Position numbers and translations under genes: made by a program. Positions 1 through 64,000 of a stretch of DNA of 64,000 nucleotides are shown here, piece by piece. The DNA comes from Rickettsia endosymbiont of Gonocerus acuteangulatus (GTDB lineage Bacteria; Pseudomonadota; Alphaproteobacteria; Rickettsiales; Rickettsiaceae). Positions within the stretch are counted from its first letter, which is position 1, and the number at the start of each line of letters is the position of its first letter. The stretch covers positions 1,550,001 through 1,614,000 of the forward strand of contig NZ_OZ032147.1 of assembly GCF_964026435.1 (NCBI RefSeq), read 5' to 3'. Below the pieces are notes generated by a model. That model worked only from the letters and a program-made list of their open reading frames with translations. It made no database searches and was not told the DNA's origin.

Positions 1-150
1 GTAGGTTAAACTATAATTCTTTTGGCTAACTATTAAAAATTGACAATAATCTGTCCTATTAATTGGTATTGCTTGCAACTTTATCCTCTTTGACATGTTT
101 AATTATTTTTACAATAATTTATCACTTTTTTACTCATAGCGTAAGTTTTG
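1..150 (-). mobile_element. IS-A (IS701-like), end fragment
   Basis: This is the right end of a 1110-bp element that recurs through the window. It carries the first 32 codons of the transposase on the minus strand (start codon at 94-96), the leader and the terminal repeat ending at 150. The rest lies beyond the window edge. It interrupts the unknown gene that continues at 151. Confidence 0.9.
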
Positions 151-733
151 GTATTTTCTTTATATAGTAGCTCTAAGAATTTTTTAAATTCAACTTCTTT
201 ACCATTAATAAGTGTTAGTTTTTGATCTAATTTTGTAATCTCTTCTTGTTCTATTTTATCTTCGCGATATGGATTCGTTATATTATACTTTGCAAGGAAA
301 TCTTTTGTAGGAGTATTTTCCCATGTTGCAGGATAATTTGTTGAAAGAGAACAAGCAATAGCACCGTCTATATTTTCCTCTTTTGCTTTTAAAATATGCA
401 TAAGTGTAGCTACACCATTGAGGTCTAACTTTGGAAAATCATTTTTAAATTCATCTGTTACATCATTTAGTAATTTACAATGTAATCCTTCACGAAAAAC
501 TTTTGCTACTAATGCGGCTTGATTTGTAGTAAAATTTTCTTGCTCGTAAAAACTATTTATTTCATTAATTAAATCAGTATTAGGAGCAATTCTTGACCAA
601 AAAATTGGGAATATGTTATATTATATTTTGTAAATAATGCTTCAGTTGTAACATCATTCAATTTTGCAGGATAACATCCCTCGGGTAACGCATTAAGAGC
701 TGGAACAACACTTCCATACATATAAATACCTAA

Positions 734-1843
734 CAAAACTTACGCTATGTTTGGTTCTAAATATCGTAAAGATGGAGAACGCAGCTGTTGTTGCATATAG
801 TCATCTAAAAGCCCTAACTTTATTTGGTAAACCGTTTTACCGATTGTATTTGCAGTCCTTTTGAGAAATGCCCAAACTAAAAATGCCCAACTAATATGAT
901 TACGTTGAATACGCTGTTTCCTGCATTGACAACGTTCTATCCCAGTAAGTTGCTTAATTTCTCTGTGCATGCTCTCAATTACCCATCGAAAGCCACACTC
1001 ATCTTGTGCAGCTTTAGAAGATTTTTGAGTTTTGTTATTGGTAACAACATACTCAACTCTGTTGGTAGAAACAGTAAATTTAAACAAATTAACATGCTTA
1101 TTTTTAGCAAAGCCTTTTATATGAATCTCTACTCCATGCCTGATCTCTTCATCTGAAAATGTCAACTCTTTTACAGCTTTATAAGGTTTAGAATCGTGTG
1201 TTTTACTAACGTTTCTATTGGCTTTAATAGGGGCATAATAATATTTCCCCAGAGAGTCAACATGTTGCATAATTTTGTGTGTAGAATACCATGTGTCAAA
1301 AAGTACTGTTTGAAAAGGAATCTTCTTGCTATAAACAGCATTATTTAACATGTTTAATAGGTGTTCTAGTTTTGTTGCTCCATCATGATCAGGTGCAAAA
1401 ATTCGATAATCTATTACCCAAAACTTATTAATATCAGGGTTATAATATACCAGACTCACTACTCCTATACCTTTAGTAACTCTACCTGTAGCTCCACTGT
1501 ACTGCGATCTTGCAATTTCTATTTGCTTCGTATTCCTTTTATTTAAAACCGTATCATCAAATATTGTATATCCATTAGATGAAAAAATAACATCATTCTT
1601 GATGTGTTCCCATAACAAAGAAGGTGTATATTTTTCATTCCTTAAAAATCTATTAATAACATCATGACTACATTTCTTTGCATGTTCAGCGTAGTAGGTT
1701 AAACTATAATTCTTTTGGCTAACTATTAAAAATTGACAATAATCTGTCCTATTAATTGGTATTGCTTGCAACTTTATCCTCTTTGACATGTTTAATTATT
1801 TTTACAATAATTTATCACTTTTTTACTCATAGCGTAAGTTTTG
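734..1843 (-). mobile_element. IS-A (IS701-like), complete copy
   Basis: Complete 1110-bp element with terminal inverted repeats caaaacttacgctatg. It is flanked by a 4-bp duplication, ctaa at 730-733 and 1844-1847. A 4-bp duplication and the transposase layout fit the IS701/IS4-like DDE group. The family name is inferred. Confidence 0.93.
740..1789 (-). CDS. IS-A transposase (DDE, IS701/IS4-like)
   Basis: This 349-residue transposase cuts and pastes IS-A. The likely catalytic residues are the first Asp in FDDTVLNK (about residue 79), the second in LFDTWYST (about 165) and the Glu in WVIESMHREIKQ (about 270). The ORF fills almost all of the element and stops 5 bp from its left end. Copies at 59.0 and 61.9 kb have the same length and near-identical sequence, so this is the intact form. 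Confidence 0.92.
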   Translation of the reverse strand: MSKRIKLQAIPINRTDYCQFLIVSQKNYSLTYYAEHAKKCSHDVINRFLRNEKYTPSLLWEHIKNDVIFSSNGYTIFDDTVLNKRNTKQIEIARSQYSGATGRVTKGIGVVSLVYYNPDINKFWVIDYRIFAPDHDGATKLEHLLNMLNNAVYSKKIPFQTVLFDTWYSTHKIMQHVDSLGKYYYAPIKANRNVSKTHDSKPYKAVKELTFSDEEIRHGVEIHIKGFAKNKHVNLFKFTVSTNRVEYVVTNNKTQKSSKAAQDECGFRWVIESMHREIKQLTGIERCQCRKQRIQRNHISWAFLVWAFLKRTANTIGKTVYQIKLGLLDDYMQQQLRSPSLRYLEPNIA

Positions 1844-2309
1844 CTAACTTGGTTGCAGTATTCATAAATGATACTACGCCACTAAGATTTAATTTTGAAA
1901 AATGGTCTATAAATTCATTTGTTACATTATTTGCATCACTACTGCGTTTTGCTTCTACTAAAGCCTTTAACACTAACTATAGCTTGTTCGCCCTTTTCTT
2001 GATTATCACCACCTGAATTAGATGTGCTTGCTATCCATCTATATTTAATTGGCTCTTGTTCATTAAGAGGATTTAAAGGATGTGGCATCCCAATGTCAAA
2101 AGTTTCTCTATTTTCATGATTAATACCTAAACTACTAAGCATTTCCTTAATATTGTGCACATTATTATCATGATCATTAGAGGTTTTTTTTACTTCTGTT
2201 TCTACTTGCTTTACAACTCTTTGTGTTTCTCTTTTTAATTTTCCTAAGAATCCGCTTTTTTTCCCATAACTTCCTCCGTTAATTTTTATTGTTAATTAGT
2301 TTTTTTATC

Positions 2310-2873
2310 TTACCCAACTAGAGGTACTTCTAGTTCTTCAACTATATCCATCCAACGATTTGTTAAGCTTTCATCACCAAAAGAATTAATATATTCAAAA
2401 GCTGTTTCTTTATCAGTTAAACCCGCTTTTAAATCAGATTTAAGATTTGATAATATCTCTTCTTGCAATGGATTATAAACTTCGGATTTTGTATCGTCTT
2501 TTAATTCGTCTTTATCTGAGGTAATATTTTTAACAGTAGCATCAAGTGCTTTTTTAGTATCTTCATCAAATTTAGCTACCATGCTTTCATATTTAACATC
2601 GTCATTTTTAACTTCTAAAGCACTAACTATTTTATCAAATATATCAATTTTGCTTTTATGTTTAGATGTAGTAGTTGTAACCCAACGCCATTGAAAATTT
2701 TCATACCCTCCAGCATAATGCGGCACTGAAATATGTGCATGCGTCTCATCGTATGGAATGCCTAATTTATCAAGTATGGCTTTATATTTTTGTACTTCAG
2801 GACTTGAGTTAATACGAAAACTTCTAAAATCATTTTCTAAATGTTTGAGTAATCCTTGTAAATCATTTGGCAT
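2310..2873 (-). CDS. Unknown 187-residue accessory protein
   Basis: The protein is soluble, charged and helix-rich, with no signal peptide or membrane segment. The family is not recognised. Residues about 30-70 (LDKLGIPYDETHAH...FQWRWVTTTT) resemble part of the next gene downstream (LSSLGINHENRE...IKYRWIASTS), which suggests a lineage-specific paralogous family. The start ATG has a purine-rich site (aagg) and a good promoter at 2907-2934. It is the first gene of a probable two-gene minus-strand operon whose second gene is broken. Confidence 0.65.
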   Translation of the reverse strand: MPNDLQGLLKHLENDFRSFRINSSPEVQKYKAILDKLGIPYDETHAHISVPHYAGGYENFQWRWVTTTTSKHKSKIDIFDKIVSALEVKNDDVKYESMVAKFDEDTKKALDATVKNITSDKDELKDDTKSEVYNPLQEEILSNLKSDLKAGLTDKETAFEYINSFGDESLTNRWMDIVEELEVPLVG

Positions 2874-2906
2874 AACTTTTCCTTAATTTACTAATTATAT
2901 ATCCGC

Positions 2907-2934
2907 ATCATACCTATATTTTATAATATGTCAA
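2907..2934 (-). promoter_or_regulatory. Sigma70-type promoter for the 2310-2873 gene
   Basis: On the minus strand there is TTGACA (2929-2934), a 16-bp spacer and TATGAT (2907-2912), about 35 bp upstream of the start codon. It lies in the short gap after slt. Confidence 0.55.
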
Positions 2935-2953
2935 AACAAAACATTAACATAAA

Positions 2954-4915
2954 CTAACTTTTTAGTATATCACAAGCGTGTAAATCCTGTTTAAACTTGA
3001 ATGTATTATTTTTATTTAAAATCGTGCAATAAATTTGAATATTCTCAAGAACTCTTTGAACATAATCTCTTGTTTCTCGGTAAGGTATAAGTTCCATCCA
3101 GTCGATGACTTTTCTCATATCCTTGATATTCCTTGGATCACCAAATCTATCTATCCATTTTGCAACATTGTGACTGCCAGCATTATAAGAGGCAATCGAT
3201 AAAATATAAGATCCACGATGATCACCCAGTAATTGTTTAAAATGATGAGTACCAAGTTTAATATTATATGCAGGATTCCTAGTTAAATCTGCTACACTAC
3301 ATTTAAGACTTATAGATTTAGCGGTTTCACAAGCAGTTTTTTCAATAAGTTGCATTAAACCCATAGCATTTGCACTACTTACCGCTTTATGATCAAAAAC
3401 AGATTCTTGCCTAATAATCCCATAAGCTAAATTAGGATCAATAGGAAGCCCTGTTAGATTATAAGGAGTTGGGAAAGCACAATTTGGAATGAAAATATTA
3501 TTTTGAGCAGCAATTTTTGCAACATCAACCATATAGTTAGCATTATTAGTTGATTTAATAATATTTGTGATTACTAAAATTTCAGCAGGGTTTTTAGTCT
3601 CTTTAATAGCAGCTTTAGAATATATAACAGCTAATTTATTTTTATTATATTTAACTAATAATCTTATTGCTTTAATAATATCTTTATTCTTAATAGTTTT
3701 TCTTTCTTCATTGCTAACTATAGGTACAGGAGGCAATACTAAATTAGTTTTATTTAACTCAATATTTGCTACCTGACCATAAAAGGTAAAAGAGTATTTA
3801 GCAGCCTGTTCGTAAAACTGTTTAGCAGTTTGTTTATTACCTTTTGCTTCATAACTTCGTCCTAACCAATAATACCCACGTGCTAAACTAATCGGAGTTT
3901 TAACAATTTTGATAAATTTATTAAAATGTGCTAATGCCTGATCAGGTTTCTTTAAAAAGCTTAACGACAACCATCCAGCCATCCACTCCTGCTCTCTTAT
4001 CGTTTCAGGACAGGTAGCAAAAGGCAATGATGCTATTTTATAGCTATTAGCAAAATCTTTATAATCGATAAACTCACGAGCATAGTAGAGCTGCAAGCGA
4101 CACCATTTAGCAAAATGCTTACGATTATTCTTTGCTTTCTTAAATAAAGTAATAATTTCACCAGTTGGTTTTTGCTTTTTCTTAGAATCTAAATAACGAT
4201 ATAACAGACCAGAAGTATAATATTTTTCAGGGACTTTTCTGAAAAGCTTTTCAGCATTTGGCGATTTATTTATAATAGCAATTTGGGTTCTAAAGGAGTT
4301 GTGATAATTACGATCTACATATTTTAGTGATTGCTCAGCTGATCTAATATCAGACTTCCAAAGATGTTCTTCTATTCGTTCTAAATGATCATTTGTGGTT
4401 AAATATTTCTTCCATCTGCTATAATATGCACTTTCTTCTTCAGGGCTAAAATCTGCATATATCCAAGCATCTTTAATAATAGGTAATAATATTTTTTGAT
4501 CATTAATTAAGCTACTTGCAGCTAACGCATAATATTTATAACCTTTACTAGTAAGAGGCGGATGCTTACTAAACCATTCAAAAATTGTTTTTTTATTTGT
4601 ATTGCTATTTAAGTATCTTTCTGCTTTTTCTTCTAATAGCTTACCTTGAGGCCAATTTGGATTATCGCACAAAAACTTAATTACCTGCTCAAAACTATTA
4701 CTTGGATAATCGCTATCTAAAAATCTTTGCGAAACAACAATTTTTGTTAAAGCTTTGTTATTTAACTCCTTAGCTAACTGCTCTGCCTGTGACCAATTTT
4801 TTTGATCTACATATAAAAAAACTTGCCCAATATTATTGTCAGGCTCAGCAAATACTTTAAAACTTGCTCTTAATGAGAGCAAAATAATAATTGATAATTT
4901 TTTTATTATTTTCAT
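2954..4915 (-). CDS. slt: Soluble lytic murein transglycosylase
   Basis: Slt cleaves peptidoglycan between MurNAc and GlcNAc, forming 1,6-anhydro-muropeptides in the periplasm. The 653-residue product starts with a signal peptide (KKLSIIILLSL..., cleavage likely after VFA near residue 23). A long helical, TPR-like superhelix (about 30-470) follows, then a C-terminal SLT domain (about 490-630). The catalytic Glu is in IRQES (E504). NAMGLMQL, SYNAG and ETRDYVQRV motifs follow as expected. The length fits Slt70. It is a housekeeping envelope gene, intact here, and lies upstream of the accessory pair at 2.9 kb. Confidence 0.93.
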   Translation of the reverse strand: MKIIKKLSIIILLSLRASFKVFAEPDNNIGQVFLYVDQKNWSQAEQLAKELNNKALTKIVVSQRFLDSDYPSNSFEQVIKFLCDNPNWPQGKLLEEKAERYLNSNTNKKTIFEWFSKHPPLTSKGYKYYALAASSLINDQKILLPIIKDAWIYADFSPEEESAYYSRWKKYLTTNDHLERIEEHLWKSDIRSAEQSLKYVDRNYHNSFRTQIAIINKSPNAEKLFRKVPEKYYTSGLLYRYLDSKKKQKPTGEIITLFKKAKNNRKHFAKWCRLQLYYAREFIDYKDFANSYKIASLPFATCPETIREQEWMAGWLSLSFLKKPDQALAHFNKFIKIVKTPISLARGYYWLGRSYEAKGNKQTAKQFYEQAAKYSFTFYGQVANIELNKTNLVLPPVPIVSNEERKTIKNKDIIKAIRLLVKYNKNKLAVIYSKAAIKETKNPAEILVITNIIKSTNNANYMVDVAKIAAQNNIFIPNCAFPTPYNLTGLPIDPNLAYGIIRQESVFDHKAVSSANAMGLMQLIEKTACETAKSISLKCSVADLTRNPAYNIKLGTHHFKQLLGDHRGSYILSIASYNAGSHNVAKWIDRFGDPRNIKDMRKVIDWMELIPYRETRDYVQRVLENIQIYCTILNKNNTFKFKQDLHACDILKS

Positions 4916-4939
4916 ATTTTTTAAATATATTCAGTTTTT

Positions 4940-5172
4940 CCTATCATCCCGTGATTTATTCGACTTTGTTGCGTGGATCGGTTTTTCCGTCATTGCGAGG
5001 AATTTACGAAGTAATTGTACGTACGCAATCCAGCTAAAAAACGCTAATTTATAGCATTTTTTATTATTTTTCCTGGATTACCGCACTCGCTTCGCTTGCT
5101 CGCAATGACGATTTGGTATCCACACAGGGCAAGCCTTAAGCGGGAATGACATTGGAGCCACAAGCAACTAGA
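4940..5172. repeat. Rickettsial palindromic repeats between slt and lpdA
   Basis: The gap holds a palindrome that opens with cgtcattgcgaggaa (from 4991) and closes with tcgcttgctcgcaatgacg (to about 5111). Pieces of the other dispersed unit (tcatcccgtgatttat, gcgtggatcg, gggaatgacat, aactagatgac) flank it. The same pieces recur at 32.4, 42.5 and 51.4 kb. The palindrome could fold in RNA between the two convergent-to-tandem minus-strand genes. Confidence 0.7.
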
Positions 5173-5178
5173 TGACAA

Positions 5179-6558
5179 TTAAATATTTATAGTTCTTTTA
5201 TCCACCCCAAGAGCTGCTTCTCTGATTGCCTCGCTTAAAGTTGGATGGGCGTGGCAAGTTCTTGCTATATCTTCTGCAGCTGCACCAAATTCCATATAAG
5301 CCGTAAGCTCGGCGATTAAAGTTCCTGCATCAGCCCCAATAATATGAGCTCCTAGCACCTTATCTGTTTTACTATCGGCAAGAATCTTCACCATCCCTTC
5401 AGTTCTACCTACTGCCCTTGCTCTACTATTGGCTAAGAATGGGAATTTACCCACTTTGTAGCTAACACCTCTTTCCTTTAATTGCTCTTCAGTTTCACCA
5501 ACACTTGCTACTTCAGGGGAAGTATATATTACGCTTGGGATAAGGTTATAATTTACATGACCAGCCTGCCCTGCCATAATTTCGGCGGCAGCTATTGCCT
5601 CTTCTTCAGCCTTGTGTGCAAGCATAGCACCTTTTACAGCATCACCGACTGCATAAATATTTGGTACAACAGTTTGGAAATGCTCGTTAATCTCGATTCT
5701 ACCTTGTTTATCTGTAGCAATGCCGACGGCTTCAAGACCTAGATTTTGCGTATAGGCTTTTCTGCCTACTGCCATAAGTACTACATCCGAAGTTATTATA
5801 GAGCTTTTACCACCCTCTTCGATTGTAAGGTTAACTTTACCGGATTTTACTTCCGCAGACAGTACTTTAGTCTTTAGCTTAAACTCTATCCCTTGTTTCA
5901 GCTGAAGCTTCATAAATTGGCTAGCGACTTCTTTATCAAGCATTGGTACAATACTATCAGCATATTCTACTATTGTTACTTTAGAACCTAGACGCCTCCA
6001 AACCGAGCCAAGTTCTAAGCCGATATAACCTCCACCCACTACTATTAAATTTTCAGGCACTTTTGAAAGCTTTAAAGCACCGGTCGAGGAAACTATAAAC
6101 TCCTCGTCTATTTTAATATTAGGTATTTCTATTACACTGGAACCGGTAGCAATTAGGATATTTTTAGCTGAAATCTGCTCACCACCTACTTCAATAATAT
6201 TATTAGATATAATTTTAGCTTCACCTTTTATTCTAGTAATTTTGTTCTTAGTAAATAAACCCTCTATACCTTTTGTAAGGTCTGAAACCACTTTATCTTT
6301 ATTAGCGAGCATTTTTTGTAAATCTAGCTTCACTTCCGCATTAATACCAATATTCTCAAAATGCTTTAAAGCTTCTTCATATTTTTCAGAAGAATTAAGC
6401 AGTGCTTTAGAAGGTATACACCCTATATTTAGACATGTACCACCAAGTGTATCATTTTTTTCAATGCACGCTACTTTCATACCAAGTTGTGCGGCTCTTA
6501 TACTACCAGTATAACCAGCAGGACCGCTTCCTATTACTACTAAATCAAATTCTTGCAT
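5179..6558 (-). CDS. lpdA: Dihydrolipoamide dehydrogenase (E3)
   Basis: E3 reoxidises the dihydrolipoyl groups of the pyruvate and 2-oxoglutarate dehydrogenase complexes, with FAD as cofactor and NAD+ as acceptor. The 459-residue protein has the FAD-binding GSGPAG near residue 11 and the redox disulfide in TCLNIGC (C42, C47). A second nucleotide-binding loop, VVGGGYIGLELGS, lies near 175. The C-terminal dimer domain carries the catalytic HAHPTLSE. Length and motifs match the family. It stands alone between palindromic repeats. Rickettsia species can carry more than one E3 gene, so the exact paralogue is not resolved. Confidence 0.95.
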   Translation of the reverse strand: MQEFDLVVIGSGPAGYTGSIRAAQLGMKVACIEKNDTLGGTCLNIGCIPSKALLNSSEKYEEALKHFENIGINAEVKLDLQKMLANKDKVVSDLTKGIEGLFTKNKITRIKGEAKIISNNIIEVGGEQISAKNILIATGSSVIEIPNIKIDEEFIVSSTGALKLSKVPENLIVVGGGYIGLELGSVWRRLGSKVTIVEYADSIVPMLDKEVASQFMKLQLKQGIEFKLKTKVLSAEVKSGKVNLTIEEGGKSSIITSDVVLMAVGRKAYTQNLGLEAVGIATDKQGRIEINEHFQTVVPNIYAVGDAVKGAMLAHKAEEEAIAAAEIMAGQAGHVNYNLIPSVIYTSPEVASVGETEEQLKERGVSYKVGKFPFLANSRARAVGRTEGMVKILADSKTDKVLGAHIIGADAGTLIAELTAYMEFGAAAEDIARTCHAHPTLSEAIREAALGVDKRTINI

Positions 6559-6599
6559 ATATACCTTATAAATATTACCAATAACTGTATGTCATCCCG

Positions 6600-6715
6600 T
6601 GGTTTGTCCTATAGTACCGGACATTTTTAAAAAAATGTTATATTTTTTTTAGGTATAGGTGACCTTCATATGTCATCCCCGCCTATGCGGGGATGACACC
6701 AAATGTTCTAAAAAC
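6600..6715. repeat. Dispersed palindromic repeat pieces upstream of lpdA
   Basis: It contains tatagtaccggacattt followed by an A/T-rich segment and a small hairpin, gtcatccccgcc...ggggatgacac (about 6671-6701). The first segment is almost identical to 35501-35550. The unit tagtaccggaca also occurs at 32.4 and 35.7 kb, so this is a dispersed rickettsial repeat. Confidence 0.6.
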
Positions 6716-6776
6716 ATAACACTTGGCTCACAATAACAAACCCATCTTAAATCCTAAAAATACAGTATTCTAGTTT

Positions 6777-7555
6777 TTATAACAACTTTAATCTTATACT
6801 ATTTTTACTAGGTGAAGCAATAAAACTAATTAAGGTAATGTTATCTTCAAAGCCATTTTTATGATTTTGTAGCAAAGAATACATTTTTTTAGAAATAGCA
6901 TAATTTTGACGCAGAATTAAAGAATTGGACTCGCCTATATTTTTTATTTCTCTCATTAACTCTAATGGATTATCAAATTTCAGCTCTATATTTTCGTAAT
7001 CAACAATTACTTCATTGAAGGCTGCTTGTGATAATAAGATTGGAACGTGATCGAAATTAATAAACGGCAAGATATGAGGAGAATGTTGAGAGCTACTTTC
7101 TATCTCGAGTTCTATTAAAGATTTACGCAAATTTTGAAGGCTGCTACCTCCAATAAAATTACCGACAAAAACACCATCATTTTTTAGGAACTTTCTTATA
7201 TTAAACAAAAAACGCTGTACGTCATTTATGGAGTGTAAGCCTAAGGAATAAACTATTAAATCAAATGAATTTTCTGAAAATTCTAAGTGCTCCTCATCAA
7301 TACATAACTTATTATTATGCTCGAATGAATCAAGCAACGTCTCAGACATATCAGTTGCAGTAATTTTAGCATTCTTATAGATAACTTTTAATAATTTAGT
7401 CAGATAACCACATTTAGCTGATATTTCTAAAATATTAGAAAAATTTTTATCGATCATTTTCAAACGATCAATTAGATCATTTGCTGCCTGCTTTATAAAT
7501 AAGCTGTTATTAATCCCAACTACTGCATTATTGCGGTTATTTTTTATATTTACTC
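6777..7555 (-). pseudogene. Class I SAM methyltransferase (BioC/NDUFAF5-like), start codon apparently lost
   Basis: The first ATG in the open frame is at 7463, giving 228 residues that begin only just before methyltransferase motif I (ILEISAKCGYLTKLL, where family members have a GCG-like loop). The same frame stays open upstream to about 7555, reading IFNRVNIKNNRNNAVVG...FIKQAANDLIDRLK. That is a typical N-terminus for this family, but the place where a start is expected reads ATA. Later motifs include ATDMSE, FDLIVYSLGLHSIND and LKNDGVFVGNF, the pattern of BioC and NDUFAF5-type enzymes. Either a very weak ATA start is used, or the N-terminal helix is lost and the gene is inactive. The substrate cannot be told. 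Confidence 0.65.
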
Positions 7556-7574
7556 TATTGAATATATAACTCTT

Positions 7575-7967
7575 TCAATTTATCTTATATTTTTCTTTTA
7601 TTTTCTTTTCTAAAATTGTTTTATCTTCTACCATCCAATTAATGACATCGTGTGTATCACCATTTATGAGATCCTGAACACACTTTCTCTTTCTTGCAGT
7701 ATGAATATCATCACCCCTAATTCTTTCTACTATTTCAAAATTATCCCTACTACCTTTAATTTGAATCTGATCATCAGGTAATGAAATTTGTAATTTTTTC
7801 TTTTCTGTAGATTGTTTTTTATTTTTTACTAACGAGTCACTGTAATCATAATTTTCAGAAATATTTATCACAATTTTATTTGATATTTCTTCTAATTTCT
7901 TATCTTCTGCTAAAACTTTATAACTATTTAAGCATAATAATATTACCAATATAAATTTTCTAAACAT
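7575..7967 (-). CDS. Small secreted protein, paralogue 1
   Basis: The 130-residue product has a clear signal peptide (MFRKFILVILLCLNSYKVLA, cleavage after LA near residue 20) and a Lys/Glu-rich mature part. Its first 45 residues closely match the gene at 8197-8660, so the two arose by tandem duplication and diverged downstream. There is no recognised domain. With the next two genes it forms a run of small exported proteins beside a VirB1-like transglycosylase. Role unknown; a periplasmic or secreted location is inferred from the signal peptide only. Confidence 0.65.
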   Translation of the reverse strand: MFRKFILVILLCLNSYKVLAEDKKLEEISNKIVINISENYDYSDSLVKNKKQSTEKKKLQISLPDDQIQIKGSRDNFEIVERIRGDDIHTARKRKCVQDLINGDTHDVINWMVEDKTILEKKIKEKYKIN

Positions 7968-8196
7968 AACACCTACCTATTATATATCCATTATATCAAA
8001 CTTATTAAAATAAATTAATAGGCATGAAATGCAAGTATTAATTATTTACCATGTGAAAGTAATACGGTATTATTATAATATCTTTAGTTTATAATTTTTA
8101 CTTTTAATCCTAACTACTATATATTATTATGGTAATTTTTTAGCTTTATTCTGTTAAAGATATAGTTATCTCAATTCATATAATTCGGTTTGCCTA

Positions 8197-8660
8197 TTAA
8201 ATAATTTTTCTATTATTCTGTAAAAAATTTTCTTGATTTCTTATGATATTTGGATTCAGATGTCTTAACTGCATATCTTTTAAAAACTTTTCCTTATTCT
8301 TAATGCTTTGTTTTGGAAGGCTCAACTGCATATCTTCTAAAAGTTTTTTTGCATTCTTATACTTGGATTTTCGCTCAAAATTTCTTTTGACCTTTCAGGA
8401 TCAAATTGAAATAAACTAATTTCTTTATTTGATATTAAATATCCACTACCTTGTTTAAAATATTCTGAATAAATAGGCTTTAATTTCTTCTCTTTTATGT
8501 ACTGTTTTCGCTTTTCTACTAAATCGCTATCACTACAATTATAATTTTCAGAAATATTTATCAAAATTTTAGTTGGTACGCTCTCTGATTTCTTATCTTC
8601 TGCTAAAGTTTTATAACTATTTACACATAATAATGCTACTAATATAAATTTTCTAAACAT
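8197..8660 (-). pseudogene. Small secreted protein, paralogue 2, frameshifted at an A7 run
   Basis: The open frame from 8660 encodes a signal peptide (MFRKFILVALLCVNSYKTLA) and stops at 8337 after 107 residues. A one-base shift at the A7 run near 8341-8347 would extend it to the stop at 8197. The extension holds two copies of a short repeat, KLLEDMQLSLPKQ and KFLKDMQLRHLNP. The frame restoration is convincing because the extension is repetitive in the same style. It is a tandem paralogue of 7575-7967. It may be truncated and functional, or decayed. Confidence 0.55.
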
Positions 8661-8730
8661 AATACCTACCTATTATATTGAGTTTATTAAAATAAATTAA
8701 TAAATACAAAATGCAAGTATTAATGAGTAA

Positions 8731-9234
8731 TTAATTATTATGTGAGGGTAACACGGCATTATTATAATATCTTTGTTTATAATATATTTTATAATTTTCA
8801 CTTCTTATATTATTAAACAACTGTTCTTGTTGTTTTTTAATTTGATAGCTTAAGGAATTAGGCTTAATATTACTAGTTTGAAAATTGTCTTCACAAAATT
8901 TTAAAAAACCTGAAATTAATGTCTCTACTCTCTGAGCATCAGTTTTTCTTTCACTAAATTGCATAGAAAAATTGCTAGGATTATTATGATCTAAATAAAA
9001 TTTTCTATATTCTTCATAAATTCTATTTTCTTTTTTAACCTGTTTTTCTGAAAAAGAAAATTTTCTTTCAAATAATTTATGTATTTCGGTGCAATCACTC
9101 CAGGGCAATTTTATAGTTTCTTGCTCTATTACTATATCTTGAGTAGTTTCTGTAACTTGAATATCGTTAAAATCGGCATTAATTTTTACTGCACTTACTA
9201 ATATTACAAAACATATTATTGATTTAATATTCAT
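8731..9234 (-). CDS. Secreted helical protein of unknown function
   Basis: 167 residues with an N-terminal signal peptide (IICFVILVSAVKINA) and a charged, helix-forming mature region with two Cys (in WSDCTEIH and KFCEDNF) that could pair in the periplasm. It starts 4 bp after the stop of the transglycosylase gene at 9239, so the two are probably one transcript. The family is not recognised. Its link to the transglycosylase suggests an envelope role; that is inference. Confidence 0.6.
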   Translation of the reverse strand: MNIKSIICFVILVSAVKINADFNDIQVTETTQDIVIEQETIKLPWSDCTEIHKLFERKFSFSEKQVKKENRIYEEYRKFYLDHNNPSNFSMQFSERKTDAQRVETLISGFLKFCEDNFQTSNIKPNSLSYQIKKQQEQLFNNIRSENYKIYYKQRYYNNAVLPSHNN

Positions 9235-9238
9235 AAAT

Positions 9239-9940
9239 TTAGTTAATTTTAACTGGGATCGGGACCATAATACTACTTTTATATCTTTTATTACTAGTAA
9301 AAAATGGCTTTTTCTGAACTTTATTATTACTGACTACAGCCTTATCTACTAAAATATCCTCACTATTATTTAAGTAACCATGCAATGAAGCTTTATAAAG
9401 TGCCATATTACTTGCTATTTTCACTACATCCTGTTTATATTTAAAACCCAAAGAATGAGTAGCGGAGTGATAATGTGCTATAGCTTTATGCCAATTTTTA
9501 AGCTGATCATATTTTGAACGTAGAAATTCTGCACCATAACGAACATTATTATTCGGCTCAAATGCCTGATCAAGAGAGTTAAAAGCTCCTAAATGATGTC
9601 TTAAATTAATCTGCATACATCCAACGTCGATGCTTTCACGCCCCCTTATAATTTCTTTTCTTACAAAATTTACTGCCTCTCTTTTAGTATTAAAGTGATA
9701 GCCTTTACCCTCAACATTAACAGTCCAAGGCCATACTACTCTAAGGTTACAAGTTTTATGTTTTTTACCTGATTCCTTTAAAGCAATTGAATGAAGTGTA
9801 TTAGACGGGATATTAAATTTTTTTTCAAAATAAGGGAAAAGTTTAGAACATTTTAAAGACTCAGCTATTTCAGGATCAGCAATAGCTATTGATGAAAAGA
9901 AGATATAAGGAATTGTGAAAATCAATAGCTTAACAAACAT
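9239..9940 (-). CDS. Lytic transglycosylase, VirB1/SLT-like
   Basis: The 233-residue exported protein has a signal peptide (about 1-22, ...IAIADPE) and one SLT fold. The catalytic Glu lies in SIALKESGKKHKTC. The segments VGCMQINLRHH, FEPNNNVRYGAEFLRSKYD and AIAHYHSATHSLG match the three conserved blocks of VirB1-type enzymes. These open peptidoglycan locally for secretion or envelope assembly. It heads a run of small secreted proteins on the same strand. It is distinct from slt at 2.95 kb, which is much longer. A dedicated secretion partner is not visible nearby. Confidence 0.85.
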   Translation of the reverse strand: MFVKLLIFTIPYIFFSSIAIADPEIAESLKCSKLFPYFEKKFNIPSNTLHSIALKESGKKHKTCNLRVVWPWTVNVEGKGYHFNTKREAVNFVRKEIIRGRESIDVGCMQINLRHHLGAFNSLDQAFEPNNNVRYGAEFLRSKYDQLKNWHKAIAHYHSATHSLGFKYKQDVVKIASNMALYKASLHGYLNNSEDILVDKAVVSNNKVQKKPFFTSNKRYKSSIMVPIPVKIN

Positions 9941-10324
9941 TTACCCTAAATTATTTCATTATTTTTGAATAAATTAACATAACATAACTTTTCTAATTAA
10001 GCAAGAAAAGTTATATTACAAAAGACTAAATAATTATTCTAGATTATTGATGCCTGTGTTGCTTTCTACTCCCCCTAAGGTTTTTAATACTTGTTCTAAT
10101 TCAGAAAATGGATTTGTTAATTCGACTTCAAGTATTTTTTTATTATTGCCTAAGGTTAATTCTGGCTGCTTATAAAATATCTCTTTACCTGATTCGGTAG
10201 GTTTTACAATATCAAATCTTACCTTAAATTCTAAACCCAATCTATATTCTTCGTCGCCACAAACTCTATAATCATTAACTATGATTTTAAATATTTCTGC
10301 TTTTGTTGGATCATTCTTAGTGGT

Positions 10325-11434
10325 CAAAACTTACGCTATGTTTGGTTCTAAATATCGTAAAGATGGAGAACGCAGCTGTTGTTGCATATAGTCATCTAAA
10401 AGCCCTAACTTTATTTGGTAAACCGTTTTACCGATTGTATTTGCAGTCCTTTTGAGAAATGCCCAAACTAAAAATGCCCAACTAATATGATTACGTTGAA
10501 TACGCTGTTTCCTGCATTGACAACGTTCTATCCCAGTAAGTTGCTTAATTTCTCTGTGCATGCTCTCAATTACCCATCGAAAGCCACACTCATCTTGTGC
10601 AGCTTTAGAAGATTTGTGAGTTTTGTTATTGGTAACAACATACTCAACTCTGTTGGTAGAAACAGTAAATTTAAACAAATTAACATGCTTATTTTTAGCA
10701 AAGCCTTTTATATGAATCTCTACTCCATGCCTGATCTCTTCATCTGAAAATGTCAACTCTTTTACAGCTTTATAAGGTTTAGAATCGTGTGTTTTACTAA
10801 CGTTTCTATTGGCTTTAATAGGGGCATAATAATATTTCCCCAGAGAGTCAACATGTTGCATAATTTTGTGTGTAGAATACCATGTGTCAAAAAGTACTGT
10901 TTGAAAAGGAATCTTCTTGCTATAAACAGCATTATTTAACATGTTTAATAGGTGTTCTAGTTTTGTTGCTCCATCATGATCAGGTGCAAAAATTCGATAA
11001 TCTATTACCCAAAACTTATTAATATCAGGGTTATAATATACCAGACTCACTACTCCTATACCTTTAGTAACTCTACCTGTAGCTCCACTGTACTACGATC
11101 TTGCAATTTCTATTTGCTTCGTATTCCTTTTATTTAAAACCGTATCATCAAATATTGTATATCCATTAGATGAAAAAATAACATCATTCTTGATGTGTTC
11201 CCATAACAAAGAAGGTGTATATTTTTCATTCCTTAAAAATCTATTAATAACATCATGACTACATTTCTTTGCATGTTCAGCGTAGTAGGTTAAACTATAA
11301 TTCTTTTGGCTAACTATTAAAAATTGACAATAATCTGTCCTATTAATTGGTATTGCTTGCAACTTTATCCTCTTTGACATGTTTAATTATTTTTACAATA
11401 ATTTATCACTTTTTTACTCATAGCGTAAGTTTTG
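10325..11434 (-). mobile_element. IS-A (IS701-like), complete copy with a nonsense mutation
   Basis: Full-length 1110-bp copy flanked by the 4-bp duplication tggt (10321-10324 and 11435-11438). The transposase has a CAG to TAG change at codon 96, which splits it into 11093-11380 (N-terminal) and 10331-11050 (C-terminal). The copy is therefore probably dependent on intact copies elsewhere for movement. Confidence 0.93.
10331..11380 (-). pseudogene. IS-A transposase with in-frame stop
   Basis: The reading frame is the same 349-codon frame as the intact copies, but ...EIARS is followed by TAG where intact copies have Gln. Everything downstream, including the second Asp and the Glu of the DDE triad, remains open but without its own normal start. 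Confidence 0.9.
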
Positions 11435-11732
11435 TGGTGTATAAATCTTGACCAAAATATTCTAATATTTCCTTTAACTTTTCTTTAACTTCTATAATAT
11501 TTTCTTTTGATTTTTCTTTAATCTGCTCTAATGATATTTGAATATCTTGAAATTTTTCTTTTCTGTTATCAATATTATTTTCATTGCTAGTAAGATCTAT
11601 AATTTCATTTATTATATCTAAATAAATTTGTAAATTTGGGCTTTTTATTGTTCGCTGTTACTTTTTTTAATATGCTAATTAAAGACTCTCTCACAGAATA
11701 TATCCTTTTTTAAATTAAGTTTAAATTTTAAT

Positions 11733-11747
11733 ACCACAAAATATGGT
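11733..11747. promoter_or_regulatory. Operator-like palindrome, site 1
   Basis: The site reads ACCACAAAATATGGT and sits within a 21-bp inverted repeat (aatacca, 7-bp centre, tggtatt; 11730-11750). It lies just downstream of the expected transcription start of the 11694 gene. Two closely matching sites occur at 13472 and 13544. This placement is typical of a repressor operator; the regulator is unknown. Confidence 0.6.
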
Positions 11748-11766
11748 ATTAATTTTTTGGAAATGC

Positions 11767-11795
11767 AATATATGAATATTATTAAGATTTGTCAA
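11767..11795 (-). promoter_or_regulatory. Sigma70-type promoter of the 10034-11694 gene
   Basis: On the minus strand there is TTGACA (11790-11795), a 17-bp spacer and TATATT (11767-11772). The predicted start of transcription is near 11760, which puts operator site 1 at about +13 to +27. Confidence 0.6.
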
Positions 11796-11845
11796 TAAAA
11801 TAGATGGGTTAAGAAAAATTTAGGAGTTTTTAAGACATAAAGAAA

Positions 11846-11889
11846 AATGCCATAATTTATCCTATAAAACAAAAGAAATTATGACATTT
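11846..11889 (-). terminator. Rho-independent-like terminator
   Basis: Read on the minus strand, the imperfect stem aaatgtcataattt / aaattatggcattt is followed by a T-rich run. It begins about 20 bp after the stop of the 11909-13431 pseudogene. Confidence 0.6.
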
Positions 11890-11908
11890 TAAATTTTAAA
11901 AGGTGAGT

Positions 11909-13431
11909 TTAAATTAAATAAGAAAAATCACCTAAAGCCTCGATTTCATCTCTAGTATGAGTATTCTCATATTCTATTGCAAAATTTTTCAATATCTGTT
12001 CTGATGCAACACTTGATTGCCCTCCAAAAAACTCCCCCAAATATTCCAAAGGATTTTTAGGAACATTTAACATAATTTTAGTTAAGGGATATCTTAAATC
12101 ATCAGATAAGCTTATATCAATAGCACGAATATCTGTTGTTAATGTGTTATATTTATTACAAACTTCTGAATCTTTAAAAAAACCTTTTTCTAAAATTGAA
12201 AGATTTCCATAATATTTAAGCAATTCTTTGGTAAGTTCTTTTGCTTCCGCTAAAAGATATTTTTTTGTGTCACCTGTTTCTAAAATAGTTTTTACAACGT
12301 CTGCATCTAATCCCATCTCTGTTAAATTCTTTAACTCCTCATTATAATTTTTTAATAATTCGTTGATACTATTAATCTTTCCTTTAACATCAAGCGGAGG
12401 ATTTTTTAGTATTAGCTCCTGATCCAGATTGTTGTGGATTTGTTTCTATATTATAACTTGCTGTTGCAGCAAGATTTTGTGCCCTAGTTGGTAAATATGT
12501 ATTAACTCTGAACATTAGGTTGAGAGTTAGTATTTTGAGGATTATTTATTATATCAGGAGCTATATTAACTAACCCTTTAAGATTACCACCTGATGCATG
12601 TACAATGTTGCTTACTTGAGTTAAAAAGTCCATAGCTGTTCTACCTTGAGCGTTAGAACTTTCTCCAGAACTTTGCACTCCCTAATTAATTAGCGTTGCC
12701 GATTGATCAATAGGCATACCTAAAATATCGTTTTCTACACTCGTAGCTCCTGCTTGTGCACTATCATTATTTGCTTCAGGTAGATTTTCGTGTTCCTGAA
12801 TTTCAAGGGTGTTAAATTGTACTCCTAATACCACAAATTCACTCTCTTCTACAAGTGCTTCATATTCTGCGTATGCTTTCATTACAGTTTGATATTTCTT
12901 ATGGGTATCGGGAATAGCAAATAAACCTTGTTCTTTTTTATCTGTTTCTTCTAATAATATATTAAATATTTTAGACTTGAGTGGATCATTTCGAGTTGCT
13001 TGTAAATTTTACGACATAAGATCTAATATCTTTTTACCACCTGTTATGTCTTGCTTACCATACCAGCCTCTACCTAAACTTAAGTAAGTTACTCCTTCCT
13101 CTTGAGCTTTTTCTAATATCACTGACAAGGTTTCCCATACGTGGCTAGCATTTCTACCTACTGCTTCCAATTTAAGAGCAACTTCTGTGAATTTAATAGG
13201 TAATGTATAAGGTATTGTCTTATTTATAGAATTAAATATAGATAAGCCTGTTCCCTTAACTGTAGGGTTAAAGTTTTTTACTGCTTTAGCAAATAATGGG
13301 CTATTTTCAACTATCTCAGGTAACTTTTGAAGAGCATCAAAACCCCCAAAGTCATTAAGACTCCATTCTTTATTATCTATAACAATTTTAAATAAATTTT
13401 CTTTAAGTTTATGAATTGAATATTGCTGCAT
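11909..13431 (-). pseudogene. Unknown accessory gene decayed by stops and frameshifts
   Basis: One frame begins at the ATG at 13429-13431 (MQQYSIHKLKENLF...). It meets TAA at 13009-13011 but stays coding beyond it (NLQATRNDPLKSKIFNIL...). It meets a second in-frame stop at 12682-12684 and continues coding (GVQSSGESSNAQGRTAMDFL...). A stop and shift near 12508 and another shift near 12405 lead into the last open part, which ends at 11909. The intact ancestor would have been about 505 residues. No known domain is recognised. A Gln/Ser/Asn-rich middle section separates charged N- and C-terminal parts. Its promoter, two operator-like sites and terminator are still present, which suggests recent decay. 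Confidence 0.65.
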
Positions 13432-13471
13432 ATTAAATACTCCATATGTTTATAAAGACGCGGTGACAAAA

Positions 13472-13486
13472 ACCATAAAATACGGT
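13472..13486. promoter_or_regulatory. Operator-like palindrome, site 2
   Basis: The site reads ACCATAAAATACGGT. It lies at about +15 to +29 relative to the predicted transcription start of the 13431 gene, the same position as site 1 relative to its own gene. Confidence 0.6.
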
Positions 13487-13507
13487 TTTATTAATTTTTG
13501 TAAATAT

Positions 13508-13538
13508 ATTATACTCTAAATTATTATATATATGTCAA
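13508..13538 (-). promoter_or_regulatory. Sigma70-type promoter of the 11909-13431 gene
   Basis: On the minus strand there is TTGACA (13533-13538), a 19-bp spacer and TATAAT (13508-13513). Operator sites 2 and 3 flank it on either side. Confidence 0.6.
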
Positions 13539-13543
13539 GAAAA

Positions 13544-13558
13544 ACCATAAAATATGGT
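13544..13558. promoter_or_regulatory. Operator-like palindrome, site 3
   Basis: The site ACCATAAAATATGGT is a perfect 6+3+6 palindrome. It sits just upstream of the -35 box of the minus-strand promoter and about 100 bp upstream of the plus-strand gene at 13660. It could therefore act on both divergent genes. Confidence 0.6.
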
Positions 13559-13659
13559 AACTTACTTTGTATTTTTATTACAAACTTTAAAAATAATTCA
13601 TTTTAGATTATTAATATTAATAAGTAGTAATTTATTTATAAAGGCATTTATGGTAGAAA

Positions 13660-14327
13660 ATGAAACTGAGCAACTATCTTCTAAATTATTTAATATCCTT
13701 TATAGATCCTCTAAAATATATCTTATCTAGAAACCAAGTTGCAATATCAAAATCAGAAAAAGAGTTTCTAAATCAAGCTATAAATTTAGGTATAAAAAAT
13801 AATTTTGATGAGTCTTATAAAGGAAATACAGGCTTTAAAGATGATAGTATAGTTAAAAACCTCAATAAAGAAGATAAAGCTATTACTAGTGAAATAGAAA
13901 AATTAGCTCAGAAATTTGTAAAAAATAATTCAAAAAATACTATAACAACAGAAGCAATGGAAAAATTATATGATGATACATTTCAAATAATGAAAGATAA
14001 AAAGCTGCTGACAGATCAACACATAGCAACTATTAAAAATGATAAAAGCTTTAAAGAGAGAATTAAAAATACTACAGAATTTATAAATAATGAAAACAAA
14101 TTTGATATATCAAGAACTTATAAAGTCTATTATAAATTAGCAAGATTTTGTAAAAAATCGGTTTTAAAGGGATAGCAAATGACCTTAAAGCAAAAATCGA
14201 TCCTAAAACATTAAATAAGATCAATAAATTTGAAAATGTACAAAATGTTACATCAGATATAAGAGAAGTATTGATGAATAATAGAAGCGGAAAAGAAGGA
14301 ATTCAAACAGCAAGCTTAATAAAATGA
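13660..14327 (+). pseudogene. Unknown Lys-rich accessory gene, frameshifted
   Basis: The first 171 codons (MKLSNYLLNYLISFIDPL...) are followed by a stop at 14173-14175. A one-base shift in the T/A run near 14150 restores ...KKIGFKGIANDLKAKIDPK... through to the stop at 14325-14327, giving about 222 residues. The N-terminus is hydrophobic for about 20 residues; the rest is Lys/Asn-rich and helical. The family is not recognised. It is divergent from the 11909-13431 gene and shares its operator-bearing intergenic region. Confidence 0.55.
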
Positions 14328-14401
14328 ATATAAAATTAGATATCCAACCAAAATTAAATACCAAACCAAAAAATCGCAAACAAGAAAGTGTTCAGAGATA
14401 A
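14324..14401 (+). CDS. Possible 25-residue peptide overlapping the preceding gene
   Basis: A short frame (MNIKLDIQPKLNTKPKNRKQ...) starts at an ATG that overlaps the restored stop of the previous gene (ATGA). That arrangement allows translational coupling. The sequence is strongly basic. It may be a remnant; there is no other support. Confidence 0.2.
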   Translation: MNIKLDIQPKLNTKPKNRKQESVQR

Positions 14402-14480
14402 TTGATTATATAAATTGGTAATTGACTGATTGGACAAAAAAGTTTATTATCACCTTAAGTTAAATATAGTCAGGACATGT

Positions 14481-14606
14481 ATGAAAGTCGTTAGTTCGTT
14501 AAAATCATTGAAAAAACGTGATAAAGATTGCCAAATCGTTAAAAGAAGAGGCAAAATTTTTGTAATAAATAAAAAGAATAAAAGATTTAAAGCAAAACAA
14601 GGTTAA
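14481..14606 (+). CDS. rpmJ: 50S ribosomal protein L36
   Basis: This 41-residue, highly basic protein starts [20 protein letters not shown] and continues with [22 protein letters not shown], the C-terminal form typical of L36. It lacks the full set of zinc-binding cysteines, so it is the zinc-independent (C-minus) type. It stands just upstream of the yebC gene, separated by 22 bp. It helps assemble the large ribosomal subunit. Confidence 0.92.
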
Positions 14607-14628
14607 ATATTTTTAAAGTATAGATAAA

Positions 14629-15387
14629 ATGGCGGGACACTCAAAGTTTAAAAATATTCAGCATCGTAAAGGTGCTCAAGATAAGAAAAGAGCAAAAGTT
14701 TTTACAAAATTAATTCGTGAGATAGTTACCGCCCTCAAAGCTGGCTCTACAAACCCTGATAATAATCCACGTCTTAGAACCGCTTTAGCCACTGCCCGCA
14801 GCCAAAATCTTCCTAAAGAAAGAATTGATAAAGCTATTAATAGTGCTAATGATTCCGCTAATAATGAAAATTATACAGAAATTAGATATGAGGGTTATGC
14901 ACCAGGCGGTATTGCTATAATAGTTGAGGCTTTAACTGATAATAAAAATCGTACTGCTGCTGAGGTACGCTCTAGCTTTACTAAATATGGTGGTAATTTA
15001 GGCGAAACCGGTAGCGTTAATTTTTTATTCAAACATTGTGGTGTCATTCAATATCCTCTAGAAATTAGCTCAGCTGAAAACATTTTAGAAACTGCAATAG
15101 AAGCAGGAGCAGATGATATAGTCTCAGATGAAGTACTACATACTATATATACTGATATTGAAAATTTTTCTAAGGTCTTAGAATTTTTAACGGATAAATA
15201 TGGCACCGCTGAAGAAGCTTATATAGGATGGGTTCCTTTAAATACAATAATTATCGATGATAAAGAAAAAGCTAAAAAGCTTTTAAAGCTTGTTGATCTT
15301 TTGGAAGAAAGCGACGATGTGCAGAGAGTTTTTGGTAATTACGAATTATCAGATGAAATTTATGAAATTTTACAAGGTAGCGAATGA
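14629..15387 (+). CDS. yebC: YebC/PmpR-family protein (TACO1 homologue)
   Basis: The 252-residue protein opens with [18 protein letters not shown], the family signature, and contains YEGYAPGG and [13 protein letters not shown], both conserved. It is a three-domain family member. Homologues act as translation factors that relieve ribosome stalling at polyproline, or as DNA-binding regulators; which applies here is not shown by the sequence. It overlaps the next gene by 4 bp (ATGA), so the two are probably translated together. Length is normal and no lesion is present. Confidence 0.95.
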
Positions 15388-16118
15388 ATAATATTCAAAT
15401 AATTATTTTAGCAGCTGGCAAAGGCAGCAGAATGGAGTCTGATTTACCAAAAGTAATGCATAAAGTTGGCAGCGTTCCAATGCTTGAAACAGTATTAAAG
15501 AATTCACTTAAAGTAACTGATGATGTAGTTATAGTTTATTCAGAAGATTTGAAAAAATATTTGACACCTTATGAAAATATGTGTCGTTTTGCCCTGCAAA
15601 GAGAGCCTAAAGGTACAGCACATGCTACTCATGCAGCAATAGATTTAATTGATGAAAATAAAACTATCTTAGTGTTATATGGTGATCACCCACTTATTAC
15701 TCGAGAATTAATGAATGAATTAATAGAATATCTAAATTTTAGTAATGCTTCATTAGTAACATTATGTTTTGAAAGAGATGACCCCGCTTTTTATGGTAGA
15801 ATCTCCATAGATCAAAATGGTGAATTTTTGGAAATAATTGAATATAAAAATGCTACTGAGGAACAAAAGAAAATAAAACTTTGTAATTCCGGAATTATGG
15901 CATTTAATCCTGGAATTTTAAACGAATATCTACCTTTATTTGCTAATGATTCTAGAGATAATAAAGAAGTTTATTTAACAGAACTGGTAAAATTGTGTAA
16001 AGATAATGGAAAAAAAGTTTCTTATTTATTATCTGACAATCATGATTTAATTGTCGGTGTTAATACTAAAAATGAGCTTTTGGAAGCTAACAATATTTTT
16101 TCAAATAATAAACAATAG
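15384..16118 (+). CDS. GlmU-like nucleotidyltransferase, N-terminal domain only
   Basis: The 244-residue product begins with the sugar-nucleotidyltransferase signature [18 protein letters not shown] and has [16 protein letters not shown] and NSGIMAF as in the uridyltransferase domain of GlmU. It lacks the left-handed beta-helix acetyltransferase domain of full GlmU (normally about 450 residues). It would join a nucleoside triphosphate to a sugar phosphate, possibly UTP and GlcNAc-1-P for peptidoglycan precursors. The one-domain form ends naturally 30 bp before a tRNA, so it is probably not truncated. Confidence 0.8.
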
Positions 16119-16145
16119 ATAATAAATTAAATACTTATTATTCAT

Positions 16146-16233
16146 GGATAGATGGCCGAGCGGTTTAAGGTGCACGCCTGGAAAGCGTGTTCACGGCAAC
16201 GTGTCGGGGGTTCGAATCCCCCTCTATCCGCCA
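16146..16233 (+). tRNA. tRNA-Ser (anticodon GGA)
   Basis: The acceptor stem GGATAGA pairs with TCTATCC. The anticodon loop in cctGGAaagc gives Ser UCC/UCU decoding. A long variable arm (tgttcacggcaacgtgtc) and a T arm (gggggttcgaatccccc) are present. The discriminator is G and CCA is encoded. Confidence 0.95.
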
Positions 16234-16304
16234 GCTAAAAATTAGAACTAACCAATATATATAATTAGCCCTTTTTCTCTTCTTTCTACTGTTATATATT
16301 TCTA

Positions 16305-16429
16305 CAAAACTTACGCTATGTTATAGCAAATATGCTAAAAACTCTTATTACACAGCAATGTTTTATAGTGAAGCACTTCATAATATCCCTTAATTCATGG
16401 GCATTATATCAAACATAGCGTAAGTTTTG
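16305..16429. mobile_element. MITE related to IS-A, subfamily 1 (125 bp)
   Basis: Ends in the IS-A terminal repeat caaaacttacgctatg on one side and catagcgtaagttttg on the other. No coding capacity. It is flanked by the duplication tcta (16301-16304 and 16430-16433), the same length as for IS-A. It is identical to the copy at 31512-31636, which is inverted. Confidence 0.85.
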
Positions 16430-16537
16430 TCTAAAAAAATTGGTAAACAAATATACAAAACTCTTCATTATTTTGAATCTCTATTCGATTATATTATTGA
16501 TCTAAATAAAAAATTTTAACCTCCAGTAAAAATTCCT

Positions 16538-16568
16538 ATTGACTTTTATATAAAAAGGTATAAGTTTT
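16538..16568 (+). promoter_or_regulatory. Conserved upstream element of the ProP-like genes
   Basis: The stretch ttgacttttatataaaaagg followed by tataagtt is nearly identical upstream of all three ProP-like genes in the window (also 42.35 kb minus strand and 58.95 kb). TTGACT fits a -35 box; the -10 box is best placed at taagtt or tataag. Conservation across diverged copies supports a promoter. Confidence 0.45.
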
Positions 16569-16596
16569 TTACAATTTAATTTTTTGTAAAGGATTT

Positions 16597-17174
16597 ATGC
16601 TTGGCTATACACGAGAACAAAAAAATTTAACAAGCGAACAAAAGGAAGCTGTAGGATTATTATCTATAGGTACATTTCTTGAATATTTTGATTTAATGAT
16701 TTATGTACATATGGCTGTACTTCTTAATGAGTTATTTTTTCCAAAAGCTGATACTAATACTGCCGCTATATATTCTGCTAGTGCTTTTTGCTCTACATTC
16801 GTTTTTAGACCTTTTGGGGCTTTAGTTTTCGGATGGATGGGTGATAAAATATGGGCGTAAATCTACAGTAATTGTAACTACAATTTTAATGGCTATTTCT
16901 TGTGCTATTATGGCAGGGTTACCTACTTATGCTCAAATAGGAGAATTACTGCTACTTGGATCGTTACTATATGTCGTATTATTCAAGGTATGTCATCTTT
17001 AGGTGAGTTAATAGGAGCAGAACTTTATCTTACAGAAATAATATCACCTCCTAAACAATATCCGATTGTAGCACTTGTTGCTTGTTTTTCAGTACTCGGA
17101 GGAGTCGCTGCACTAGAATTAGTATTATTAATTACTCATTTTGGACTTAGCTGGCGTATAGCTTTTTTCATAGG
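16597..17174 (+). pseudogene. proP: ProP-like MFS transporter, copy 1, frameshifted and cut by IS21
   Basis: The N-terminus MLGYTREQKNLT...LEYFDLMIYVHMAVLLNELFFP and FRPFGALVFGWMGDK match the ProP branch of the major facilitator superfamily (metabolite:proton symporters). A 2-bp insertion near 16848 breaks GDKIGRKST, and a second 2-bp insertion near 16943 breaks QIGITATW. Coding-like sequence continues to SWRIAFFIG, where the IS21-type element IS-G begins. Only about 190 of the usual 420 or so residues remain, so the transporter is dead. Substrate class (compatible solutes or dicarboxylates) cannot be told. Confidence 0.85.
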
Positions 17175-18147
17175 TGTTAGCAACGGAAGTAAAATGATAC
17201 AGAGCAACGGATAAAAATTGATATAGTATTAAAGTAATATCTTCTGAATAAGGAGGTAATGAATAATGATAATACTGGAGCAAATAATGGAAATAAAAAT
17301 ATTGAATAAACATGGTAAAAGCTTAAGAAGTATAGCAAGAGAAGTAGGTGCATCAGTAAATACAGTACGTAAATATTTAAAATATGATGGTTCCCCTAAA
17401 TATAAGGATAGGCCAAAGTTGGTAACAAAGCTTGCCCCATATAAAGACTACTTGAGTGACAGAATAAAATCAGCCCATCCTGTATCACTATCTGGTACTG
17501 TTTCAAGAGATAAAGGAGTTGGGTTACACAGGCGGGATGACCCAACTCAGGGATTATTTAAGGAGTATAAAGCCTGCAGCTAAACAGGAGGATATGATAA
17601 GATTTGAGACTGCTTCTGGCAAACAGATGCAAGTTGACTGGATAGAATTTCGTAAGGGGAAAAGTCCTCTATCAGCTTTTGTGGCTACATTAGGATTTAG
17701 TCGAGCAAGCTATGTAGAATTTGTTACTAATGAGAAGCTTGTAACATTAATAGAATGCCATAAGCGGGCAATAAAAGTAATCCCCGCCGCAAGCAGCGGG
17801 GTATTTTAGAAGAAAGCTAGCTGATGATCCTCATGCAGTTTCTGATATTCCTTGCCTTGGTTTTTTACGTATTTTCCTATCATATTCTCATTTCCATGCT
17901 TACCTACCGTACTCGTAAAATATCCATCAGTCCAAAATTCTCCACCCCATAATTGTTTCTTTACCTGTGGACACTGTCTAAATATTTGACGAGCTGTAAC
18001 ACTTTTAATTGTTGTTACTATTTTTGTTACGCTATAGGTTGGTACAGATTGTACCAAAAAATGGACATGATCTTCATCAACTGTCATTGTCAATTAAAAA
18101 GGGACCAGTAAATTGCACGAAAAAGGAACCACTATATTTAAAAATTT

Positions 18148-18891
18148 TTATGCCATATTACCTCCAGATTTATAGTTATTAATACGATAACTTTTACCTT
18201 TTATGTTTAGTATATGAGCATGATGTACCACTCGATCAATAATTGCATGAGTTAATACTTCATCAGCAAATATTTCATTCCATTTTTCAAAATCCTTGTT
18301 TGTGGTAATAATGGTAGATTTATTTTCATATCGTTTAGCAATAATATTAAAAAAGTCTTCTACTGAATGTTTTGGCAATTGCTTAAACCCGAGCTCATCA
18401 AGAATTAATAAATCAAACGATAGGAGTAATTTAACCTTTTTGTGATAACTATTATCTGCTCTTGCAATATGTAAATTATAAAGCATATCCGATACCGTAG
18501 TAAAATATACAGAGTATTCTCGTGTTAAAGCTTTTAATGCTAGCCCAATGGCAAGATGAGTTTTCCCAGTTCCTGAATCACCTATGAATATTACATTTCC
18601 CTTAGTATTAATATAATCACAAGTTGATAAATCACTTATTACTTTGGCATCAACACTTGGTTGGAAATTAAAATCAAAGTCTTCTAAATTTTTAGTTACC
18701 GGCAATTTAGCAGCACTTTTACGGCGACGGTAATTATTATCCTTACGGTTAGATTTTTCATCTTCACATAATAGTGATAGAAATTCTTTAAATCCTAGTT
18801 TATTATTTTGAGCATAAATAATCCTTTCATTTAAACTATTGACTATACCTGATAATCTAAAGCTTCGTAGGTCATTAAATAAGTTCTGCAT
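18148..18891 (-). CDS. istB: IstB-like ATPase of IS-D
   Basis: IstB is the AAA+ helper that selects targets for IS21 transposition. Walker A is GDSGTGKTHLAIGLA (near residue 108) and Walker B is LLILDELGF. The frame is open from 18903 with a TTG, but the ATG at 18889-18891 is preceded by GGAGG at the right distance and is the better start, giving 247 residues. It overlaps the end of istA. Confidence 0.93.
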   Translation of the reverse strand: MQNLFNDLRSFRLSGIVNSLNERIIYAQNNKLGFKEFLSLLCEDEKSNRKDNNYRRRKSAAKLPVTKNLEDFDFNFQPSVDAKVISDLSTCDYINTKGNVIFIGDSGTGKTHLAIGLALKALTREYSVYFTTVSDMLYNLHIARADNSYHKKVKLLLSFDLLILDELGFKQLPKHSVEDFFNIIAKRYENKSTIITTNKDFEKWNEIFADEVLTHAIIDRVVHHAHILNIKGKSYRINNYKSGGNMA

Positions 18892-20296
18892 TATTACCTC
18901 CAAACTCTGGTAATGGTAAGTTTACTGCATTACTATTTAAAATATTCTTAATTTTAGAGTAAGAACTTATACCATAATGTAGTGCTCTATGACAGGCTTT
19001 ATCTATTAAGTCATCATTGTAAACCTTACGTAAAGAAATGATACCTCGTGCACAACGTTGCCAATCATTCACTCTTGTTTGTTGTAATGATTCTAATAAT
19101 AAACTGCAATTATTCCCTATCTGCTGCATTTGTTGTTGATAATGTTCACTATATTCTATAAAACCTGGGCATAGACGTTTGTATTTAGCATAATGAGACG
19201 GATTAGTGGTAAATATCCCCTTGCCCTCTGTTCTAACGTGTCTTGCTATTAAATCATTTTGTATAGAAAATATTTGAACAAGTTTTGGGGACAATTGTAC
19301 CATTACCTCACTGTATATATATTTTGCTGGTACAGAGTAATAATTATTATCTATGGTAATATGACAATCTTTTGCTACTTTTCGATTATGCCAAGATGAC
19401 AAATCAAAAGTTTCTAATGGTAAAGGAATCAAACTACTTCTTTCCTCTTGCTCAAACAGTTCTCTAGGTATTCTCTTAGTAGTACCATGTATTCGGCTAT
19501 TGGCCTTATTTAACCAATTTGCAAGACCATTTGTTAATTCTTCATATCTATCAAATTTACGACCAGCAAAAAAATTATTTTTAACGTATTTTATTCCCGA
19601 CTCAACTTTGCCTTTTTCTTGCGGTTGATACACTCGACAAGGAGAAAGTAAAATTCCATAATGATCGGCTAAGCACTTATATTCCTTCTGATATACTGGC
19701 TCATAAAAATTGGCATCTACTACTCCAGCTTTAAGATTATCAAGTTTTATTACTTTTGGACTACCAGCAAAATAATTAAATGCATTGATATGACATTGAA
19801 TCCATGTTTGACAACTTTGATCAAACACTACTTCATAATAATCAAGGCGACTATAGCTTAAACGCATATTAAATACATATGCTTTAACTCTACGCCCTTT
19901 AGAATTATACTGTAAGCCTATGTCACCAAAATCTACTTGTGCTTCCTCTCCTGCTAAAGTATGAAAACGAATGCAACTGTTATCCTTAATTTTATATTTT
20001 TTGATATAACGGGTCAAAGAAGTATAACTGCTTGTATAACCTTGATTTTTTAACTCCTCAAAAATTCTTATGTAACTCAGATTTTTTTCTAATAACTCAA
20101 TTATTTTTTCGTGCCAAAAATCCAAAACTGAAGATCGTTCATAGATTGCTGGGGATTCTGTACCAGCCTCTACATAGCGGTTTATTATTTTTCGTACTGT
20201 TTTGCGGTCTGTTCTTGTTAGTTTGGCAATATTCCTTTGACTATTGCCTTGTTTATAAAGGGTGATAATTGTTGTATACATATTTATTCTTATCAT
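18875..20296 (-). CDS. istA: IstA transposase of IS-D
   Basis: The 473-residue transposase has an N-terminal HTH (NSQRNIAKLTRTDRKTVRKI) and a DDE integrase core: Asp in EEAQVDFGDIG (about 120), Asp in VIKLDNLKAGV (about 182) and Glu in EKGKVESGIKYV (about 218). A C-terminal beta domain follows. A near-identical copy at 24.4 kb differs by one residue. It starts 127 bp from the element end and is intact. Confidence 0.94.
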   Translation of the reverse strand: MIRINMYTTIITLYKQGNSQRNIAKLTRTDRKTVRKIINRYVEAGTESPAIYERSSVLDFWHEKIIELLEKNLSYIRIFEELKNQGYTSSYTSLTRYIKKYKIKDNSCIRFHTLAGEEAQVDFGDIGLQYNSKGRRVKAYVFNMRLSYSRLDYYEVVFDQSCQTWIQCHINAFNYFAGSPKVIKLDNLKAGVVDANFYEPVYQKEYKCLADHYGILLSPCRVYQPQEKGKVESGIKYVKNNFFAGRKFDRYEELTNGLANWLNKANSRIHGTTKRIPRELFEQEERSSLIPLPLETFDLSSWHNRKVAKDCHITIDNNYYSVPAKYIYSEVMVQLSPKLVQIFSIQNDLIARHVRTEGKGIFTTNPSHYAKYKRLCPGFIEYSEHYQQQMQQIGNNCSLLLESLQQTRVNDWQRCARGIISLRKVYNDDLIDKACHRALHYGISSYSKIKNILNSNAVNLPLPEFGGNNAELI

Positions 20297-20574
20297 TGTA
20301 TCACTAGATATTTACTTGCTTAATTATCTAGTGAATATTGCACATTAACCTTATTAGGTCACACCAACTTCTCTGGTCCCTTTTTCGTGCAATTTACTGG
20401 TCCCTTTTATTTTAGCAATGACAATCAACCCCTATTTCTAAAAATTTTATTTGATATCTCTTTTCTATCTCTAAACATATTTCTCGTAATACTTGATCAA
20501 CTGATACGTCAAACACTGCTCGGCGATATTTTGCTGGAAATACCATGTGATACAGCAGTACCGTAACATTATGA

Positions 20575-22733
<2,159 letters not shown>

Positions 22734-23429
22734 TGAAAATACTATAAGTAAGTAGAACAGAACCTATTTAAAATAATAAGATTTTAAATAGGTAATGATG
22801 AACAGAAAATATAGACACTTATCTCGAGAAGAGAGATATGAGATAAAAAGAATGTATGACCTAGGAGTCAGTATTAATAAGATAGCACAACATCTTACGA
22901 GGTCTAAAAGCGCTATTAGTATGGAACTAAAAAGAAATAAGGTAAAAGATAAGTATATGCCTTGTGTTGCTCAGGAAAAATATGAAAACAGGATGTATCA
23001 GCAAGAGTTATTAAAAATAGAAAAGAACCCTATGTTGTTAGATTATATTAAAAATGCTATGATTCGCAAGAAATGGTCGCCGGATGCTATAGCCGGAAAG
23101 TTAAAACTAGACAAAAATACAGCTTTGTGTATCAGTACAGAAAGTATATATAGATTTGTTTACACTTCTGCAGTAGCAGCTAAATTAAAGTTATATAGCT
23201 ATTTACCTTCTAAAAGATATAAAAGGCAAGAAAGAGGGAAGAGGCGTCAAAGGATCATTATATAGCATAAGTCATTAAGGTACTGACAGAGCGAGAGTAT
23301 CATGTTATAGTAAGCAAATATTAACAAGCATGTAAAGAGATATGGCACGAGCATATGCAATAGAACTAAGACTAAGAGTTATAAAAGCTGTAGAAGCAGG
23401 GATACGAATAAGTAAGGTAAGTAAATATA

Positions 23430-24303
23430 CAAAACTTACGCTATGTTTGGTTCTAAATATCGTAAAGATGGAGAACGCAGCTGTTGTTGCATATAGTCAT
23501 CTAAAAGCCCTAACTTTATTTGGTAAACCGTTTTACCGATTGTATTTGCAGTCCTTTTGAGAAATGCCCAAACTAAAAATGCCCAACTAATATGATTACG
23601 TTGAATACGCTGTTTCCTGCATTGACAACGTTCTATCCCAGTAAGTTGCTTAATTTCTCTGTGCATGCTCTCAATTACCCATCGAAAGCCACACTCATCT
23701 TGTGCAGCTTTAGAAGATTTGTGAGTTTTGTTATTGGTAACAACATACTCAACTCTGTTGGTAGGAACAGTAAATTTAAACAAATTAACATGCTTATTTT
23801 TAGCAAAGCCTTTTATATGAATCTCTACTCCATGCCTGATCTCTTCATCTGAAAATGTCAACTCTTTTACAGCTTTATAAGGTTTAGAATCGTGTGTTTT
23901 ACTAACGTTTCTATTGGCTTTAATAGGGGCATAATAATATTTCCCCAGAGAGTCAACATGTTGCATAATTTTGTGTGTAGAATAACCATGTGTCAAAAAG
24001 TACTGTTTGAAAAGGAATCTTCTTGCTATAAACAGCATTATTTAACATGTTTAATAGGTGTTCTAGTTTTGTTGCTCCATCATGATCAGGTGCAAAAATT
24101 CGATAATCTATTACCCAAAACTTATTAATATCAGGGTTATAATATACCAGACTCACTACTCCTATACCTTTAGTAACTCTACCTGTAGCTCCACTGTACT
24201 GCGATCTTGCAATTTCTATTTGCTTCGTATTCCTTTTATTTAAAACCGTATCATCAAATATTGTATATCCATTAGATGAAAAAATAACATCATTCTTGAT
24301 GTG
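23430..24303 (-). mobile_element. IS-A (IS701-like), truncated and frameshifted copy
   Basis: The left end is intact at 23430. The element is cut at 24303 by IS-D, which removes about 80 codons of the N-terminal part. An extra A near 23984 breaks the transposase frame into 23436-24038 and 23953-24303. Confidence 0.88.
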
Positions 24304-25832
24304 TGTCATTGCTAAAATAAAAGGGACCAGTAAATTGCACGAAAAAGGGACCAGAGAAGTTGGTGTGACCTAATAAGGTTAATGTGCAATATTCACTAGA
24401 TAATTAAGCAAGTAAATATCTAGTGATACAATGATAAGAATAAATATGTATACAACAATTATCACCCTTTATAAACAAGGCAATAGTCAAAGGAATATTG
24501 CCAAACTAACAAGAACAGACCGCAAAACAGTACGAAAAATAATAAACCGCTATGTAGAGGCTGGTACAGAATCCCCAGCAATCTATGAACGATCTTCAGT
24601 TTTGGATTTTTGGCACGAAAAAATAATTGAGTTATTAGAAAAAAATCTGAGTTACATAAGAATTTTTGAGGAGTTAAAAAATCAAGGTTATACAAGCAGT
24701 TATACTTCTTTGACCCGTTATATCAAAAAATATAAAATTAAGGATAACAGTTGCATTCGTTTTCATACTTTAGCAGGAGAGGAAGCACAAGTAGATTTTG
24801 GTGACATAGGCTTACAGTATAATTCTAAAGGGCGTAGAGTTAAAGCATATGTATTTAATATGCGTTTAAGCTATAGTCGCCTTGATTATTATGAAGTAGT
24901 GTTTGATCAAAGTTGTCAAACATGGATTCAATGTCATATCAATGCATTTAATTATTTTGCTGGTAGTCCAAAAGTAATAAAACTTGATAATCTTAAAGCT
25001 GGAGTAGTAGATGCCAATTTTTATGAGCCAGTATATCAGAAGGAATATAAGTGCTTAGCCGATCATTATGGAATTTTACTTTCTCCTTGTCGAGTGTATC
25101 AACCGCAAGAAAAAGGCAAAGTTGAGTCGGGAATAAAATACGTTAAAAATAATTTTTTTGCTGGTCGTAAATTTGATAGATATGAAGAATTAACAAATGG
25201 TCTTGCAAATTGGTTAAATAAGGCCAATAGCCGAATACATGGTACTACTAAGAGAATACCTAGAGAACTGTTTGAGCAAGAGGAAAGAAGTAGTTTGATT
25301 CCTTTACCATTAGAAACTTTTGATTTGTCATCTTGGCATAATCGAAAAGTAGCAAAAGATCGTCATATTACCATAGATAATAATTATTACTCTGTACCAG
25401 CAAAATATATATACAGTGAGGTAATGGTACAATTGTCCCCAAAACTTGTTCAAATATTTTCTATACAAAATGATTTAATAGCAAGACACGTTAGAACAGA
25501 GGGCAAGGGGATATTTACCACTAATCCGTCTCATTATGCTAAATACAAACGTCTATGCCCAGGTTTTATAGAATATAGTGAACATTATCAACAACAAATG
25601 CAGCAGATAGGGAATAATTGCAGTTTATTATTAGAATCATTACAACAAACAAGAGTGAATGATTGGCAACGTTGTGCACGAGGTATCATTTCTTTACGTA
25701 AGGTTTACAATGATGACTTAATAGATAAAGCCTGTCATAGAGCACTACATTATGGTATAAGTTCTTACTCTAAAATTAAGAATATTTTAAATAGTAATGC
25801 AGTAAACTTACCATTACCAGAGTTTGGAGGTA
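24304..25832 (+). mobile_element. IS-D (IS21 family), copy 2, truncated
   Basis: The left end (tgtcattgctaaaataaaaggg) is intact and lies in IS-A. The element stops at the istA/istB junction, where IS-E begins. istB and the right end are missing, so a deletion between IS copies probably took place. Confidence 0.87.
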
Positions 25833-25981
25833 ATAAAAGTAATCCCCGCCGCAAGCAAGCGGGGTATTTTAGAAGAAAGCTAGCTGATGATCCTCATGCA
25901 GTTTCTGATATTCCTTGCCTTGGTTTTTTACGTATTTTCCTATCATATTCTCATTTCCATGCTTACCTACCGTACTCGTAA
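24431..25981 (+). pseudogene. istA: IstA transposase of truncated IS-D, reading into IS-E
   Basis: The first 467 residues match the intact IstA at 18875-20296 (one Cys to Arg change in KDRHITID). The last few natural codons are lost and the frame runs 49 codons into IS-E. The catalytic core is whole, but istB and one element end are missing. Confidence 0.85.
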
Positions 25982-26358
25982 AATATCCATCAGTCCAAAA
26001 TTCTCCACCCCATAATTGTTTCTTTACCTGTGGACACTGTCTAAATATTTGACGAGCTGTAACACTTTTAATTGTTGTTACTATTTTTGTTACGCTATAG
26101 GTTGGTACAGATTGTACCAAAAAATGGACATGATCTTCATCAACCCCTATTTCTAAAAATTTTATTTGATATCTCTTTTCTATCTCTAAACATATTTCTC
26201 GTAATACTTGATCAACTGATACGTCAAACACTGCTCGGCGATATTTTGCTGGAAATACCATGTGATACAGCAGTACCGTAACATTATGACTTTTATGTAT
26301 ATATTTGCTCATTCCGCCATATTACGCCGCAAGCGGCGGGGAATATACCCAAAAGAGA
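25833..26358 (-). mobile_element. IS-E (IS200/IS605), copy 2
   Basis: 526-bp copy with both hairpin ends. One extra base in the left hairpin (gcaagcaagcgggg) distinguishes it from the other copies. On the transposase strand it follows TTAAA of IS-B. It carries an intact transposase. Confidence 0.88.
25869..26312 (-). CDS. tnpA: IS200-type transposase TnpA
   Basis: This 147-residue Y1-type HUH single-strand transposase has the HUH motif in VDEDHVHFLVQS (about residue 58-69). The catalytic Tyr is in the C-terminal helix, probably in NMIGKYVKNQGKEYQK. It cuts and rejoins single-stranded DNA at the element ends without target duplication. It is identical in length to the 47.9-kb copy. No accessory tnpB is present. 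Confidence 0.93.
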   Translation of the reverse strand: MSKYIHKSHNVTVLLYHMVFPAKYRRAVFDVSVDQVLREICLEIEKRYQIKFLEIGVDEDHVHFLVQSVPTYSVTKIVTTIKSVTARQIFRQCPQVKKQLWGGEFWTDGYFTSTVGKHGNENMIGKYVKNQGKEYQKLHEDHQLAFF

Positions 26359-27693
26359 TTTAATGTAAGTCGTGATACTATATATAAATGGAAAAAATTA
26401 AAAGATAAGCAAGGTACTTTAGAAGCAGCAACTGGTTATCAGAAAGGACATAGTCATAAGATAAAAGATTCAGAATCTTTTAAAGAATTTTTTAAAGCTA
26501 ATATGAATAAAACATCAAAGGAGTTAGCAAAGCAATGGGGTAATATTGCATCTGTAACTATTTTAAGACAAATCAGAAAACTTGGCTATAGCTATAAACA
26601 AAACTCATTTTCATCCGAAAAGAGATATTAAATTAAGAAATGAATTTATAGCAAAGATACAAACCATCACAAAAGACAAATTAGTATATCTTGATGAATC
26701 TGGAATAGAGGATAATGCTTGCAAAGAGTATGGATGGAGCATTATAGGACAAAGGTGTTATGGAGAAAAGGTGTATCAACATAAATTTAGAATAAGTATG
26801 ATAGCTGGTCTTTGTAATGGTAATCTTATTGCTCCTGTAATATTTGAAGGTAATTGTAATACAGAGGTCTTTAAAACTTATATTAGGGATGTATTAATTA
26901 CAGAATTACAACCTGGGCAAACCGTTATTATGGATAACATTAATTTTCATAAAAATTCTAAAGTTAAAGAGTTAATTGAATCCGTTGGTTGTACCATATT
27001 GTATTTACCAACTTACTCTCCTGATTTAAATCCTATAGAGCATTACTGGTTTAAGATAAAAAATGAAATTAGGAAAGTTGTAGGAGATTTTGAAACATTT
27101 TATGATGCTGTTTTTAATACTATTAAATTGTCAGTATCTTAATGATTTATGCTATACCACAAAGGATCTCAATACATCAGCGTGATGCAATAGCTACGAA
27201 AAAGGTAGAAGTAGGGAATTTTAAGGCAGATCTTACATTTCATAAAGGTAATCAAAGTATGAATATTGGTGCACTGGTGGATAAAAAGAGTCAAAAGATT
27301 ATTTTAGTGCTGAATAACTCCAAGAGAGCTACAACAGTTACCAATGGTTTTTTAAGAAAGATAAAAACTCTTCCAAATAGTGTGAGAAAGACTATTACTA
27401 TGGATAATGGCAAAGAGTTTGTGGGGCATGTTGCCTATAGACTATCTGGGTTTCAAACTTTCTTTTGTGATCCATACCGCCCTAGACAAAAAGCATTAGT
27501 GGAAAAAATGAATTCTATGATTCATAGAATTTTACCTAAAAATACAGATATTACTACCGTTACACAAAGAGGTCTTGACAATGTTGCTGAGATTTTAAAT
27601 AACATGCCAAGAAAGATTTTTGGTTATAAAACCCCCAATGAAATTTGGGCAGAAAATTTATAGGTTTTGTTCTACTTAGTCCTTGCATTTTCA

Positions 27694-28069
27694 GTAGCCA
27701 GTGATACCAATTTTCAGAGCCGGGAGATGAAATTACTGCTAGCTTTCCTTTAAAATATAATGGGTTTTCTTCGTTAATATCTCGTTTCTTATTCACTAAA
27801 CGATGTTGATCACCTGTGCTTGTTTGAGTATCTTGCAGAATATAACCTTCTTCAGTTAAAACTCCACCTTCATTAATTACTACGCCGTTCGGTAACTCTA
27901 AAATAAATTGACTAGTATTTTTTTCTTCAAGTAATTTTTTGATTTTTATATTAGGAGATTCCAATGATTCTACTGCAATAAATTGATGATTATTATTTAT
28001 TGCATAAATATTGCTAGTATAGAAAAAGTAAAAAACTATAAATATAAAATATCTTGTAAAATTTAACAT
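27694..28069 (-). pseudogene. Glycosyltransferase family 61-like gene, cut by IS-C
   Basis: The N-terminus has a signal or anchor segment (YFIFIVFYFFYTSNIYA). The protein continues to SSPGSENWYHWLL, a motif of the DUF563/GT61-like glycosyltransferases, at which point IS-C begins. About 125 residues remain of what is normally 300 or more; the catalytic part is gone. Its last codons now come from IS-C, ending at 27560. The start is 5 bp downstream of the fmt stop, so it was probably in the def-fmt transcript. Confidence 0.7.
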
Positions 28070-28074
28070 TTTTA

Positions 28075-29136
28075 TTATTGTACTTTATTAATGACAGAGG
28101 TTTTAACTCCTCTTAAAAATTCTTCAGTGTTTAAGACTTTTTTACCCTCTTGTTGAAGTTTTTTTATCATTAATATTCCTTTTCCGCAAGCTATTTCTAA
28201 ATTTTTGTTAATAATTGTTCCAGGAATAAAATTATGATCTTCATTTGAATATTCTGCCTCAAGAATTTTGATCATTTTATCATTATATTTAAAATATACT
28301 CCTGGCCATGGATTCATACCGCGAACTTTGCAATTAATAGCATAGGCAGAATCTTGCCAATTAACTCTACCCTCTTCTTTAGTTAATTTACGAGCATAAG
28401 TAACACCCTCATTAGATTGAGGTTTCGGCACTATCTCATCAATATTTGCAAGTGTTTTGATTAATAACTCTGCACCCAAATTAGCACATTTATCATGAAG
28501 CTCTTGCAGTGTGATTTTTTCAGGTAAATCAAAATCCTCTTTTATTAATATATCACCCGTATCAAGTCCTGCATCCATCTGCATAATACATACGCTGCTT
28601 GTTTTATCGCCCTGTATGATGGTACGCTGCAGAGGAGCTGCTCCTCTATGACGAGGTAAATCAGACGGATGAATATTAAGACAACCATATTTTTTAGCAT
28701 CTAAAATATTTTGCGGAATGATAAAACCGTATGCAACAACGACTATTATATCAGCATCGATACTATTAATTAAGTTTGCAGCTTCTTCATTACGAAGCGT
28801 TACAGGAGTATAAACAGGAATTTGAGCCTCATCAGCTAATTGATGCACAGGAGATTTAGTTTCACTAAGTCCCCTACCCTTAGCTTTAGGTGATTGCGTA
28901 AAAACAGCTACTACTTGATGGTCGGAATTTATGAGTTTTGTAAGAGCAGGAACAGCAAACTCAGGCGTCCCCATAAAAATCAGACGTTTTGCATAACTTG
29001 CTTTTAAAGGTAATTTGGGCGTCAATCTGGTACTCGCATCCTCACGTACTAAAGTGTACGCTGCGGTGCTGCGTGCCGTGTTTCCTACAAATTCCTCTTT
29101 ATTAGCTGCGTTATTCAAGAAGTCTATTATCTTCAC
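28075..29136 (-). CDS. fmt: Methionyl-tRNA formyltransferase with an N-terminal RPE insert
   Basis: Fmt formylates initiator Met-tRNA using 10-formyl-tetrahydrofolate. Family motifs: [14 protein letters not shown] (about 52-65), the catalytic Asn-His-Asp set in [17 protein letters not shown] and [11 protein letters not shown], and the C-terminal tRNA-binding domain with [12 protein letters not shown]. The start is GTG and overlaps the def stop (GTGA). At 353 residues it is about 40-45 longer than usual, because a Rickettsia palindromic element is fused near the N-terminus (about residues 12-50). The catalytic core is complete. Confidence 0.95.
28987..29103 (-). repeat. Rickettsia palindromic element (RPE-1 type) inside fmt
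   Basis: The encoded segment contains [20 protein letters not shown] and [13 protein letters not shown], the known consensus of RPE-1 peptides, which are found in frame in many rickettsial genes. It has no counterpart in fmt of other bacteria. The DNA is roughly palindromic (tacgctgcggtgctgc near the centre). Confidence 0.85.
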
Positions 29137-29660
29137 ACTATATTTTTTTTGAGTTTCTTAAGCTTACGAAGAGCTATATCGCGTTTCATACTACTTAGAT
29201 AATCGATCATTAGCTTTCCTTCCAAATGATCATACTCATGTTGAATTACTCTTGCAAGCCAATCATTAGCTTCAAGCTCTTGCGGTTTGTTATGATAATC
29301 TAAATATCTGATTTTTATAGATTCTGATCTTGCTATCTCATAACGTTGTTCAGGTACTGAAATACATCCTTCATTAGCTATAACAAGCTCTTCTGATTTT
29401 TCTATTATTTCAGGATTTACAATAAATAGTGGATAGAAATCTTTTGGTCTCTTAATCGGATCATGATCTTTTATATCAATTACCATGATACGTTTTAGTA
29501 CCCCAACCTGCACAGCAGCAAGCCCTCCCCCATCTTCATGGTACATAGTTTCGACCATATCATCCATGAATTTTCGGATTTGGTCATTAACCTCTGGAAC
29601 GGCTTGAGATTTTTGTTTTAACCTTTCATCAGGTGCTGTAACGATAGGCAGTATTGACAT
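29133..29660 (-). CDS. def: Peptide deformylase
   Basis: Removes the formyl group from new N-termini, acting with fmt. The 175-residue protein has motif 1 [10 protein letters not shown] (45-53), motif 2 EGCIS (97-101, metal-ligand Cys99) and motif 3 HEYDH (141-145, metal-ligand His and catalytic Glu). It precedes fmt with overlapping stop and start, the common def-fmt operon. Length and motifs are normal. Confidence 0.96.
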
Positions 29661-29744
29661 ATTTTTGAGTTTTTTCTTTTTAACTATTATACCATAAACC
29701 CCCTAAAATGTAAAGAATGCGTAAAACAACATAAATTTTATTAG

Positions 29745-29885
29745 TAATATAGATAGACGAAGATCAACTTGGAAAAGAGCAAGGAGATTGATATCCTCGG
29801 AGCGGGAGCGTACACGCAAGTAACGTGAACATCTGAGGATTACAAAGACATTGTCCTCAATTTTTGAAGTTCTATCTAAATATAT
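29745..29885. repeat. Probable Rickettsia palindromic element upstream of the IscX-like gene
   Basis: Outer arms tagatagac and gttctatcta and inner arms atcctcgg and tgaggat form a palindrome around gcgggagcgtacacgcaag. The rest of the 350-bp gap between def and the 30015 gene holds nothing else that is clear. Confidence 0.5.
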
Positions 29886-30014
29886 AGTTGCATAATAAAC
29901 TCACTTGCCTACAATATTTTATTGAGTTAATAATATTTTTTAAAAAATAATGGCAAATATCAGATAACATGTTAAATAAATAAGCTTACATGACAACTAA
30001 AGAGGAATACACTA

Positions 30015-30221
30015 ATGCATTGGCACGAGCTTGATATTGAAGAAATAACTGAACAGCTTGAAGATAATTATCATGATCAATATAATGATATTAAGCTTTC
30101 AGGATTGAAACGACTTATTGAATCTTTAATAGATTCAGAAAGTTTTGAAGGAGAGATTAAAGAAATAACGCTAGAAGAAATTTTAGAAAGATGGGGAGAA
30201 ATTAGGGAAGAAAACGAGTAA
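30015..30221 (+). CDS. Small acidic protein, IscX-like
   Basis: This 68-residue acidic protein begins MHWHELDIEEITEQLED and ends EEILERWGEIREENE. Overall length, acidity and the N-terminal pattern (HW..L....I...L...Y) and C-terminal E.IL..W resemble IscX/YfhJ, which helps Fe-S cluster assembly by binding IscS. The middle is divergent, so the assignment is tentative. It starts with a good purine-rich site (aagaggaat). Confidence 0.5.
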   Translation: MHWHELDIEEITEQLEDNYHDQYNDIKLSGLKRLIESLIDSESFEGEIKEITLEEILERWGEIREENE

Positions 30222-30258
30222 TAATTATAGAATTTTTCAGGCAGTTTATGGATTAACT

Positions 30259-30429
30259 TTATAAAAATATTATAAATAATAATAATATAGCAACTGCCTG
30301 AAAAAAAACTCTCATAGTCATAAGCTTTGAGCTAAATTTTTTATCAAATTTACCACCAATAGCCATCGATACTACCCCTATAATCAAAACTAAGCCGGTT
30401 AAACAAAGTGCTATTAACAACCACATCAT
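30259..30429 (-). CDS. HIG1-domain small membrane protein
   Basis: A 56-residue frame (MMWLLIALCLTGLVLIIGVV ... MTMRVFFQAVAILLLFIIFL) has two transmembrane helices and a conserved M..RV..Q..A motif at the start of the second. This is the twin-TM/HIG_1 type. Homologues in mitochondria and alphaproteobacteria associate with respiratory supercomplexes. An inverted repeat (cttttcaggcagtt near 30235 and aactgcctgaaaa at 30290-30302) overlaps its 3' half. Confidence 0.65.
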   Translation of the reverse strand: MMWLLIALCLTGLVLIIGVVSMAIGGKFDKKFSSKLMTMRVFFQAVAILLLFIIFL

Positions 30430-30517
30430 AATTTATATCTTATTTACTTACAGGAATTTATACCTTACCATTTTTAAAGCAAGCAGTCTATCTATATCGA
30501 GCTGGAAATTACGAATT

Positions 30518-30727
30518 TTATGTTGTTTCTCTAAAAGGAAACTCTATCCATACTCCATCATCAAAATCATCTTCATCGTCTTCATCATCATATTCTTTAA
30601 CTAGTCTTGCATCTAAAGGAATTTCACCTATTAATTTCTGTATTTGATTTATTTGCTCAGAAATATTTTGTAGATTCATATCTATTTTTCTTCCATAATC
30701 TAATATTCTTGTTTCTATGTTATTCAT
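30518..30727 (-). CDS. Small acidic protein of unknown function
   Basis: A 69-residue ORF with an amphipathic helix in the first half (RILDYGRKIDMNLQNISEQI) and an Asp/Glu cluster (YDDEDDEDDFDDG) in the second. There is a GGAGA-type site upstream (ggagaatattttATG). No domain is recognised. It lies 95 bp from an IS-A insertion. Its strong codon-like composition and ribosome site support it being real. Confidence 0.5.
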   Translation of the reverse strand: MNNIETRILDYGRKIDMNLQNISEQINQIQKLIGEIPLDARLVKEYDDEDDEDDFDDGVWIEFPFRETT

Positions 30728-30821
30728 AAAATATTCTCCTGATTTTATTTGGTACCTTGGGTTAAGAACTTAAATTAACCCAAGGCATAAATTATTAAGG
30801 ATATTGTTCAAATAAAAGCTA

Positions 30822-31511
30822 CAAAACTTACGCTATGTTTGGTTCTAAATATCGTAAAGATGGAGAACGCAGCTGTTGTTGCATATAGTCATCTAAAAGC
30901 CCTAACTTTATTTGGTAAACCGTTTTACCGATTGTATTTGCAGTCCTTTTGAGAAATGCCCAAACTAAAAATGCCCAACTAATATGATTATGTTGAATAC
31001 GCTGTTTCCTGCATTGACAACGTTCTATCCCAGTAAGTTGCTTAATTTCTGCATGCTCTCAATTACCCATCGAAAGCCACACTCATCTTGTGCAGCTTTA
31101 GAAGATTTGTGAGTTTTGTTATTGGTAACAACATACTCAACTCTGTTGGTAGAAACAGTAAATTTAAACAAATTAACATGCTTATTTTTAGCAAAGCCTT
31201 TTATATGAATCTCTACTCCATGCCTGATCTCTTCATCTGAAAATGTCAACTCTTTTACAGCTTTATAAGGTTTAGAATCGTGTGTTTTACTAACGTTTCT
31301 ATTGGCTTTAATAGGGGCATAATAATATTTCCCCAGAGAGTCAACATGTTGCATAATTTTGTGTGTAGAATACCATGTGTCAAAAAGTACTGTTTGAAAA
31401 GGAATCTTCTTGCTATAAACAGCATTATTTAACATGTTTAATAGGTGTTCTAGTTTTGTTGCTCCATCATGATCAGGTGCAAAAATTCGATAATCTATTA
31501 CCCAAAACTTA
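30822..31511 (-). mobile_element. IS-A (IS701-like), truncated and frameshifted copy
   Basis: The left end is intact. A 4-bp deletion near 31051 (tttctgcatgc instead of tttctctgtgcatgc) breaks the transposase frame. The right part is replaced by a MITE at 31512. The part of IS-A that should continue beyond the MITE is missing. Confidence 0.9.
31025..31511 (-). pseudogene. IS-A transposase fragment
   Basis: Only the middle of the protein (FAPDHDGATKLEH to WVIESM) is in frame. Both the N-terminal part and the C-terminal tail are lost. Confidence 0.88.
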
Positions 31512-31636
31512 CAAAACTTACGCTATGTTTGATATAATGCCCATGAATTAAGGGATATTATGAAGTGCTTCACTATAAAACATTGCTGTGTAATAAGAGT
31601 TTTTAGCATATTTGCTATAACATAGCGTAAGTTTTG
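31512..31636. mobile_element. MITE related to IS-A, subfamily 1, inserted in IS-A
   Basis: Exact inverted copy of the 125-bp MITE at 16305-16429. It begins inside IS-A after ctta, but the far flank is agct rather than ctta, so the original right flank was lost by deletion or recombination. Confidence 0.85.
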
Positions 31637-31952
31637 AGCTATAAGATATGTGAGTAAAATCTGAATTGTTTTGAAACTAGATATCTTCTATACCTAAGCT
31701 ATATCTAGGTATATTCTTGCTTTTTTTTTAAGCATTTTAGTATGCTCGTAACAATATTATGATTTATATTAAACCAATAAATATACTTATTTTGGTAGGT
31801 AGAATATTTACTGGTTTTTTTATAGTTATTAAATTTATACAGCTGAGATTATATTATTTTGTAGAAATGTAAAGAAATTTGTTTATATTTTTACTTTAAA
31901 TATAAACAATATATTTTATATTTAAAACAAGCAGTGAATTTACTTTATTTTT
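31637..31952. other. A/T-rich gap upstream of the XRE regulator
   Basis: This region holds no convincing ORF or RNA gene. It ends with an AT-rich run (ttatatttttactttaaatataaac) likely to contain the promoter of the 31953 gene. No clear -35/-10 pair was identified. Confidence 0.4.
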
Positions 31953-32387
31953 ATGTCAAATTTAAAAACCAAAATTAATGAGTTAATGGCTCAAAGAAAA
32001 ATGAGTGCTAAAGATATTGAAAATTTAACAGGATTAAGTAGAAATACTGTTAATAGTATAATATTTGGTAGCTCTAAAAACCCTGGCATTTATACTATTA
32101 AGCAATTAGCAAATGCTTTGAATGTTAAGGTAGAATCCTTAATTTCTGATAATAAAGAAACTCAAATTGATATTTTAAATCCAGAACAAATAAAATTATT
32201 TGGCGAAGTTGTAAGCCTTACTACAAATATTATTTCCGACAAAAACATTGATTTTTCTATGCATAAAATTACTTCTATTATACAAGAAGTATATCAATGT
32301 GCTTTAAAAGGCAAGTCGGAAGAAGTACAAAAGCATTTAGCAGAATATTTAATGGATATGCACATAGACTCTGCAAACAAAATTTAA
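31953..32387 (+). CDS. XRE-family HTH regulator
   Basis: The 144-residue protein has an N-terminal Cro/C1-type HTH (about 8-62): MSAKDIENLTGLSRNTVNSIIFGSSKNP...IKQLANALNVKVESLI. A C-terminal helical part (70-144) probably mediates dimerisation. It is intact in a region of ISs and remnants. Such regulators are typical of phage, plasmid or toxin-antitoxin modules. It is the only recognisable DNA-binding repressor in the window and so a candidate for the operator sites at 11.7 and 13.5 kb, although nothing directly links them. Confidence 0.85.
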   Translation: MSNLKTKINELMAQRKMSAKDIENLTGLSRNTVNSIIFGSSKNPGIYTIKQLANALNVKVESLISDNKETQIDILNPEQIKLFGEVVSLTTNIISDKNIDFSMHKITSIIQEVYQCALKGKSEEVQKHLAEYLMDMHIDSANKI

Positions 32388-32394
32388 ACTATTT

Positions 32395-32640
32395 TTCGTC
32401 AAGAGTTTATTGCGTGGATTGGGAATTGTCATTTATAGTACCGGACAGTTATTATTCTATGTCATTCCCGCTTAAGGCTTGCCCAGCGTGGATCGAAAAA
32501 CGCCCTAAGGTAGTAATCTAGTTACTTGGGAACTAGATCCAGAAAATAATAAAAAATACTAATTTTATTAGTATTTTTAACTGGCTCTAGTTCATAAATC
32601 ACGGGATGACAGGGGAAAATGATCCACGCAAGCAAAACCC
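32395..32640. repeat. Composite palindromic repeat
   Basis: It contains tagtaccggaca (32438-32449), tcattcccgcttaagg and a long imperfect palindrome (aactagatccagaaaata ... ttaactggctctagttcataaatcacggg). The inner unit is the inverse of 42545-42645 with very high identity. Confidence 0.65.
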
Positions 32641-32660
32641 TTATACATTACTAACTAGCG

Positions 32661-32842
32661 TCAGTTCAAATTGTAAAACATTTTTTCTAATTCTTCTAAG
32701 TGTTGTTCTATTCTTTCAATATCTTCATCTGTTACGGGAGTTTCTAATAAATGTGCAACTTCATCTTTTAGAATATTTACTTTTCTCTTTCAATGAAATC
32801 TAAATTAATATTGTGAATGTTTTTTTTATTTTGGTTTGACAT
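32661..32842 (-). pseudogene. Small helical protein, frameshifted
   Basis: The frame begins MSNQNKKNIHNINLDFIERE at 32842 and stops early. A one-base shift in the AAAAG run near 32780 restores KVNILKDEVAHLLETPVTDEDIERIEQHLEELEKMFYNLN. The restored product is about 60 residues. The acidic amphipathic helix is antitoxin-like, but no family is recognised. It lies immediately downstream of the structured region at 32867-33049, which would form its leader. Confidence 0.4.
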
Positions 32843-32866
32843 TTGATGGATCCTGATTAATTAAAA

Positions 32867-33049
32867 CCACCAATGAATGAAACTTTGGTGGCCGGGGGGA
32901 GGTAAGAAAACCGTTACAACAGTTTACAATAGCCTTTAGGTTTAAGGTATGCACCTTAAACCCTGGACATAGCTATTGACACCCCAATAAAGCCGAGGAT
33001 GGTATCATTTAATGGTAGATACCCACCATGTAACAAGAGATTCTTACAT
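32867..33049 (-). ncRNA. Candidate structured RNA or leader with several nested stems
   Basis: Read on the minus strand, in order: atgtaa/ttacat (33049-33028); ggtatc/gatacc (33023-33001); an outer stem caatagc/gctattg (32978-32927) enclosing a perfect 10-bp hairpin ggtttaaggt/accttaaacc (32962-32939); and a terminator-like hairpin ccaccaa/ttggtgg followed by tttt (32891-32863). Base composition is richer in G+C than the surroundings. It ends about 20 bp before the start of the small ORF at 32842, so it may be a cis-regulatory leader or a separate small RNA. The family is not recognised. Confidence 0.45.
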
Positions 33050-33625
33050 CCCAAAATAGCCTAATAGCTATTTCAATTACAATTTATACTTAACTCCTCA
33101 AAAAAGTCAATTAGCAATTAAGTTTTATTATTTTACTAAAAGCCATTAATGCTTGTAATTTTACAAACCATTAGTTGTTTTTTATTATTGCTATTTTTAT
33201 TTCTAATATTAGTTATAAAATTTATAAAACTTACGCTATGAGTAAAAAAGTGATAAATTATTGTAAAAATAATTAAACATGTCAAAGAGGATAAAGTTGC
33301 AAGCAATACCAATTAATAGGACAGATTATTGTCAATTTTTAATAGTTAGCCAAAAGAATTATAGTTTAACCTACTACGCTGAACATGCAAAGAAATGTAG
33401 TCATGATGTTATTAATAGATTTTTAAGGAATGAAAAATATACACCTTCTTTGTTATGGGAACACATCAAGAATGATGTTATTTTTTCATCTAATGGATAT
33501 ACAATATTTGATGATACGGTTTTAAATAAAAGGAATACGAAGCAAATAGAAATTGCAAGATCGCAGTACAGTGGAGCTACAGGTAGAGTTACTAAAGGTA
33601 TAGGAGTAGTGAGTCTGGTATATTA

Positions 33626-34586
33626 TAGCATAAGTCATTAAGGTACTGACAGAGCGAGAGTATCATGTTATAGTAAGCAAATATTAACAAGCATGTAAAG
33701 AGATATGGCACGAGCATATGCAATAGAACTAAGACTAAGAGTTATAAAAGCTGTAGAAGCAGGGATACGAATAAGTAAGGTAAGTAAATTATTTAATGTA
33801 AGTCGTGATACTATATATAAATGGAAAAAATTAAAAGATAAGCAAGGTACTTTAGAAGCAGCAACTGGTTATCAGAAAGGACATAGTCATAAGATAAAAG
33901 ATTCAGAATCTTTTAAAGAATTTTTTAAAGCTAATATGAATAAAACATCAAAGGAGTTAGCAAAGCAATGGGGTAATATTGCATCTGTAACTATTTTAAG
34001 ACAAATCAGAAAACTTGGCTATAGCTATAAAAAAACTCATTTTCATCCGAAAAGAGATATTAAATTAAGAAATGAATTTATAGCAAAGATACAAACCATC
34101 ACAAAAGACAAATTAGTATATCTTGATGAATCTGGAATAGAGGATAATGCTTGCAAAGAGTATGGATGGAGCATTATAGGACAAAGGTGTTATGGAGAAA
34201 AGGTGTATCAACATAAATTTAGAATAAGTATGATAGCTGGTCTTTGTAATGGTAATCTTATTGCTCCTGTAATATTTGAAGGTAATTGTAATACAGAGGT
34301 CTTTAAAACTTATATTAGGGATGTATTAATTACAGAATTACAACCTGGGCAAACCGTTATTATGGATAACATTAATTTTCATAAAAATTCTAAAGTTAAA
34401 GAGTTCATTGAATCCGTTGGTTGTACCATATTGTATTTACCAACTTACTCTCCTGATTTAAATCCTATAGAGCATTACTGGTTTAAGATAAAAAATGAAA
34501 TTAGGAAAGTTGTAGGAGATTTTGAAACATTTTATGATGCTGTTTTTAATACTATTAAATTGTCAGTATCTTAATGATTTATGCTA
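33626..34586 (+). mobile_element. IS-B (IS630 family), complete copy
   Basis: 961-bp element with terminal repeats tagcataagtcattaag and cttaatgatttatgcta and the TA duplication typical of IS630/Tc1-mariner elements. This is the one copy in the window with an uninterrupted transposase, inserted in IS-A. Confidence 0.94.
33705..34574 (+). CDS. IS630-family transposase (IS-B), intact
   Basis: The 289-residue protein has an N-terminal HTH (AYAIELRLRVIKAVEAG...NVSRDTIYKWKKL) and a DD34E-type catalytic core: Asp in [11 protein letters not shown] (about 145), Asp in [11 protein letters not shown] (about 225) and Glu in [13 protein letters not shown] (about 260). The junction between the two parts is an A7 run. 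In two other copies the same place reads AAACAAAAC and the frame is broken. Confidence 0.94.
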   Translation: MARAYAIELRLRVIKAVEAGIRISKVSKLFNVSRDTIYKWKKLKDKQGTLEAATGYQKGHSHKIKDSESFKEFFKANMNKTSKELAKQWGNIASVTILRQIRKLGYSYKKTHFHPKRDIKLRNEFIAKIQTITKDKLVYLDESGIEDNACKEYGWSIIGQRCYGEKVYQHKFRISMIAGLCNGNLIAPVIFEGNCNTEVFKTYIRDVLITELQPGQTVIMDNINFHKNSKVKEFIESVGCTILYLPTYSPDLNPIEHYWFKIKNEIRKVVGDFETFYDAVFNTIKLSVS

Positions 34587-35375
34587 TATAACCCTGATAT
34601 TAATAAGTTTTGGGTAATAGATTATCGAATTTTTGCACCTGATCATGATGGACCAACAAAACTAGAACACCTATTAAACATGTTAAATAATGCTGTTTAT
34701 AGCAAGAAGATTCCTTTTCAAACAGTACTTTTTGACACATGGTATTCTACACACAAAATTATGCAACATGTTGACTCTCTGGGGAAATATTATTATGCCC
34801 CTATTAAAGCCAATAGAAACGTTAGTAAAACACACGATTCTAAACCTTATAAAGCTGTAAAAGAGTTGACATTTTCAGATGAAGAGATCAGGCATGGAGT
34901 AGAGATTCATATAAAAGGCTTTGCTAAAAATAAGCATGTTAATTTGTTTAAATTTACTGTTTCTACCAACAGAGTTGAGTATGTTGTTACCAATAACAAA
35001 ACTCACAAATCTTCTAAAGCTGTACAAGATGAGTGTGGCTTTCGATGGGTAATTGAGAGCATGCACAGAGAAATTAAGCAACTTACTGGGATAGAACGTT
35101 GTCAATGCAGGAAACAGCGTCTTCAACGTAATCATATTAGTTGGGCATTTTTAGTTTGGGCATTTCTCAAAAGGACTGCAAATACAATCGGTAAAACGGT
35201 TTACCAAATAAAGTTAGGGCTTTTAGATGACTATATGCAACAACAGCTGCGTTCTCCATCTTTACGATATTTAGAACCAAACATAGCGTAAGTTTTGTTT
35301 ATTTAGAGTATCTATAATCCAAAAAAATTAATATGAAATACAATGAATAATAACGATGAACTTAATTAATTAGTG

Positions 35376-35498
35376 GTTTTTAAAGATCAAAATATTAGAA
35401 GAATTTTATATAATAACGAATGGTGGTTTTCTATAATGATGTAGTAGGTGTATTAACTGATAGTGCAAATCCACGAGATTATTGGTCTAAGATAAAAA
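35376..35498 (+). pseudogene. BRO-N domain gene fragment
   Basis: The frames VVFKDQNIRRILYNNEWWFSI and NDVVGVLTDSANPRDYWSK join across a one-base shift near 35437 to give the conserved start of BRO-N domain proteins, which are common in phages and mobile rickettsial DNA. There is an in-frame stop just before it and the dispersed repeat cuts it at about 35498. Only about 45 residues remain. Confidence 0.7.
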
Positions 35499-35499
35499 C

Positions 35500-35704
35500 T
35501 ATAGTACCGGACATTTTCAAAAAAATGTTATATTTTTTTCAGGTATAGGTGAACTTATATGTCATTCTTAGCTAGAGGCGGGAATCCAGCATAAAGCAAG
35601 ATAAATCGAGCTTTTTATTTAAAAAACTTGTTGCTTTTATGTTTATTTTTCTGGATTCCCGCCGTTGCTAAGAATGACATAGAATAATAACTGTCCGGTA
35701 CTAT
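35500..35704. repeat. Dispersed palindromic repeat with tagtaccggaca ends
   Basis: It begins tatagtaccggacatttt and ends aactgtccggtactatt, so the ends are inverted repeats. The centre is a large hairpin: tgtcattcttagc...gcgggaatccag against ctggattcccgcc...gctaagaatgaca. The left 50 bp are nearly identical to 6612-6660. Confidence 0.65.
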
Positions 35705-35752
35705 TCGATTTATCACGCATTTATTTTATTAAAAAATTTCTAAAAAATTAAC

Positions 35753-36358
35753 TTGATAATTAATAATAACTCAACTATTAATAAACTCATTAATAATAAA
35801 ATTAAAAATTATATGCATCCAACTCATATCAAAGTTCTTACACCTAATTCTAAAGATTTGGACATTTTGTGTGTAGCACTTTCTATTGTTAAAACTTTAG
35901 ATCAAATAAATGATTTTAAAATTCTTGTTAAACAAGCTCTTAATCAAGGGTTCGATATTAATATGAAAGATGGAGATCATTGTACTCTTCTATATTATTC
36001 CTGTACAATGAAATTATATGAGATAGCTCAGTTTCTTTTAGAAAATGGAGCTGATCCTAATGTTATAAATACTGCAAATGATCAGATTACGCCTTTATCT
36101 ATTATAAGAACACACTCAAAAACAGAACAGAGCATTTATTTAACAAAACTTCTTTTACAACATGGTTTATTAAAATTATGCCAAGATAATGATTTCAAAA
36201 TAATAGATAATTCTGTTACAGTTAAAGACATAGAGGAGTTTATTGATTGGCAAATGTCAACATCACCTAAAAATCACGAATTTATTTCTTATCATTTAAA
36301 GGAATTATATAATCTTCAAAATCATTTAGTAAGAAATACAAAATTTAGTATAGCTTAA
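35753..36358 (+). pseudogene. Ankyrin-repeat protein, 3' end cut by IS-F
   Basis: The frame opens with TTG at 35753; an in-frame ATG at 35813 ([12 protein letters not shown]) is an alternative start. Ankyrin repeats are visible in [26 protein letters not shown]...[27 protein letters not shown] and [15 protein letters not shown] is inserted at 36351, so the last codons come from the IS and the natural C-terminus is lost. Ankyrin proteins are often effectors or host-interaction proteins in Rickettsia. The remaining 200 residues could still fold. Confidence 0.7.
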
Positions 36359-37236
36359 TGCGATAAGGTAGTGATTTTTTAAGAGCATAGTAAACAGCAT
36401 CAAAAAAGTGCTCAAAATTAGAAATAGTTTTTCTTATTTCATTCTTGATTTTAAACCAGTAATGCTCAATAGGATTTAAGTCAGGAGAGTAAGTTGGTAA
36501 AAATAAAATACTGCAACCAACAGATTCAATTAACGTTTTCACTTTTGTACTTTTATGAAAATTAATATTATCCATTACTACTATCTGACCAGCCTTTAAT
36601 TCCTTGATCAATATCTCTTGTACATAAGTTTCAAAAATGTCCTTATTACATGTCCCATCAAATATTATTGGGGCAATAATATCTTTGACACACAGCCCAG
36701 CAATCATACTAATCCGTGATTTATGTTGATAGACCTTTTCACCATAACATCTTTGACCGATAATGCTCCACCCGTATTCTCTACAGCTATTATCTTCTAT
36801 CCCAGACTCATCGATAAATACTAAATCTTGTTTATCTATAGTTTTTAGTTTCAATATAAACTCATTCCTTAGACCAATATCCCTTTTGGGATGAAGAAAA
36901 GTTTTTTTTATAACTATAACCTAATTTATTAAGCAATCTTGATATCGTACTTGCAGATACTTTTTGACTCCAGTTATTAGCTAGCTCCATGGTGGTTTTA
37001 TCAAAATTTAATTCTATAAATTTTTTAAATCCCTCTATGTCTCTTATTATTCTACGATGTCCTGTATGATAACCACTTTTTGCTTTGACATCCCCAGTTT
37101 GTTTCTTTAATTTTTTCCACTCTATTATAGTCTTCCTACTAATAGAGTATATCTCTGAAGTCTCTTTTATTGTTTTACCATCTGTTAAACTTTTTATTAC
37201 TCGTATTCTTAAATCGTATGAATATGCCTTTGCCAT
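36345..37236 (-). CDS. IS630-family transposase (IS-F), two frames joined by an A8 run
   Basis: Frame 1 starts at ATG 37236 ([23 protein letters not shown]) and stops at 36862. Frame 2, one base back, reads [16 protein letters not shown]... and carries [23 protein letters not shown] and NPIEHYWFK. The overlap lies at eight consecutive A residues, present in both IS-F copies, so a -1 ribosomal or transcriptional slip probably makes the full protein. The stop codon lies outside the element: the last sense codon uses the target TA plus one flanking base. Confidence 0.8.
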
Positions 37237-37298
37237 AAGTTTTTCATTTAGTATAATCCAACTCATACTATAAGTCACTACCTTATCGCATTAAGCTA
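36351..37298 (-). mobile_element. IS-F (IS630 family, second type), complete copy
   Basis: 948-bp element with terminal repeats tagcttaatgcgataagg and its inverse, and the TA duplication (36349-36350 and 37299-37300). It separates an ankyrin gene from an NB-ARC fragment. Confidence 0.93.
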
Positions 37299-37300
37299 TA

Positions 37301-37477
37301 GCTTTAAAAGTTCATCGTTAATATTTAAATTGCAATCAATAAACCAGATCAAATTATAATTATCTTTATTTCCATAGGCATACATTCTAGCTAGCTGAGT
37401 TTTATCCATCCCGCTAACACCTACAATACTTGTTTGCCTGTATTTTTCTAAATTAGTCTTTACTTGATTTAGTTGCT
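37301..37477 (-). pseudogene. NB-ARC ATPase gene fragment
   Basis: On the minus strand the frame reads VKTNLEKYRQTSIVGVSGMDKTQLARMYAYGNKDNYN...IWFIDCN. This matches the P-loop region of NB-ARC proteins (usual GVSGMGKTQLA), with Gly to Asp at a key Walker A position. About 58 residues remain between IS-F and IS-C. The mutated P-loop suggests loss of ATP binding. Confidence 0.65.
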
Positions 37478-38543
37478 TGAAAATACTATAAGTAAGTAGA
37501 ACAAAACTTATTTAAAATAATAAGATTTTAAATAGGTAATGATGAACAGAAAATATAGACACTTATCTCGCGAAGAGAGATATGAAATAAAAAGAATGTA
37601 TGACCTAGGAGTCAGTATTAACAAGATAGCACAACATCTTACGAGGTCTAAAAGCACTATTAGTATGGAGCTAAAAAGAAATAAAGTAAAAGGTAAGTAT
37701 ATGCCTTGTGTTGCTCAGGAACAATATAAAAAAAGGATGCATCAGCAAGAGTTATTAAAAATAGAGAAGTTACCTATTTTGTTAAATTATATCAAAAATG
37801 CTATGATTCACAAGAAATGGTCACCGGATGCTATAGCCGGAAAGTTAAAACTGGACAAAAATACAGCTTGTTGTATCAGTACAGAAAGTATATATAGATT
37901 TGTCTACACTTCTCCAGTTGCAGCTAAATTAAAGTTATATAGCTATTTACCGTCTAAAAGATATAAAAGGCAAGAAAGGGGGACAAGGCATCAAAGGATC
38001 ATTATACCACAAAGGATCTCAATACATCAGCGTGATGCAATAGCAATGCAAAAGCTAGAAGTAGGGCATTTTGAGGCAGATCTTACATTTCATAAAGGTA
38101 ATCAAAGTATGAATATCGGTGTGCTGGTGGATAAAAAGAGTCAAAAGATTATTTTAGTGCTGAATAACTCCAAAAGAGCTAAAACAGTTACCACTGGGTT
38201 TTTAAAAAAGATCAAAACGCTGCCAAGTAGTGTTAGAAAGACTATTACTATGGATAATGGCAAAGAGTTTGTAGGGCATCTTGCTTATAGACTATCTGGG
38301 TTTCAAACTTTCTTTTGTGATCCATACCGCCCTAGACAAAAAGCACTAGTGGAGAAAATGAATTCTATGATTCATAGAATTTTACCTAAAAATACAGATA
38401 TTACAACCGTTACACAAAGAGGTCTTGACAATATTGCTGAGATTTTAAATAACATGCCAAGAAAGATTTTTGGTTATAAAACCCCCAATGAAATTTGGGC
38501 AGAAAATTTATAGGTTTTGTTCTACTTAGTCCTTGAATTTTCA
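37478..38543 (+). mobile_element. IS-C (IS30 family), complete copy
   Basis: 1066-bp copy with related ends tgaaaatactataagtaag and (inverse) tgaaaattcaaggactaag. No clear short target duplication is visible, so the flanks may have been rearranged. Confidence 0.87.
37539..38513 (+). CDS. IS30-family transposase (IS-C), intact
   Basis: The 324-residue protein has an N-terminal HTH region (LSREERYEIKRMYDLGVSINKIAQHLTRSKSTISMELKRN) and a C-terminal DDE core: Asp in FEADLTFHKGN (about 184), Asp in TITMDNGKEF (about 244), and Glu in RQKALVEKMNSMIHR (about 278). This layout is typical of IS30. It is intact, in contrast to the copy at 22.8 kb. Confidence 0.93.
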   Translation: MMNRKYRHLSREERYEIKRMYDLGVSINKIAQHLTRSKSTISMELKRNKVKGKYMPCVAQEQYKKRMHQQELLKIEKLPILLNYIKNAMIHKKWSPDAIAGKLKLDKNTACCISTESIYRFVYTSPVAAKLKLYSYLPSKRYKRQERGTRHQRIIIPQRISIHQRDAIAMQKLEVGHFEADLTFHKGNQSMNIGVLVDKKSQKIILVLNNSKRAKTVTTGFLKKIKTLPSSVRKTITMDNGKEFVGHLAYRLSGFQTFFCDPYRPRQKALVEKMNSMIHRILPKNTDITTVTQRGLDNIAEILNNMPRKIFGYKTPNEIWAENL

Positions 38544-38698
38544 AACTGAAAAGGCTAAAAAAATTATAGAGGAAAGTCTAATTAGTTTTTTACTTGTTGC
38601 AGCTAATATAGATTATAATCTAGAACAAGAATTTACAGCATTATGTTTGCGAGCTTCTGATATTGAATTTGAAAAAAAAGTAACATTTTCTAATGGTA
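38544..38698 (+). pseudogene. Fragment of an unknown gene between two ISs
   Basis: The plus frame is open throughout (QTEKAKKIIEESLISFLLVA...FTALCLRASDIEFEKKVTF). It looks coding and helical but is cut at both ends by IS-C and IS-B. The family is not recognised. Confidence 0.4.
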
Positions 38699-39461
38699 TA
38701 GCATAAGTCATTAAGGTACTGACAGAGCGAGAGTATCATGTTATAGTAAGCAAATATTAACAAGCATGTAAAGAGATATGGCACGAGCATATGCAATAGA
38801 ACTAAGACTAAGAGTTATAAAAGCTGTAGAAGCAGGGATACGAATAAGTAAGGTAAGTAAATTATTTAATGTAAGTCGTGATACTATATATAAATGGAAA
38901 AAATTAAAAGATAAGCAAGGTACTTTAGAAGCAGCAACTGGTTATCAGAAAGGACATAGTCATAAGATAAAAGATTCAGAATCTTTTAAAGAATTTTTTA
39001 AAGCTAATATGAATAAAACATCAAAGGAGTTAGCAAAGCAATGGGGTAATATTGCATCTGTAACTATTTTAAGACAAATCAGAAAACTTGGCTATAGCTA
39101 TAAACAAAACTCATTTTCATCCGAAAAGAGATATTAAATTAAGAAATGAATTTATAGCAAAGATACAAACCATCACAAAAGACAAATTAGTATATCTTGA
39201 TGAATCTGGAATAGAGGATAATGCTTGCAAAGAGTATGGATGGAGCATTATAGGACAAAGGTGTTATGGAGAAAAGGTGTATCAACATAAATTTAGAATA
39301 AGTATGATAGCTGGTCTTTGTAATGGTAATCTTATTACTCCTGTAATATTTGAAGGTAATTGTAATACAGAGGTCTTTAAAACTTATATTAGGGATGTAT
39401 TAATTACAGAATTACAACCTGGGCAAACCGTTATTATGGATAACATTAATTTTCATAAAAA

Positions 39462-40787
39462 GAGTCTTTCTAATTAAGTGTGTAAATTTTTCATAGGGCT
39501 TAAATTCTACCTTCAAATTTTATCAAAAAGTGAGCCATAGCTGCGTTCCAGTTTGGAATCGGCATAGCCCATTTCTTGGTCATATAATCAATTGCCAAAT
39601 ATAAGGTCTTAAAAACGGCATTATCATTTGGAAAAACCCGTTTATTCTTGGTAACCTTACGTAATTGGCTATTGACAGATTCTACACTATTTGTTGTGTA
39701 TATTACTTTCCTTATCGCCTCAGGGTATCCTAGAAAAACCATTAAATTTTCCCAATGAACATACCAAGATTTAGCAATTTGTGGATACTGTTTACTCCAT
39801 TTAGCTTCAAAAGATTCTAAAGCAAGATGTGCTTCTTCCTCTGTGCTAGCAGTATAAATAGGCTTTAAATCAGCCGCTAATTCTTTTCGGTCTTTATATG
39901 ATACATATTTTAAACTATTTCTAATCTGATGTACAATACATAATTGATGTTCGGTTTTCGGAAAAACTGCCTCTATCGCCTCAGACATACCGGTTAAATT
40001 ATCACTGCAAGCAATAAGCATGTCTTGCATACCTCTGTTCTTCATCTCAGTAAAATTACCAAGCCAAAATTTTGCTCCTTCATTTTCACTGATCCACAAT
40101 CCTAAAATATCCTTCCTGCCAGATAAATCAATACCTAATGCTACATATACAGACTTATTGATAATTCGTTTATCTTGACGTACTTTTACTACTAAACAGT
40201 CAAAAAATACTATAGCATATACTCGATCCAATGGTCGGCTTTGCCATATCTTGACATCCTCAATTACATCATCAGTAATTTGACTTATCAAACTTTCGCT
40301 AACGTCAGCTCCATACAATTCTTGCATTTGAATCTTAATATCAGATAAGCTCATTCCTTTAGCGTATAACGATATTATTTTATCATCAAATCCTTCAATA
40401 CGTCTTTGACGCTTTGGAATTAATGCAGGTTCAAATGTACTACTTCTATCCCTTGGAACCTCAATCTCTATAACTCCATTATTTGTTACTAGATTCTTTA
40501 CATTCTTACCATTACGAACATTATCACTATCAGTATGACAATATTTATCATATCCTAAGTGATTATTCATCTCTGACTGCAATGCCTTCTCTACAAGCCG
40601 TTTGGTTAATTGCTTTAATAAACCATCCTCTTTAAGTAATGTTGATATATCTGTATCATTATTTATTAATAAATCTATCGCTTGATTCATTGCTTCATTT
40701 TGTTTTTGGTGCATATAATTTCTCCTTTTGTTATATTATATTTTTATATAACCTTTGAGAAATTCCCACACTTATTTGGACAGAGCC
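39462..40787 (-). mobile_element. IS-H (IS256 family), complete copy
   Basis: 1326-bp element flanked by an exact 8-bp duplication cataaaaa (39454-39461 and 40788-40795), the IS256 hallmark. Imperfect terminal repeats (gagtctttctaattaagtg / ggctctgtccaaataagtg). Intact transposase. Confidence 0.94.
39500..40714 (-). CDS. IS256/Mutator-type transposase
   Basis: The 404-residue protein shows the family pattern: N-terminal LLINNDTDISTLLKEDGLLKQLTKRLVEKALQSEMNNHLGYD; GIEIEVPRDR-like VIEIEVPRDRSSTFEP; Asp in YAIVFFDCLVVKVR; ALGIDLSGRKDILGLWISENEG; Asp in LIACSDNLTGMSEAI; and Glu in TNSVESVNSQLRK. It is intact and the only IS256 copy seen in the window. Confidence 0.95.
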   Translation of the reverse strand: MHQKQNEAMNQAIDLLINNDTDISTLLKEDGLLKQLTKRLVEKALQSEMNNHLGYDKYCHTDSDNVRNGKNVKNLVTNNGVIEIEVPRDRSSTFEPALIPKRQRRIEGFDDKIISLYAKGMSLSDIKIQMQELYGADVSESLISQITDDVIEDVKIWQSRPLDRVYAIVFFDCLVVKVRQDKRIINKSVYVALGIDLSGRKDILGLWISENEGAKFWLGNFTEMKNRGMQDMLIACSDNLTGMSEAIEAVFPKTEHQLCIVHQIRNSLKYVSYKDRKELAADLKPIYTASTEEEAHLALESFEAKWSKQYPQIAKSWYVHWENLMVFLGYPEAIRKVIYTTNSVESVNSQLRKVTKNKRVFPNDNAVFKTLYLAIDYMTKKWAMPIPNWNAAMAHFLIKFEGRI

Positions 40788-40996
40788 CATAAAAATTCTA
40801 AAGTTAAAGAGTTAATTGAATCCGTTGGTTGTACCATATTGTATTTACCAACTTACTCTCCTGATTTAAATCCTATAGAGCATTACTGGTTTAAGATAAA
40901 AAATGAAATTAGGAAAGTTGTAGAAGATTTTGAAACATTTTATGATGCTGTTTTTAATACTATTAAATTGTCAGTATCTTAATGATTTATGCTATA

Positions 40997-42297
40997 GCTT
41001 CCAGCTTCCATCTCTAACTTTTTAAAATGTCTTACTCCAAATGTATATCCTGCTAGAATTGGAACTATAAAGAATAATAAGCCCCAGTGATTAAAGTAAT
41101 CTATCAAATAGATTGTTCCAAAAGAAGAAATAGCAAACATTAATGCTCTTGATAAAGCATATATAAAACTACTACATGTGAAGCGTTTTAATACCGGGAA
41201 TCTTGTGTAAAATACTGCACTTGCCGGAAAAGTTGTAGGAGCAAATACTACAATAAATAGTTGGAATAAAAGTAATTCAGTAGCATTAGAGATATTATTA
41301 ATAAAATAGGAGAAGTAAGAGCTACCACAGAAAATATTACTAGCCTTACTTTAAGAATTTTCAAAGGATGAAGTCTATAAGCTAAATAAGTAACTATAAT
41401 TGTACTTATTAACTCTGTACCACAAACAATAAAATTTTGGTGAATTACCTGAGCTGCATTATAATCAAAAGAATTTTTTAATATATTACCACAATAGATA
41501 TAGCCAATATAAAACCATAATGGTGCTCCACATTGTAGGAAAAATAAAGAAAAAGCTGTTGTTTTATTAATTTTTTCTTTCCAAATAGGACTTGATTTTA
41601 GACGATCACTATCTATACTAGCTTGCTCTACAGTTTCTTTTATTCGTTTTTTTGCATTAACAAAATCTGGTGTTTCTCTAAGATTAGTTCTTGCAACCGC
41701 TCCTATTACAGCAATAGCTGCTCCAATCCAAAACGCAATACGCCAATCAAAGCCAAAAGAAGTAACAAGTGTTCCGATTCCTAATGCTGCCGTTGCACCC
41801 AGAGTTACAGAAATAACAAGTGAAGCTACGACCTAATAACGTTGAGGAACTTTAAACATTTCAGTTAAGTAAAGTTCTGCCCCTATTACTTCCCCCATAG
41901 AGGACATACCTTGTGCAATTCGGCATACTGTTATTACAATAGTTGCAGTAATACCAATTTCGGCATAAGTCTTTAAATTAGCCATTACAAGGCAGCAAAG
42001 CGACATTAAAAAAGTTGTAATAATAACTGTTGCTTTACGCCCTATAGTGTCACCTATCCAGCCAAATATTAAAGCCCCGATAGGTCTAAATACATATGTT
42101 GAACAAAACGCAATAGCGAAATAAAGAGTTGCTGCTCGTGGATCAGCTTCAGGAAAAAATAGATCATTTAGAAGTACTGCCATATGAACATATAGCATGA
42201 GGTCGAAATATTCGAGAAATGTGCCTATAGATAGTAAGCCTATGGCTTCTTTTTGATTGCGAGTTAAACTAACTTGCTCTTTTTTATAACTCAGCAT
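40997..42297 (-). pseudogene. proP: ProP-like MFS transporter, copy 2
   Basis: The N-terminal 154 residues (MLSYKKEQVSLT...FLEYFDLMLYVHMAVLL...RPIGALIFGWIGDTIGRKAT) are followed by an in-frame TAG after VPQRY (near 41834). Homologous sequence continues beyond (VVASLVISVTLGATAALGIG...FDWRIAFWIGAAIAV). Another frame break lies near 41310, and IS-B cuts the gene at 40996. The conserved upstream element ttgacttttgtataaaaagg lies at about 42332-42352. Confidence 0.87.
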
Positions 42298-42508
42298 AAG
42301 TTCCTTACAAAAAATTAAATTGTAAAGAACTTATACCTTTTTATACAAAAGTCAATAAAAATTTTTTATATTATATAAAATAAAGGAAATATAAGAGATA
42401 TATTTAGCGTATATTATTAATATTTTAAGAAATAACGTAAGCAAAAGACACAATTTAAATTACTAAGGTTGTATCCTAAAATTGGTAGTACTAAATAAGT
42501 ATAGATAT

Positions 42509-42764
42509 CGTCATTGCGAGGAGGCATTGCCCGCGTGGATCATTTTCCCTGTCATCCCGTGATTTATGAACTAGAGCCAGTTAAAAATACTAATAAAATT
42601 AGTATTTTTTATTATTTTCTGGATCTAGTTTCCAAGCAACTAGATGACACCGATCACGTTTTTCGATCTACGCAACAATGCCTTGCGAGGAGCATAGTGA
42701 CAAGGCAATCTCAGGATACTTTCATGAGATTGCCACGCTCCTTTTAGTCGCTCGCAATGACGGC
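42509..42764. repeat. Nested palindromic repeats upstream of gyrA's 3' end
   Basis: An outer palindrome (cgtcattgcgagg at 42509 and cgctcgcaatgacg near 42752-42764) encloses an inner one (gtcatcccgtgatttatgaac...tagtttccaagcaactagatgac). Inner unit = inverse of 32525-32608. One repeat seems to have landed in the other. Confidence 0.65.
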
Positions 42765-42773
42765 AATGACTTT

Positions 42774-45494
42774 TTACTCCTCGCTTCCCTCTACTACCAC
42801 TTCCTCTTCAAACTCGCTGTCTTCTTCATTATCATCAGAACTTTCAGCAATTAGAGAAGCAGATACAACTTTTTCCCCCTCATCTAGTCTAAATAAAGTG
42901 ACACCACTAGTATTACGCCCTGTAATACGTACTGTTTCAAGTTTACAGCGAATTAATTTACCACTATTGGTGATAAGCATTAACTCATCATCCATTTTAA
43001 CAGGCATAACGCCGACTACTAAACCGGTTTTGTCGTTAATATCCATATTAATTATACCACTACCGCCGCGGTCAGTAATCCTATAACCATAAGCCGAGCT
43101 TCTTTTACCAAAGCCGTTTTCGGTTACTGTTAAAATAAACTCTTCAGAATTTGCCATTTCTAAAATAGATTCAGCAGTCAAATCCACGCCTAGTTCCTCA
43201 ATGTTAAACTCCTCACCTTTTGCGATCTCTAATCTCTTCTCCCACGATATGGATAAATAAGCGTCTCGCTCCTCACGTGTAGCTTTGATACCTCTCAAGA
43301 CAGTCATGGAAATCACTGAATCGTCTTCAGCAAGTCTCATACCACGCACTCCGTCGGAAGTACGGCTCTTAATCACACGCAACGACTCAACAGGGAATCT
43401 TAGAGCCTTACCAGACTTAGTTGCTAGTAAAATATGCTCGTCTTCTTTACAAGGTTTTACATCAATTAACTTATCATCTTCATCAAGCCTAATTGCTATC
43501 TTACCATTTGACTGAATCTTTTTGAAATCTAATAAATCGCTTCTTCTAATATTACCTTTAGCAGTTGCGAACATGATATTTAGATTATCCCACTCATCTT
43601 GATTTTCAGGCAGCGGCATGATATTGGTTATATACTCATCACCTTTAAGTGGTAATATATTAACCATCGGGCGACCTTTCCCTTGCGGATTACTTAAAGG
43701 AAGCTTATACAGCTTTAAGCTATAAACCTGCCCGATATTCGAGAAGAATAACATTGGCGTATGAGTACTACCGACAAAAACTTGTGTTGTTATATCCTCA
43801 TCACGCATTGAAAGCCCTGACCTGCCCTTACCACCTCGTTTTTGAGCTCTATAACTACTTAGAGGCACACGCTTTATATAACCACCAAGCGTTACAGTTA
43901 CTACCATTTCTTCACGCTGGATTAAATCTTCTATATCTTGGTCAAACTCACCAAATTCAATCGAGGTAAGACGAGGAGTTGCAAACTCTTCTTTAACCTT
44001 AATTAACTCTTCTTTTAAAATTTCAAGTAACCTCTCACGTGAACCCAAAATATTTAAATATTCAGTAATCTCAGTAGCAAGATTCTTTAAATCTTCCTCA
44101 AGCTTATTCTTTTCCATAGCGGTTAAGCGTTGCAATCTCATCTCTAAAATTGCCTTTGCTTGAGCTTCGGTAAAGCTACATTTCCCCTCTTCATTCAACA
44201 TTGCCTTATCATCGACTAGCTTCACAAGTGGCAGAATATTTAATGCATCCCAACTACGTGCCATTAATTCTTGTTTAGCAGCATTCGGATCACTTGCAGC
44301 TTTTATAATATGGATTATTTCGTCGATATTACTAACAGCAATAGTTAGCCCAAGTAAAATGTGAGCTTTATCTCTTGCTTTATTCAGTAGATATATAGTG
44401 CGGTTAGTGATAACTACTTCCCTAAAGCTAACGAAAGCCGCTATTACTTCTTTTAAATTCATTACCTTAGGCAAGCCATCTTTTAGAGCAAGCATTATAA
44501 CGCCAAAGCTAGTTTGAAGCTGCGTACAGGAATATATTTGGTTTAAAACTACTTCAGTGACAATATCTTTCTTTAGTTCAATATAGATTCTTATACCGTT
44601 TTTATTCGATTCATCACGTAAATCGCTTATACCCTCAATACGCTTTTCTTTAACCATTTCAGCAATCTTTTCAACAAGTCTTGCTTTATTTACCATATAA
44701 GGTATTTCGGTAATAATAATTGCTTGACGACCATTGCCTAAATTCTCGATCTCAGCACGTCCTCTTATAGCAATGCTACCTCTACCTGTTAAATACGCTG
44801 ATTTAATACCATTAACACCTAAAATGATCCCGCTTGTAGGGAAGTCAGGACCTTTAACAACTTCTAACAGGTCTAAAATTTCTATATCGTTATTATCTAC
44901 ATATAAACAACAAGCATCGATAACCTCACCAAGATTATGAGGCGGAATATTAGTTGCCATACCAACCGCAATACCACCACTTCCGTTTACTAGTAAGTTC
45001 GGGAACATAGAAGGCAGCACTGAAGGCTCTTCTTCAGAACCATCATAGTTTGGGTTAAAGCTGACAGTTTCTTTATCAATATCCTCAATCAGTTTATGAG
45101 CTACTTTTGCCATACGTGATTCGGTATACCTCATTGCCGCCGCAGCGTCACCATCCAATGAGCCAAAATTACCCTGCCCATCAACAAGCGGTAAACGCAG
45201 TGAAAAATCTTGAGCCATACGCACTAACGAATCATAAATAGCACTATCCCCGTGCGGATGGTATTTACCCATCACGTCACCGACTATTCTAGCGGATTTT
45301 CTATAAGCTCTGTTAGCATGGTTACCTGCTTCATGCATTGAGTAGATGATACGACGATGTACCGGCTTTAAGCCATCTCGAACATCCGGTATTGCCCTAC
45401 TTACTATGACGCTCATAGCATAGTCAAGATAAGATACTTTCATCTCATCTTCAATATTTACCGGTACTAAATTAGAAGAATTGTTATCAGTCAC
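42774..45494 (-). CDS. gyrA: DNA gyrase subunit A
   Basis: GyrA carries the DNA breakage-reunion activity of gyrase. The 906-residue protein has the winged-helix/tower region with the active-site Tyr in [10 protein letters not shown] (Tyr123) and the quinolone-determining stretch [10 protein letters not shown] with Ser84 and Asp88, the susceptible-type residues. The GyrA box is present as [10 protein letters not shown] (about 560) followed by the beta-pinwheel repeats. The C-terminus is acidic ([19 protein letters not shown]). Intact and not in an obvious operon. Confidence 0.97.
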
Positions 45495-45935
45495 GATTAT
45501 ATAGCCTTGAATTTAATGATTATATTAATTATAGAGGTATAATTTATTTCTTTCAAGGATTGCTTTACATGGTTTTAATGTATAGTGAGTAGAGTTTATT
45601 CTTTTTGACTGCAAATTATAAGATTTTTATCATCTAAAATCTCCCCCTTATTTTTCCTCCCTATTTTTCCCCCTAATTTTTTATCTTATCCATTTTATGA
45701 ATGTTACATATATTTGAAGTTAAAGAAAAAGCCTTTTAAGAGATGATAGTATTAACCTTATTGATTAAAGCTGTATCTTACAACTACAACCAAAGCACAA
45801 GGTGCTATTAGCAAAGATAAGTAAGAGATTATGAATTATATCTTTAAACGAATTCTGTAAAGATAGTTCAATTATTTTTCTAATTTAACTATCAAAATTA
45901 CTTCAATTAATATTTAAAAAGAAAATTAAATCAAT
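45495..45935. other. Intergenic region between gyrA and the 45936 gene
   Basis: 441 bp with no convincing ORF or RNA gene. It contains a strand-biased pyrimidine tract (about 45637-45684, ctcccccttatttttcctcc and following) and A/T-rich sequence. Both flanking genes are transcribed away from it, so both promoters should lie here. Confidence 0.4.
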
Positions 45936-46877
45936 ATGAATGATAAACTAATACAACTTTGCGATCCGGCAAAATTTGAATATTTGATTAATAATGCACC
46001 TAATAATACACTAAGCAGTACTCAAATACAGAATGCAGTGTGTTCTGAAAAAGATTACGGTATTCACACATTTTTTGCTAACACATGCGGCGTAATAGCA
46101 GAAAAGATTCCTGTTTTAGCAGAAGGCTTATATCGATGCACAATTGATTCAGCATCAATAATTAGTTCATTTAAAGAAATGCCATGTAATCCAATACGAT
46201 GGAATCCTACTGCCTTAGTGAACAAATTTTGTTCTACAGTTGATAATAATATTGGATCTTTTAATACTACTACTCTTACAACAGAAACACCTCTTTGGGA
46301 TAGCACCACTTCAACAGAAGATCCTAATAATGGCACAAACATCATTAAATTAATAGGAGTAGGAGCAGCCGCTACTATTGCTATAGGTGGAATGATTTAT
46401 ACAGGGTATAAATATTTTAAAAGCTCAAAAAGCACTCCAAAGAACACTGCTAATACAGAATTAGAGCTTAGCTCCTGCGAAGAAGATATAGAAAGTGCTT
46501 CTAATTTACTAAAACTAACATTTAGTATGCGTGAAGATTTTGAGGCAGCGGGAATTAGGATTAGTGCCTTTAACAGTCAAGAAGATAAAGAAAGCACTTC
46601 TCCTTTACTACCAAAGTTAAAAGAAAGTAATACATCTACAGAATCGCATTATGACATACCTACATCTAATAGACCTGTTACTGGTATTTATGAAGAAATT
46701 GGTCAAAAAATTGAAACTTCTAATCTACTAGATACAGATCGGAAAGTTACAGATAGGCTTAATGATTTAGTGGATGAGCTTAAACTTACAGATATAGTAA
46801 TTTCATCTAATGATTATACAGTTTCAAATAATGAACCGGATTTATTAGGTGATGTACCGTTATTGAATATAGTATAA
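45936..46877 (+). CDS. Unknown one-TM protein with phosphotyrosine-like motifs
   Basis: 313 residues: a Cys-containing N-terminal domain (1-100), a Thr-rich linker (TTTLTTETPLWDSTTSTED, about 110-130), one strong transmembrane helix (about 136-155, IIKLIGVGAAATIAIGGMIY) and an acidic, Ser/Thr-rich tail. The tail contains SHYDIP (237-242) and TGIYEEIGQ (249-257), which resemble the short tyrosine motifs (EPIYA-like, YxxP, IYEEI) that host kinases phosphorylate in several bacterial effectors. No signal peptide. The family is not recognised; an effector role is inference. Confidence 0.7.
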   Translation: MNDKLIQLCDPAKFEYLINNAPNNTLSSTQIQNAVCSEKDYGIHTFFANTCGVIAEKIPVLAEGLYRCTIDSASIISSFKEMPCNPIRWNPTALVNKFCSTVDNNIGSFNTTTLTTETPLWDSTTSTEDPNNGTNIIKLIGVGAAATIAIGGMIYTGYKYFKSSKSTPKNTANTELELSSCEEDIESASNLLKLTFSMREDFEAAGIRISAFNSQEDKESTSPLLPKLKESNTSTESHYDIPTSNRPVTGIYEEIGQKIETSNLLDTDRKVTDRLNDLVDELKLTDIVISSNDYTVSNNEPDLLGDVPLLNIV

Positions 46878-46909
46878 AATCGTTTTTGTCTAATTTGTAG
46901 ATAAATTTT

Positions 46910-46939
46910 TAGCGTCATTAATTTAACTTAGTGACGCTA
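46910..46939 (+). terminator. Terminator-like hairpin after the 45936 gene
   Basis: Stem tagcgtca / tgacgcta with a 14-base loop, followed by a short T-rich run (aatagtttt). It lies 33 bp after the stop codon. Confidence 0.55.
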
Positions 46940-47859
46940 CAATAGTTTTAAAAATATAATATTTCTATTGACTTTTATACTAATATAATTAAAATCGATT
47001 ATTTAAAATTTAAAAATAATTAATAATGATTACAAGTTTCTGTGCAAGTAATGAAAATATTAGATTAAATTTAGAGAAATTAACTTGGGCTGACGTTAGA
47101 GAAGAGTTATATAAGGTTAACCCAGAATTAACTAAAAAATGTGATTATATTAATAAGTTTAATAAATATCCTGTATATAAATTAAAATATGCATACGGGT
47201 TATCAATTATTCACGAAGGGGAATTTTATCTCCCAACTTTGGATGGCAAAACGATTTCTATAAATGATATAAGAATTCCTGAATCTTTAAAACAAAGTTT
47301 AGCATATTCTTCTCTTCCTTTAGCTTGTATTATTAATAACTCTTGTGAAGTTTTTATCCAAGAAGAACAAAGAATAATACCACTTAACTTTCTTGAAACA
47401 GGTGAATTATTTGGTTTATTTGAGTTAATGTGTTCACTTCCACAAACTTCTATAGTACATAAGACTATTTGGAATGTATCAGCTGGTGCACATTCCGTAT
47501 TTATGCTACCAAGTGTTTCTAATGTAATAAATTATCGCAGGATTTATAAAAAATTTAATATAAATGACTGTTTATCCAAAGATTTTAATGATCAACATTG
47601 GTCAATATTTTGCAATATTAATAATAGCAATAAACAAAATACTTGGAAAACTACAATTTTAGTATTTTCAAAAGAATGGTTTGAACACCAAAATAACATA
47701 GCGTATATTGAACTTTATAAGTATTTAGTTAACAGGTGCTGGGAGCAATTACAATTATTAAAAGAGTTTAGTGGATATAGTAAATTATGGTTATTATTTA
47801 CACGTGCAATTAATAAACGTAATATCAAACCTAGAACATATATAATTGATACTGTTAAA

Positions 47860-48384
47860 ATAAAAGTAATCCCCGCCGCAAGCAGCGGGGTATTTTAGAA
47901 GAAAGCTAGCTGATGATCCTCATGCAGTTTCTGATATTCCTTGCCTTGGTTTTTTACGTATTTTCCTATCATATTCTCATTTCCATGCTTACCTACCGTA
48001 CTCGTAAAATATCCATCAGTCCAAAATTCTCCACCCCATAATTGTTTCTTTACCTGTGGACACTGTCTAAATATTTGACGAGCTGTAACACTTTTAATTG
48101 TTGTTACTATTTTTGTTACGCTATAGGTTGGTACAGATTGTACCAAAAAATGGACATGATCTTCATCAACCCCTATTTCTAAAAATTTTATTTGATATCT
48201 CTTTTCTATCTCTAAACATATTTCTCGTAATACTTGATCAACTGATACGTCAAACACTGCTCGGCGATATTTTGCTGGAAATACCATGTGATACAGCAGT
48301 ACCGTAACATTATGACTTTTATGTATATATTTGCTCATTCCGCCATATTACGCCGCAAGCGGCGGGGAATATACCCAAAAGAGA
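47860..48384 (-). mobile_element. IS-E (IS200/IS605), copy 3
   Basis: 525-bp intact copy with hairpin ends. On the transposase strand it follows ATTAAA. There is no target duplication, and removing it restores the host reading frame exactly, which fixes its boundaries. Confidence 0.93.
47895..48338 (-). CDS. tnpA: IS200-type transposase TnpA
   Basis: 147-residue Y1 HUH transposase with DEDHVHFLVQ and a C-terminal Tyr helix, identical in sequence to the 25.9-kb copy. It acts on single-stranded DNA at the element's terminal hairpins. It is intact and could in principle excise this copy. Confidence 0.94.
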   Translation of the reverse strand: MSKYIHKSHNVTVLLYHMVFPAKYRRAVFDVSVDQVLREICLEIEKRYQIKFLEIGVDEDHVHFLVQSVPTYSVTKIVTTIKSVTARQIFRQCPQVKKQLWGGEFWTDGYFTSTVGKHGNENMIGKYVKNQGKEYQKLHEDHQLAFF

Positions 48385-48875
48385 TTTAATTTCAATTACT
48401 CAAGGGCTGGGGGTAGCATTTGTCCTTCAATAGATGATAAGGCTCTACCAAAAAACTTAATTCAGCAAGTATATATAAAAGATTATAATTTAAAAAATTA
48501 TATTCCAAATATAATGCAACCAGCGAAGTTTATCAAAGGTGGTAAACTATATTATTCCCTTAGCGTGCCTACTATATCTAATAGCTCTTCTCATTGTAAT
48601 AATCCTCCTAGTATAATAGAAGATCAAAGAAATATTAAAAATTTATTAAATATTTTAATGGAGGTAATTTATGATAAAAAAAATAGATTAAATTCTGATT
48701 TAGAAAATATAAAATTTGAGTATTTTCATTCTCATATTGACGAGTTCCAGCAAATTGTTTCTAGTAGTATAATACCAGAAACTGATCCTAGATTTTTAAA
48801 GTATAATAATGATTATAAAGATAATAGGGTATTTTGTGCTTCATCTAGTTTTTTTAAAGGATGTATTAGGATATC

Positions 48876-50171
48876 ATGAATAAATATGTTTTACCTACAT
48901 TACAAGCTATAGTAGAAAAAGTTCGTGCCTATCATAACTTTAATTTAGAAAAAATAACATTTGTTTGCGTACAACATCTTGTATTTACAACGGTAGATTT
49001 AATAGAATCTTTAATCATTCTTGGTGCAAAACCAAAAAATATTCACATTATGGGTAAAATTTACTCTACATGTTCTAAAGTAGAAGAACGAATTATTCAA
49101 ATGGGTGTAGTATATCACGCTAGTTCATATCCACAACAACTCGGATGTTTTAAAGATCATTTTAATTATGATATAAAAAATATGTGGGATAAAATTAGTA
49201 CTAATTTTGTGACTCCATATATAATTGTTCTTGATGATGGAGGACATTGTATAACGAATATCCCTAAATATTTAAGTAATAATTATAAAATTTATACTAT
49301 AGAGCAAACATCATCAGGTATTTCTCAAGTTAAAAACAATATTTTTAACCTTATTAACGTCGCTTATTCTTGTGCAAAACAATTTTTAGAATCACCAATG
49401 ATTGCTAAAATAGTTATAGAAAAATTAAAAAAAATTATTCCATTAAATTCTAAAAATATTATATATGGAATAGTAGGATGTGGAGTAATAGGAAGTAGTA
49501 TTATCCAGGAACTATTATCAACTAATCAACGCATAGTAGTATACGATAAAAACATACATAAAATACCACCTCTTGATTTTATTGAAACTACTAATGATAT
49601 ACAACTATTGTTTCAAAAAGCAAATTTTATCTTTGGTTGTACAGGTACAAATATTACTACATCGCTTGATTTGCATAAACTATCTGGTGTTAAATATTTG
49701 ATAAGCTGCTCATCACAAGATACCGAATTTAATTCTTTATTAAAATATATACAAAAGAATTATCCCCACAAGAACTTAAATACTCTAAGAGAAATTGAGT
49801 GTCCAATAAAAGAAGGATATATTAAAATATTAAAAGGGGGATACCCTATAAATTTTGATAATTCTGGTAAGTCTGTGCCATTTAAATATATCCAGCTTAC
49901 TCGTGGATTATTACTTGGTGGAGTTATTCAAGCAACAACTCAATTAATGAAAAATTATACTTTCACTCCTCAAATAGAGATGTTACACCCTAAAATACAG
50001 CAGTTAGTAGTACAAACATTACTCAACAACTTAGAAGAAACTATTGATTTTAACAACATATTATTACCTTATGTAAATTCAATAAAAAATTTTCTCAATG
50101 AAGAATTTTTAAAAGAAAATTCTAGAGGTCAATATATCGATAATAATATTATTAATAACATATTTAGCTAA
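48876..50171 (+). CDS. S-adenosylhomocysteine hydrolase-like NAD-binding protein
   Basis: The 431-residue protein has an N-terminal domain with VLDDGGHCITNIPKYL (118-133), then EQTSSGI (143-149), then a Rossmann loop GIVGCGVIGSS (198-208) and a later FGCTGTNI (253-260). These parallel DDGG, EETTTG, GYGDVGKG and TGCIDI of S-adenosylhomocysteine hydrolase, in the same order and spacing, but sequence is divergent and the C-terminal family tail is not clear. It overlaps the preceding gene by 4 bp and precedes a SAM methyltransferase gene by 17 bp. A role in handling SAH or a related nucleoside product is inferred. Confidence 0.7.
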   Translation: MNKYVLPTLQAIVEKVRAYHNFNLEKITFVCVQHLVFTTVDLIESLIILGAKPKNIHIMGKIYSTCSKVEERIIQMGVVYHASSYPQQLGCFKDHFNYDIKNMWDKISTNFVTPYIIVLDDGGHCITNIPKYLSNNYKIYTIEQTSSGISQVKNNIFNLINVAYSCAKQFLESPMIAKIVIEKLKKIIPLNSKNIIYGIVGCGVIGSSIIQELLSTNQRIVVYDKNIHKIPPLDFIETTNDIQLLFQKANFIFGCTGTNITTSLDLHKLSGVKYLISCSSQDTEFNSLLKYIQKNYPHKNLNTLREIECPIKEGYIKILKGGYPINFDNSGKSVPFKYIQLTRGLLLGGVIQATTQLMKNYTFTPQIEMLHPKIQQLVVQTLLNNLEETIDFNNILLPYVNSIKNFLNEEFLKENSRGQYIDNNIINNIFS

Positions 50172-50188
50172 ACTCAAAATTATTTATA

Positions 50189-50941
50189 ATGGAAAGTTGG
50201 AAATTAAAAAATATTAATGAATCTTATAAAAAAACTGCTAAGTTTAGGAATAACAATTATATTATTAATCCTCATATTATAAATCTTATAGGAAATATAA
50301 AAGACAAAACCGTATTAGATGTAGGTTGTGGATTTGGTAGATATTTAAAAATCCTTTTAAAAGATAATCCTTCAAAATTAGTAGGGTGTGATATTTCCAA
50401 GCATTAAATACAATTATGTAAAAATACTATCAACAGCGATAATATAGAATATTTTATCATAGATTTTTCTGATACCACCGCTCCTTTAATTATAGGAGAA
50501 AATAAATATGATATTGTTTATACTGTATTTGTGATATTATACGTGGAAACTCTCGATAAGCTGAAAATATTTATTGATAATTGTTATAAATGTCTAAAGA
50601 AACAAGGAAGAATTATAATATGTACTTTAGATATTTTAAGTGCTTCACTTTACCCAGAAGTCTTTGATATATTGAAGCTTCCTGTAAAAGCTTTAGTTAA
50701 CAATAATAAGTATAGCGATGGCTGCTCAATACAAATAGAAATTACAAAAAATTGCATTGTAACCTCCTATCAAAGAAATTTTGAAACCATAAAACAATTA
50801 ATGAAACAAGTAGGTTTTAATAATATTAGAAAACATAATTTATTTTTAGATGAAATTAGTCTACAAGCTTTTACAAATAGAGAGCTAGATATAATAAAAA
50901 AATCTAATATATTTTTATTATTAGAAGCTCAAAAATTATAG
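50189..50941 (+). pseudogene. Class I SAM methyltransferase with an in-frame stop
   Basis: The N-terminal part (50189-50407) includes motif I, VLDVGCGFGRYLKILL, and ends ...GCDISKH. A TAA at 50405-50407 (CAA in the likely ancestor) interrupts, and the same frame continues IQLCKNTINSDNIEYFIIDFSD...YDIVYTVFVILYVETLDKLKIF...LKKQGRIIICTLD to 50941. The restored protein is 250 residues. It is the last gene of the cluster. The substrate is unknown. One nonsense change is the only lesion, so decay is recent. Confidence 0.8.
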
Positions 50942-51180
50942 TAATGCTGTGTTTTTCTTCATTTTTACTGTGAAGATTGTTTTTATGAATGGTCATAATA
51001 ACCTCCTTATGTTAAACACTATTAGTAAGTTAACGTAAGCTGATAAACAACCTACAGCCACAAGATACTCCTCTAAAAAATATGTCAAGCGTTTTAATTT
51101 ATTATTTTTTTACGAAAATTATAGACTTTAATTTTTATAATAAATTCTTAACTTAAAGTAAATTTAATTAAATATAATAT

Positions 51181-51306
51181 CAAAACTTACGCTATGTTAT
51201 AGCAAATATGCTAAAAACCCTTACTACAAAGCTATGTTTTTACAGTGCATCACTTTATAATATCCTTTAATTTATAGGAATTATATCAAACATAGCGTAA
51301 GTTTTG
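51181..51306. mobile_element. MITE related to IS-A, subfamily 2 (126 bp)
   Basis: Ends match IS-A terminal repeats. Flanked by atat on both sides (51177-51180 and 51307-51310). Its interior differs from subfamily 1 at many positions and is identical to the copy at 61755-61880. Confidence 0.85.
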
Positions 51307-51329
51307 ATATTTATGCTATGATAGATATT

Positions 51330-51510
51330 ATTTTTGATAGTCATTCTGTCATCCTGTGGTCCCGCCACGGGATCCAGTAATCTTTAAAGCTACCCCGTGA
51401 TTTATTCATGGGTCAAGAAAAAATATAAACGCAGTAAATTTTTAGAGTTAAAAGCTCGATTCCCTCACTTTTTTCTGGATCCCGTGAATAAATCACGGGA
51501 TGACACCGAG
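51330..51510. repeat. Palindromic repeat downstream of lon
   Basis: Contains two facing units: tggtcccgccacgggatccagtaa, then accccgtgatttattcatggg against ttctggatcccgtgaataaatcacgggatgac. The strong stem could act as a terminator for lon, which ends at 51617 on the minus strand. Confidence 0.6.
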
Positions 51511-51616
51511 CCTTAAGTTGACACCCATACACCTCCAGAAAAATGATATTAGCGATTCATGCATAAAGCCGAACAAGTCGTAGAATGACAGAAATAACGC
51601 TGTGATAATTAGTATT

Positions 51617-53947
51617 CTAAGGCTTCTTCGTCAATGCATGCTCTAGTACCTGATCAATATTTGAAACAGGGATAATTTCTAGGCTACTTCTTATATTCGG
51701 TGGTATGTCTTTCAAGTCTTTGACATTTTCTTCCGGAATTAGTACTGTCTTAATTCCTCCCCTACTTGCTGCTAGCAGCTTTTCCTTAAGACCACCAATC
51801 GGTAAAACATTGCCTCGTAAAGTAACCTCACCAGTCATAGCAACAGTGCGGCGTACCAGTATTCTAGTCATCAACGAAACAATGGTGGTAAACAAAGCAC
51901 AACCAGCAGAAGGACCATCTTTTGGAATAGCACCAGCAGGAACGTGGATATGAATATCAGAATCTTTATAATCTTCATATTTTAAGCCGAAATCAGCCGC
52001 TCTACTTCGAAAACAGCTATATGCAGCCATTGCTGATTCTTTCATTACATCACCAAGTTTTCCGGTAGTTTTGATTTCACCTTTTCCTGGGAATGATAAC
52101 GCTTCAATAGTTAAAAGCTCCCCACCTACTTCCGTATAAGCAAGCCCTGTAGTACTACCTATTTGATCCTTTTTTTCAGCAAGACCAAAATTATATTTTC
52201 TAGCACCTAAAAACTCTTCTAAATTACTGCTATCTATAGAAATATGCTTAATTTTTTTATCAGCTAAAATTTGCTTTAAAGCCTTTCTAGTTAATGCTCC
52301 TATTTCACGCTCTAATGACCTTACACCTGACTCTTTAGTATAATATCTAATTAAATCTAAAATAGCGTCATCGGAGATAGTAATCTCATCTTTCTTAATT
52401 TTATGCATCTTAAACTGCTTAGGAACTAAATAATTCTTAGCAATTTGAATTTTTTCCTCTTCTACATAACCTGAAATATCGATAATTTCCATTCTATCGA
52501 TTAAAGCTCTAGGTAAATTATAAGAGTTAGCAGTCGCAATAAATATTAAATTTGATAAATCATATTCCAATTCTAGATAATGATCGACAAAATGGCTATT
52601 TTGTTCAGGATCTAGTACCTCAAGTAATGCTGATGCAGGATCACCTCTAAAATCCGAACCCATTTTATCTATTTCATCAAGTAACATAACAGGGTTACTT
52701 GTCTTAACTTTCCTAAGCTGAGTAAGGATTTTACCAGGCATTGAGCCAAGATAAGTTTTTCTATGCCCTCTAATTTCAGCCTCATCTCGAACACCACCTA
52801 AAGCAAATTTGGTGTATTTTCTACCCATCCCTTCGGCAATAGATTTTATTAAAGATGTTTTACCAACCCCAGGAGGACCGATTAAGCATAATATAGGACC
52901 TCTAATTTTACTGGAACGCTGCAATACTGCTAAATACTCAATGATTCGCTCTTTAACTTTCTCTAAGCCAAAATGATCACGATTTAGGATTTTTTCAGCT
53001 TGGTTAATATCGATTTTACTATTATCATATTTACCCCAAGGCAGGCTAAGTAACGTCTCAAGGTAATTACGTGTTACTCCGGATTCTGCTGACATCTGGT
53101 TCATAGTACGAAGCTTTTTAAGTTCAGCTGCGGCTTTTTCTCTAGCTTCTTTTGATAGTTTTGCAGCTTTAATTTTTTTATCAAATTCAGCAAGATCTGA
53201 TTTATCTTCATCAAGCTCTTTCTGAATTGCTTTCATCTGCTCGTGCAAATAATAATCACGCTGGGTTTTTTCTATTTGTTTTTTTACCCTTTGCTGCAAA
53301 GCTTGTTCAGTTTCTGAATTAACTATATTTGATGTAAGAATGTTAATAATTGTACTGATACGCTTAAAAGGACTTGTTTCCTCAAGTAAGCGTTGTTTTT
53401 CTTCAAGAGAAGTAATTAGATGTGAGGCTAAAATATTTATAATATTTATAAAATTAGTAGTCTCACTTATTTCTTTATTTATAGTTTCAATAATTTCTGC
53501 ATTGATTTTTTTATCACTACCTGCATATTTAGCAAATAACTGCACAGCATTATCAACTAATGACCGCATATTATAAGCATCGAATATTTCTTCATCAGGA
53601 ATAATTTCATAATTTGCTTCAAATGCTTCATCACCTTTAATATTACTTATCTTTACTCTTGCTATCGCCTCCACTAAAATTTTTGCGGTAGTGTTAGGCA
53701 ATTTTACTATTTGAATAACCTTAGCAAGTATGCCAACATCATAAAGCTCGTTTTTATTTGGATTTTCTTGATCAAATTTTTTCTGCAATGTTACTAAAAT
53801 GTACTTGCTATTATCTTCTTCAGAAATTGTAGTATTAGAGAGAGCATGCAGGGATTTTTGCCTACCTACAAATACAGGAGCAATTACACCAGGAAATACT
53901 ACTATATCTCGCAGTGCCATTAATGGCAGTGATTTTTTATTCATCAA
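51617..53947 (-). CDS. lon: ATP-dependent Lon protease
   Basis: Lon degrades misfolded and regulatory proteins. The 776-residue protein has the N-terminal substrate domain (LPLMALRDIVVFPGVIAPVFVGR), a coiled-coil linker, the AAA+ module (Walker A GPPGVGKTSL, about 355; Walker B VMLLDEIDKM) and the C-terminal Ser-Lys protease domain (catalytic Ser in KDGPSAGCALF, about 680; Lys in GGLKEKLLAA, about 722). The length and motif order are those of LonA. Intact and alone on its strand. Confidence 0.97.
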   Translation of the reverse strand: MMNKKSLPLMALRDIVVFPGVIAPVFVGRQKSLHALSNTTISEEDNSKYILVTLQKKFDQENPNKNELYDVGILAKVIQIVKLPNTTAKILVEAIARVKISNIKGDEAFEANYEIIPDEEIFDAYNMRSLVDNAVQLFAKYAGSDKKINAEIIETINKEISETTNFINIINILASHLITSLEEKQRLLEETSPFKRISTIINILTSNIVNSETEQALQQRVKKQIEKTQRDYYLHEQMKAIQKELDEDKSDLAEFDKKIKAAKLSKEAREKAAAELKKLRTMNQMSAESGVTRNYLETLLSLPWGKYDNSKIDINQAEKILNRDHFGLEKVKERIIEYLAVLQRSSKIRGPILCLIGPPGVGKTSLIKSIAEGMGRKYTKFALGGVRDEAEIRGHRKTYLGSMPGKILTQLRKVKTSNPVMLLDEIDKMGSDFRGDPASALLEVLDPEQNSHFVDHYLELEYDLSNLIFIATANSYNLPRALIDRMEIIDISGYVEEEKIQIAKNYLVPKQFKMHKIKKDEITISDDAILDLIRYYTKESGVRSLEREIGALTRKALKQILADKKIKHISIDSSNLEEFLGARKYNFGLAEKKDQIGSTTGLAYTEVGGELLTIEALSFPGKGEIKTTGKLGDVMKESAMAAYSCFRSRAADFGLKYEDYKDSDIHIHVPAGAIPKDGPSAGCALFTTIVSLMTRILVRRTVAMTGEVTLRGNVLPIGGLKEKLLAASRGGIKTVLIPEENVKDLKDIPPNIRSSLEIIPVSNIDQVLEHALTKKP

Positions 53948-54023
53948 TTAAAACCTTTGAAATTTGACGGTTATTAATTATATAATATAGTATTAAGACG
54001 ATTTCAAGCTACCATTATTATTT

Positions 54024-55025
54024 ATGAATTTATTACTTCAAAATCCTAAAAATGTAGCAACTGCACATAACAGGATTAAACAATATCTGCATTTAACTCC
54101 TATGGTTCATTCCGAAAGCTTAAACGAGATGCTTGGGCATGAGGTTTTTTTTAAGGTTGAATCACTACAAAAAACTGGTGCATTTAAAGTAAGAGGAGTA
54201 TTAAATCATTTGTTAGAATTAAAAGAACAAGGAAAGCTACCTGAAAAAATAGTTGGTTATAGCACAGGTAATCATGGAATCGGACTTGCTTATGCCGATA
54301 AAATACTTGGTATTAAAGCAAGAATTTATTTGCCGTTAAATACTTCTCGTGTAAAACAGCAAGCAGTGATTCATTATGGTGGGGAAGTTATATATACCGA
54401 TACTCGGCAAGAGGCAGAAGAAAAAGCAAAGCTAGATGAAATGCAAGGCTTTTACTATATGCATCCATCGGATAGCGATTCTACGATAGCGGGAGCAGGT
54501 ACGTTATGTTATGAGGCTTTACAACAATTAGGGTTTAGCCCTGATGCTATTTTTGCCTCTTGCGGTGGTGGCGGACTGATCTCAGGCTCTTACCTTGCAA
54601 AAGAATTAATATCACCAACTAGTTTGTTGATAGGTTCAGAACCGCTATCAGCTAATGATGCTTATTTATCAGTTAAGAATAATGATATATTTAGGTTTAA
54701 GGATTCACCTAGTACCATTGCAGATGGTCTTAAAACTCTTAGTGTTTCGGCTCGTACTTTTGAGTATTTAAAAAAACTTGATCATTTTTATTTAGCAGAT
54801 GAATATGAAATATATTATTGGACTGCTTGGCTTACTCATTTACTTAAAGTAATATGTGAGCCGTCAAGTAGTATAAATATGGTTTCGGTAGTAAATTGGC
54901 TAAAAACACAAACAACTCCTAAAAAGCTGCTTGTGCTAATATCAGGAGGCAATATCGACCCTATCCTTTATAATGAGTTGTGGAAAGAAGAATATTTAAC
55001 CATGCCGCCTAACATATCTGCTTAA
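54024..55025 (+). CDS. Threonine/serine dehydratase-like PLP enzyme
   Basis: The 333-residue fold-type II PLP enzyme has the PLP-binding Lys in SLQKTGAFKVRG (K55) and the phosphate-binding loop SCGGGGLISGSYLA (about 178). The asparagine loop STGNHGIGLAYA is in place. These fit threonine dehydratase, serine racemase and related deaminases. There is no C-terminal ACT domain, so feedback regulation by isoleucine is not expected. The exact substrate cannot be fixed. It is divergent from lon. Confidence 0.85.
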   Translation: MNLLLQNPKNVATAHNRIKQYLHLTPMVHSESLNEMLGHEVFFKVESLQKTGAFKVRGVLNHLLELKEQGKLPEKIVGYSTGNHGIGLAYADKILGIKARIYLPLNTSRVKQQAVIHYGGEVIYTDTRQEAEEKAKLDEMQGFYYMHPSDSDSTIAGAGTLCYEALQQLGFSPDAIFASCGGGGLISGSYLAKELISPTSLLIGSEPLSANDAYLSVKNNDIFRFKDSPSTIADGLKTLSVSARTFEYLKKLDHFYLADEYEIYYWTAWLTHLLKVICEPSSSINMVSVVNWLKTQTTPKKLLVLISGGNIDPILYNELWKEEYLTMPPNISA

Positions 55026-55336
55026 AAATTTATTCATACAGTTTTTCCTGAGAACTAAAGCAAATAAAAAAGCAAAAATTTTAGAAATTTCATATAAAAA
55101 TGCGAAAATCCATCCTACCATCATAGCTTCACTTTTATCTACAGAATCATCTATCTCTAGCAGATATTTTTTGAATGCATCTGAATCTTTGAATTGCCTA
55201 AGATCAATTTGAAACATTGAATCAAATTGATCAGGATTTTTTTAGCATTTTCTAATTGCTTATTCTGCTCTAACGAAACAAATTCTTCATATCGCTTATA
55301 TGCGTCATTTTCTACACTTCCTCCGCCAATAGACAT
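54996..55336 (-). pseudogene. Small membrane-anchored protein, frameshifted at an A7 run
   Basis: The start at 55336 (MSIGGGSVENDAYKRYEEFVSLEQN...) reaches an A7 run near 55238, after which the frame is wrong. One base back restores NPDQFDSMFQIDLRQFKDSDAFKKYLL...MVGWIFAFLYEISKIFAFLFALV. The product is about 110 residues with one C-terminal transmembrane segment. It converges with and overlaps the dehydratase 3' end by 30 bp. No family is recognised. A programmed slip is possible but unproven. Confidence 0.45.
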
Positions 55337-55563
55337 AACAAAAATGTTAAAAATGTGACCGCATGATACAAAATTATTAGATATTTATTTTTAATAAAAT
55401 GTCTTATTGTTAATATGATTAAAAATGTATAGATTGATATTAAAAATAACTCATAATTCGATTGCAAGAAATTGAACATAACTATGCTTTTTTGATTTCA
55501 TAACCTTAAAATATAATTTTTATCTTTTACAAGCAATTAATTTTAATTAATTATTATTCTATC

Positions 55564-57078
55564 ATGAATTTTGATTATACTCGTTTACAAGGCAATAATT
55601 TATCCTTAGCTTGGTTTAAGCTTGGGATAATATCTTTAGGGTTTGCCGGTTTATATTCAGTTGTTTTAGTAATGCTTCGCACACCGCAACTTGCTAGCTT
55701 TTTCCCCAATCCTCATATTTTTAAATCTGCCTTGATTATTCACGTTGATTTATCGGTATTGATTTGGCTGCTGTCGATTACGGCAAGTGTTTGGTCTTTG
55801 TCATTCTCGCAACCCTCTATGTCATTCCCGCGAAAGCGGGAATCCAGTATATTTTTTCTAGATTCCCGCTTTCGCGGGAATGACATAATGTGTAAACTCT
55901 CTTTCCTTGCCACCCTCCTTATAGCTATCTCACCAATAGCTGGGCATAATCCGGTTATGAATAATTATATACCAATGCTTGAGAATATAATATTTGTCTT
56001 AGGTCTTAGCTTATTCGGTATTACTTTACTTCTATACGCTATAAATATTCTATATTTATTTGATTGGGCAAACTGGAGTGGTTTAATTAATTTCACTATT
56101 CTATCGACTATAATAATGTTCATATTAACTTGGGTTTGTTTTTGGTGTTCTTATGGTGATTTACAAAATGTTATCCAAATCATTCCTATCGAGATAGAAT
56201 TTTATTATGAGCTACTTTTTTGGAGTGGCGGTCATTTATTGCAATTTATTTATACTCAAATAGCAATGTTTATTTGGGGTATGTTATTTGAAAAGTTAAT
56301 AGGCAAAGAATCAAAATTCCAAAAATTCTATCTATTTTTGTTATATTTAAACTTTGTTTTCAGCACTCTTATTATCTGGGGGCATATCTCTTATGATATT
56401 ATCGATGGCAACTTTAAAGAATTTTATACCAACCATATGAAATATTTAGGCGGAATAGCACCTATATTATGTATTGGAGGAATAGGGCTTGAGTGGGTAT
56501 GTCATTCCCGCGAAAGCGGGAATCCAGAAAAAAAAATCTACTGGATTCCTGCTTCCGCAGGAATGACGGCCTCTATAATCAAATCCACCCTACTCTGCTC
56601 CATTACCCTATTCCTACTTGGTGGTTTAATAGCCATGAATATATCAGGCATAAATGTAGTAATCCCTGCACATTATCATGGCTCTATTGTGGGAATAAGC
56701 ATTGCTTGTATGGGGTATTGTTATTTGGGTATTAGTGTCATTCCTGCGAAAGCAGGAATCCATAAAATTGTAAAAAAGAAAAGTTTTTTAAAAACTTTTC
56801 TGGATTCCCGCCTCCGCGGGAATGACATAAAAAATATGATGACAACCGCACTCTACCACCTCACATTCGGGCAAATCTTGCATATACTCGGGCTTGCTTT
56901 TGCTGGTGGTTATGGCGTTATGCGTAAAGATCCTAATACTGTAATGCCGTTATCTGCTAAGCTACTAATGGGTATGATGGGCGGCGGCGGGCTTATTGCT
57001 ATAATGGCTGGCTTGATGTTTGTTTATATTTGTGGTAAAACAATCTTTTTGAAAAATAAACAAAATTATGACGATTAA
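55564..57078 (+). CDS. Cytochrome oxidase subunit I-like membrane protein with three palindromic inserts
   Basis: The 504-residue polytopic protein has about 12 membrane helices and resembles the heme-copper oxidase subunit I superfamily. Candidate His ligands are in [36 protein letters not shown] and [10 protein letters not shown]. Three palindromic repeats are inserted in frame and encode extra segments (about residues 86-109, 312-335 and 392-422). The insert-free protein would be about 425 residues. It overlaps folE by 11 bp. Whether it binds heme or copper is not established from sequence. Confidence 0.7.
55818..55887 (+). repeat. In-frame palindromic insert 1
   Basis: tatgtcattcccgcgaaagc and its inverse form a near-perfect stem of 27 bp around a 16-base loop. 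It encodes [19 protein letters not shown] and a few more residues, with no stop. Confidence 0.88.
56498..56567 (+). repeat. In-frame palindromic insert 2
   Basis: Same repeat as insert 1 but read in another frame: [20 protein letters not shown]. The right arm has drifted (gcttccgcaggaatgac). Confidence 0.87.
56737..56828 (+). repeat. In-frame palindromic insert 3
   Basis: Same repeat family in a third frame arrangement: [12 protein letters not shown]...[10 protein letters not shown]. The centre holds a second small hairpin (aaaagttttttaaaaactttt). Confidence 0.86.
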
Positions 57079-57646
57079 AAAACCGACAAAAGAAGAAGCA
57101 AAAGAGGCAGTCAGAACATTACTAAGATTTATCGGTGAGGATCCTAATCGTGAAGGATTATTTAAAACTCCGGATAGAGTAATCAAAAGTTATGAAGAAA
57201 TATTTTCAGGATATGGTAAAAATATTGAGGAAATATTAGAAACAAAATTTAGTGATACTGGTAATTTTCAAGATTTTATCTCATTAGAGGGCATAAAATT
57301 TACCTCTTTTTGTGAACATCATATGTTACCTTTTAGCGGTACAGTACATATAGCTTATATTCCAGATAATTGTATTGTTGGCATAAGTAAGCTTGCTAGA
57401 ATAGTAAATGCTTTTGCTAAAAGATTGCAAATTCAAGAAAAAATGACAGTACAAATAGCTGAAAGCGTACAGGAAAATTTAAAGCCACTTGGTGTTGCAG
57501 TTAAAATATCAGCTTTACATAGCTGTATGTCAATGCGTGGTGTAATGCAAGATAACAGCATCATGAACACTATGCATTATACCGGTATATTTGCCGAACA
57601 GCAAAAATATCGTCATGAATTCCTCAACCTTACTTCAAAAAAATAA
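57068..57646 (+). CDS. folE: GTP cyclohydrolase I
   Basis: Converts GTP to 7,8-dihydroneopterin triphosphate, the first step of folate synthesis. The 192-residue protein has zinc ligands Cys82 and His85 (in FCEHHMLPF) and Cys153 (in HSCMSMRG), plus GISKLARIV and [12 protein letters not shown]. Normal length. It overlaps the upstream membrane gene by 11 bp and is followed by proS after 1 bp, so the three probably share a transcript. Confidence 0.95.
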
Positions 57647-57647
57647 T

Positions 57648-58943
57648 ATGCTATTATCCAAATATTTCTTACCTGTTTTAAAGGAAGACCCAAGTGAAGC
57701 CCAAATAACTTCTCATAAGCTCATGCTTAGAAGCGGAATGATTAGGCAGCAAGCCGCAGGTATTTATAGCTGGCTTCCACTCGGTTTAAAGGTGCTTAAA
57801 AATATCGAGAATATTGTACGTCAAAATATGAATAAGGCAGGTTGCTTAGAAGTCTTAATGCCTTGCATTCAACCGGCTCATTTATGGGTAGAATCTGGAC
57901 GCTTTGACAATTACGGCAAAGAGATGCTAAAATTTCAAGATCGTCATGATAATACTTTGTTATTTGGTCCAACTAACGAAGATATGGTTACGGATATTTT
58001 CCGTAATAATATTAAATCATATAGGGATTTACCAAAGAATCTTTATCATATTCAATGGAAGTTTCGTGATGAAATTAGACCACGCTTTGGTGTTATGAGA
58101 TGTCGAGAATTTCTCATGAAAGATGCTTATTCTTTTGATATTGATGAAGAAAGTGCAGTTAAGACTTACAATCAAATGTATAAGGCTTATATTAATACTT
58201 TCAGAGATTTAGGCGTGTTCGCTATTCCGGTTATTGCCGATAATGGTCCGATAGGCGGGAATTTAAGCCATGAGTTTCATATTATTGCCGAAACCGGTGA
58301 AAGCACTATTTATTATGATAAAAGATTTAAGACGCTAAAAGATAATATAGATATTGAAGAAATAAAAAGCTGGTATGCAGCAGCTGAAGAAAAGCATGAT
58401 GCAAGCAAGCTGTCTTCTGATAAAGAAATAGCTAGTAGCAAAGGTATAGAAGTTGGGCATATTTTTTACCTTGGAACAAAATATTCAGTACAAATGAATG
58501 CTCTTCTCAATGATGAACATGGCAAATTAACTCCGGTAGAGATGAGTTCATACGGCATAGGTATCTCAAGGCTAGTTGCAGCTATCATAGAAGCAAATAG
58601 TGATGCAAAAGGTATTATATGGTCTGCCGCTGTTGCACCTTTTAAAATTTCATTAATCAACTTAAATATCCATGATAGCAAATGCACAGAACTTGCAGAA
58701 AGAATATATAATGAGCTACTTGCTCAAAATATTGAAGTGTTATACGATGATACTGACGCAAGATCTGGTAGTAAGTTTGCCACGCACGATCTGATCGGCT
58801 CACTTTACCAAATTATAATCGGTCCTAAAAAAGCTGTAAATAATATTGTCGAACTTAAAAACCGCAAAAGTGGCGAAATAGAAGATATTGATTTAAATAA
58901 AAGAGCTTTAAACTCATACTTAACTTTTTTAACTCTTAAATAA
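57648..58943 (+). CDS. proS: Prolyl-tRNA synthetase (short form)
   Basis: Class II synthetase that charges tRNA-Pro. Motif 2 ([27 protein letters not shown]) and motif 3 ([17 protein letters not shown]) are clear; motif 1 lies in ...[12 protein letters not shown]. The ATG at 57648 ([15 protein letters not shown]) is the right start: the longer frame from 57591 overlaps folE. At 431 residues it lacks the inserted editing domain of the long bacterial form, as in other alphaproteobacteria and mitochondria. C-terminal anticodon domain is present. Confidence 0.95.
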
Positions 58944-58952
58944 AATTCTTTA

Positions 58953-58983
58953 TTGACTTTTATATAAAACAGTATAACTTTTT
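58953..58983 (+). promoter_or_regulatory. Upstream element of ProP copy 3, separated from its gene by IS-A
   Basis: The stretch ttgacttttatataaaacag followed by tataactt matches the element at 16538. IS-A at 58989-60098 now lies between it and the gene start at 60122. Confidence 0.45.
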
Positions 58984-58988
58984 TACAA

Positions 58989-60098
58989 CAAAACTTACGC
59001 TATGTTTGGTTCTAAATATCGTAAAGATGGAGAACGCAGCTGTTGTTGCATATAGTCATCTAAAAGCCCTAACTTTATTTGGTAAACCGTTTTACCGATT
59101 GTATTTGCAGTCCTTTTGAGAAATGCCCAAACTAAAAATGCCCAACTAATATGATTACGTTGAATACGCTGTTTCCTGCATTGACAACGTTCTATCCCAG
59201 TAAGTTGCTTAATTTCTCTGTGCATGCTCTCAATTACCCATCGAAAGCCACACTCATCTTGTGCAGCTTTAGAAGATTTGTGAGTTTTGTTATTGGTAAC
59301 AACATACTCAACTCTGTTGGTAGGAACAGTAAATTTAAACAAATTAACATGCTTATTTTTAGCAAAGCCTTTTATATGAATCTCTACTCCATGCCTGATC
59401 TCTTCATCTGAAAATGTCAACTCTTTTACAGCTTTATAAGGTTTAGAATCGTGCGTTTTACTAACGTTTCTATTGGCTTTAATAGGGGCATAATAATATT
59501 TCCCCAGAGAGTCAACATGTTGCATAATTTTGTGTGTAGAATACCATGTGTCAAAAAGTACTGTTTGAAAAGGAATCTTCTTGCTATAAACAGCATTATT
59601 TAACATGTTTAATAGGTGTTCTAGTTTTGTTGCTCCATCATGATCAGGTGCAAAAATTCGATAATCTATTACCCAAAACTTATTAATATCAGGGTTATAA
59701 TATACCAGACTCACTATTCCTATACCTTTAGTAACTCTACCTGTAGCTCCACTGTACTGCGATCTTGCAATTTCTATTTGCTTCGTATTCCTTTTATTTA
59801 AAACCGTATCATCAAATATTGTATATCCATTAGATGAAAAAATAACATCATTCTTGATGTGTTCCCATAACAAAGAAGGTGTATATTTTTCATTCCTTAA
59901 AAATCTATTAATAACATCATGACTACATTTCTTTGCATGTTCAGCGTAGTAGGTTAAACTATAATTCTTTTGGCTAACTATTAAAAATTGACAATAATCT
60001 GTCCTATTAATTGGTATTGCTTGCAACTTTATCCTCTTTGACATGTTTAATTATTTTTACAATAATTTATCACTTTTTTACTCATAGCGTAAGTTTTG
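58989..60098 (-). mobile_element. IS-A (IS701-like), complete copy
   Basis: 1110-bp copy with 4-bp duplication acaa (58985-58988 and 60099-60102). Intact transposase. Inserted in the 5' leader of the third ProP gene. Confidence 0.94.
58995..60044 (-). CDS. IS-A transposase, intact
   Basis: 349-residue DDE transposase, full length, with FDDTVLNK, LFDTWYST and WVIESMHREIKQ. Differs from the 740-1789 copy by a few residues (for example GIGIV for GIGVV). Confidence 0.94.
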   Translation of the reverse strand: MSKRIKLQAIPINRTDYCQFLIVSQKNYSLTYYAEHAKKCSHDVINRFLRNEKYTPSLLWEHIKNDVIFSSNGYTIFDDTVLNKRNTKQIEIARSQYSGATGRVTKGIGIVSLVYYNPDINKFWVIDYRIFAPDHDGATKLEHLLNMLNNAVYSKKIPFQTVLFDTWYSTHKIMQHVDSLGKYYYAPIKANRNVSKTHDSKPYKAVKELTFSDEEIRHGVEIHIKGFAKNKHVNLFKFTVPTNRVEYVVTNNKTHKSSKAAQDECGFRWVIESMHREIKQLTGIERCQCRKQRIQRNHISWAFLVWAFLKRTANTIGKTVYQIKLGLLDDYMQQQLRSPSLRYLEPNIA

Positions 60099-60121
60099 AC
60101 AATTTATTTTGTAGGAAAATT

Positions 60122-61098
60122 ATGCTGGGTTACGTAAAAGAACAAACAACTTTGACCAGAGAGCAAAAAGAAGCTGCTGGTATTTTATCTACTGCCACCT
60201 TTTTAGAATATTTTGACTTAATGCTATATGTTCATTTAGCAGTATTATTAAATGAACTATTTTTCCCTAAATATGAGCCTAGTGTTACTTCTCTTCTATC
60301 TGCTTTTACTTTTTGCTCTACCTTTATATTTAGACCATTAGGAGCATATATCTTCGGAAGAATTGGTGATAAATTAGGTAGAAAGTCCACTGTTATTATG
60401 ACAACTACCTTAATGGCTTTATCATGTATAGTGATGGCTAATGCTCCTAACTTACGAGCAAATAGGTTATTTTGCTGCTGTATTAATCACAGTTTGCCGT
60501 GCAGTCCAAGGTATGGCATCCGTAGGCGAGATCAGATGAAGAGATCAGGCATGGAATAGAGATTCATATAAAAGGCTTTGCTAAAAATAAGCATGTTAAT
60601 TTGTTTAAATTTACTGTTTCTACCAACAGAGTTGAGTATGTTGTTACCAATAACAAAACTCACAAATCTTCTAAAGCTGCACAAGATGAGTGTGGCTTTC
60701 GATGGGTAATTGAGAGCATGCACAGAGAAATTAAGCAACTTACTGGGATAGAACGTTGTCAATGCAGGAAACAGCGTCTTCAACGTAATCATATTAGTTG
60801 GGCATTTCTCAAAAGGACTGCAAATACAATCGGTAAAACGGTTTACCAAATAAAGTTAGGGCTTTTAGATGACTACATGCAACAACAGCTGCGTTCTCCA
60901 TCTTTACGATATTTAGAACCAAACATAGCGTAAGTTTTGTTATATTTATTTTATCTTCCCCATATCTTTTAGGAAATGTGACTACACCTATACAACTTCT
61001 TTTAATTCAAATATGCATAATATCATACTCTTTTGATACTGTTCCGGCGGTTTCTATATTCTTTAGACATTTTCCAGTTTTTACACGTTTTACCTATA
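60122..61098 (+). pseudogene. proP: ProP-like MFS transporter, copy 3, replaced in part by IS-A and cut by IS-F
   Basis: The N-terminus MLGYVKEQTTLTREQKEAAGILS...FRPLGAYIFGRIGDKLGRKSTVIM is intact to about residue 110. A frameshift near 60450 follows, then YFAAVLITVCRAVQGMASVGE, where a partial IS-A (60532-60939) replaces the middle. ProP-like sequence returns at 60940-61098 (FDTVPAVSIFFRHFPVFTRF) before IS-F. All three ProP copies in the window are therefore non-functional. Confidence 0.83.
60532..60939 (+). mobile_element. IS-A (IS701-like), partial copy
   Basis: Right-hand third of IS-A from the codons SDEEIRHG to the right terminal repeat. A 12-bp deletion (loss of LVWA-like codons in ISWAF) and one stop (GME*) mark decay. 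Confidence 0.88.
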
Positions 61099-61670
61099 TA
61101 GCTTAATGCGATAAGGTAGTGATTTTTTAAGAGCATAGTAAACAGCATCAAAAAAGTGCTCAAAATTAGAAATAGTTTTTCTTATTTCATTCTTGATTTT
61201 AAACCAGTAATGCTCAATAGGATTTAAGTCAGGAGAGTAAGTTGGTAAAAATAAAATACTGCAACCAACAGATTCAATTAACTTTTTCACTTTTGTACTT
61301 TTATGAAAATTAATATTATCCATTACTACTATCTGACCAGCCTTTAATTCCTTGATCAATATCTCTTGTACATAAGTTTCAAAAATGTCCTTATTACATG
61401 TCCCATCAAATATTATTGGGGCAATAATATCTTTGACACACAGCCCAGCAATCATACTAATCCGTGATTTATGTTGATAGACCTTTTCACCATAACATCT
61501 TTGACCGATAATGCTCCACCCGTGTTCTCTACAGCTATTATCTTCTATCCCAGACTCATCGATAAATACTAAATCTTGTTTATCTATAGTTTTTAGTTTC
61601 AATATAAACTCATTCCTTAGACCAATATCCCTTTTGGGATGAAGAAAAGTTTTTTTTATAACTATAACCT
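61090..61670 (-). pseudogene. IS630-family transposase (IS-F), 5' part lost
   Basis: The catalytic half ([32 protein letters not shown]) is intact, and the A8 frameshift site is preserved. The HTH half is cut by the MITE and IS-A insertions. The stop codon again lies in flanking DNA. Confidence 0.88.
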
Positions 61671-61754
61671 AATTTATTAAGCAATCTTGATATCGTACTT
61701 GCAGATACTTTTTGACTCCAGTTATTAGCTAGCTCCATGGTGGTTTTATCAAAA
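61090..61754 (-). mobile_element. IS-F (IS630 family, second type), truncated copy
   Basis: The left end is at 61099 with TA at 61097-61098; the transposase stop lies just outside. A MITE (61755-61880) is inserted, 14 more bp of IS-F follow, then IS-A. The rest of IS-F is missing. Confidence 0.9.
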
Positions 61755-61880
61755 CAAAACTTACGCTATGTTATAGCAAATATGCTAAAAACCCTTACTA
61801 CAAAGCTATGTTTTTACAGTGCATCACTTTATAATATCCTTTAATTTATAGGAATTATATCAAACATAGCGTAAGTTTTG
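61755..61880. mobile_element. MITE related to IS-A, subfamily 2, inserted in IS-F
   Basis: 126 bp, identical to 51181-51306, flanked by aaaa on both sides (61751-61754 and 61881-61884). Confidence 0.87.
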
Positions 61881-61894
61881 AAAATTTAATTCTA

Positions 61895-63004
61895 CAAAAC
61901 TTACGCTATGTTTGGTTCTAAATATCGTAAAGATGGAGAACGCAGCTGTTGTTGCATATAGTCATCTAAAAGCCCTAACTTTATTTGGTAAACCGTTTTA
62001 CCGATTGTATTTACAGTCCTTTTGAGAAATGCCCAAACTAAAAATGCACAACTAATATGATTACGTTGAAGACGCTGTTTCCTGCATTGACAACGTTCTA
62101 TCCCAGTAAGTTGCTTAATTTCTCTGTGCATGCTCTCAATTACCCATCGAAAGCCACACTCATCTTGTGCAGCTTTAGAAGATTTTTGAGTTTTGTTATT
62201 GGTAACAACATACTCAACTCTGTTGGTAGAAACAGTAAATTTAAACAAATTAACATGCTTATTTTTAGCAAAGCCTTTTATATGAATCTCTACTCCATGC
62301 CTGATCTCTTCATCTGAAAATGTCAACTCTTTTACAGCTTTATAAGGTTTAGAATCGTGCGTTTTACTAACGTTTCTATTGGCTTTAATAGGGGCATAAT
62401 AATATTTCCCCAGAGAGTCAACATGTTGCATAATTTTGTGTGTAGAATACCATGTGTCAAAAAGTACTGTTTGAAAAGGAATCTTCTTGCTATAAACAGC
62501 ATTATTTAACATGTTTAATAGGTGTTCTAGTTTTGTTGCTCCATCATGATCAGGTGCAAAAATTCGATAATCTATTACCCAAAACTTATTAATATCAGGG
62601 TTATAATATACCAGACTCACTACTCCTATACCTTTAGTAACTCTACCTGTAGCTCCACTGTACTGCGATCTTGCAATTTCTATTTGCTTCGTATTCCTTT
62701 TATTTAAAACCGTATCATCAAATATTGTATATCCATTAGATGAAAAAATAACATCATTCTTGATGTGTTCCCATAACAAAGAAGGTGTATATTTTTCATT
62801 CCTTAAAAATCTATTAATAACATCATGACTACATTTCTTTGCATATTCAGCGTAGTAGGTTAAACTATAATTCTTTTGGCTAACTATTAAAAATTGACAA
62901 TAATCTGTCCTATTAATTGGTATTGCTTGCAACTTTATCCTCTTTGACATGTTTAATTATTTTTACAATAATTTATCACTTTTTTACTCATAGCGTAAGT
63001 TTTG
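61895..63004 (-). mobile_element. IS-A (IS701-like), complete copy
   Basis: 1110-bp copy with both terminal repeats and an intact transposase. The flanks (tcta and tatt) do not match, so one flank was rearranged after insertion. Confidence 0.93.
61901..62950 (-). CDS. IS-A transposase, intact
   Basis: 349-residue DDE transposase with small differences from other copies (YAEYAKK, HISCAFLVW, RTVNTIG). All three catalytic motifs are present. Confidence 0.93.
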   Translation of the reverse strand: MSKRIKLQAIPINRTDYCQFLIVSQKNYSLTYYAEYAKKCSHDVINRFLRNEKYTPSLLWEHIKNDVIFSSNGYTIFDDTVLNKRNTKQIEIARSQYSGATGRVTKGIGVVSLVYYNPDINKFWVIDYRIFAPDHDGATKLEHLLNMLNNAVYSKKIPFQTVLFDTWYSTHKIMQHVDSLGKYYYAPIKANRNVSKTHDSKPYKAVKELTFSDEEIRHGVEIHIKGFAKNKHVNLFKFTVSTNRVEYVVTNNKTQKSSKAAQDECGFRWVIESMHREIKQLTGIERCQCRKQRLQRNHISCAFLVWAFLKRTVNTIGKTVYQIKLGLLDDYMQQQLRSPSLRYLEPNIA

Positions 63005-63048
63005 TATTAATTCTTTTTTGGTTGTTAACTCTTGGTTTTAAGACTTCA

Positions 63049-63469
63049 TTAACCTAGTAATTCACTGCTATATTCTTCTAGCTCACCTACCCTACTTGCA
63101 ACTCTTTCCATGAACTCATTAATTACCAAGTCCTTCTGAATGCTCATTTGCTTTAAATTCTCTCTTAAAAATGACTCCCCCGCATAACTTGAGAAAAAAC
63201 CTGATATGGATAACTCCTTCATACGCTCATGCATGTTTTTGGGACTTTGGTTTGTGTCTTGGTTTCGGTTTTGCAATACTTTTCTAGTTGCTGCAAAATC
63301 GTATCCTTGTTCCTTAAACATTTTAAACTCCTCTGTAATGCTGTAAGTACTGCAAGCTTCTGCGTGCTCTCTTGCAGTATGGCTCTTGGTCTCAAGGTTC
63401 TGATTCTCTGCAGCATCACTTGGCTTAGCCGCTATCTCATCTGCAAATCTTGCATATATTAGTTTTCTA
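63049..63469 (-). pseudogene. Accessory gene fragment, possibly conjugation (TraA-like) related, cut by IS6
   Basis: The frame (PRKLIYARFADEIAAKPSDAAENQ...REHAEACSTYSITEEFKMFKEQGYDFAATRKVLQNR...) is helical and charged. It ends normally at 63049, but its 5' end is cut at 63469 by the IS6-type element; the apparent GTG start lies in the IS repeat. The style resembles C-terminal parts of TraA-type relaxases from rickettsial integrative elements. That identification is tentative. About 140 residues remain. Confidence 0.4.
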
Positions 63470-64000
63470 GGCACTGTTGCAAATAGGTATTGTGGGTGTA
63501 TTTTGTGAAGGGAGTGAAATATGTTATGTATTAAAAGGCTAATAGATTTTCAGTAATAATTCTGATTTCGCCGTGAATACCTTGACCATATTTCCATAAT
63601 TCAAATCTTCCTTTTTTAAACATTCGCATTATCTCAAATCCTTTAATAGTTGCATAAGCTGTTTTCATTGATTTAAAACCAAGAGTAGGTTTAATCAGTC
63701 GTTTCAGCTTACCATGATCAGATTCTATTATATTATTCAGATACTTAATCTGCCGATGTTCTAACTCTTGTGAGCATTTGCCTTCTGATTTGAGTAGAGT
63801 AATTGCTTTACTATAAGCTGGGTTCTTATCAGTATTAATTGTTTCCGGATGTGAATATTCTGGGATTGATTTCAAGGCTTTACCTAGGAAACGCTTAGCA
63901 GCGTTAGCATTACGAGTAGATGATAGGTAAAAATCAATTGTATCCCCATATTTGTCTACAGCTCTATACAAATATGCCCATTTACCTTTTACTTTAATGT
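63470..64000 (-). mobile_element. IS-I (IS6 family), runs off the window
   Basis: Begins with ggcactgttgcaaata, which matches the IS6/IS26-type terminal repeat, followed by an IS6-type transposase on the minus strand. Confidence 0.88.
63531..63971 (-). CDS. IS6-family transposase, partial
   Basis: The available 146 or more residues begin in YRAVDKYGDTIDFYLS and include the second Asp in TINTDKNPAYSKAI and the Glu in NIIESDHGKLKRLIKPTLGF, the IS6 DDE pattern. The frame probably starts beyond 64000, since the first Asp and the HTH are not seen before the internal Met. Replicative, cointegrate-forming transposition is characteristic of this family. Confidence 0.9.
   Translation of the reverse strand: MYRAVDKYGDTIDFYLSSTRNANAAKRFLGKALKSIPEYSHPETINTDKNPAYSKAITLLKSEGKCSQELEHRQIKYLNNIIESDHGKLKRLIKPTLGFKSMKTAYATIKGFEIMRMFKKGRFELWKYGQGIHGEIRIITENLLAF

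What the first reader, a model, noticed from the sequence alone, without database searches (positions are those of the whole stretch)
47026..50941. Accessory cluster: unknown 442-residue protein, SAH-hydrolase-like protein and SAM methyltransferase
Three genes are linked by 4-bp and 17-bp spacings. The middle protein shows the motif order of S-adenosylhomocysteine hydrolase (DDGG, EQT..G, GCGVIG, GCTG) but is divergent. The last is a SAM methyltransferase. The first has no recognised domain. Together they suggest a methylation module that also handles its own by-product or a related nucleoside. The first and third genes are broken by one IS and one stop only, so it was probably functional recently.
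Basis: partly seen in the sequence, partly recalled or inferred. Interest (0 to 1): 0.75.

Follow-up and report, generated by a model that had tools for sequence, protein, structure and literature searches.

The report
Degraded rickettsial SAH-hydrolase-like metabolite module
A damaged three-gene cluster in a Rickettsia carries one still-open gene of an apparently undescribed, widespread enzyme family that looks like the methylation-recycling enzyme SAH hydrolase but has lost the parts that recognise its substrate, and whose relatives sit beside signal receptors and importers, so it may make or change an unknown small signal or nutrient molecule.

Summary
The trio is real. Gene A (47026-48879) is split by an IS200-type element, gene B (48876-50171) is open, and gene C (SAM methyltransferase) has one in-frame stop. 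An intact trio exists in the Rickettsia of Oxypoda opaca. By sequence B is not an SAH hydrolase. It has the fold, the NAD motif and part of the redox core (SAHH positions H55, D131, T157, K186 in 31 of 31 relatives; D190 always Glu), but the adenine contacts and the second catalytic His (Ser in 31 of 31) are gone. B proteins form a clade apart from AHCY, in several bacterial phyla and one archaeal record. In one branch B goes with A (20 of 42 loci; fused once; with an ECF-type importer operon in three phyla). In another it lies near sensor kinases, in two genomes with a homologue of the regulator in PDB 6sy9 (LqsR, recalled), or near EamA transporters. A may have a cyclic-nucleotide-binding-like barrel (weak). 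Best reading: an NAD-dependent enzyme acting on a non-adenosine ribosyl-type small molecule in a mobile metabolite or signal module, decaying here: A is interrupted in 5 of 10 genomes of this family that carry it, B in none. Substrate and function are inferred.

The parts
47026..47868 (+). gene A, 5' part (about profile positions 3-274 of the A family)
   Evidence: no Pfam match; intact orthologues in L057, L059, L060, L061, L062, L064, L070
47869..48372. IS200-type insertion (extent as used; exact ends not determined)
   Evidence: 40 of 40 scored matches elsewhere in the own genome are 100% identical over 504 bases
47895..48338 (-). Y1 (IS200-like) transposase, 147 aa
   Evidence: PF01797 E 2.8e-39
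48415..48879 (+). gene A, 3' part (profile positions about 283-437)
   Evidence: overlaps the start of B by 4 bp
48876..50171 (+). gene B, 431-aa SAHH-superfamily protein, intact frame
50189..50407 (+). gene C, SAM methyltransferase, 5' part up to the in-frame TAA
   Evidence: Methyltransf_25 E 3e-5, 25.1 bits against a cut-off of 27
50408..50941 (+). gene C, part after the stop
   Evidence: frame shown; ORF 50531-50941 matches the intact C of L002 and L011

Best explanation
B belongs to an apparently undescribed subfamily of the SAH-hydrolase superfamily. It most likely binds NAD and oxidises a ring hydroxyl of a ribose-like substrate, as SAH hydrolase does at C3', but acts on a small molecule that is not adenosine or SAH. 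Shown: predicted fold, NAD motif, and retention of SAHH positions H55, D131, T157 and K186 with D190 replaced by Glu. Shown: loss of the adenine contacts and of the second catalytic His. Inferred: NAD-dependent redox chemistry (epimerisation or a partial SAHH-type reaction) on a nucleoside- or ribosyl-type metabolite. A, with a possible cyclic-nucleotide-binding-like barrel, would be a cytosolic binding or regulatory partner (inferred). C would methylate the product or substrate (inferred). In three other bacteria the A-B pair comes with ECF-type importer genes, so there the molecule is probably taken up. In the sister branch B lies near sensor kinases, so there the molecule or its product is probably sensed. 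In this Rickettsia the module is being lost: A is cut by a young IS, C is stopped, and only B is still open.
For: Fold and ancestry: PDB profile best E 4.7e-19; model pLDDT 88.1, pTM 0.90; Foldseek 3x2f E 5.0e-17, TM 0.68/0.72. Active site, 31 B members against 10 true AHCY from fetched loci: H55, D131, T157, K186 31/31; D190 to E 31/31; H301 to S 31/31; E156 to Q 30/31; N181 to A 29/31; T57 kept 0/31; E59 1/31; H353 0/31 (this last column lies in a loop and its alignment is unsure). Separate clade from AHCY, 100/100, branch 3.29. Context (42 loci, labels within 4 kb): A at 20; methyltransferase at 12 of the 15 loci of the core A-B group; sensor kinase at 6 (L052, L115 and L116 are near-copies) plus one B-kinase fusion read by eye (L066); EamA transporter at 4. 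ECF-type S, T and ATPase genes, then A, then B in one order in an alphaproteobacterium (L082), Dyadobacter (L068) and Verrucomicrobiales (L078, A-B fused). Precedent: AgmF, annotated as SAH hydrolase, does not use SAH and is an NAD-dependent nucleoside dehydratase (PMC8599513, passages).
Against: No substrate is known and no activity has been measured. The loss of the second His, essential in AgmF (H299A inactive), argues against complete SAHH- or AgmF-type elimination chemistry and leaves a non-enzymatic role open. A's barrel rests on a weak Foldseek signal (best E 0.026, none below 0.001; model pLDDT 67.3, pTM 0.58) and weak profile-profile scores (probability 1.0 and 3.5; control 0.5). A interrupted in 5 of 10 genomes while B is open in 10 of 10 argues against B needing A there. 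Methyltransferases are common genes and are of at least two distant families here. No ECF genes were recognised beside the rickettsial copies, though their neighbours were not all scanned; an ABC-ATPase-like frame follows B in L004/L011 (by eye). ECF labels are partly weak: Pfam matched the S component of L068 only, under its cut-off, and nothing in the S and T of L082. Most relatives are MAG records, where misbinning is possible.
Confidence: 0.5

Rival explanations
1. One reading: B is a divergent but real SAH hydrolase that clears the SAH made by methyltransferase C.
For: SAHH fold and motifs; C next to B; a methyltransferase at 12 of the 15 core A-B loci; no canonical SAHH (PF05221) and no PF01048 nucleosidase/phosphorylase match in the genome, so a clearing need could exist.
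Against: Adenine contacts lost (T57 0/31, E59 1/31, H353 0/31) and H301 to Ser 31/31. NCBIfam ahcY scores 26.4 bits on the intact orthologue against a cut-off of 497.6. At many B loci none of my methyltransferase references matched (not an exhaustive scan).
Confidence: 0.1
2. B is a signal synthase: it makes a diffusible autoinducer-like molecule sensed by a nearby membrane kinase, as in lqs/cqs loci, and the A-B branch is an intracellular version with A as receptor.
For: B, kinase, response regulator in this order in G075 (L013) and G095 (L050). The L013 regulator matches PDB 6sy9 over residues 4-325, E 1.1e-55 (that 6sy9 is LqsR is recalled). Its Asp motif at residues 102-107 lies where LqsR has its receiver (residues 80-160, D108, PMC3376566, passages). 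B and a kinase also in G065, G122 and on two IMG/VR contigs, and fused in L066. In lqs/cqs loci a synthase gene stands beside the kinase.
Against: Only part of the family has kinases; similar kinase-regulator pairs occur without B on plasmids; three of the six cases are near-copies; no kinase label within 4 kb of the A-B copies and no such regulator in the 10 A-bearing genomes or in G065. Similarity of the kinases to LqsS was not tested; two match LuxN by the kinase part only. Whether the genomes also hold a true LqsA was not tested.
Confidence: 0.2
3. B is a non-catalytic NAD-binding regulatory or sensor protein, like the AHCYL proteins, and A-B is a redox or metabolite sensor.
For: Best PDB profile hit is the SAHH-like protein 3mtg; apparent fusion to PAS and histidine kinase parts in L066 (by eye); loss of one catalytic His.
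Against: Lys, Glu, Asp and His of the redox core are invariant in 31 of 31 members, which is unusual for a dead enzyme; ECF, EamA and methyltransferase neighbours fit metabolism.
Confidence: 0.15

Closest known systems
S-adenosylhomocysteine hydrolase (AhcY/SAHH)
   Same: Fold, domain order, NAD motif GxGxxG, DDGG, E-x-T-x-x-G, Lys and acidic residue of the redox core
   Different: Adenine contacts lost, second catalytic His is Ser, D190 is Glu, E156 is Gln, far below the family score cut-off; separate clade
AgmF, angustmycin dehydratase (SAHH-like, PMC8599513)
   Same: SAHH-like protein that acts on a nucleoside other than SAH with bound NAD; its pathway also uses a phosphoribosyltransferase and a phosphatase, and the Streptomyces B locus has PRTase and HAD genes
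   Different: AgmF needs both His (H56, H299) and Asp188; B has Ser and Glu at the matching SAHH positions; AgmF itself was not aligned here
AHCYL-type SAHH-like proteins
   Same: Closest solved structures by profile (3mtg, 3gvp)
   Different: Human proteins; their regulatory role is recalled; no comparable gene neighbourhood
Lqs/Cqs quorum-sensing loci
   Same: In two Rickettsiales genomes B precedes a LuxN-like kinase and a homologue of the 6sy9 regulator, the place of a synthase
   Different: The synthase in lqs/cqs is a PLP enzyme; the window's own trio has no kinase label
CRP/cyclic-nucleotide-binding fold (for A)
   Same: The 50 Foldseek rows shown for A are, by title or recalled family, CNB or CRP/FNR proteins
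   Different: No PF00027 match, no conserved phosphate-site Glu/Arg seen; weak scores

Membership tests
SAH hydrolase (AhcY) | Overall fold and homology | tested here: met
SAH hydrolase (AhcY) | NAD motif (GxGxxG and an acidic residue after it) | tested here: met
   G 31/31, 31/31, 30/31; acidic residue D 30/31 instead of E
SAH hydrolase (AhcY) | Redox core H55, D131, K186, D190 | tested here: inconclusive
   H, D, K 31/31; D190 is Glu 31/31
SAH hydrolase (AhcY) | Second catalytic His (H301) | tested here: not met
   Ser in 31/31
SAH hydrolase (AhcY) | Adenine contacts T57, E59, H353 | tested here: not met
   0/31, 1/31, 0/31; roles of the positions recalled; H353 column unsure
SAH hydrolase (AhcY) | Curated family score | tested here: not met
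   NCBIfam ahcY 26.4 bits vs 497.6 for the orthologue in L002; PF05221 finds nothing in the own genome at 0.001, B included
SAH hydrolase (AhcY) | Hydrolysis of SAH | not testable with these tools
   needs an enzyme assay
AgmF-type dehydratase | Essential residues H56, D129, K184, D188, H299 | tested here: not met
   residues from passages; at the matching SAHH positions the second His is Ser and Asp188 is Glu in B; AgmF not aligned
Lqs/Cqs quorum-sensing locus (sister branch of B, not the window) | Sensor kinase plus LqsR-type regulator next to a synthase | tested here: inconclusive
   kinase and regulator present in G075 and G095; synthase activity of B unknown; LqsA absence and LqsS likeness not tested
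CNB/CRP-fold proteins (gene A) | Fold | tested here: inconclusive
   the 50 Foldseek rows shown (of 356) are CNB/CRP-type by title or recalled family, but best E 0.026; hhalign weak
CNB/CRP-fold proteins (gene A) | PF00027 profile match | tested here: not met
   none at E 1 for the window pieces, at 0.5 for the L002, L049 and L055 copies, or at 0.01 for the L118 copy
Class I SAM methyltransferase (gene C) | Family match | tested here: met
   window piece Methyltransf_25 E 3e-5, just under its cut-off; intact orthologue UbiG model E 9.8e-13, under that model's cut-off

The most novel reading that the evidence does not exclude
The B family is a new class of small-signal enzyme derived from SAH hydrolase. 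It makes or converts a nucleoside-type messenger that is read by membrane kinases with LqsR-type regulators in some Rickettsiales and by kinases on phage-like contigs, and by the A protein after ECF uptake in Alphaproteobacteria, Bacteroidota and Verrucomicrobia: an undescribed cell-cell or host-cell signalling system that reaches obligate intracellular bacteria.
Probability: 0.15. Interest if true: 0.85.

Novelty: new variant of a known kind. Interest (0 to 1): 0.6.

Why it matters
B defines a coherent SAHH-derived family with its own active-site signature, in records labelled Alpha- and Gammaproteobacteria, Chlamydiota, Bacteroidota, Acidobacteria, Verrucomicrobia, Planctomycetes, Streptomyces, candidate phyla and one archaeon. 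Members lie near importers, sensor kinases and methyltransferases. If it works on a shared small molecule, it would give a handle on how reduced intracellular bacteria sense or use an external metabolite. In the two annotated plasmid records it is called hypothetical protein or NAD(P)-dependent oxidoreductase, so its kinship is easily missed.

Tried and rejected
A scan of genome contigs with the window B alone found no relative. tblastn of the L002 copy of B in phages: no match; first viral scan, with the same copy: no relative; the second, with A4, gave two contigs. A against the PDB by sequence: none. Idea that the A-B loci hide a small precursor peptide: not supported; of 430 small frames in 18 loci, the cross-locus matches lie by their coordinates inside or across the ends of A, B, C, methyltransferase, kinase or regulator genes, save one 16-aa match upstream of A between L061 and L062. 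CNB phosphate-site motif test: of little value, since the control CNB set itself mostly lacks it (full motif 1 of 11; A 1 of 19, and that one outside the site). Only 11 of 30 CNB loci yielded a usable domain. Ter-type nucleoside clusters for the Streptomyces locus were considered from memory and not pursued. In the listings of ten paper searches (open PMC text only) I saw no description of this family or pair.
Full report
What is there. The window lies in a 1.98-Mb genome (G000:C1:1550001-1614000). Gene A is cut by an IS200-type element, gene B is open, gene C carries one TAA. A and B overlap by 4 bp, B and C are 17 bp apart. The element is young: 40 of 40 scored matches elsewhere in the genome are identical over 504 bases (258 candidates). 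dN/dS against the copy in L057 is 0.19/0.19 (A pieces), 0.23 (B), 0.25/0.17 (C pieces). The order is A-B-C here and in L057, and C-A-B in four relatives (L045, L046, L058, L059).

Distribution in the order. B was searched in 261 genomes of the order: 59 match at 1e-6. I count 16 as B family by score (E below 1e-40). Of the other 43, ten were looked at and have the canonical AHCY residues (picked by a GHFD motif); 33 were not looked at one by one. A was searched in the same number of genomes (261): 10 carry it, and these are the 10 genomes of the window's family that carry B; the six other B carriers have no A. In those 10, A is interrupted by stop, frameshift or insertion in 5 (G000, G059, G182, G217, G236; in G236 only the first 38 positions are out of frame, in a MAG) and whole in 5 (G015, G025, G165, G176, G274). 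B is open in all 10. Wider: 3 of 385 genomes of the class at E 1e-25, own included; 1 of 398 of the phylum, the own genome, at E 1e-30 for B and at 1e-5 for A.

Wider family. A pattern scan of the genome-contig collection gave 26 confirmed matches, 25 loci, among 72 candidate stretches: Rickettsia, other Alphaproteobacteria, Gammaproteobacteria, Dyadobacter, Acidobacteriaceae, Verrucomicrobiales, a Planctomycete, Chlamydiota, Patescibacteria and a Pacearchaeote (record titles; most are MAGs). Plasmid search added Simkania negevensis pSn and a Streptomyces plasmid. Two IMG/VR contigs carry B 3 bp before a kinase gene.

What B is. Profile search of the PDB puts B on SAH hydrolases (3mtg, E 4.7e-19). 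The model of the window protein (pLDDT 88.1, pTM 0.90) matches 3x2f at E 5.0e-17. I aligned 31 B proteins with 10 AHCY from fetched loci (human numbering and residue roles recalled, several roles supported by the AgmF passages). Kept: H55, D131, T157, K186 (31/31). Changed always: D190 to Glu, H301 to Ser. Changed nearly always: E156 to Gln (30/31), N181 to Ala (29/31). Adenine contacts are gone (T57 0/31, E59 1/31, H353 0/31, the last column unsure). So B is a superfamily member, not an SAH hydrolase by its sequence; activity is untested. The own genome has no PF05221 hit (not even B) and no PF01048 hit (the controls rang in 9 and 13 of 14 genomes).

Tree and neighbours. In a tree of 37 B and 10 AHCY proteins B is apart from AHCY (100/100). 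It has a branch of 20 with all A-linked members, L066 and the two W-type loci (94/91), and a branch of 15 without A (93/97); Streptomyces and G621 lie outside both on long branches. Supports of these two branches fall short of the star mark, and long branches make deep joins unsure. Census of 42 B loci (labels within 4 kb from my own reference set and A and B profiles): A at 20; in L065 and L066 the contig ends too close to B to tell. In the core A-B group of 15 (ten genomes of the window's family, four alpha MAGs, gamma L067) a methyltransferase lies close at 12: family C at 9, another family (MT2) at 3; none labelled at L010, L048 and L067. Kinases lie near B at 6 loci (L012, L013, L050, L052, L115, L116; L052, L115 and L116 are near-copies). 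L066 reads as a B-PAS-kinase-receiver fusion (B part by profile; the rest by eye). EamA transporters lie within 4 kb at 4 Chlamydiota loci. At 8 loci nothing was labelled (L065, L066, L069, L074, L075, L076, L079, L083); by Pfam L079 has an SNF symporter upstream and L074 a methyltransferase frame. Neighbours were not all scanned with Pfam, so missing labels are not proof of absence.

ECF operon. In L082 (alphaproteobacterium G283), L068 (Dyadobacter) and L078 (Verrucomicrobiales) three genes before A-B read as ECF S, T and ATPase. The S components match NF045596 at 93-118 bits, under the 180 cut-off; the ATPases of L068 and L082 match TIGR04521 at 1.9e-37 and 4.9e-35. The three genes of L078 match those of L068. 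Pfam matches the S of L068 only weakly (PF12822 E 0.0022) and those of L082 and L078 not at all. The T of L068 matches CbiQ weakly; that of L082 matches nothing and rests on position and hydrophobicity by eye. In L078 A and B are one frame of 832 aa.

Kinase branch. The regulator after the kinase in L013 matches PDB 6sy9 over residues 4-325 of 329, E 1.1e-55. That 6sy9 is LqsR is recalled; the Asp motif of the query (102-107) lies in the region given for the LqsR receiver (80-160, D108; PMC3376566, passages). The L050 regulator is its homologue (1.9e-107). Such regulators are in 3 of 14 B-bearing genomes tested (G075, G095, G122), not in G065 and in none of the 10 A-bearing ones. The L013 and L050 kinases match LuxN by their kinase part only; a simple hydropathy count gives four or five spans before the kinase part in L012, L013 and L050, three in L116, none in the L052 fragment. 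Similar kinase-regulator pairs without B exist on plasmids.

What A is. No Pfam, NCBIfam or PDB sequence match of note. The model of the intact L057 protein is moderate (pLDDT 67.3, pTM 0.58, N-terminal part better). The guess of a CNB-like barrel was noted before the search. The 50 Foldseek rows shown, of 356, are CNB- or CRP-type by title or recalled family (one, SLC9C1, by recall only), best E 0.026, none below 0.001. Profile-profile comparison with 11 CNB domains put the expected stretch together but at probabilities of 1.0 and 3.5 (B control 0.5). I hold the barrel as likely, not shown. The phosphate-site Glu and Arg are not seen in the aligned stretch of 19 A proteins (by eye).

A elsewhere. 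Eight Legionella plasmid records carry A; six were read. In five A precedes ATP-grasp, ThiS, ThiF, YcaO and TfuA genes (families checked for pLLO). In L. israelensis it faces a TP_methylase (E 2.4e-12), a 64-aa frame and an MFS transporter. No B in these stretches (only the ThiF frames matched, weakly), and tblastn of B over all plasmids found Simkania and Streptomyces only. So A is not bound to B.

Reading. The sure part is anatomy and family. That B carries out SAHH-like redox chemistry on another ribosyl-type molecule follows from the kept core and the lost adenine site, with AgmF as printed precedent. Neighbours for uptake (ECF, EamA) and sensing (kinases) fit a small external molecule. 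B staying open in 10 of 10 genomes while A is interrupted in 5 suggests that B can work without A. Function, substrate and the role of C are inferred.

Papers: PMC8599513 and PMC3376566 were seen as passages; all others only in search listings.

Noticed in passing
L118-L122 (Legionella plasmids), e.g. L118 5888-11818: Gene A homologue heads an ATP-grasp/ThiS/ThiF/YcaO/TfuA cluster on conjugative plasmids: looks like thioamide or RiPP-type biosynthesis; I saw no obvious precursor.
   Followed up: partly
L117 8956-12504 (Legionella israelensis plasmid): A faces a TP_methylase gene, a 64-aa frame and an MFS transporter; the layout recalls split borosin pathways (recalled, not tested).
   Followed up: no
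L066 75-3854: One long frame reads as B followed by PAS, histidine kinase and receiver parts (by eye), a B-sensor fusion.
   Followed up: partly
L115, L116 (IMG/VR contigs): B and a kinase, 3 bp apart, on phage-like contigs with an integrase-like frame; L115 also has a GroEL-like frame at its edge (both by eye).
   Followed up: partly
L053 7679-11836, L054 7771-9186: A 460-aa protein without a clear Pfam match, three in tandem in L053 and one in L054, overlaps the end of B; an alternative partner of B.
   Followed up: no
L077 1405-2487: A second, shorter SAHH-like frame (AdoHcyase_NAD E 1.5e-7) overlaps the start of B.
   Followed up: no
L081 (record title 'Chlamydia trachomatis isolate ME-21oct19-74'): A MAG whose species label is probably wrong (judged by the loose kinship of its B to Simkania B only).
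   Followed up: no
window 18875-20296, 24431-25981, 37539-38513, 39500-40714: The window is rich in transposases: two with Mu-type domains, one HTH_38/rve, one Mutator type.
   Followed up: partly
window 45936-46877: 313-aa frame upstream of A with no Pfam match; not seen beside A in the relatives by eye.
   Followed up: no
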